A DNA stretch of 38,382 nucleotides from Verrucomicrobiales bacterium (GTDB lineage: Bacteria; Verrucomicrobiota; Verrucomicrobiia; Limisphaerales; UBA9464): positions 1 through 38,382 of the forward strand of contig JAIXXC010000210.1 of assembly GCA_027490985.1 (NCBI GenBank), read 5' to 3'. How positions within the stretch are numbered: the stretch's first letter is position 1; each line of letters starts with the position of its first letter. Under the pieces are notes generated by a model that was given only the letters and a program-made list of their open reading frames with translations, did no database searches and was not told the origin of the DNA. This document shows, piece after piece, positions 1 through 38,382 of the stretch. A program made the position numbers and the translations under genes.

Positions 1-290
1 ACTGACCTGCCCGGCCGAGTGTTTCGGTTGAGTCCTTCGGTTGAGTCCCTCATCCGAACTCATTCCGAACTCATCTCCCAGGTGGTCAAGCCCCACCTTG
101 AGCCCATCCCTCGAACCCCGGCGGCCGAAAAACCATCGAGGAGTGCTTTCAGTCAACCCTGAATCAGCCTTTGAAAGTTCATTGAACGGTGGGGCTCGAC
201 AGCGTCGCCCGAACACCCCTCGGCTGATTCACGACACCGTGAGGTTCGCCTGCCCCCCCGGTTGGCCTACTTCGTCGCCGACTTCGCGGC
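1..290. other. Left-edge stretch with no supported gene
   Basis: I see no credible coding region here on either strand. Frames that are open lack a sensible start and have no recognisable product. The stretch lies downstream of iscX and holds two back-to-back tandem duplications at 23-74, a 6-bp-stem inverted repeat (AGGTGG/CCACCT) at 80-98 and a repeated GGCCTACTTC near the iscX stop. None of these is a clear terminator because no T-run follows. Confidence 0.5.
23..74. repeat. Two adjacent short tandem duplications (2 x 13 bp, 2 x 11 bp)
   Basis: The 13-mer TTCGGTTGAGTCC occurs twice in direct succession (23-35 and 36-48). After a four-base gap the 11-mer TCCGAACTCAT occurs twice (53-63 and 64-74). 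The copies are exact. This looks like replication slippage in a non-coding stretch. There are too few copies and no spacers, so it is not a CRISPR array. Confidence 0.8.
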
Positions 291-491
291 CTACTTCTGC
301 TCCGAGTACCAGGCCATCTGGATGTTCTCGAGAATCTTCTCGTTGGACGCCTCGGGCTTGTCGCCGAACTCGGGCAACTCGCAGACCATCTTGTGCAATT
401 TCGGAAAACTCAGCCTCAGGGGATCCTGATCCGGATGGGCATCCATCAGGGCCCAAGCGATCTCGTCGGAATCTCTCCACGTCAGTTTCAT
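291..491 (-). CDS. iscX: IscX family Fe-S cluster assembly protein
   Basis: A 66-residue acidic protein whose whole length matches the IscX (YfhJ) family. It begins MKLTWRDSDEIAWALMDAHP, continues with DQDPLRLSFPKLHKMVCELP and has the family's C-terminal signature ASNEKILENIQMAW. IscX is a small partner of the cysteine desulfurase IscS that binds iron and tunes Fe-S cluster assembly. The start at 491 is chosen because it gives the family's usual length of about 66 residues; an upstream extension in the same frame has no homology. In many bacteria iscX ends an isc operon after fdx. Here no isc gene is adjacent, and the nearest upstream gene is a NUDIX hydrolase 116 bp away. No Shine-Dalgarno site is evident. 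Confidence 0.9.
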   Translation of the reverse strand: MKLTWRDSDEIAWALMDAHPDQDPLRLSFPKLHKMVCELPEFGDKPEASNEKILENIQMAWYSEQK

Positions 492-514
492 GATGCGCGG
501 ATCATGCCCTCTAA

Positions 515-539
515 CTGCTCCCAACGAAAGGGGGAGCAG
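515..539 (-). terminator. Hairpin between the NUDIX gene and iscX
   Basis: CTGCTCCC and GGGAGCAG form an 8-bp stem around a 9-nt loop. It lies downstream of the NUDIX stop and 24 bp upstream of iscX. On the minus strand the stem is followed by TTAGAGG and not by a long T-run. It is therefore a weak terminator at best, or a leader structure for iscX. Confidence 0.35.
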
Positions 540-607
540 GAAAAATCCGGGTGACAACGCCCACCGCTCCCAGTCGCTTTGAGCCACACCCGAACCGGGG
601 CGCCCAC

Positions 608-1186
608 TCACTCCCGGGAGGCGCGGACCCACAATTCGTAATGATAGAGGGCCGCAACCGCCAGGGAATGGCGCACCCGCCCTCCGGTCACGAGGGAGGC
701 CATCTCCGAGACGGGAACCAGACGCACGGCGATATCCTCGGAATCATCGAGCTCCAAGGCTCCGACCCGGCGACAATTCCTGACCAGGACGGTCCGACAC
801 CGGTTGCTCTGGATGGCCGAATTGGGCAGAACGCATCCGATCTCCACGGCCCCCTCGCCTTGATAACCGGTTTCTTCGCGCAGCTCCCGGAGGCCGGCCG
901 CCACGGGATCGGTCTCACCCGGATCCATGATGCCGCCGGGCACTTCCAACTCCACGTCGGCCACGCCGTGCCGGAACTGCTCCACCAGGATCAATTCCTC
1001 GTCGGCGGTGATGGCGATGACATTCACCCAATCGGCGCAATCCATCACGTAGAAGTCGCGCTCCACCCCGGTGCGCGGACTGCGTCGCCGCACCGATCGC
1101 AGTTGGAAGATCCGGAAATCACCCACCGAGCGGGTCTCCAGGTCCGGCCAAGGTTCGATCGATTTGCGGGATTGGCCGTCGCTCAT
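608..1186 (-). CDS. NUDIX hydrolase, ADP-ribose pyrophosphatase type
   Basis: A 192-residue protein with a NUDIX box at about residues 85-108 (GIMDPGE, then RELREETGY). The glutamates of REETG bind the metal. Family members hydrolyse nucleoside diphosphates linked to another moiety. The preceding EQFRHGVADVELEVPGG segment is typical of the ADP-ribose/sugar-nucleotide pyrophosphatase group, so ADP-ribose is the best guess for the substrate. The box has eight residues between the first Glu and the RE pair where the textbook signature has seven, a one-residue insertion that some subfamilies share. The start at 1186 overlaps the stop of the upstream small gene in an ATGA, which suggests translational coupling. 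An in-frame extension up to 1480 is Pro/Arg-rich and antisense-like, so it is not accepted. Confidence 0.88.
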   Translation of the reverse strand: MSDGQSRKSIEPWPDLETRSVGDFRIFQLRSVRRRSPRTGVERDFYVMDCADWVNVIAITADEELILVEQFRHGVADVELEVPGGIMDPGETDPVAAGLRELREETGYQGEGAVEIGCVLPNSAIQSNRCRTVLVRNCRRVGALELDDSEDIAVRLVPVSEMASLVTGGRVRHSLAVAALYHYELWVRASRE

Positions 1187-1410
1187 GACCGGAAGTCGGA
1201 GTCGGGTGCCTTCGACTGGGCGGCCCACCCACCCGCCATCGCCCGCAGAAGGTGACCCAGGGCTTCTTCGTACGGCCGCCCCTTGACCTCGGCCAATTGA
1301 CCAGCCCGGCGGTGGAGTTGATGGGCCATCTCGGGACACCGGTCCGCAGGACACCCGAATCCCTGCAGGACGGTGGCGATGGCGGTGACGGTGTCGGTTT
1401 CGGGGTCCAT
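1183..1410 (-). CDS. Small conserved-looking hypothetical protein
   Basis: A 75-residue protein starting MDPETDTVTAIATVLQGFG, with one Cys pair (CPADRC) and a central segment rich in Arg, Glu and His (HQLHRRAGQLAEVKGRPYEEA) predicted to be helical. I do not assign it to a named family. It is supported as a gene by its ATGA overlap with the NUDIX start and by sensible composition. A TTG start nine bases upstream (1419) is possible. No signal peptide or membrane segment is present. It may be a small accessory factor co-expressed with the NUDIX hydrolase, but its function is unknown. Confidence 0.65.
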   Translation of the reverse strand: MDPETDTVTAIATVLQGFGCPADRCPEMAHQLHRRAGQLAEVKGRPYEEALGHLLRAMAGGWAAQSKAPDSDFRS

Positions 1411-1420
1411 GAACAGCAAC

Positions 1421-1447
1421 GGCGGCCAAGGGAGTCCCCTGGCCGCC
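1421..1447 (-). terminator. Inverted repeat after the cyclophilin gene
   Basis: GGCGGCCA and TGGCCGCC form a perfect 8-bp stem, extended by GGG/CCC after one mismatch, around a 3-nt loop. A second small hairpin, CCCGC-AAGC-GCGGG, lies at 1457-1470. Both sit between the cyclophilin stop and the start of the 75-residue gene. No T-run follows, so intrinsic termination is uncertain. RNA 3'-end protection or Rho-assisted termination are alternatives. Confidence 0.4.
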
Positions 1448-1481
1448 GTGGAGTTTCCCGCAAGCGCGGGAGGACTTCAAA

Positions 1482-2096
1482 TCACTTCAGAGTGGCGCGA
1501 TCCACGATCTTGACGCTCTCGACGCCCTGGCGCACGGCCGGACGGTCCTGGAAGCCGGTCTTGGTGGTGGCCAACTTCTCGAGCACCTCGTCGCCCTGGA
1601 TGAGCTTGCCGAAGGCCGTGTACTGACGGTCGAGGAAGCTCGGGTCGCCGTGGCAGATGAAGAACTGGCTGCCGGCGGAATCCGGATCCTGGGAGCGGGC
1701 CATGGAGATCACGCCGCGCTTGTGGGACCGCTCGTTGAACTCGGCCTTGATCTTGTAGCCCGGGTCGCCGGTGCCCCAGCGGTTCTGCTTGGTCTCGTCC
1801 TTGGTCAGCGGATCGCCGCCCTGGATCATGAAGCCCTTGATGATCCGGTGGAAGGCGGTGCCATCATAGAAGCCCTTCTTGGCCAGGGTCTTGAAGTTCT
1901 CGACGGTCTTCGGGGCCACATCGGGCCAGAACTCGATGACCATTTCTCCGGCGACGGTCTTGATGACGGCGACCTCGTTGTTGGTGTTGCTCACTGGGGT
2001 TTCTTTCTTGTCGTTTTTGGTGGGGGCCTTGTCTTCGGCAGACACGGCGAGGCCGCAGAGAAGCGCGGCGGCCAACGCGAAAAGGACTCGTTTCAT
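1482..2096 (-). CDS. Exported cyclophilin-type peptidyl-prolyl isomerase
   Basis: A 204-residue protein with a signal peptide (MKRVLFALAAALLCGLAVSA, cleavage likely before EDK) and a polar Lys/Thr-rich linker, followed by a cyclophilin domain from about residue 42 to the end. Visible hallmarks are FHRIIKGFMIQGGDP (catalytic Arg and the FMIQGGD core) and AGSQFFICHGDPSFLD. It should catalyse cis-trans isomerisation of Xaa-Pro bonds in proteins outside the cytoplasm, acting as a periplasmic folding helper. The start at 2096 is chosen because it begins directly at the signal peptide; six upstream in-frame codons add nothing. It lies 79 bp after the EamA transporter gene on the same strand. Confidence 0.93.
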   Translation of the reverse strand: MKRVLFALAAALLCGLAVSAEDKAPTKNDKKETPVSNTNNEVAVIKTVAGEMVIEFWPDVAPKTVENFKTLAKKGFYDGTAFHRIIKGFMIQGGDPLTKDETKQNRWGTGDPGYKIKAEFNERSHKRGVISMARSQDPDSAGSQFFICHGDPSFLDRQYTAFGKLIQGDEVLEKLATTKTGFQDRPAVRQGVESVKIVDRATLK

Positions 2097-2175
2097 GTTC
2101 GGATCAATCAACAACAGGTCGGGCTCCCTGTCACGCCGAGAAACAGCGCACGCCGGACCGGCGATCCACGCGAGT

Positions 2176-3066
2176 TCAACGGGACAGGACCATGACCACG
2201 GCGCCGGCGGTCATGACGCAGGCCCCGAACAACCGGCGACCGAACCGGGGCTCCCGGAAGAAGGCACGCCCCAGGAACACGCTCAGCACCGCGGACAATT
2301 GGAAGAACGACAGGGCGAGCCCGGTCGGCAGCGACTCCAACACCACCAGCGTGCTGAACTGCATGAGTCCGGTGGTCACGGCCAGGGCCAGGCACGCCGG
2401 CAGGGCGCGCAGCAGTCGGTCGGAGTTGGAGGGACACGCTCCGCGGGCGCGCCAAGCGAAGGGAGCCGCCACAAGGAAACCCAAGAGCACCCAGGCGGCG
2501 AACACGGCGTCAGGATCCGCCAGCGAGAGAGCCCGCTTGAGAGTCACGGCCTCGGCCGACGAGAACACCAGAGCCAAGAAACGCAATTGCACCCCGCGAT
2601 CGAGCCACAGTCCCCAAGGCCGCCCTGGCGGGGCGGGCGCGGAGCCTCCTCCTCCCAGCACTCCACTGCCCAGGAGCACCAATCCCATCCCCACCCAGTC
2701 GGTGCCCAGAGGCAGTTCCCCCAGCACGAGCCAGGAGGGCAAGAGGCTCACCCAGGGCTTGTAGGCGTTGATGGGGCCCAGGAGCGAGAGATCGGAGCGG
2801 CGGACCGCCTCGATGATCAACCCGTTGGCGACCACCGCCAGGATGGCCGAAAGCAGGCTCCAGGCCCAGAAGGCCGGCCCCAACGCGTCGCCCGCCCGCA
2901 TCAGGAGAGCCATCGCCCAGGGGCCCAGCAGGCCGTGGGTGCAGGCCAACAACACGGCGGAAGGCCACCCCCCGGCCCCCAGGGCCTTTTGAAGGGCGTT
3001 GGAGCATGGATTGGAGATCACCCGCAGGGCGATCATCGTTCCATTGATGCTGCTGGTATCACCCAT
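2176..3066 (-). CDS. EamA/DMT family transporter
   Basis: A 296-residue, highly hydrophobic protein with about ten predicted membrane segments arranged as two repeated halves. This is the architecture of the drug/metabolite transporter superfamily (EamA). Typical segments are INAYKPWVSLLPSWLVLGE at the end of the first half and LALSFFQLSAVLSVFLG in the second. Family members export amino acids, nucleosides or other small metabolites, and the substrate cannot be read from the sequence. The first ATG (3066) is used; an ATG at 3036 would remove ten residues and begin nearer the first membrane helix. It sits 43 bp after the zinc-ribbon gene in the murA-side gene run. Confidence 0.85.
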   Translation of the reverse strand: MGDTSSINGTMIALRVISNPCSNALQKALGAGGWPSAVLLACTHGLLGPWAMALLMRAGDALGPAFWAWSLLSAILAVVANGLIIEAVRRSDLSLLGPINAYKPWVSLLPSWLVLGELPLGTDWVGMGLVLLGSGVLGGGGSAPAPPGRPWGLWLDRGVQLRFLALVFSSAEAVTLKRALSLADPDAVFAAWVLLGFLVAAPFAWRARGACPSNSDRLLRALPACLALAVTTGLMQFSTLVVLESLPTGLALSFFQLSAVLSVFLGRAFFREPRFGRRLFGACVMTAGAVVMVLSR

Positions 3067-3109
3067 GCACGGATTCCGTGGCCCGCGCGACGGGCGGCCA
3101 AAAGGGACC

Positions 3110-3589
3110 TCAGCCGCGGTAGATCACCATCACCCCGAAGTCGGTCAGGAGCTTCTGGGTGGCGGTGTCGAGGTAGCTGTAGTTGATCGGCGTGATGCTC
3201 ACGATGGCCTGGTCGCCGATCTTGTTGAGGAACTCCGAAACCACCTCGTCGAACCGGTCCTTGCCACCGTCCTTGCAGTCGGAGTGACGCAGGGTCTTCA
3301 CCCGCATCCCCGGCTTCGACTCCTTGGCCGCCAGTTCCAGTGACTTGTTGGGCTTTTGGATCAGGGACCCGATCGGTTTCTGGGAGGCCGGAACCGCCAT
3401 GCGTTTCTCCTCGCGTGGAGCCGAGGCCGATGGGGTTGCTGCGGGCACGCCGGACCGCGGGGCGACAACGGGAGCGGCCGGCACGGTCAGGGGCTTGTGA
3501 CAGGTCGGGCAGTCGAATTGCTGTCCGGCGGCATCCTGATCGACCTCGAGGCTCAGGCCGCAATGGGGGCAGTTGAAGGTAATGTCCAT
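3110..3589 (-). CDS. Zinc-ribbon protein with a small C-terminal domain
   Basis: A 159-residue protein. Residues 1-35 form a zinc ribbon with C7, C10, C27 and C30 (CPHC ... CPTC). Residues 37-80 are a Pro/Ala-rich linker. The C-terminal 65 residues form a compact alpha/beta-looking unit (FDEVVSEFLNKIGDQAIVSI ending FGVMVIYRG) that faintly resembles the DUF4177 pattern; that comparison is weak. No signal peptide is seen. It begins four bases after the stop of the upstream membrane-anchored hypothetical, so the two are probably co-translated. Function unknown; the zinc ribbon could serve binding of nucleic acid or protein. Confidence 0.8.
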   Translation of the reverse strand: MDITFNCPHCGLSLEVDQDAAGQQFDCPTCHKPLTVPAAPVVAPRSGVPAATPSASAPREEKRMAVPASQKPIGSLIQKPNKSLELAAKESKPGMRVKTLRHSDCKDGGKDRFDEVVSEFLNKIGDQAIVSITPINYSYLDTATQKLLTDFGVMVIYRG

Positions 3590-3593
3590 GGAA

Positions 3594-3992
3594 TCACTCG
3601 AATGTTCGGGAAAGCTGCTTCAGTCGGGGGGCCAAGGGCGAGTTCGGGGGCGTGCGGGCCTTCACCGCGGCGTAGAGACGCCGGGCCTCGGCCGGATTGC
3701 TGCGCACCAGCATCTGGGCATAGTCGAGTTGAATGCCCGAGAGTCGGGGTTCGGGGATCCAGCCGCCATGCTGCACCAGCCATTGGCGAAGCGCTTGCGG
3801 ACCCGCCTGGGTCGCCGCGGCCAGCGAGGCCTCGAGCGGGGGCGTGAGCGCCGGCAGGGATTCGTCGGTCACGACCGGTGCGGCCTTTTCGCGGGTGCTC
3901 TCATCGCTGGGGATCGACCGGTAGATCAGCGAGATCCGGTAGACACCGAACCCCACCGTGGCCACCAGCAGGAAGAGCAGCACGAATTTCAT
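3594..3992 (-). CDS. Hypothetical protein with N-terminal membrane anchor
   Basis: A 132-residue protein starting MKFVLLFLLVATVGFGVYRI, a single hydrophobic segment that anchors it in the inner membrane or acts as an uncleaved signal. The rest is soluble and rich in Ala, Leu and Pro. Its C-terminal half (SNPAEARRLYAAVKARTPPN) reads like a helical, possibly TPR-like segment. I do not recognise a named family. It is preceded by murA with 21 bp between and followed by the zinc-ribbon gene after four bases, so it belongs to the same transcript. Confidence 0.75.
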   Translation of the reverse strand: MKFVLLFLLVATVGFGVYRISLIYRSIPSDESTREKAAPVVTDESLPALTPPLEASLAAATQAGPQALRQWLVQHGGWIPEPRLSGIQLDYAQMLVRSNPAEARRLYAAVKARTPPNSPLAPRLKQLSRTFE

Positions 3993-4013
3993 CAGTCAGC
4001 CGAGACCGGCCCG

Positions 4014-5276
4014 TCATTCACCCGGGACCCGCTGGATCCGGGCGCCGAGCTTCTGGAGCTTGAGCTCCATGCGTTCGTAGCCCCGGTCCAGATGGTAGAC
4101 CCGATGAACCTGCGTGGAGCCCTTCGCGGCCAAGCCGGCGATCACCAGTGCGGCCGAGGCCCGAAGATCCGAGGCCATCACCGGGGCTCCACTCAGAGGC
4201 CGCCCCCCTTTGACAATGGCACTGGGGCCCTCGATGGCAATATCGGCTCCCAGACGCATCAACTCGGAGGCGTGCATGAAGCGAGACTCGAAGATGCGCT
4301 CGGTGATGATGCTCGTGCCCGGGGCCTGACAGGCCAGGGCCATCAACTGGGCCTGCATGTCGGTGGGAAAGCCGCTGTAGGGCATCGTGGTGATGTCGAT
4401 GGGCTTGATGGTGCCCGTGCCGCGCACGGTGAGCACACCGGCCGCCCGGCGGATTTGCGCGCCGGCCTCCTGAAGCTTGTCGAGCACCGCACCCAGGTGG
4501 TCCGCACGGGCCCCGCGCAGGGTGACCTCGCCCCCGGTCGCCGCGGCGACGGCCGCAAAGGTTCCGGCCTCGATGCGGTCGGCGATCACTTCATGGTCGG
4601 CTCCGTGCAACGCCTTCACCCCGTGGATGGTGATGGTCGGACTGCCGGCCCCGGTGATCTTGGCCCCCATGGCGATGAGGAAGTCGGCCAGATCGACCAC
4701 CTCGGGCTCGCAGGCGGCGCTCTCGATGACCGTGATGCCCGAGGCCAGCGTGGCGGCCATCATCACGTTGGCCGTCCCGAGAACCGTCGGCCCGACCCGC
4801 CCGCCCAAAAACACCATCTGCCCTTCCAGACGTGGCGCGTGGACGCGCACATACCCGGCCTCCACCTCCACCTGGGCCCCGAGACCGCGCAACCCCTTGA
4901 GATGCAGGTCGATCGGACGCGTGCCGATGACGCACCCGCCGGGCAACGAGACCACCGCTTCGTTCAGGCGGGCCAGGAGGGGCCCCAGAATGCAGATCGA
5001 ACCGCGCATCTTGCGGATCAATTCGTAATCGCCCCGACCGGAGATCTTCGCGGCACGGATGGTCAGGGTGCCGCCGTCCCGGGTCACCTCGGCCCCGAGA
5101 GACTGGAGGATCTTGAGCATGAAGCCGACATCGCTGAGGTCGGGGACCCTGCGGATCACGCACGTCTCCGAGGTGAGCAGCGTGGCCGCGAGGATGGGCA
5201 GCACGGCATTCTTGGAGCCGCTGATGGTCACTTCGCCGTTCAGGGGGAGTCCGCCTTCGATCAAGAAACTATCCAT
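4014..5276 (-). CDS. murA: UDP-N-acetylglucosamine 1-carboxyvinyltransferase
   Basis: A 420-residue protein of exactly the family's usual size. It transfers enolpyruvate from PEP to UDP-GlcNAc, the first committed step of peptidoglycan synthesis, in the cytoplasm. Hallmarks are SGSKNAVLPILAATLLT near the N-terminus (the SKNA Lys contacts PEP) and the catalytic loop LPGGCVIGTRPIDLHL, where Cys115 falls at the same number as in the E. coli enzyme. Keeping Cys at this place, where some bacteria have Asp, predicts fosfomycin sensitivity at target level; that is inference. Later motifs include PTVLGTANVMMAA and YSGFPTDMQAQLMAL. It follows prmC with 39 bp between. Confidence 0.97.
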   Translation of the reverse strand: MDSFLIEGGLPLNGEVTISGSKNAVLPILAATLLTSETCVIRRVPDLSDVGFMLKILQSLGAEVTRDGGTLTIRAAKISGRGDYELIRKMRGSICILGPLLARLNEAVVSLPGGCVIGTRPIDLHLKGLRGLGAQVEVEAGYVRVHAPRLEGQMVFLGGRVGPTVLGTANVMMAATLASGITVIESAACEPEVVDLADFLIAMGAKITGAGSPTITIHGVKALHGADHEVIADRIEAGTFAAVAAATGGEVTLRGARADHLGAVLDKLQEAGAQIRRAAGVLTVRGTGTIKPIDITTMPYSGFPTDMQAQLMALACQAPGTSIITERIFESRFMHASELMRLGADIAIEGPSAIVKGGRPLSGAPVMASDLRASAALVIAGLAAKGSTQVHRVYHLDRGYERMELKLQKLGARIQRVPGE

Positions 5277-5315
5277 GGAATGAGGGACCGGAAACGCCCG
5301 CGGGGGTTGGTGGAA

Positions 5316-6194
5316 TCAGATCGCACGGGCAGCCGATGGGTGGACGATGAGAACCCGCTCGCGCCCGCTCAAGTCTTTCTCGGCGGAAATCTCACGCCAC
5401 CCCTCCTCGGCGAACAGGTCGACCAGCGCCGGTGCCTGCCCGTCGCCGAACTCGAGCATGAGGCAACCCGAAGCCCTCAACCAGCGGCGTCCCCAGCGGG
5501 CGAGGATGCGGTAGAACTCCAACCCGTCGGCCCCGCCATCCAAGGCCGACCTCGGATCGTGATCGCGCACCTCGGGATCCAGTCGGTCGATCTCGGCACT
5601 CGGAATGTAGGGTGGGTTGGACACGATCAGGTCCAGATCCCGGAAGTCGTCCGGACCGACGCCCCGGAGATCGCGGTGCTGGAACCCGATGCCGGCGAAT
5701 CCCAGTCGGGCCGCATTGGAGCGGGCGATCCGCAACGCCGACTCGGACACATCGATCGCGCTCACGGCAACGCCGGGAATACGGGCCATCGCGATGGCCA
5801 GACACCCCGATCCGGTGCCGATGTCGAGGGCCGTGACGGGCCGGCCGGCCGCGGCACCCGATCGATCCCGCAGCCAATCCTGCGCCTTCAAGGCCAGGAC
5901 TTCCGTCTCCGGCCTGGGGACCAGCACATCGCGGGAAACCTCGAATTCCCATTCCAGGAACGGAGCCGTCCCCAGGATGTGCTGAAGGGGCTCCCTGCGG
6001 CCGCGGCGCTCGACCCAGGCTTCCACTTGTCGCTGATGTTCCGGGGAGACGGCCTGGTCGCCCCGCAGGCGCAATTGGACCGGGCTGAGCCCGGTCAGGC
6101 GCCAGAGCATCCACCCCGCCTCGACCTCGCCAGACTCGAGGCCCGCAGAGTGAAGCGTTCCGGTGATCCACGACAGGGTTTCCCGAACGGTCAT
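5316..6194 (-). CDS. prmC: Peptide chain release factor N5-glutamine methyltransferase
   Basis: A 292-residue protein with the PrmC/HemK layout. A helical N-terminal domain (about 1-85) binds the release factor, and a Rossmann-type methyltransferase domain follows, with the SAM motif ALDIGTGSGCLAIA (about 122-135) and the catalytic NPPY at 193-196 (VSNPPYIPS). It methylates the Gln of the GGQ motif in RF1/RF2 and so supports termination of translation. The start at 6194 gives the family's normal length; a longer frame upstream is antisense to the CotH gene and is not accepted. In many bacteria prmC follows prfA. Here prfA is not adjacent, and a divergent CotH-like gene begins 165 bp away. Confidence 0.95.
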   Translation of the reverse strand: MTVRETLSWITGTLHSAGLESGEVEAGWMLWRLTGLSPVQLRLRGDQAVSPEHQRQVEAWVERRGRREPLQHILGTAPFLEWEFEVSRDVLVPRPETEVLALKAQDWLRDRSGAAAGRPVTALDIGTGSGCLAIAMARIPGVAVSAIDVSESALRIARSNAARLGFAGIGFQHRDLRGVGPDDFRDLDLIVSNPPYIPSAEIDRLDPEVRDHDPRSALDGGADGLEFYRILARWGRRWLRASGCLMLEFGDGQAPALVDLFAEEGWREISAEKDLSGRERVLIVHPSAARAI

Positions 6195-6359
6195 GGGCTC
6201 CACGCTCGCCTGCGCCCCGGCCCGCTGTCGAGGGAATCGCCACCCTGCCCGGCGCTGCGACAACCGGCGTGTCCAAAGTGGGCGATTTCTCCGAAAGCGC
6301 CTCGATGGCCGCCCCGTTCGAGTCGTGCCTTTCGCGCCGGACCGGTCCATCGTTCTCGC

Positions 6360-7820
6360 GTGTCTTGGTCCCTCCGCGGTCTTCCATCCCTGATCCTCGT
6401 CGCCGTCGTCCTCGTTCTCCGGTCCGGGGCCGAGGGGCCCCTCCCACCGCCACCGACATCGGTGTTCTCCGTGAGCGGGATCCTGCGTCAGGAGGGCGCC
6501 GGATTGCCCACGACCTGGGGCCGTGAGGAGGGCTGGGAAGCCCCGGCCTGGTACAAGATGGCCGTGCCCGCCGCCAGCGATCCGGCCGAGACCGAACGCC
6601 GGTTGGAGCAGGCACTCGAGGCCCTGCCCCACCTGTTCCTCAACCTGAAGTCCGAAGACCTGTATGGTGAAGAACTGGGTCTCTACCGACACACCCAGGA
6701 ATCTGGCGATGCCTGGGAACGGCCCGTCCAATTGACCTTCCGGACCCGCTCCCAAGGCCCCGGCTTTCAGGTCCAGGCGGGACTCAGAATCCAAGGCGGA
6801 TGGAATCGCCGTCCCAAGGAATCACCGAAGCATTCGTTCCGGGTGATCTTCCGGTCGCGCTATGGCGTGTCCTCGCTCAAGAACGCCCTCTTTCCCGGAC
6901 AGACCGGAGATCTGGAGCAATTCATTCTGCGGGCCGGCAACAATCACTCGTGGCTGCACTGGGACTCGAAGGAACGGCGCAGCGCGGACTATCTGCGGGA
7001 CCCCTGGATGCGGGCGACGTATTCCGTCATGGGACACCCGGCCTCCCGCAGTCGCCCGGTCCACCTCCACCTCAACGGACTCTATTGGGGCGTCTATGAC
7101 CTGTGCGAGCGACCGGATGCCGGATTCGCCGCCCGAACCTGGGGCGGTCGGGCGAGCGACTACGATGCCCGCAACGCCGACAAGGTGCTTTCGGGCGATG
7201 CCGTGGCCTGGGATCGCTTGATGTCACTGGTCAACGCCGGGATCACCAACGAGGTCAGCGAGAAGGCCCTACGCGCCGAATTGGATGTGCCGGCCTTCAT
7301 CAATTTCATGCTGCTCAACCTGTACGGGGCCAATGGCGATTGGGACCGCTCGTCCAACTGGTATGCGGCCCGTCGTCGGAATCCGCCCGGGCGTTGGCAG
7401 TTCCTGGTGTGGGACGGCGAGCGCACCCTCGAAGACCCGCAAGACAACCGCCTTCAGGACGACGACGACCAGTCACCGACCCGGATTTTCCAGAAGCTCC
7501 GCCAGTCACCGACCTTCCGCCACGAGTTCGCGACCCGGGCCCGGAAACACCTGGCCCCGGGGGCGGCCTTGTCGGCCGACGCCGCGGCCGCCCGATACCG
7601 ATCGTTGGCCGATCGCCTGGAGCCGGCCCTGTACGCCGAGGCCCTGCGCTGGGGCGATTACCGGAACCAGATCCACCGCTACAAAGAAGGCCCGTACGAA
7701 ACCTACAGCGTCGAGGACCACTGGAAACCGGAGGTCGACCGCCTCATCCACCGGTACTTCCCGGCGCGGGTGGAGGCGTTCAAGGCCCAACTCCGAGAGG
7801 CCGGATTGTACGAACCCTGA
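6360..7820 (+). CDS. Secreted CotH kinase-like protein
   Basis: A 486-residue protein of the CotH family. The chosen GTG start (6360) places a signal-peptide-like segment at the N-terminus (PSLILVAVVLVLRSG). No in-frame ATG exists until well inside the conserved region, so the exact start is uncertain. The CotH core spans about residues 95-400, with GLRIQGGWNRRPKESPKHSF, LHLNGLYWGVYDLCERPD, NGDWDRSSNWY (about 324) and WQFLVWDGERTL (about 347). The last two carry the Asn/Asp residues that bind nucleotide and metal in CotH kinases. Spore-coat CotH phosphorylates a coat protein. In non-sporulating bacteria the substrate is unknown, though an exported or cell-surface target fits the signal peptide. 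It is divergent from prmC and convergent with the SNF2 gene. Confidence 0.85.
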   Translation: MSWSLRGLPSLILVAVVLVLRSGAEGPLPPPPTSVFSVSGILRQEGAGLPTTWGREEGWEAPAWYKMAVPAASDPAETERRLEQALEALPHLFLNLKSEDLYGEELGLYRHTQESGDAWERPVQLTFRTRSQGPGFQVQAGLRIQGGWNRRPKESPKHSFRVIFRSRYGVSSLKNALFPGQTGDLEQFILRAGNNHSWLHWDSKERRSADYLRDPWMRATYSVMGHPASRSRPVHLHLNGLYWGVYDLCERPDAGFAARTWGGRASDYDARNADKVLSGDAVAWDRLMSLVNAGITNEVSEKALRAELDVPAFINFMLLNLYGANGDWDRSSNWYAARRRNPPGRWQFLVWDGERTLEDPQDNRLQDDDDQSPTRIFQKLRQSPTFRHEFATRARKHLAPGAALSADAAAARYRSLADRLEPALYAEALRWGDYRNQIHRYKEGPYETYSVEDHWKPEVDRLIHRYFPARVEAFKAQLREAGLYEP

Positions 7821-7942
7821 TCGGGCCTCGTCGGGCTCGATCGTCCTCCAGAAGCTCGGAGGGGGCTGAAACCGGAACCGGCTTCCCGGGCCCTCTCCGG
7901 TCATCGGAACCTCCTCAAGGCCCTGCCCTGCTGCCAACGACA

Positions 7943-7979
7943 AGGCCGTGCGATCCGTTCGAAACGGTCCGCACGGCCT
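7943..7979. terminator. Strong hairpin between the convergent CotH and SNF2 genes
   Basis: The arms AGGCCGTGCG and CGCACGGCCT form a 10-bp stem. After a 2x2 mismatch it continues as CCGTT-CGA-AACGG, a 5-bp stem with a 3-nt loop. It lies 123 bp after the CotH stop and 26 bp after the SNF2 stop on the other strand, where a bidirectional terminator is expected. Only short T-stretches flank it. Confidence 0.65.
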
Positions 7980-8004
7980 CGGTGCTTCCGGGGCGGACCG
8001 CCGG

Positions 8005-11280
<3,276 letters not shown>

Positions 11281-11475
11281 GTGTTTTTCCGGAGTCGCGA
11301 CGGATCGGATCCATCACGTCCCCGAGGTTGTCCACAACAGACGCCTTTCTGGTCAATAGGAATCCCGTTACAGCCGGAACGCACACCAATCGCCTCCTTG
11401 ACTCCGGAGTCGAAAATCCGGGAAACGGCCGGACCGAGGCCGGCGGTTCAGGGGCCGTCGGGCGCGTTGAGGCGC

Positions 11476-13635
11476 TCAGCGCCGGGCCGGAATGCGATGC
11501 CAGCGATCGGCGACGCGGGGCAAGTCCACCCGACTCCCATCGGCCCGGACCCACTCGGCCCGGATGACTTCGGCCCGTGCACCCAACCCGAAGTGGGCCT
11601 GGACATCCGACTGGCTGCGGTAGCCGTCACCATTGACCCACCAGTGGCGTCGGACCCCGTCGGGCGTGGTCAGTTCGACCCGGGATCCCGGAGCCGGAAC
11701 ATCGAGACTGAAGCCGATCCAATGCGCGGGTGCCGCGGACCGGTTGCGCAAGACCCGCAGTCGTTGGCGCGCCACCGGCCACTGCTCGTAGGTCGTCAGG
11801 GCCAGATCCATGCGGCCGTCGCCGTCGAAATCACCGGCCACGACATTGCGGCAATCCTCGGTCACCGCGACGCCCAGAACCCAGGCATTCTCCATGAACG
11901 AGTCGGGGCCGCGACGGGTGAAGAGCCGGTTGGCCTGCCACCCCCCGTACGACTGGCGGGCGGCCCTCCTGGCCTCGTTGGCCTGCATGAAATAAAGCCG
12001 CCTGGCCGGGTCGGGCGCGGATCCGCCCACATAGATGTCGTGCTGCCAGAACTGGCGTTCGAAGTCCGACCGGCTCTCGAAGGTTTCGTGGCCATTGACC
12101 AGATAGAGGTCGTCCTGACCGTCGTTGTTCCAGTCGAGCACCGCCGCCCCCCAGGCCCATCCCGCACGACGCAAGCCTTCGGAGACCGGGCTGAATTCGA
12201 GTCCCCGAACGGTCGAACCCATGAAGAGCCGGTTGCCATAGGTCATGGCAGCGCGGTGGGCGGTGTGTGCGGGGAACTCCGCCCGACCCAGACCCGCCTG
12301 GTCCAACTGGGAGGCCACCGGTGAATCCATGCCGACCATGAGGAGATCGGGCAAGCCGTCGCCATTGGCATCCCAGACCGCATGGGCCATGCCGAAGGCG
12401 TGGCGCGTGAGCCCCAGCTCGGCGGTGAGATCCGTGAAGCGGCCGTTCCCGTCGTTGCGGTGGATGTCCAGCCCGGCGAAATCACTCACGTTGACCAGGT
12501 CCAGATCGCCATCGCCATCGAGATCGATCCAAGACGCACTGTAAGTTCGGCGATGGCGTTTGGCGGCCAGCCCAGACGCCTCGGTGATGTCCACCCAACG
12601 GGTGCCTTCATTGCGCAGGAGGTAGGAAGGCAAGCCATCGAGGGCGTCGTAGTAGGGCGTGGGGAACTGCCCTTGAACAAACGGCAGCCGATATTGGGTG
12701 ATCCACAGATCCAGGTCGCCGTCGCCATCGATGTCACCGGCGGTGATGGATTGCGGGTGCCTGAGCTTGGCCGGTGCCACCCAGGCCTGGGCCCACCCGT
12801 CGCGGCCCCGGACCCGCAACCCGGAGGCGTCGGCGACCACCAGTTCGACGGAGCCATCGCCATCGAGGTCGGCCCGGACCACCGCCTTGACCGGCTCCGG
12901 CGGCCCCACATCGGCCTGCTCCCAACGCCACCCCTCACCGGCCCGCACGGCCGCGACCCCGGCCCCGGCCAAGTGCAGTCGCATCCCCTGCTCCGTGAGC
13001 TCGAGGATCAGCGGATCGGTGAAAAGACCCACCCCGTTGGTGGGGATGAGGAGATCGGCCCAAGGCTCGAAGACCGGCGTGCCTGCGAGCACGGTCGGAG
13101 CCTCAACCAGGCGGTACTCCCGAAGGCGGGGGATCTCTGAGCCCTCCACCCAGACCGATTCGACGATGAATCGCGCCGTCCAGACGACGCGGGATGCGGA
13201 CCGGAGATCGGCCTTGTCCAACACCACCTCGGTCTCCAACCGGGCCAGGAATGCCGGGGGACCGCCACCGGCCTCGGGAACCGGGCCGACTCCCATCACT
13301 CGGGCTTGCATCCAGCGCAGGGAATGACCCTCCGGAGCCGAGATCCGGGCGGCGAGACCCGGCAACCCACCCTCGTCGAGACGCCCGGAAGCCATCGCCC
13401 GTTCCACCCCCCGAACGACCTCCTGCTCGATCCGGACCGCCGGCTCGGTGGCCTTCCAGGCCCCCCGATCCGCCGCCTGCTCCGACTCGCGCAAGACCAT
13501 GAAACGCCGGGCGGCCGCCTCGGCCTCAGCCTCCTGCTTCGGGGAGACCGGAGCGCCCCGCGGCCCGCGTCGCCAGAGGGCGATGGAACCGACCGCCAGC
13601 AGCAGCAGGCACAGGATGGCTGTCCTCCGAGTCAC
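11476..13635 (-). CDS. VCBS/FG-GAP repeat protein with C-terminal ASPIC/UnbV domain
   Basis: A 719-residue exported or membrane-anchored protein. The GTG start at 13635 is followed by a hydrophobic segment (TAILCLLLLAVGSIAL). Residues of about 30-250 are of unknown type. From about residue 250 it carries at least five calcium-binding FG-GAP/VCBS blades, seen as DLDGDGSVELVV, DIDGDGDLDLWI, DLDGDGDLDLVN, DANGDGLPDLLM, DWNNDGQDDLYL and DFDGDGRMDLAL. These should fold as a beta-propeller. The last 90 residues match ASPIC/UnbV (GSRVELTTPDGV ... HWWVNGDGYRSQSDVQAHFG). This architecture is common and of unknown function in Verrucomicrobiota and Planctomycetota, and a surface-binding role is likely. 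An intrinsic terminator ends just before its start codon. Confidence 0.88.
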   Translation of the reverse strand: MTRRTAILCLLLLAVGSIALWRRGPRGAPVSPKQEAEAEAAARRFMVLRESEQAADRGAWKATEPAVRIEQEVVRGVERAMASGRLDEGGLPGLAARISAPEGHSLRWMQARVMGVGPVPEAGGGPPAFLARLETEVVLDKADLRSASRVVWTARFIVESVWVEGSEIPRLREYRLVEAPTVLAGTPVFEPWADLLIPTNGVGLFTDPLILELTEQGMRLHLAGAGVAAVRAGEGWRWEQADVGPPEPVKAVVRADLDGDGSVELVVADASGLRVRGRDGWAQAWVAPAKLRHPQSITAGDIDGDGDLDLWITQYRLPFVQGQFPTPYYDALDGLPSYLLRNEGTRWVDITEASGLAAKRHRRTYSASWIDLDGDGDLDLVNVSDFAGLDIHRNDGNGRFTDLTAELGLTRHAFGMAHAVWDANGDGLPDLLMVGMDSPVASQLDQAGLGRAEFPAHTAHRAAMTYGNRLFMGSTVRGLEFSPVSEGLRRAGWAWGAAVLDWNNDGQDDLYLVNGHETFESRSDFERQFWQHDIYVGGSAPDPARRLYFMQANEARRAARQSYGGWQANRLFTRRGPDSFMENAWVLGVAVTEDCRNVVAGDFDGDGRMDLALTTYEQWPVARQRLRVLRNRSAAPAHWIGFSLDVPAPGSRVELTTPDGVRRHWWVNGDGYRSQSDVQAHFGLGARAEVIRAEWVRADGSRVDLPRVADRWHRIPARR

Positions 13636-13642
13636 TGGGTCT

Positions 13643-13678
13643 CAAAACAAAAGGGGCGCCCGGGTGGTCCGGACGCCC
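13643..13678 (-). terminator. Intrinsic terminator after the lipoprotein gene
   Basis: On the minus strand GGGCGTCCGG and CCGGGCGCCC form a 10-bp stem (one G-U pair) around ACCAC, directly followed by CTTTTGTTTTG. The stem occupies 13654-13678. This is a classic Rho-independent terminator for the prepilin-lipoprotein operon. It ends only seven bases before the GTG start of the VCBS/UnbV gene, so it could also act as an attenuator of that gene. Confidence 0.85.
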
Positions 13679-13705
13679 GAATTCAGGGAACCGTATCGCG
13701 GCCGT

Positions 13706-14059
13706 TCAGCGGCCGTTGATGATCCGGGACAGGTTGGCCCAGGCCTCACGGGCGGCCGGATCCGAATTGGACGCGGCCATCAACTCGTCCTGCAATTGCA
13801 GCATCCGGGTGCGCTTGTCGTCCGGCAGCGGGCGCATGGCGCGAATCCGGGCCACTTCGGCCACCACCGCATCCCAATCGCGCTTGGCCTCGGCGGCCGG
13901 GGCCGCTTCGGCCGGAGCCGCCGCCGGGGCCGCTCCGCCTTCGGCAGCCACCGGGGCCGCGGGAGCCGGGGCCGACGCCGAGGCGTCTTCGTCTTTCTTG
14001 GAGCAGGCGGTGATCAAGCCCAAGGTCAGCAACAGCAGGCAGTATCCGTGTTTCATCAT
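13706..14059 (-). CDS. Small Ala-rich lipoprotein
   Basis: A 117-residue protein with a lipoprotein signal peptide. The lipobox LITAC places the lipidated cysteine at position 19, followed by SKKDED. An Ala/Pro/Glu-rich flexible linker (about 25-60) leads to a short helical C-terminal unit (VAEVARIRAMRPLPDDKRTR and onward). The second Met would serve as well as the first. It begins 30 bp after the prepilin-like gene and is followed by an intrinsic terminator, so the two form an operon. It is probably anchored in the outer or inner membrane facing the periplasm. I recognise no family and assign no function. Confidence 0.82.
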   Translation of the reverse strand: MMKHGYCLLLLTLGLITACSKKDEDASASAPAPAAPVAAEGGAAPAAAPAEAAPAAEAKRDWDAVVAEVARIRAMRPLPDDKRTRMLQLQDELMAASNSDPAAREAWANLSRIINGR

Positions 14060-14089
14060 GTGGGGAGGGTAACGGAAGGAAGGGCGCGA

Positions 14090-15016
14090 TCAATTCTTGT
14101 AGGCCGGTCCGATCCAGACGTGGTTGTTGTCATCCCTCTGAGCCATGGGCCTCATGCCCGCCGGCATGCCCTGCGGAGTGCCACCACCCATGATCGTGAA
14201 GTCTTTGAATCGGATGAAGTTGGCGCTGCCGTCCATGCGACCGATGGCCGACTGACCACCCCAGTCCTGGTTGAGCACGCCGCGCCGGTAGGCCGAGGCG
14301 CGATGCCGCTGCGAGATGCCCTCGGTCGGCTGGTTTCCGGCATCGTTGAACAAGAAGGGATCCTGCTCGGCCGTCTCCCAGAACAGGATGTCCAGAGGGC
14401 GGAACGACGACTGCTTGCGGGCCTTGCCGTCCGCAAAGCCAGGGAAATTGCCCAGATCGATGATGCACCCGTTGAAGGTGTAGCTGGTGATCTTCACGCT
14501 CCGGCCGGCCCACTCGTTCTTCTTGGCACCGGCGACTTCGTTGAGGTCTTTGGGGCAGAACATCACCTTGGGCGTGGTCAGAAAACGGCCCAACTGGCCC
14601 ATCATGAAGAACGGTTGCTGGGCGAGGGACCGGGAGCCCGTGCTCAGCGGCATCTTGTTGTCGCCCGCGCCATCGGGAATCGAGGCGGGAACCGCCTGAC
14701 CCGGGGTGGTCGATTGCGCACTGCCGTCATTGACGGCCGAATACGCCCAACCGGTCCTGCAGCCGGTGAGGCCCCAGGTGGGACCCGGCAGGTCGTCTTG
14801 GTTGTCGGTGGCGAACATGTGCGTGCTCAGCATGATCTGCTTGCAGCCGCTCAGGTCGATCGTGGACAAGGCCTTGTCTTTGGCCTTGGAAAGAGCCGGC
14901 AGGAGCATTCCCGCCAGAATGGCGATGATGGCGATGACCACCAGCAATTCGATGAGGGTGAAACCGTCGCGGTGATTCCGCGAACGGCCCGAAAAGGACG
15001 CAGGAAACGGGTTCAT
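14090..15016 (-). CDS. Prepilin-like protein with type IV N-terminal methylation site
   Basis: A 308-residue protein with a short basic leader, a prepilin peptidase site after Gly18 (G/FTLIELLVVIAI) with the conserved Glu at mature position 5, and a hydrophobic helix reaching about residue 42. The globular part (ALSTIDLSGCKQIMLSTHMF ... ATDNQDDLPGP) matches the large family of PVC-type pseudopilin-like proteins, which occur in many copies per genome and end in a beta-rich lectin-like domain of unknown ligand. The start at 15016 is chosen because an upstream 23-codon extension adds an unlikely second hydrophobic piece before the leader. It is first in a two-gene operon with the lipoprotein. 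Confidence 0.9.
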   Translation of the reverse strand: MNPFPASFSGRSRNHRDGFTLIELLVVIAIIAILAGMLLPALSKAKDKALSTIDLSGCKQIMLSTHMFATDNQDDLPGPTWGLTGCRTGWAYSAVNDGSAQSTTPGQAVPASIPDGAGDNKMPLSTGSRSLAQQPFFMMGQLGRFLTTPKVMFCPKDLNEVAGAKKNEWAGRSVKITSYTFNGCIIDLGNFPGFADGKARKQSSFRPLDILFWETAEQDPFLFNDAGNQPTEGISQRHRASAYRRGVLNQDWGGQSAIGRMDGSANFIRFKDFTIMGGGTPQGMPAGMRPMAQRDDNNHVWIGPAYKN

Positions 15017-15152
15017 GCAAACAAGGGTAGAGCAGCAATCTAAGGGTTCAGCCCCGATGAAGAGTCCGGAGACAAAAATCGTCAACGATTGAGTTATTCC
15101 AACGACCTCATCGGCTGGTTCCGGTCGCGAGCGGCACGATCGTCCTCACCGC

Positions 15153-16775
15153 TCACCCCTGGGCCGATTCCCAAGCTGCGGGATCCGGCTCCGGAAACCC
15201 TTCGCCGGGCCACGCTACGGCCGACTCCGGGTGGAGATGCGGTTCCGAGGGGTCCAAGACGAGCCGGGCGAGTTCATCGAACGCCTGCAAGTGAGCTTCG
15301 ACCCGACGACGGGCATACGATTCGGCCGTGCCCATGCGGATCAGGAAGGGCCAGTCGCTGGCCTGGGCCAACAGCAATTCACGCCCCGCCTTGCGGGCCC
15401 AATGGGTCCGATTGACCCGATCGGTCCGGCCGGAGCCGCTGGGGTCGATACCGTTGTCAGTCCTGATCGCACGGGCCACCGAAACCATCTTCGCCGCGGC
15501 CGACCGCAACCGCGGCTGGAGATCGGCGTTGGAGGGATGAAGCCACACCCCCAGATGCCCGCCAGCCCCCCAACTCGACTCGGCCGGCTGCGACACCCAG
15601 GCCCGAGGGTGGGCTTCCGCCACTGCGGACAGGGTTTCCGGCCGGACTCCGAACTGCGAAGCCAGGCGCATGACGCGATCCAGGAACTGCGGCCCCTCGA
15701 ACCACCAGTGCCCCAGAAGTTCGGCGTCGTAGGGGGCGACCACGACCGGAGTGCGCGTGAGTCCCTCGGCCGCGGAACGGAGTTGGCGTTGCCGTTGCGT
15801 CAGGAAATGAACCGCATGCTCCTCGACGGCCTGCAGCGCCTGGTGCGGTTCGTACAAGGCCTTGTCACCGCTCCCTCCCGTGACCCGGTGGTACTTGAAT
15901 CCGCTGGCCACCCGCACCCCGCTCCCGGGCAGGAACCGCGACACCGATTCCCACTCGGCCTCATCGGCCAGATCCCGATGGAACTCGCGGTATCGGGGGT
16001 CTCCGGGATAGCCACCCTGACGACTCCAGACCTGGCGGGCACTGGTCGGATCCCGACCGAAGACCGTGAGTCCACCCGGGCTGTGGACCGGGAGGAACAC
16101 CGCGGTGGGCACCGGTGGCGTGCCTCTCAGCAGCCCATGGGTCTCCAGCACGCAGTGTCGAACCCCTTCGAGGATCAACGGCTTCTCCAAGGCCGGAGCC
16201 CACGCGCATTCCGGCAGCCACAGGCCGGACGGACGCACCCCGAACTGGCGTTGGTGCTCCCGCAAGCCCAGGTTCAACTGCGCTCGGAGACTGCCGGATT
16301 CCGAGGTCAACAGGGGCAGGATCGGGTGGGTCGCCGGGCCTCCCAGGAGTTCCAATCGTCCGGTCCGAGCCATCCCGGCCCAGGCGGCGATCAGATCCCC
16401 GTCACAGGCGGTCCACTCCGACCAGACTTCTTCGTAGAATTCGGCGTGGAAGCGGGCCACGGCATTCAAGCCGGGCACGAGCACGGTCCGCTCGATTTCC
16501 AGTCGGGCGAGTTCACGACGCTCCACGAGGTAGCGCTGCGTGCGCGCCTTCAGCAGCGGATCGGCCCACATGGCGGCCAGGGTCGGGGTGATTCCGAGGG
16601 TCAACTTCCAATCGACCTCATCGCGGATCCAGCCGCGGAGAACCCGAAGCAGCGGCAGGTAGCATTCGGCCACGGCCTCGAAGAGCCAATACTCCTCCAG
16701 GAAGCGGTCATGCTCCGGATGTCGCACCCACGGCAAGTGGGCATGCAGAACGATGGCGAGGTGTCCGGTCACCAT
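15153..16775 (-). CDS. GH57 family alpha-glucan enzyme (probable branching enzyme)
   Basis: A 540-residue protein whose five GH57 motifs are visible. Motif I is HAHLPWVRHPE (residues 11-21), motif II lies near LLGGPATHPILPLL, motif III is GLWLPECAWAP with the expected nucleophile Glu189, motif IV is APYDAELLGHWWFEGP with the acid/base Asp350, and motif V is SWGAGGHLGVWL. Size and motifs fit the GH57 1,4-alpha-glucan branching enzymes of about 520-560 residues, which introduce alpha-1,6 branches into glycogen. A 4-alpha-glucanotransferase or amylase activity cannot be excluded. It begins eight bases after the DUF4912 gene, so the two are one transcription unit. No signal peptide is present, so it is cytoplasmic. 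Confidence 0.88.
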   Translation of the reverse strand: MVTGHLAIVLHAHLPWVRHPEHDRFLEEYWLFEAVAECYLPLLRVLRGWIRDEVDWKLTLGITPTLAAMWADPLLKARTQRYLVERRELARLEIERTVLVPGLNAVARFHAEFYEEVWSEWTACDGDLIAAWAGMARTGRLELLGGPATHPILPLLTSESGSLRAQLNLGLREHQRQFGVRPSGLWLPECAWAPALEKPLILEGVRHCVLETHGLLRGTPPVPTAVFLPVHSPGGLTVFGRDPTSARQVWSRQGGYPGDPRYREFHRDLADEAEWESVSRFLPGSGVRVASGFKYHRVTGGSGDKALYEPHQALQAVEEHAVHFLTQRQRQLRSAAEGLTRTPVVVAPYDAELLGHWWFEGPQFLDRVMRLASQFGVRPETLSAVAEAHPRAWVSQPAESSWGAGGHLGVWLHPSNADLQPRLRSAAAKMVSVARAIRTDNGIDPSGSGRTDRVNRTHWARKAGRELLLAQASDWPFLIRMGTAESYARRRVEAHLQAFDELARLVLDPSEPHLHPESAVAWPGEGFPEPDPAAWESAQG

Positions 16776-16783
16776 CGTTCCGC

Positions 16784-18232
16784 TCAGGGAATGGCCTGCG
16801 GTGGGGGGAGGCCCGGAGTCCCGGGATGCGAACCCACCCCACCCCGGGTCAGGGTCTGCCGTGCCAGCGTGAGCGTGGCCTGCCGGGCTTCGGATCCGCG
16901 GGACGAAACGGCCACCATCGGCAGTTCAAAACGCCCGTCCGGCAGAGCGCACCGGAAGGTGAACGAGCCGTCCGGACGCAGGGCGATCGGACGCCCCGAA
17001 AGGGTGACCCGAGCCCCCGGCTGGGCACTGCCGAAGATCACCACCTCGGCGTTCACCCGGAACCAGAAGTCGTCTTGCCCGCCCGAGCCCGCGGCCGAAA
17101 GGCCCACCGCCGAAGACGAGATCCCCTCGGCGGAGGAGATCCCAAGGCTCTCCTGGGACGAAGGGGCCCAATCCCCTGCCCCTCCCGACTCCGCTCGCCT
17201 CGAAGCACTGTGCAAGGCCAACTCGGAACTCCCCGGAGCCGCGACCGGAGAGGACCACTGATCGATGAGGCGATCGAAGAATCCCGAGGCGACTCCGGGC
17301 CTCAGCCCCGCGTCCCCAGCCGATGCATTCTCCCGCCCCAGCGAATCTCCCGACGAGGACGGTGGCAACGAAACCGGACCGGAAGAGGCCCAACACTCCC
17401 ACTCACCGTGGACCGAGCGCACGCCGATCTCCGCGATGTGGACGGGTGCGGCCGGCGGATCCTGCAGGAAGAGAAAACGCCGATCGGAAGGCAGTGGGCC
17501 GGCAGCCAGCACGGAATCGGGCTCGACGGCCGACTTGAGCCGCCATTCGGTTGGAGACGCGACGGGCACCGAGGTCCCGCTCGCCTCCTCCCAACCGAGG
17601 ATCAAGGTTCGCGGATCACAGCCCGCGAGCCAGACAGCCGACGGGGTCGCGCCCGCCGCCAGGTCTCCCCGACCGAACGGTGACACCGGGGAGTCCTCGG
17701 CACCGTCATCGCCTTCCAGAAGGATCGGAGGTATCTCGGGCAATCCGGGGGGAAGCGGGTCGGGCTCGAGATGGGCCACCATCAAGGGCGGAACCCAAGG
17801 CATCGGGGCCGATTCCGGGGAACCCGGCGATGGCGGCGATGGCGGCGATGGGAGCGCCGCCGAGGCCGGTTCCTGGCGAGCCTCGGACCGGGAGCGGGTC
17901 TTCGACGGGACCCGCGCAGCGCTGGGGGCCGATGCGCGGGAACGGGGGCGGGCCGAGGTCGGGGCTACCGGACGTCGGGCACGAATCTTGGCCGAGGTCG
18001 ACCCGCGGCGAACGAAGACGAATCGGAGCGGAGCGGCCGCACCCCGGCCCGACCGGCGCTCCACGGGGCTGCCCCGGCGGCGCACCGATGGGGCGCTGCG
18101 CCCCCAACGGCCGACGATCGGTTGAGGGGCGGGATCCGGACCGAATCTCGGCTTCAATCGGCGCCGGATCGTTGCTCTTGCAGGAGACGCCACACCACGG
18201 CTTGAGGAGGAGGATCGGGACACCTTCTTCAT
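16784..18232 (-). CDS. DUF4912 domain protein with basic disordered N-terminus
   Basis: A 482-residue protein. The first 130 residues are Arg/Ser/Ala-rich and low in complexity, and residues 130-200 are Pro-rich. The middle holds a DUF4912-like core around DPRTLILGWEEASG and FLFLQDPPAAPVHIAEIGVR, and the C-terminal part (FWFRVNAEVVIFGSAQPGAR, then ALPDGRFELP) is an Ig-like beta unit typical of PVC members. The function of the family is not established. Being directly upstream of the GH57 gene suggests a carbohydrate-binding partner for glycogen enzymes. The ATG at 18232 is chosen; a GTG four codons earlier is possible. The disordered segments are long and would make boundary prediction from composition alone unreliable. 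Confidence 0.78.
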   Translation of the reverse strand: MKKVSRSSSSSRGVASPARATIRRRLKPRFGPDPAPQPIVGRWGRSAPSVRRRGSPVERRSGRGAAAPLRFVFVRRGSTSAKIRARRPVAPTSARPRSRASAPSAARVPSKTRSRSEARQEPASAALPSPPSPPSPGSPESAPMPWVPPLMVAHLEPDPLPPGLPEIPPILLEGDDGAEDSPVSPFGRGDLAAGATPSAVWLAGCDPRTLILGWEEASGTSVPVASPTEWRLKSAVEPDSVLAAGPLPSDRRFLFLQDPPAAPVHIAEIGVRSVHGEWECWASSGPVSLPPSSSGDSLGRENASAGDAGLRPGVASGFFDRLIDQWSSPVAAPGSSELALHSASRRAESGGAGDWAPSSQESLGISSAEGISSSAVGLSAAGSGGQDDFWFRVNAEVVIFGSAQPGARVTLSGRPIALRPDGSFTFRCALPDGRFELPMVAVSSRGSEARQATLTLARQTLTRGGVGSHPGTPGLPPPQAIP

Positions 18233-18420
18233 GGGAGATTCCACACCGGCCGGACTTGGGTTGAATCCGACTGCCGGGGCGGAGATTGGAATTCAAGGCG
18301 CTGAGAAGCAACCGGTTTCCCGGAACAAGCCGCTCGCTCGGACGCTGCCGAGGCCATCCACCGACTGGTACCCCGGGGAGACCTCGGAGCGTGCGCTCCG
18401 ACGGACCTGCCCCGGAAGCA

Positions 18421-18450
18421 AACAGGGCACCCGTTGCCGGGTGCCCTGTT
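18421..18450 (-). terminator. Intrinsic terminator after rpoC
   Basis: A perfect 13-bp stem (AACAGGGCACCCG with CGGGTGCCCTGTT) around a 4-nt loop, 28 bp after the rpoC stop. On the minus strand it is followed by TGCTTCC with the stem itself ending in GTT. It should end the rplAJL-rpoBC transcript. Confidence 0.85.
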
Positions 18451-18477
18451 GATGCCGTTTGACCGGAGGTCGATCGA

Positions 18478-22617
<4,140 letters not shown>

Positions 22618-22650
22618 AGTTCGTGTGCGTTCAGCAGATGATCGAGGGGA

Positions 22651-26535
<3,885 letters not shown>

Positions 26536-26539
26536 TGCG

Positions 26540-26544
26540 ACCTC
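26540..26544 (-). promoter_or_regulatory. Shine-Dalgarno site of rpoB
   Basis: GAGGT lies four bases before the chosen rpoB ATG. It decides the start against an in-frame upstream Met. It is unusual in this window, where most genes, including the ribosomal protein genes next to it, lack such a site. Confidence 0.7.
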
Positions 26545-26794
26545 GTGACTCGGGGATTTCTGCGGCACCTGCCTTGAGACTGTTTTCGACGTAAAATGCA
26601 ATACGACGAGATCCGGTGAAGGTTTTTCAACTTCGCCGGAACTCGTCCTACTGAAACGCTATTTCAAGCCGTACAAAACGGGTGACCTATGCCTTTGGTT
26701 GACCGAAAACGGACACTACTGACGCCACTGTGCTCGGTTTCGAGATCTTGGGATTTCCCAGACCCAAACCACGCGAGTGGTGAAGAAAACAGAA

Positions 26795-26834
26795 CCGTGC
26801 GCCGGGTGACCTCACGGTAACACCCGACGCACGG
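26795..26834 (-). terminator. Terminator-like hairpin between rplL and rpoB
   Basis: CCGTGCG and CGCACGG (7 bp) plus CGGGTG and CACCCG (6 bp), separated by one C-A mismatch, form a long stem with a 12-nt loop. On the minus strand it is followed by TTCTGTTTTCTTC. It starts ten bases after the rplL stop. The shape is that of an intrinsic terminator. Since rpoB and rpoC follow, it is probably a partial terminator (attenuator) that lowers rpoBC output relative to L10/L12, as is known for the E. coli rplL-rpoB gap. Confidence 0.75.
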
Positions 26835-26843
26835 CTTGCAAAA

Positions 26844-27233
26844 TTACTTCAGCTCAACCTTACCACCAGCCTCTTCGATCTTCTTGGCGGCGGCATCGGC
26901 GTCAGCCTTGTTGGCACCTTCGAGGAGCAGCTTCGGAGCGCCCTCGACCAGGGTCTTCGCTTCGGCGAGGCCCAGACCGGCCTTGACCTCACGAACCACC
27001 TTGATCACACCGATCTTCTTGTCGGCGGGCACGGAGGCCAGCCAGACGTCGAAGGTGGTCTTGGCCTCAGCAGCCGGAGCGGCGGCGCCACCAGCCGCAG
27101 GAGCGGCAGCGGCCACGGCCACAGGGGCGGCGGCGGTCACACCCCACTTGGTCTCGAGCGCCTTCACGAGTTCAGCGGCTTCGAGAACGGTGAGCTTGCT
27201 CAGTTCTTCGACGATATTGTTGATGTCTGCCAT
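26844..27233 (-). CDS. rplL: 50S ribosomal protein L7/L12
   Basis: A 129-residue stalk protein. Residues 1-30 form the dimerisation helices ([20 protein letters not shown]), 33-58 an Ala/Gly/Pro-rich hinge, and 60-129 the C-terminal domain with [20 protein letters not shown], which recruits translation GTPases. It forms dimers on L10. It follows rplJ after an unusually long gap of 146 bp and precedes a terminator-like hairpin. The ATG is preceded by AAATACC, with no Shine-Dalgarno site. Confidence 0.98.
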
Positions 27234-27281
27234 GGTATTTGTCTTGTTTCGTCTCGTCGGCGAGGCGGCCGCCCCGAATTA

Positions 27282-27298
27282 GTCCACTGCCCGTGGAC
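27282..27298 (-). repeat. Small inverted repeat in the rplJ-rplL gap
   Basis: GTCCAC and GTGGAC form a 6-bp stem around a 5-nt loop, about 50 bases before the rplL start. No T-run follows. It may be an mRNA processing or regulatory structure, or chance. Confidence 0.4.
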
Positions 27299-27379
27299 CG
27301 ACGATTTACTATTGTTTCGTTGGATTCCGCCCGAGCACCGTGCCCAGGTCGAAAAGGGTGAAAAGGGAACGGAGAACGA

Positions 27380-27892
27380 CTAGGCCGATTTCTCGGAATA
27401 GGCGCCAATGACCCGGGCCACCTGGGTTCCCGGGGTGTTGATGAGGGCCGCCAGCTTCTGGGCCGGAGCCTGGAGCAGGCCGAGGATCTTGCCTTGGATC
27501 TCCTGCAGCGGCGGGAGATCGGCAATGGCCCGGACGTCATCGGCCGACAACGACTTGTTGCCGAGAACGCCAAACTGGAGCTTGGGCTTCTCGAACTCGG
27601 CCTGGAAGGTCTTGATGACCTTGGCCACGGCGGCGATGTCCTTGTTGCCGGTGACGGCGGCCACCTGGCCCGACAGCATTCCGGACAAGTCGGCCAATCC
27701 GGCTTCCTTGGCGGCGATGCTGAAGATGGTGTTCTTCACCACGTGAACCTCGCCCCCGACCTTGTTCAGGCGCTTGCGGAGTTCGGTGAATTTCTGGACG
27801 GACAGACCTTTGTAGTCGACCACCAGGAAGAACGGCGAGGCGTTGAGGCGGGCCACATATTCCGCCGAGATGAGCTTCTTTTCTGCGCGCAT
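27380..27892 (-). CDS. rplJ: 50S ribosomal protein L10
   Basis: A 170-residue protein that anchors L7/L12 dimers to 23S rRNA. The N-terminal RNA-binding domain shows ARLNASPFFLVVDYKGLSVQ and GGEVHVVKNTIFSIAAKEAG. The C-terminal helix for L12 binding is present but short. It begins 27 bp after rplA. In E. coli L10 represses its own mRNA through a leader before rplJ, but the 27-bp gap leaves no room for such a leader. Any feedback must act elsewhere, perhaps within rplA. No Shine-Dalgarno site precedes the ATG. Confidence 0.97.
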   Translation of the reverse strand: MRAEKKLISAEYVARLNASPFFLVVDYKGLSVQKFTELRKRLNKVGGEVHVVKNTIFSIAAKEAGLADLSGMLSGQVAAVTGNKDIAAVAKVIKTFQAEFEKPKLQFGVLGNKSLSADDVRAIADLPPLQEIQGKILGLLQAPAQKLAALINTPGTQVARVIGAYSEKSA

Positions 27893-27919
27893 GGTATGTT
27901 GCAGTAAGGGAAGTTGAGG

Positions 27920-28615
27920 TTAGGCGGAGGCGAATTCCTTGAGTTCCACGGAGACCGGAGGGCTCATGGTCAGCGACAGCGTGACGCTGCGCACATAGAC
28001 ACCCTTGACGCTGGACGGACGGGCACGATAGACGGCCTCGACCACGGTGCGGGCGTTCTCGGAAATCTGCAGCGGGGTGAAGCTGGCCTTGCCCACGGGA
28101 ACGTGGATGTTGCCGGCCTTGTCGACCTTGAACTCGACGCGACCCGCCTTGACTTCGCGAACCGCCTTGCCGGTGTCGTCGGTCACGGTGCCGGTCTTCG
28201 GGTTCGGCATCAAACCGCGAGGTCCGAGCACCTTACCGAGCTTACGCACTTCGGTCATGGCCTCGGGGGTGGCGATGGCGACATCGAAGTCGGTCCAACC
28301 CTCGACGCACTTCTTGATCATGTCTTCGAAGCCGACATGCTCGGCACCGGCGGCGCGGGCGGCCTCGGCCGGAGCACCGGGCTTGGTGAACACGAGCACA
28401 CGGACGGTCTTGCCGGCGCCATGGGGCAGCGGGGTGGTTCCGCGGACCATCTGGTCGGACTGCTTCGGATCGACTCCGAGGCGGAAGGCCAGGTCAACGG
28501 TTTCGTTGAACTTGGCTTTGGGGAACTTGGCGAGGACCTCAACGGCGGCGCTGAGGGGGTAGGCCTTGCTGGAGTCCACGAGGGACAGGGCCTTCTTGTA
28601 GCGTTTGCTGGGCAT
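27920..28615 (-). CDS. rplA: 50S ribosomal protein L1
   Basis: A 231-residue protein, the usual length. It binds 23S rRNA at the L1 stalk and helps release deacylated tRNA from the E site. Visible family motifs are FNETVDLAFRLGVDPKQSDQ, RGTTPLPHGAGK, LGPRGLMPNPKTGTVT and NIHVPVGKASF. The start MPSKRYKKAL at 28615 fits the family; an in-frame Met 20 codons upstream falls in the leader. It is the first gene of the cluster. The rplK gene, normally next to rplA, is absent, and a divergent gene begins 162 bp away. Confidence 0.97.
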   Translation of the reverse strand: MPSKRYKKALSLVDSSKAYPLSAAVEVLAKFPKAKFNETVDLAFRLGVDPKQSDQMVRGTTPLPHGAGKTVRVLVFTKPGAPAEAARAAGAEHVGFEDMIKKCVEGWTDFDVAIATPEAMTEVRKLGKVLGPRGLMPNPKTGTVTDDTGKAVREVKAGRVEFKVDKAGNIHVPVGKASFTPLQISENARTVVEAVYRARPSSVKGVYVRSVTLSLTMSPPVSVELKEFASA

Positions 28616-28671
28616 TTTGGTTGCGGTGCATGCGGACCGGAGTCCTCCCGCGTTGGTGTTGATCCGCATCA

Positions 28672-28687
28672 GCAAAACCGGTTTTGC
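28672..28687. promoter_or_regulatory. Perfect 16-bp palindrome in the rplA leader
   Basis: GCAAAACCGGTTTTGC is self-complementary over its full length. It lies 56 bp before rplA and just downstream of a candidate promoter on the minus strand. It could be a protein-binding operator, a hairpin in the rplA leader, or a terminator for the opposite strand. I cannot tell which. Confidence 0.45.
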
Positions 28688-28702
28688 CGACGAGGAGTTG
28701 TG

Positions 28703-28732
28703 TGTCTATCGGAAAAGGCCCACCTCCGTCAA
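28703..28732 (-). promoter_or_regulatory. Candidate sigma-70 promoter for the rplA operon
   Basis: On the minus strand TTGACG (28727-28732) and TAGACA (28703-28708) are separated by 18 bp. The -35 matches five of six consensus bases. The -10 matches only about three of six. It would give a leader of about 80 nt that includes the 16-bp palindrome. Tentative. Confidence 0.3.
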
Positions 28733-28777
28733 AAGAATTTCCGCGCCAATGGCATCTTTCTTTTCCATGATCGTCCC

Positions 28778-29212
28778 ATGGAGTGGTTGGCCAATTCGGG
28801 ATTGATCTGGATAGAAGGGCGTTTTCTGGGGATCGAGTGGCATGTCTGGAAGGTCGTCGGATGGGTGGGCAACGCGATTTTCTTCAGCCGGTTCCTCGTG
28901 CAATGGTATGCCACCGAACGCCAACGGCGGGTGGTCGTCCCGCAGGCCTTCTGGTGGTTGAGCCTGTTCGGGTCGTTGATCCTGCTCAGTTATGCGATCC
29001 AGCGCCGCGACAGCGTGTTCATCGCGGGGCAGGCCTTTTCGTGGGTTCCCTACCTTCGAAACCTGTGGATCCACCGGAAGACCCGGTCGTCGCAACGGGC
29101 CTGCCCGGCGTGCCAGCGGGTCAATCCCGCCGACTACCGGCATTGCCCGGACTGTGGGGCCCTGGTGCAGGCCCCAGCCGCCCAAGGATCAGTCCTTGCC
29201 GAGGGCCGTTAA
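28778..29212 (+). CDS. LABN (lipid A biosynthesis N-terminal-like) protein with zinc ribbon
   Basis: A 144-residue protein. Residues 1-98 match the LABN domain, with three hydrophobic segments and the signatures GWVGNAIFFSRFLVQWYATE, VVPQAFWWLSLFGSLILLSY and GQAFSWVPYLRNLW. LABN domains occur alone or with lipid glycosyltransferases, and their activity is not settled. Residues 105-128 form a zinc ribbon with C109, C112, C123 and C126 (CPAC ... CPDC), presumably cytoplasmic. This fusion is unusual to my knowledge. The ATG at 28778 matches the start of the domain; upstream in-frame sequence is antisense to rplA. Its last 24 bases overlap the end of kamA on the other strand, with no terminator between. 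Confidence 0.85.
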   Translation: MEWLANSGLIWIEGRFLGIEWHVWKVVGWVGNAIFFSRFLVQWYATERQRRVVVPQAFWWLSLFGSLILLSYAIQRRDSVFIAGQAFSWVPYLRNLWIHRKTRSSQRACPACQRVNPADYRHCPDCGALVQAPAAQGSVLAEGR

Positions 29213-30427
29213 CGGATCGCACACCGGGGCGATCGAGGTGACTTCGGGCGACTCGGGGTATTCGAAGACCTTCCCCTCGAAGTTCCGGAGAATCACCTTG
29301 TTGGCCGATTTGCGCAGGATGTAGCCCGGATTGACCGGGATCTTGCCCCCGCCGCCCGGTGCATCGATGACATACTGCGGCACGGCGTATCCGGTGGTGT
29401 GTCCCCGCAATGAATCCATGATCTCCAACCCGCGCGAGACGGTGGAGCGCAGATGGGCACTGCCCGCGATCAGGTCGCATTGGTAGATGTAGTAGGGCCG
29501 GACCCGACACAGCAGGAGCTTCTGGACCAGCGCCTTCATCACCACAGGGTCGTCGTTCACGTGCCGCAGCAGCACCGACTGGTTGCCTAGCGGGATGCCC
29601 GCGTCGGCCAGGCGGCCCAAGGCCTCGCGGACCTCGGTGGTCAATTCCCGGGGATGGTTGGTGTGGACGCTGACGAAGAGCGGGTGGAACTGCCGGAGCA
29701 TCGCACACAATTCCGGGGTGATCCGCTGCGGAAGGAAAATGGGAACACGGCTGCCGATCCGCAGGAACTCCACATGAGGGATGGCCCGCAGACGCCCCAG
29801 CAGATATTCGAGCTTCTCGTCGTTGAAGAGCAGCGGATCACCACCGCTGAGCAGCACGTCCCGGATCTCGGGGTGCTCGGCGATGTAGGCGATTTGACGG
29901 TCGAATTCGGGGTGGAAATCGTAGCCGCTGGCGTTGCTCACCAACCGGGATCGGGTGCAGTAGCGGCAGTAGGCCGCGCACCGGTCGGTCACCAGGAACA
30001 GCACCCGGTCGGGATACCGATGCACCAGGCCCGGCACCGGCGAATGGGCGTCTTCGCCCACCGGATCGAGGGTTTCCCAGGGCGCGGTGGTGGTTTCTTC
30101 GAGACGGGGGATCACCTGCCTGCGGATCGGGCACACCTCGTCGGAGGCGTCGAGGAGGTTGAAGAAATAGGGCGTGATGGCCATGGCCAACTTGGATTCC
30201 CCGGCCAGGAGGACGCCCGCGCGCTCTTCAGGGGTCATGCCCGGAAGCAGCCGATCCAACTGCTCGACCCGGGTGACGCGGTTCTTGAGTTGCCACTTCC
30301 AGTCGTTCCAATCGGCGTCCGAGACCGACGACCAACTCCCCTTTCCGGCGGATCGGAACGTTTTCAGCGCGGCCAATCGTTCCTGATCTTCGGAGGGATT
30401 TTCCTGAGGGGGGAGGGGTGACTCCAT
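29189..30427 (-). CDS. kamA: Lysine 2,3-aminomutase (radical SAM)
   Basis: A 412-residue KamA-family enzyme. The radical SAM cluster motif is C150-A-A-Y-C154-R-Y-C157. The PLP-binding lysine is K362 in DAPGGGGK. D318 (YQCDLIAG) and D355 (VIDAPGG) correspond to the two Asp residues that hold the substrate's epsilon-amino group in the clostridial enzyme. That supports lysine as substrate over the EF-P-specific EpmB group. The product is beta-lysine, used for catabolism or as the osmolyte N-acetyl-beta-lysine. No ablB-type acetyltransferase is adjacent. It is the last gene of a five-gene run, 50 bp after the MBL-fold gene. Confidence 0.92.
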   Translation of the reverse strand: MESPLPPQENPSEDQERLAALKTFRSAGKGSWSSVSDADWNDWKWQLKNRVTRVEQLDRLLPGMTPEERAGVLLAGESKLAMAITPYFFNLLDASDEVCPIRRQVIPRLEETTTAPWETLDPVGEDAHSPVPGLVHRYPDRVLFLVTDRCAAYCRYCTRSRLVSNASGYDFHPEFDRQIAYIAEHPEIRDVLLSGGDPLLFNDEKLEYLLGRLRAIPHVEFLRIGSRVPIFLPQRITPELCAMLRQFHPLFVSVHTNHPRELTTEVREALGRLADAGIPLGNQSVLLRHVNDDPVVMKALVQKLLLCRVRPYYIYQCDLIAGSAHLRSTVSRGLEIMDSLRGHTTGYAVPQYVIDAPGGGGKIPVNPGYILRKSANKVILRNFEGKVFEYPESPEVTSIAPVCDPLTALGKD

Positions 30428-30477
30428 GTCGGCGGCAAGCTAGGAGGGGTCTTCCGGGAGTCAAGGACGCGAACGGA

Positions 30478-31350
30478 TCAAAGCGTCAACCGCTCTCCGG
30501 CGCGAAGTCGGTGATAGGGTTGTTCGAGAGCCTGGCATTGCGCCTCGAATGCCGCGGGCGAGGCCGTGTTGAACTCGAACAACTCGTAGTGGCACGGAAT
30601 GACCCTCCGGAGGCCCGCCCGCCGAGCCAGACCCGCGGCCTCGGGACCCCAGAGGTTTCCGGCCACACGGCGCTCCGCGGACCGACCATTGATAGGCAGG
30701 AACGCCAGATCGACCCGGGCCTCGAGCAACCGCTCTTCCATTCCCGGAAACAGGACGGTGTCGCCCGAATGGTAGAGGGTCCAGGGCCCCACCCGGATGA
30801 GAAATCCCAGGCAGGACAGGCGGCCCAGCGGATCACAGTCCAATCGTTCATGGGCCGCCGGCACGGCTTCGAACTCGAAGGCCCCCAGGGTCACCGAGGT
30901 CAAGGCGCCGGGGCCCGCCGGTCGATCGACCGACGGAGCGTCGAGGCCGGACAACGCTTCTTCGGGCAGGCCCGACCGCGCCGCGACCAGACTCCGGATC
31001 GCCTCGGGGAACACCATCCGGAGGCCGGGATTGGCCCGCACCAGGGGCACCAGGGTCTCGGGATCGAGGTGATCGGTATGGGCATGACTGGCGGTCACCG
31101 CCGCGATGCCCGTCAAACGCCCGGGCTCGATCACCCGCTCGGTCATGCGCACATGCGGTTTGTCGGTGCCGGCATACTTGTGCGTGAGGGAGTCGGAGAG
31201 GTACGGATCGAGCAGCAGACGGTGTCCCTGCCACTGGACCAGAAAGCCGCTCTGCCCCAACCACCAGACATGCAGCGATCCGGGCGCCGAGTCCCCCGCC
31301 CTGTCGAGGTCGGCCAGAAAGGCGTCATCCTGTTGGAACGGGCGGATCAT
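30478..31350 (-). CDS. MBL-fold metallo-hydrolase
   Basis: A 290-residue protein of the metallo-beta-lactamase fold, in the UlaG-like group. The metal site motif is SHAHTDHLD (H89, H91, D93, H94). Further conserved parts are VWWLGQSGFLVQWQGHRLLL near the N-terminus and YHSGDTVLFPGM. Relatives cleave lactones, phosphodiesters or phosphonates, and the substrate is not clear. GAGG lies seven bases before the ATG, one of the few Shine-Dalgarno sites in the window. It starts nine bases after the MetE-like gene, so the two are probably co-translated. Confidence 0.88.
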   Translation of the reverse strand: MIRPFQQDDAFLADLDRAGDSAPGSLHVWWLGQSGFLVQWQGHRLLLDPYLSDSLTHKYAGTDKPHVRMTERVIEPGRLTGIAAVTASHAHTDHLDPETLVPLVRANPGLRMVFPEAIRSLVAARSGLPEEALSGLDAPSVDRPAGPGALTSVTLGAFEFEAVPAAHERLDCDPLGRLSCLGFLIRVGPWTLYHSGDTVLFPGMEERLLEARVDLAFLPINGRSAERRVAGNLWGPEAAGLARRAGLRRVIPCHYELFEFNTASPAAFEAQCQALEQPYHRLRAGERLTL

Positions 31351-31359
31351 CCGGAGCCC

Positions 31360-32409
31360 TCAAAGAGTGCGGCGAACCTCGGCCACGCCGGCGCACAACG
31401 CCTGGAGCTTGCGCCGGGCGGCCCATCGGGCGGTCTGGCTGAGCCCACAATCCGGGGCCAGAACCAGCCGATCGGCCGGTACCTGCTCGAGGCATCGACG
31501 AACCCGTGCAGCGATGTCTGCCGGTGTCTCGATGTAGTAGCTTTTGACGTCCACGATCCCCACGGCCACGTCGCGCCGCCGGGCGATCTGGGCGATCAAT
31601 TCCAGCTCCGAGAACTCCCGACTGGCCATCTCCACATGCATCTCATCGCACTGCATGTCGAGGAAGGCCGGAAAGAGGGGGGCGATTTGCCGGGGACCGA
31701 TCGCCCTGGCCTTGTAGTTGCCGAAGCACAGGTGCATGCAGACCCGGGTCTTGCCGGTGATCGTCTCCACCGTGCGGTTGAAGAGATCCACGAATCGACG
31801 GACATCCTCGCGGTGGCCATAGCAGCTCATCGAGGGCTCATCGACACTGATCTCACGGCACCCGGCGGCCACCAGGGATTCCAACTCCTGGCGTACCATC
31901 GGCAGCAGAGCCTCGGCGAGCGCCCAGCGGTCGGGATACCCGAGATCGGCATTGGGCAGGAGCCGCCCCGACAAGGTGTAAGGTCCGGGGATCGAGGCCT
32001 TCAAGGTCACCCGCCCCGAGGCGCCCAGGTCGCGCGCGACGCCCTCCAGCCGGCGGTATTCTTCGACGGCTCCGAGGCCGCGGGGCGCCTGCAAGGGGGC
32101 CACCACCGCGTGACGCCCCCGTTGATCATGGGCGGGCGGGCCCCAACGACGGGGCGATTCCGACTCGAGCGCAATGCCCTGCAGGTAGCCGTAGAAGCTC
32201 AGATTGAAGTCGAGGCGGGTCTGCTCGCCATCGGTGATCACATCCAATCCCGCGGCCAATTGATCCTTCACCGCACAGGTGACCGCATCGGATTGCAGCT
32301 CGGCCCGGTCATCGGAACCGAATCGGTCGAGATGCACTGAGGCGTGTTCCAACCACGCCGGAAAGGGATAACTGCCGATCACCGAGGTTCGCAGGGGGCA
32401 CTGGGTCAT
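31360..32409 (-). CDS. MetE C-terminal-like methyltransferase (short form)
   Basis: A 349-residue protein that matches only the catalytic C-terminal half of cobalamin-independent methionine synthase. It begins LRTSVIGSYPFPAWLEHA as in the C-terminal barrel. The zinc ligands are present: H226 and C228 (MHLC), E260 (HVEMA) and C321 (LAPDCGLSQ). The family transfers a methyl group to a thiol. Full MetE (about 750 residues) uses folate to make methionine; short forms often use another methyl donor. The N-terminal half is missing by family type, not by truncation here, because the start is clean. Its neighbours are purU (49 bp upstream) and the MBL-fold gene. Confidence 0.85.
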   Translation of the reverse strand: MTQCPLRTSVIGSYPFPAWLEHASVHLDRFGSDDRAELQSDAVTCAVKDQLAAGLDVITDGEQTRLDFNLSFYGYLQGIALESESPRRWGPPAHDQRGRHAVVAPLQAPRGLGAVEEYRRLEGVARDLGASGRVTLKASIPGPYTLSGRLLPNADLGYPDRWALAEALLPMVRQELESLVAAGCREISVDEPSMSCYGHREDVRRFVDLFNRTVETITGKTRVCMHLCFGNYKARAIGPRQIAPLFPAFLDMQCDEMHVEMASREFSELELIAQIARRRDVAVGIVDVKSYYIETPADIAARVRRCLEQVPADRLVLAPDCGLSQTARWAARRKLQALCAGVAEVRRTL

Positions 32410-32458
32410 GGGGACTGGGTGTTGGAAAGTCGCGGACGGCCCGGGCGGGAGCGGGGTC

Positions 32459-33298
32459 TCAATCGAAAATGATGGTCCGGTTGCCCGCCAGGAACACACG
32501 GTCTTCGAAAACCAACCGCAGAGCCTGGGCCAGGGCGAATTGCTCCACGTCGCGACCGGCCCGAACGAGGTCTTCGGCGGCATGCGTGTGGTCCACGGGG
32601 ATCACGTGCTGGACGAGGATGGGCCCCGCGTCGAGGTCATCGGTCACCAGATGGGCCGTGGCCCCGATGACCTTCACCCCTCGCTGGAAAGCCTGATGAT
32701 AGGGCTTGGCCCCGATGAAGGCCGGCAGGAAGGAATGGTGGATGTTGATGATCCTCGATGGGTAACGACTCACGAATCCGGGCGACAAGACCCGCATGTA
32801 TTTGGCCAACACGAGATACTCGGGTCGGATCCGGTCGAGGATCTCGGCCACCGCCGCCTCGTGCGCGGCCCGATCGAGCCCGTCGGCGGGAACACAGTGG
32901 AACGGCACCTCGAACTTGCCGACCAACTCGCCCAGCACCGCATGGTTGCTGATCACCGCCTCGATCCGGGCGTTGATGCCCCCGAATTGGTGGCGGATGA
33001 GCAGGTCGCCCAGGCAGTGATGTTCGCGCGAGGCGAGCACCACGATCCGCTTCGGGCCCGGCTGGGCCAGCCGGACTTGCGCCCCCGCCGGCAAGGCGGT
33101 GCGGGTCTCCGACACGAGCTGCTGGCCCGCGCCGGAGTCTCCCAACCCATCGAACTCGGTGCGCATGAAGAAGCGCCCCGACGCGGCATCCACGAATTCC
33201 TGATTGCCGACGACATTGCAGCCATGACGGAGCAGCACACCGGAGATGGCATGCACCAACCCCCGTTGGTCCGGGCACTCGACCAGAAGGACCGCCAT
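32459..33298 (-). CDS. purU: Formyltetrahydrofolate deformylase
   Basis: A 279-residue protein. Residues 1-85 form an ACT domain (LLVECPDQRGLVHAISGVLL) and 85-279 a formyltransferase-like domain. The catalytic residues are seen as N185 and H187 in INIHHSFLPAF and D223 in DDLDAGPI. PurU hydrolyses 10-formyl-THF to formate and THF, balancing the one-carbon pool and feeding formate to PurT. In E. coli the ACT domain senses methionine and glycine. Methionine control would suit the MetE-like gene downstream. It begins 11 bp after the SIS gene. Confidence 0.94.
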   Translation of the reverse strand: MAVLLVECPDQRGLVHAISGVLLRHGCNVVGNQEFVDAASGRFFMRTEFDGLGDSGAGQQLVSETRTALPAGAQVRLAQPGPKRIVVLASREHHCLGDLLIRHQFGGINARIEAVISNHAVLGELVGKFEVPFHCVPADGLDRAAHEAAVAEILDRIRPEYLVLAKYMRVLSPGFVSRYPSRIINIHHSFLPAFIGAKPYHQAFQRGVKVIGATAHLVTDDLDAGPILVQHVIPVDHTHAAEDLVRAGRDVEQFALAQALRLVFEDRVFLAGNRTIIFD

Positions 33299-33309
33299 GG
33301 CTGAAGAGT

Positions 33310-34791
33310 TCAGTGGCGACGTCCGCGGCCACCGCGACGGTGGCCCTGATCACGACCCCGGTCATCACGACCCCGGTCGTCCCGTCCGCGATCGTCACGA
33401 CCCCGATCCTCACGGCCGCGGCGTTCGCCGCTGTCGGAACGAGGGGCCGGAGCCGGAGCCTGGCCGTTCTCACGTAGCCAGAGGCGACGCTCGATGTCGT
33501 CCATCCGATCCCAGTTGGCGGGCTTGGGCACCTCGACCGGAGCCACCTCGGCGGTGGATTCCGGGGCCGAAGGGGCCATGCTCTCGGGCTGCGGGGCCCG
33601 TTGCTGACGCGGCTCGGCAGGCTCCTCGAGCCGGCGCGGCGGACGGCCGCTTCCCTCGCTGCGCTCACTCCCGCGGTCGGTGCGCTCGCCCCGCTCTGCG
33701 GAGCGCCCCCGGAATTCATCCCGAGGATCGCGCTCGGCGCGTTCAACGCGTTCAACACGTTCGGCCCGCTCCGGACGCTCGGCCCTGGCTTCGCGCGGTT
33801 CGCGGGATTCTCCGCTCTCACGGGCGCCCCGAGGCTCACGCTCACTTCCACGGCCCCGTCCGCCATCGCGACCGGATTCACGGCCCGACTCACGGCCTCC
33901 GGATCGTTCGCCGCGGTCATCGCGGCCGCGTTCCTGACCCCGCTCTTCACGGGGACGGTCTTCGGACCGCTCGGGGCGGCCCTCGCGGCGCGACCTCGGG
34001 GCCGGTGCTTCCGACGGAGCCTCACCGATATGGGCGTAGAGCTTGGCCAGGCGGCGGGCGTGCTCATCGTAAGCCGACTCGAACAACTGCGAGGCCTTCT
34101 CATTGCCCACCAGGGCCGGCGCGGTGAGCACCGTGGGCGGTTTGCCCGCCTCGGTGAGCAGCGCGGCGACCTCGACCTTGATGGCGTTGATGAGCATGCA
34201 TCCGCCGATGGTGGAACCGGGCCCCACCGGGGTCTCCAATCCGGGCACCTCGATCATCGCGTCGCCCACGGGGGCACCGGTGTCGAGCACGATGTCGGCG
34301 AAGTCCTGCAGCTTGCGGCCATCGCGGCGCTGGCTGCGGCTGGCCTCGCTGTGGGCTTTCGAGATGATGGCCACGACCTTCACCCCGCGACGCTTGAACT
34401 CCTCGGCCATTTCGATGGGCACGAGGTTGCAGCCCGACGACGAGGCCACCAACGCGGTGTCCTTGGGCGACAGGTCGTAGTTGCGCAGGATGCGGGCGGC
34501 CAAGCCGTGGACATTTTCGAGGAACATCGCCTGGCGCTGGCCGTTGGCCCCCACCACGAGATTATGGAAGCTCAGGGAGAGTTCGACGATGGGGTTGAAC
34601 CCGGGAAAGGAACCGTAACGGGGCCACATTTCCTCGACGAGGATGCGGCTGTGGCCCGAGCCAAAACAATGCACCATGCGGCCGGCCAGGATGGTCTCGG
34701 CAAAGAGGTTCGCGGCCTCTGCGATGGTCTCCTCCTGGGCGACAGCCGAGTCCAGAAGACTGCGGCACTGGTCAAGATAGTCAGCAATCAC
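33310..34791 (-). CDS. SIS-domain protein with long disordered Arg-rich tail
   Basis: A 493-residue protein. Residues 1-245 are a SIS (sugar isomerase) domain of the SIS_2 type (HCFGSGHSRILVEEMWPRYG, LVASSSGCNLVPIEMAEEFK, IISKAHSEASRS). Such domains bind phosphosugars, as isomerases or regulators. The remaining 245 residues are predicted disordered, rich in Arg, Glu, Gly, Asp and Pro, with RERPE/ERVERVE segments and a final RGRDDRGRDDRG repeat. A short ordered island, NWDRMDDIERRLWLRENGQ, lies near residue 450. The GTG at 34791 is chosen because family homology begins there (MIADYLDQC). In-frame ATGs up to 34881 precede it, but that stretch lacks the strong third-position GC bias of the gene. 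The tail resembles RNA- or polyanion-binding regions. Confidence 0.85.
   Translation of the reverse strand: MIADYLDQCRSLLDSAVAQEETIAEAANLFAETILAGRMVHCFGSGHSRILVEEMWPRYGSFPGFNPIVELSLSFHNLVVGANGQRQAMFLENVHGLAARILRNYDLSPKDTALVASSSGCNLVPIEMAEEFKRRGVKVVAIISKAHSEASRSQRRDGRKLQDFADIVLDTGAPVGDAMIEVPGLETPVGPGSTIGGCMLINAIKVEVAALLTEAGKPPTVLTAPALVGNEKASQLFESAYDEHARRLAKLYAHIGEAPSEAPAPRSRREGRPERSEDRPREERGQERGRDDRGERSGGRESGRESGRDGGRGRGSEREPRGARESGESREPREARAERPERAERVERVERAERDPRDEFRGRSAERGERTDRGSERSEGSGRPPRRLEEPAEPRQQRAPQPESMAPSAPESTAEVAPVEVPKPANWDRMDDIERRLWLRENGQAPAPAPRSDSGERRGREDRGRDDRGRDDRGRDDRGRDQGHRRGGRGRRH
33335..33414 (-). repeat. Tandem repeat encoding RGRDD units
   Basis: A degenerate 15-bp unit is repeated about four times near the 3' end of the SIS gene and encodes RGRDD. 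The run ends in an RRGGRGRR segment. The reading frame is kept across all units. Copy number is likely to vary between strains. Confidence 0.7.
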
Positions 34792-34914
34792 GGAACAAAG
34801 GTTATCAGGAACCCCCGGTGGAAGTGGATGCCAAAGATTGACCATCGCTTTGACCATCGCCGGGGTTGCATCCGAAGCCACCCGGAACCCAAAGTGGGTG
34901 CATCACCCGATCCC

Positions 34915-37900
34915 ATGAGCGGCCCCTTTTCAACAGCGCGGTTTTCCGCCGGATTCGCCCTGGTTCTTGGTCTGATGCCAGGCCCTTGGGCCCCGGGTTC
35001 GCTGCGGGTCGTCGCCGCAACGGCCCCACCGCTCCCGGCCGACCATGCCGAGCGCTTCACCCGGGGGCTCGAGCAGTTCCAGCGGGACATCCGGCCGCTG
35101 CTGATCACCCACTGTCTGAACTGCCACGGCGGCGAAAAGATCGAGGGCGACTTCAGCCTGGTCACCCGGGAAGACCTCTTGAAAGGCGGAGCCGAGGGTC
35201 CTGCGGTCCGCCTCTTCGACGGGCCGGGCAGCCGGCTCGTGCGGTTGGTTTCGCGCGCCGAGAAACCGCACATGCCCGCCAAGGCCGATCCCCTGCCCGA
35301 GGCCTCGGTCCGGGCCCTGTCGGACTGGATCCACAATGGCGCTCCGTATGATGGCCCGCTGATCGCCTCGAACTCGGGCGGCACCGCCGGCACGACGCCC
35401 GGCGGGAGCCCCGCCCCGTCGGATGCCAAGAAACCCCAACCCTTCACCGGCTGGCCGTTCCGTCCGCTGACCTCGGTCACACCACCGGCAGGTCCGCAGG
35501 CCAGCCCCCATCCGATCGACGCCTTCGTCGGTGCCCGCCTGGCCGCAACGAATCTGACGATCAATCCCGAGGCCGACCGACGCACGCTCCTGCGACGAGC
35601 TTCGTTCGACCTGACCGGATTGCCCCCGGCTCCGGAGGATCTGCAGGCGTTGGAACACGATTCCGCCCCGGGAGCCTGGGAACGGGCCATCGATCGCCTG
35701 TTGGCCCGGCCCGAGCACGGCGAGCGCTGGGCCCGACACTGGCTGGATGTGGCCCGATTCGCCGAGAGCTCGGGCTTCGAGCACGACTACGATCGCCCCG
35801 GCGCCCATCACTACCGCGACTTCGTCATCCGGGCGCTCAACGCCGACATGCCTTACGACCAGTTCGTGCAGTGGCAGTTGGCTGGCGACGAGTTCGAGCC
35901 GGACAACCCGCTGGCGCTCATGGCCACAGGATTTCTCGGGGCCGGGGTCTTCCCCACCCAGATCACCGCCAACGAGGTGGAACGCACCCGGTACGACGCC
36001 ATGGACGACATGCTGTCGACCACGACCTCGGCCATGCTCGGTCTCACGGTGGGGTGCGCCCGCTGTCACGACCACAAGTTCGACCCCATTCCCACGCGCG
36101 ATTACTACCGGTTGCTGTCCACCTTCACCACCACGGTGCGCAGTCAGCGGCAACTCGATCTCGACCCGGAACAGACCCGCCGCAAACAAGCCGCATTCGA
36201 GTCCGAACACGCCCGTCATCTCGCCGAACAAACCCGGTACGAACAAACCACGCTGCCCGGCCGCTTCGAGGCCTGGCTTCAGGCCGGGGCCACCGTACGA
36301 ACTCCCGCCGACTGGGAATTGTTGGAATCCCCGCAATGGAAGTCCCAGGCCGGAGCTTCCTTCCGGGGCAAGCCCGACGGATCGTTTCTGGCCGAGGGCA
36401 AGAACGCCGATCACGACACCTACACCTTCACCGGGCAGACCTCGAACGCGACACTGCGGTCACTGCGCCTCGAAGCCCTCCCCGATCCCTCCCTGCCCCA
36501 GGGCGGCCCCGGCCGGGCCGACAACGGCAATCTGGGATTGAGCCGCATCCGGGTCTTCGCCCAACCGCTTTCGGGTGGAGAACGCCAGGAGGTTCGACTG
36601 GTCCGGCCGCGGGCCACTTTCGAACAAAATAGCGGCAACCTGTCCCTCGCAGGATCGCTCGACAACGACCCCCATACTGGATGGGCCGTGGACCCGAAGT
36701 TCGGCACTCGGCACGCCGCGATCCTCGACTTCGAGTCGCCGATCCAAATGCCCAGCGGTGTGCGGTTGACCGTCGAACTCGAGTTCCGCGTCAATGCGCG
36801 ACACCACATCGGACGGCCCCGGGTCTCGGTGACCTCCATGACGGCAGCCCCCTTCGACTCGGAGGGGGTTCCGGCCGGAGTCGCCAGCCTTCTGGAACGC
36901 ATCCACAACCCGGCCCACGGTGCGGCCTCGCTGTCGGCCGCCGAACGAAGCACTCTGAAGGACTGGTGGAAGGTCTCCGATGAGGGCTGGCGCCAAGTCC
37001 ATGCGCGGGTCGAGGATCACGCCAAGACACGCCCCAAGCCGGCCCTGACCCCGGTCTTGACGTGCGGCGAGGGCTTTCCCGCCGTCCGCATGCACACCCA
37101 GGGCGGAGACTTCCTGCCCGAAACACACTTCCTCCATCGGGGCAGTACCGAGCAGAAACGCGGGGTCGCCACCCAGGGATTCTTGCGGGTTCTGCTGAAA
37201 ACCCCGGATGCGGAATCCCATTGGCGCTGGCAACCGCCGACCGGAGCCCCGTATTCGGGCCGACGCCGATCGCTGGCCCTTTGGATGACCGACCCGGCCG
37301 AGGGCGCGGGCCACCTCGTGGCGCGGGTGATCGTCAACCGCCTGTGGCAGCACCATTTCGGCCAAGGGCTTGTCGCCACGCCCAATGATTTCGGGGCCCA
37401 GGGCACTCCCCCCTCGCACCCGGAACTGCTCGATTGGCTGGCCGGTGAACTCATCCGGGGTGGGTGGCGCCTCAAGCCCCTCCACCGGTTGATGATGACC
37501 AGCCAGACGTATCGCCAGTCGTCGGCGCGCTCGGAGGCCCAGAGGCAGCGGGACCCGAACAACACCCTGCTCTCGCGGCATGTGCCCCACCGACTGGAGG
37601 CCGAGTCCATCCGCGACACCCTGCTCTGGATCACCGGGGCGCTCGATGCGACTCCGTTCGGCCCCGGCACCCTCGACGAATCCACCCGCCGGCGGAGCAT
37701 CTACTTCACGGTCAAGCGCAGCCAACTCATCCCGGCCATGCAGGTGTTCGATGCGCCCGAACCGCTGGTCAGTCAGGGAACCCGTCCGGCGACCACGGTG
37801 GCTCCCCAGGCCTTGTGGCTCATGAACAATCCCCAGGTGCGGCAATGGGCCGGCCTGTGGGCCAAGAGGGCCACCGAGGGGGCGGCCGACCCGGCACACT

Positions 37901-38091
37901 GGGTTCCCCGGGCCTACCAACAGGCCCTGCAACGGTCGCCGACCGCCGCGGAGGCCCAGGCCTCTCTGGAATTCCTGTCGCGTCAGACGGCCCGATACCG
38001 CGCATCGGGTACACCCCAGCCCGACGGGGTGGCCGCCACCGACTTGCTGCAAGCCCTGCTCAGCCTGAACGAGGTGATCTATGTGGACTGA
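34915..38091 (+). CDS. Secreted PSD1/DUF1549-DUF1553 cytochrome c protein
   Basis: A 1058-residue protein with a signal peptide ([17 protein letters not shown]). Residues 50-130 are a PSCyt1 haem domain with C67-L-N-C70-H71. Residues of about 200-410 are DUF1549 (PSCyt2), with [34 protein letters not shown] and a second haem-type motif C381-A-R-C384-H385 ([11 protein letters not shown]). The middle is a beta-rich region of the laminin-G or carbohydrate-binding kind. About 790-1050 are DUF1553 (PSD1), with [20 protein letters not shown] and [14 protein letters not shown]. These large proteins are specific to Planctomycetota, Verrucomicrobiota and relatives, and their activity is unproven. A sulfatase starts within its last codons, which suggests shared use in polysaccharide breakdown. 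The start at 34915 is chosen because upstream in-frame sequence is antisense to the SIS gene. Confidence 0.93.
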
Positions 38092-38382
38092 GCCCCATGC
38101 CGGAGGCCTCGGGTGGTTGGCGGCCTTGGTGGCGGTGCTGATATCGTGGACCCCGGCCGGGTGGGCCGGCCCCATGCGAGCCGCCTCCAAAACCGACTCC
38201 CTCAACGTGGTGTTCATCTTGGCCGACGACCTCGGCTGGGGGGAACTGGGCTGCTACGGCCAACAAAAGATCCCGACGCCCCACCTCGACCGGCTGGCCT
38301 CGCAGGGCATGCGATTCACCCGGCACTACAGCGGGGCTCCGGTCTGCGCGCCGTCACGATGTGTGCTGCTGACCGGCCGACA
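38081..38382 (+). CDS. Sulfatase (partial, runs off the window)
   Basis: The first 100 residues of a type I sulfatase. The ATG overlaps the end of the PSD1 gene by 11 bases, so translation is probably coupled. A signal-peptide-like segment ([13 protein letters not shown]) is followed by [19 protein letters not shown], with the metal ligands D49 and D50, and then by the active-site signature C89-A-P-S-R93. The Cys is converted to formylglycine by a maturation enzyme not seen here. Exported sulfatases remove sulfate esters from polysaccharides such as fucoidan, carrageenan or mucin-type glycans. The substrate cannot be told from this part. The 3' end lies beyond the window. Confidence 0.93.

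Follow-up and report, generated by a model that had tools for sequence, protein, structure and literature searches.

The window, by which we mean the whole analyzed stretch of 38,382 nucleotides, carries on its minus strand a gene of 493 codons with a GTG start (33310–34791) that encodes a SIS enzyme followed by a disordered tail. The initial annotation had described this fusion without naming a strand, and our analysis confirms that the gene is real. An alternative in-frame start at 34881, upstream of the GTG, would give a protein of 523 amino acids; relatives made up of the bare enzyme start close to the GTG residue of the window protein. The plus strand is likewise open across much of the gene region. 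Upstream of the GTG, at about 34794–34860 on the minus strand, lies a short block of DNA (AATCTTTGG...) that is unusually conserved, third positions included; an 18-nt form of it is common to 11 of the 17 orthologs and the string AATCTTT is found in all 17. Judged by its conservation and position, this block could be a promoter element near the start codon. The same genome encodes a paralog, a second SIS_2 protein (G000 contig C65, L001) with ~33% identity to the window protein over the core.

The enzyme core occupies residues 1–256 (34024–34791, minus strand). As the initial annotation proposed, half of the protein is a SIS_2 domain (Pfam, residues 4–144, E 3.5e-34), and residues 2–248 match the NCBIfam family NF002805/PRK02947 (UPF0309) with an E value of 1.2e-79 and 267 bits against a curated cut-off of 135, which places the protein in that family. 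The core is mostly well predicted by AlphaFold2 (34 sequences); the rows of the structure alignment are the window protein and 33 of 80 named genome loci, which come mostly from Verrucomicrobiota MAGs, many of them from lakes or ponds by their isolate names, with some Bacteroidota and Armatimonadota. By sequence as well as by fold, the solved structures closest to the core are BH3325 of Bacillus halodurans (PDB 3cvj) and NagS (PDB 9eol). BH3325, the best match, aligns with residues 11–227 of the window protein (E 3.9e-36; 34% identity in Foldseek); it has 243 residues and no tail, and its name on record, putative phosphoheptose isomerase, is putative only.

The comparison with NagS is more informative about activity. 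NagS (SCO4393, UPF0309; PDB 9eol, 9f7o, 9f7v) is the GlcNAc-6P dehydratase of Streptomyces, and the accessible part of the report on it describes nine mutated residues (H53, S54, R64, S91, E94, S119, S121, D179 and N228), among which H53, R64, E94 and D179 are essential, S54, S119 and S121 are phosphate-binding serines and S91 is important or catalytic; the same part states that the activity is confined to Streptomycetaceae and that distant homologs at about 30% identity lack it (PMC12680351). The window protein has the SIS subfamily fold in common with NagS (phmmer E 2e-24; Foldseek rank 3) and keeps seven of the nine residues: H53, S54, R64, E94, S119, S121 and D179. The four essential residues correspond to its H47, R58, E92 and D177, which are invariant across the 34 aligned relatives, as are the equivalents of the three phosphate-binding serines. 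It differs from NagS in that S91 is replaced by Met89, itself invariant in the 34 relatives, and N228 by Ala226; overall identity is ~28%, and NagS is a 251-residue chain without a tail. Because two catalytic residues differ, NagS function was not assigned by homology. The essential residues are retained, S91 and N228 are changed and distant homologs lack NagS activity; taken together, this makes it probable that the window protein is an active SIS enzyme whose substrate or reaction is not that of NagS.

Downstream on the same strand, after an 11-base gap, comes PurU (formyltetrahydrofolate deformylase; 32459–33298), followed by two members of a conserved cassette: a Meth_synt_2 (core-MetE-like) enzyme (31360–32526, its start not fixed since the reading frame is open to 32583) and an MBL-fold metal-dependent hydrolase weakly similar to UlaG lactonase (30478–31350). 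The order SIS, (PurU), Meth_synt_2, MBL (30478–33298 in the window; loci L035–L114) was also seen in Verrucomicrobiota, Bacteroidota and Armatimonadota. Of the 64 named loci in which 3.5 kb or more of sequence follows the SIS gene, 52 have Meth_synt_2 downstream in the same orientation (10 of 10 in the genus and 42 of the 54 others). In Bacteroidota, the SIS gene of each of the three loci inspected (L094, L095 and L109) is preceded by genes for an SDR dehydrogenase and a ROK sugar kinase. To judge from this gene context and from the NagS residues that it keeps and changes, the SIS enzyme is metabolic, and the cassette looks like a catabolic one with the SIS gene at its head. Judged by titles or the opening lines of abstracts, no paper from literature searches on the UPF0309/sugar isomerase domain family, on the cassette and on core-MetE assigns a reaction to the subfamily or to the SIS/Meth_synt_2/MBL cassette. 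Relatives without a tail keep the cassette, so the chemistry does not depend on a tail.

The tail itself spans residues 259–493 (33313–34017, minus strand) and bears out the description of this half as disordered and arginine-rich: AlphaFold2 gives pLDDT values below 50 across nearly all of residues 263–416 and 450–493, and the 235 amino acids include 62 R, 38 E, 30 G, 23 P, 19 D and a single K. The fraction of charged residues (FCR) is 0.51 and the net charge per residue +0.03. In a genus sample of 19 genomes, 17 have complete orthologs (in G012 the gene is cut at a contig end and G014 is without a close ortholog), and all 17 have the tail with its reading frame kept. The composition is equally constant: arginine makes up 0.24–0.26 and D+E 0.20–0.25 of all 17 tails, each has one lysine and net charge runs from -0.01 to +0.05, so that the genus as a whole has the composition of an Arg/acidic mixed-charge region. 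This composition is unchanged in L019 and L020, where GC3 of the core is just 0.55–0.59, and the preference for arginine over lysine is thus not merely GC-driven. In all 17 tails the charges are also better mixed than in shuffled sequences (kappa z -1.2 to -3.3). In one subclade (L016, L017 and L018) the tails carry a further acidic motif with Trp, DWDSEET, before the island described below.

What changes is the sequence itself. In a codon alignment of the window gene, as reference, with 16 orthologs, dN against the window gene is 0.007–0.13 in the core and 0.16–0.74, at high dS, in the linker, which also turns over through many in-frame indels; linker dN/dS is 0.08–0.47 where computable. Within this linker lies the one ordered island that the initial annotation had picked out, KPANWDRMDDIERRLWLRENG (residues 423–443; 33463–33525, minus strand), with the core motif NW..MDDIERR. 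It is present in all 17 complete orthologs. Its dN is 0 in 11 of 11 subclade-1 comparisons with the window gene, at pS of 0.46–0.95, and 0.07–0.18 in five comparisons with two other subclades. The island (dN 0–0.18) is therefore conserved far above its disordered flanks (0.16–0.74), as a short linear motif is. It is also ordered by prediction, since pLDDT is ~90 over residues 421–440, with a helix at 432–441, in a surrounding tail that is mostly below 50. On this codon-level evidence the tail is under selection within the genus, with purifying selection on both its reading frame and the island. A tail kept under selection with one short motif almost unchanged probably serves a function, for instance in docking or clustering of the enzyme.

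The island gives few further clues to a partner. It has no match below E 0.01 in the 31 other-genus genomes of the family; a single one of 387 phylum genomes matches, namely its own, and queries of that genome with the tail alone and with the island find just this gene at E values up to 10, the island once. No shared docking code is therefore visible. Weak matches outside the orthologs, in six places with E 0.018–0.06, were set aside as about the number expected by chance for 50 genomes. The hydrophobic moment of the island is no larger than that of shuffled versions, 57% and 37% of which reach it at the two window lengths used, which gives no support to an amphipathic docking face, and we discarded the reading of the island as an amphipathic helix.

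Two further features lie toward the C terminus. The RGRDD repeats reported by the initial annotation exist, as a tandem repeat of a 15-bp unit in 4.4 copies (33349–33414, minus strand), but they are the least conserved part of the tail: an array of several copies occurs in the window alone, as an expansion in its lineage, the orthologs having one or two units. The last 20 residues (33313–33372, minus strand) form a cationic Arg/Gly tip with a net charge of +5. This tip is conserved: every one of the 17 genus tails has an Arg/Gly-rich end whose last 20 residues carry a net charge of +4 to +8. An RGG/RG RNA-binding region would be expected to have repeated RGG/RG and a net positive charge; in this tail only the ~20 C-terminal residues are cationic and RG-rich, and the bulk is neutral.

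Because the initial annotation took the absence of a tail from close relatives as an argument against its reading, the distribution of the tail matters. Within the genus every complete ortholog is tailed; outside the clade most relatives are not. Among the 80 named loci, 15 are of the window type with the island and the other 65 lack it, two of these being long-tailed (L050 and L066, re-read as L164 and L171) and belonging to a second genus of the same family (g23). Twenty-four genomes of the family beyond the window's own genus matched, and 22 C-termini could be read cleanly (the G041 reading lost its frame, and a contig end truncates G060). In g23, seven of eight matching genomes are readable to the end and have Arg-rich tails of 34–191 amino acids; these tails (L146, L164, L168, L171, L174, L175 and L176) have exactly one Trp each, in a W-x-P motif in 7 of 7 and as WSPG in four, and their tips carry a net charge of +2 to +8 in six and +1 in one. 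A third genus (g5) has 32-residue basic tips in 3 of 3 genomes, and the remaining family members read have no tail or at most 22 residues. No long tail was found among 91 matching genomes of the order outside the family, for which 17 of 18 fetched sequences were read cleanly (G223 is out of frame) and 73 were judged by the length of the open frame, at most 307 amino acids (a few of these were also read; G086 stops at the end of its contig). The sister genus has an Arg-rich tail of its own; the island is confined to the window's genus.

In a tree of the core (45 rows, including 13 of the 17 genus orthologs) the two tailed genera cluster with moderate support (85/76), and their tails therefore likely have one origin followed by divergence. 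By this distribution the long tail is a lineage-restricted addition in one clade of freshwater, lake-dwelling Verrucomicrobiota. It was also considered as a module common to other proteins of the genome, and this was rejected on the grounds that tail and island queries match this gene alone. When 133 non-overlapping ORFs in 185,728 bases (the window included) were scanned with loose criteria, 13 had a 60-residue segment rich in R and D/E, and none of these is similar to the low-complexity tail on inspection; in this set a longer plus-strand ORF displaces the SIS gene itself.

We favor, with about half of our confidence, the reading that the protein is a SIS phosphosugar enzyme of a sugar-catabolic cassette whose tail is a docking and assembly region. 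One freshwater Verrucomicrobiota clade would have added an Arg-rich mixed-charge intrinsically disordered region (IDR) to a SIS enzyme; the island would fold as a short helix onto a partner, either another protein or the SIS dimer itself (the AlphaFold2 prediction is of a monomer), and the charge-balanced linker and cationic RG tip would make weak multivalent contacts that cluster or localize the enzyme. By analogy with the Rho IDR discussed below, the island may either dock a partner or fold back on the tail, and weak cohesion may come from the linker. A charged linker of conserved composition, one conserved motif and a cationic tip together have the make-up of an IDR for assembly or docking, and it is from this make-up that we infer docking, clustering and any regulation by the tail. 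A more elaborate version, in which an Arg-rich scaffold condenses or docks the PurU, Meth_synt_2 and MBL enzymes in a phosphosugar-responsive assembly and the helical island is an autoinhibitory or docking switch, strikes us as improbable; it would make the tail a condensate-type module added to sugar metabolism in a single bacterial clade.

A rival reading, which takes up one suggestion of the initial annotation, has the RG-rich tip bind RNA, DNA or a different polyanion, so that the enzyme or a phosphosugar signal is tethered to nucleic acid. We consider this unlikely, even though the Arg/Gly-rich tip is cationic throughout the genus and in six of the seven sister-genus tails, lysine is nearly excluded by arginine, and the fold matches include DiaA (4u6n/2yva) and MurR (7en7), SIS proteins with nucleic-acid roles. 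Against it, most of the tail is well mixed with a net charge near zero, Pfam and NCBIfam profile searches find no RNA-binding domain in the protein and the neighboring genes encode metabolic enzymes; what survives of the suggestion is that nucleic-acid binding limited to the cationic tip is plausible. The further proposal of a link to a cell-envelope polymer found no support. The low charge segregation that weakens a polyanion-binding role would suit an entropic bristle or solubility tag, which just keeps the enzyme soluble or spaced while selection sees composition. Composition and mixing are indeed conserved as sequence and length drift, and the accessible part of a study of artificial Arg-rich mixed-charge (R-MCD) peptides describes zwitterionic patterns as being well hydrated and interacting poorly (PMC9324279). 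A bristle leaves the near-invariant island, the W-x-P motif of the sister genus and the conserved cationic tip unexplained, and we regard it as quite unlikely. The same part of that study reports that blocky R-MCD peptides phase separate and have affinity for RNA, whereas alternating R/D peptides self-neutralize, lose affinity for neighboring molecules and do not phase separate (PMC9324279); by analogy, the well-mixed charges of the tail count against strong nucleic-acid binding by the tail as a whole and also against the docking and assembly reading.

It is very improbable that the tail is a neutral low-complexity expansion or an annotation artifact, produced by slippage in a GC-rich gene end, a frameshift or an antisense gene. 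Such an origin could draw on the window-specific RGRDD array, the open plus strand and the absence of a tail from related genera. The frame kept in 17 of 17 orthologs, the codon-level constraint on linker and island and a composition that stays constant despite near-saturated synonymous divergence all speak against it, and on frame conservation and codon-level constraint we rejected a frameshift, an antisense gene or a neutral repeat; a frameshift artifact and a non-conserved low-complexity expansion are among the outcomes that the initial annotation had named as fatal to its view.

Among known systems, eukaryotic Arg/acidic mixed-charge domains resemble the tail in combining arginine with acidic residues at near-neutral net charge. 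The window tail differs from them in having more Glu than Asp and in being rich in G and P. A bacterial parallel is the condensate-forming IDR of Rho from Bacteroides thetaiotaomicron: according to the accessible part of the report, it too is an IDR on a folded enzyme, with conserved composition, unconserved length and sequence and one conserved segment of ~30 amino acids, deletion of which alters condensation (PMC13269538). The Rho region differs in being KE-rich and prion-like, in sitting on an RNA helicase and in having its condensation shown by experiment; the likeness to the window tail is one of architecture, and we claim no sequence relation. Rho of the window's own genome (L137) has no RE-rich insert, and a Rho-type IDR there was rejected on this ground. 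Our literature search found no report joining a SIS domain with a disordered arginine-rich region, or with intrinsically disordered RNA binding in bacteria. In bacteria, IDRs with conserved islands are known from work on RNA enzymes, Rho among them, and, to our knowledge, are less often described on small-molecule enzymes. By the comparisons made here, the window protein is a metabolic enzyme with a lineage-specific, selected IDR. Since related genera have members of one enzyme family without a tail, with a short basic tip and with a long tail, these natural orthologs allow a direct comparison of what the gain of an IDR does to an ordinary enzyme.
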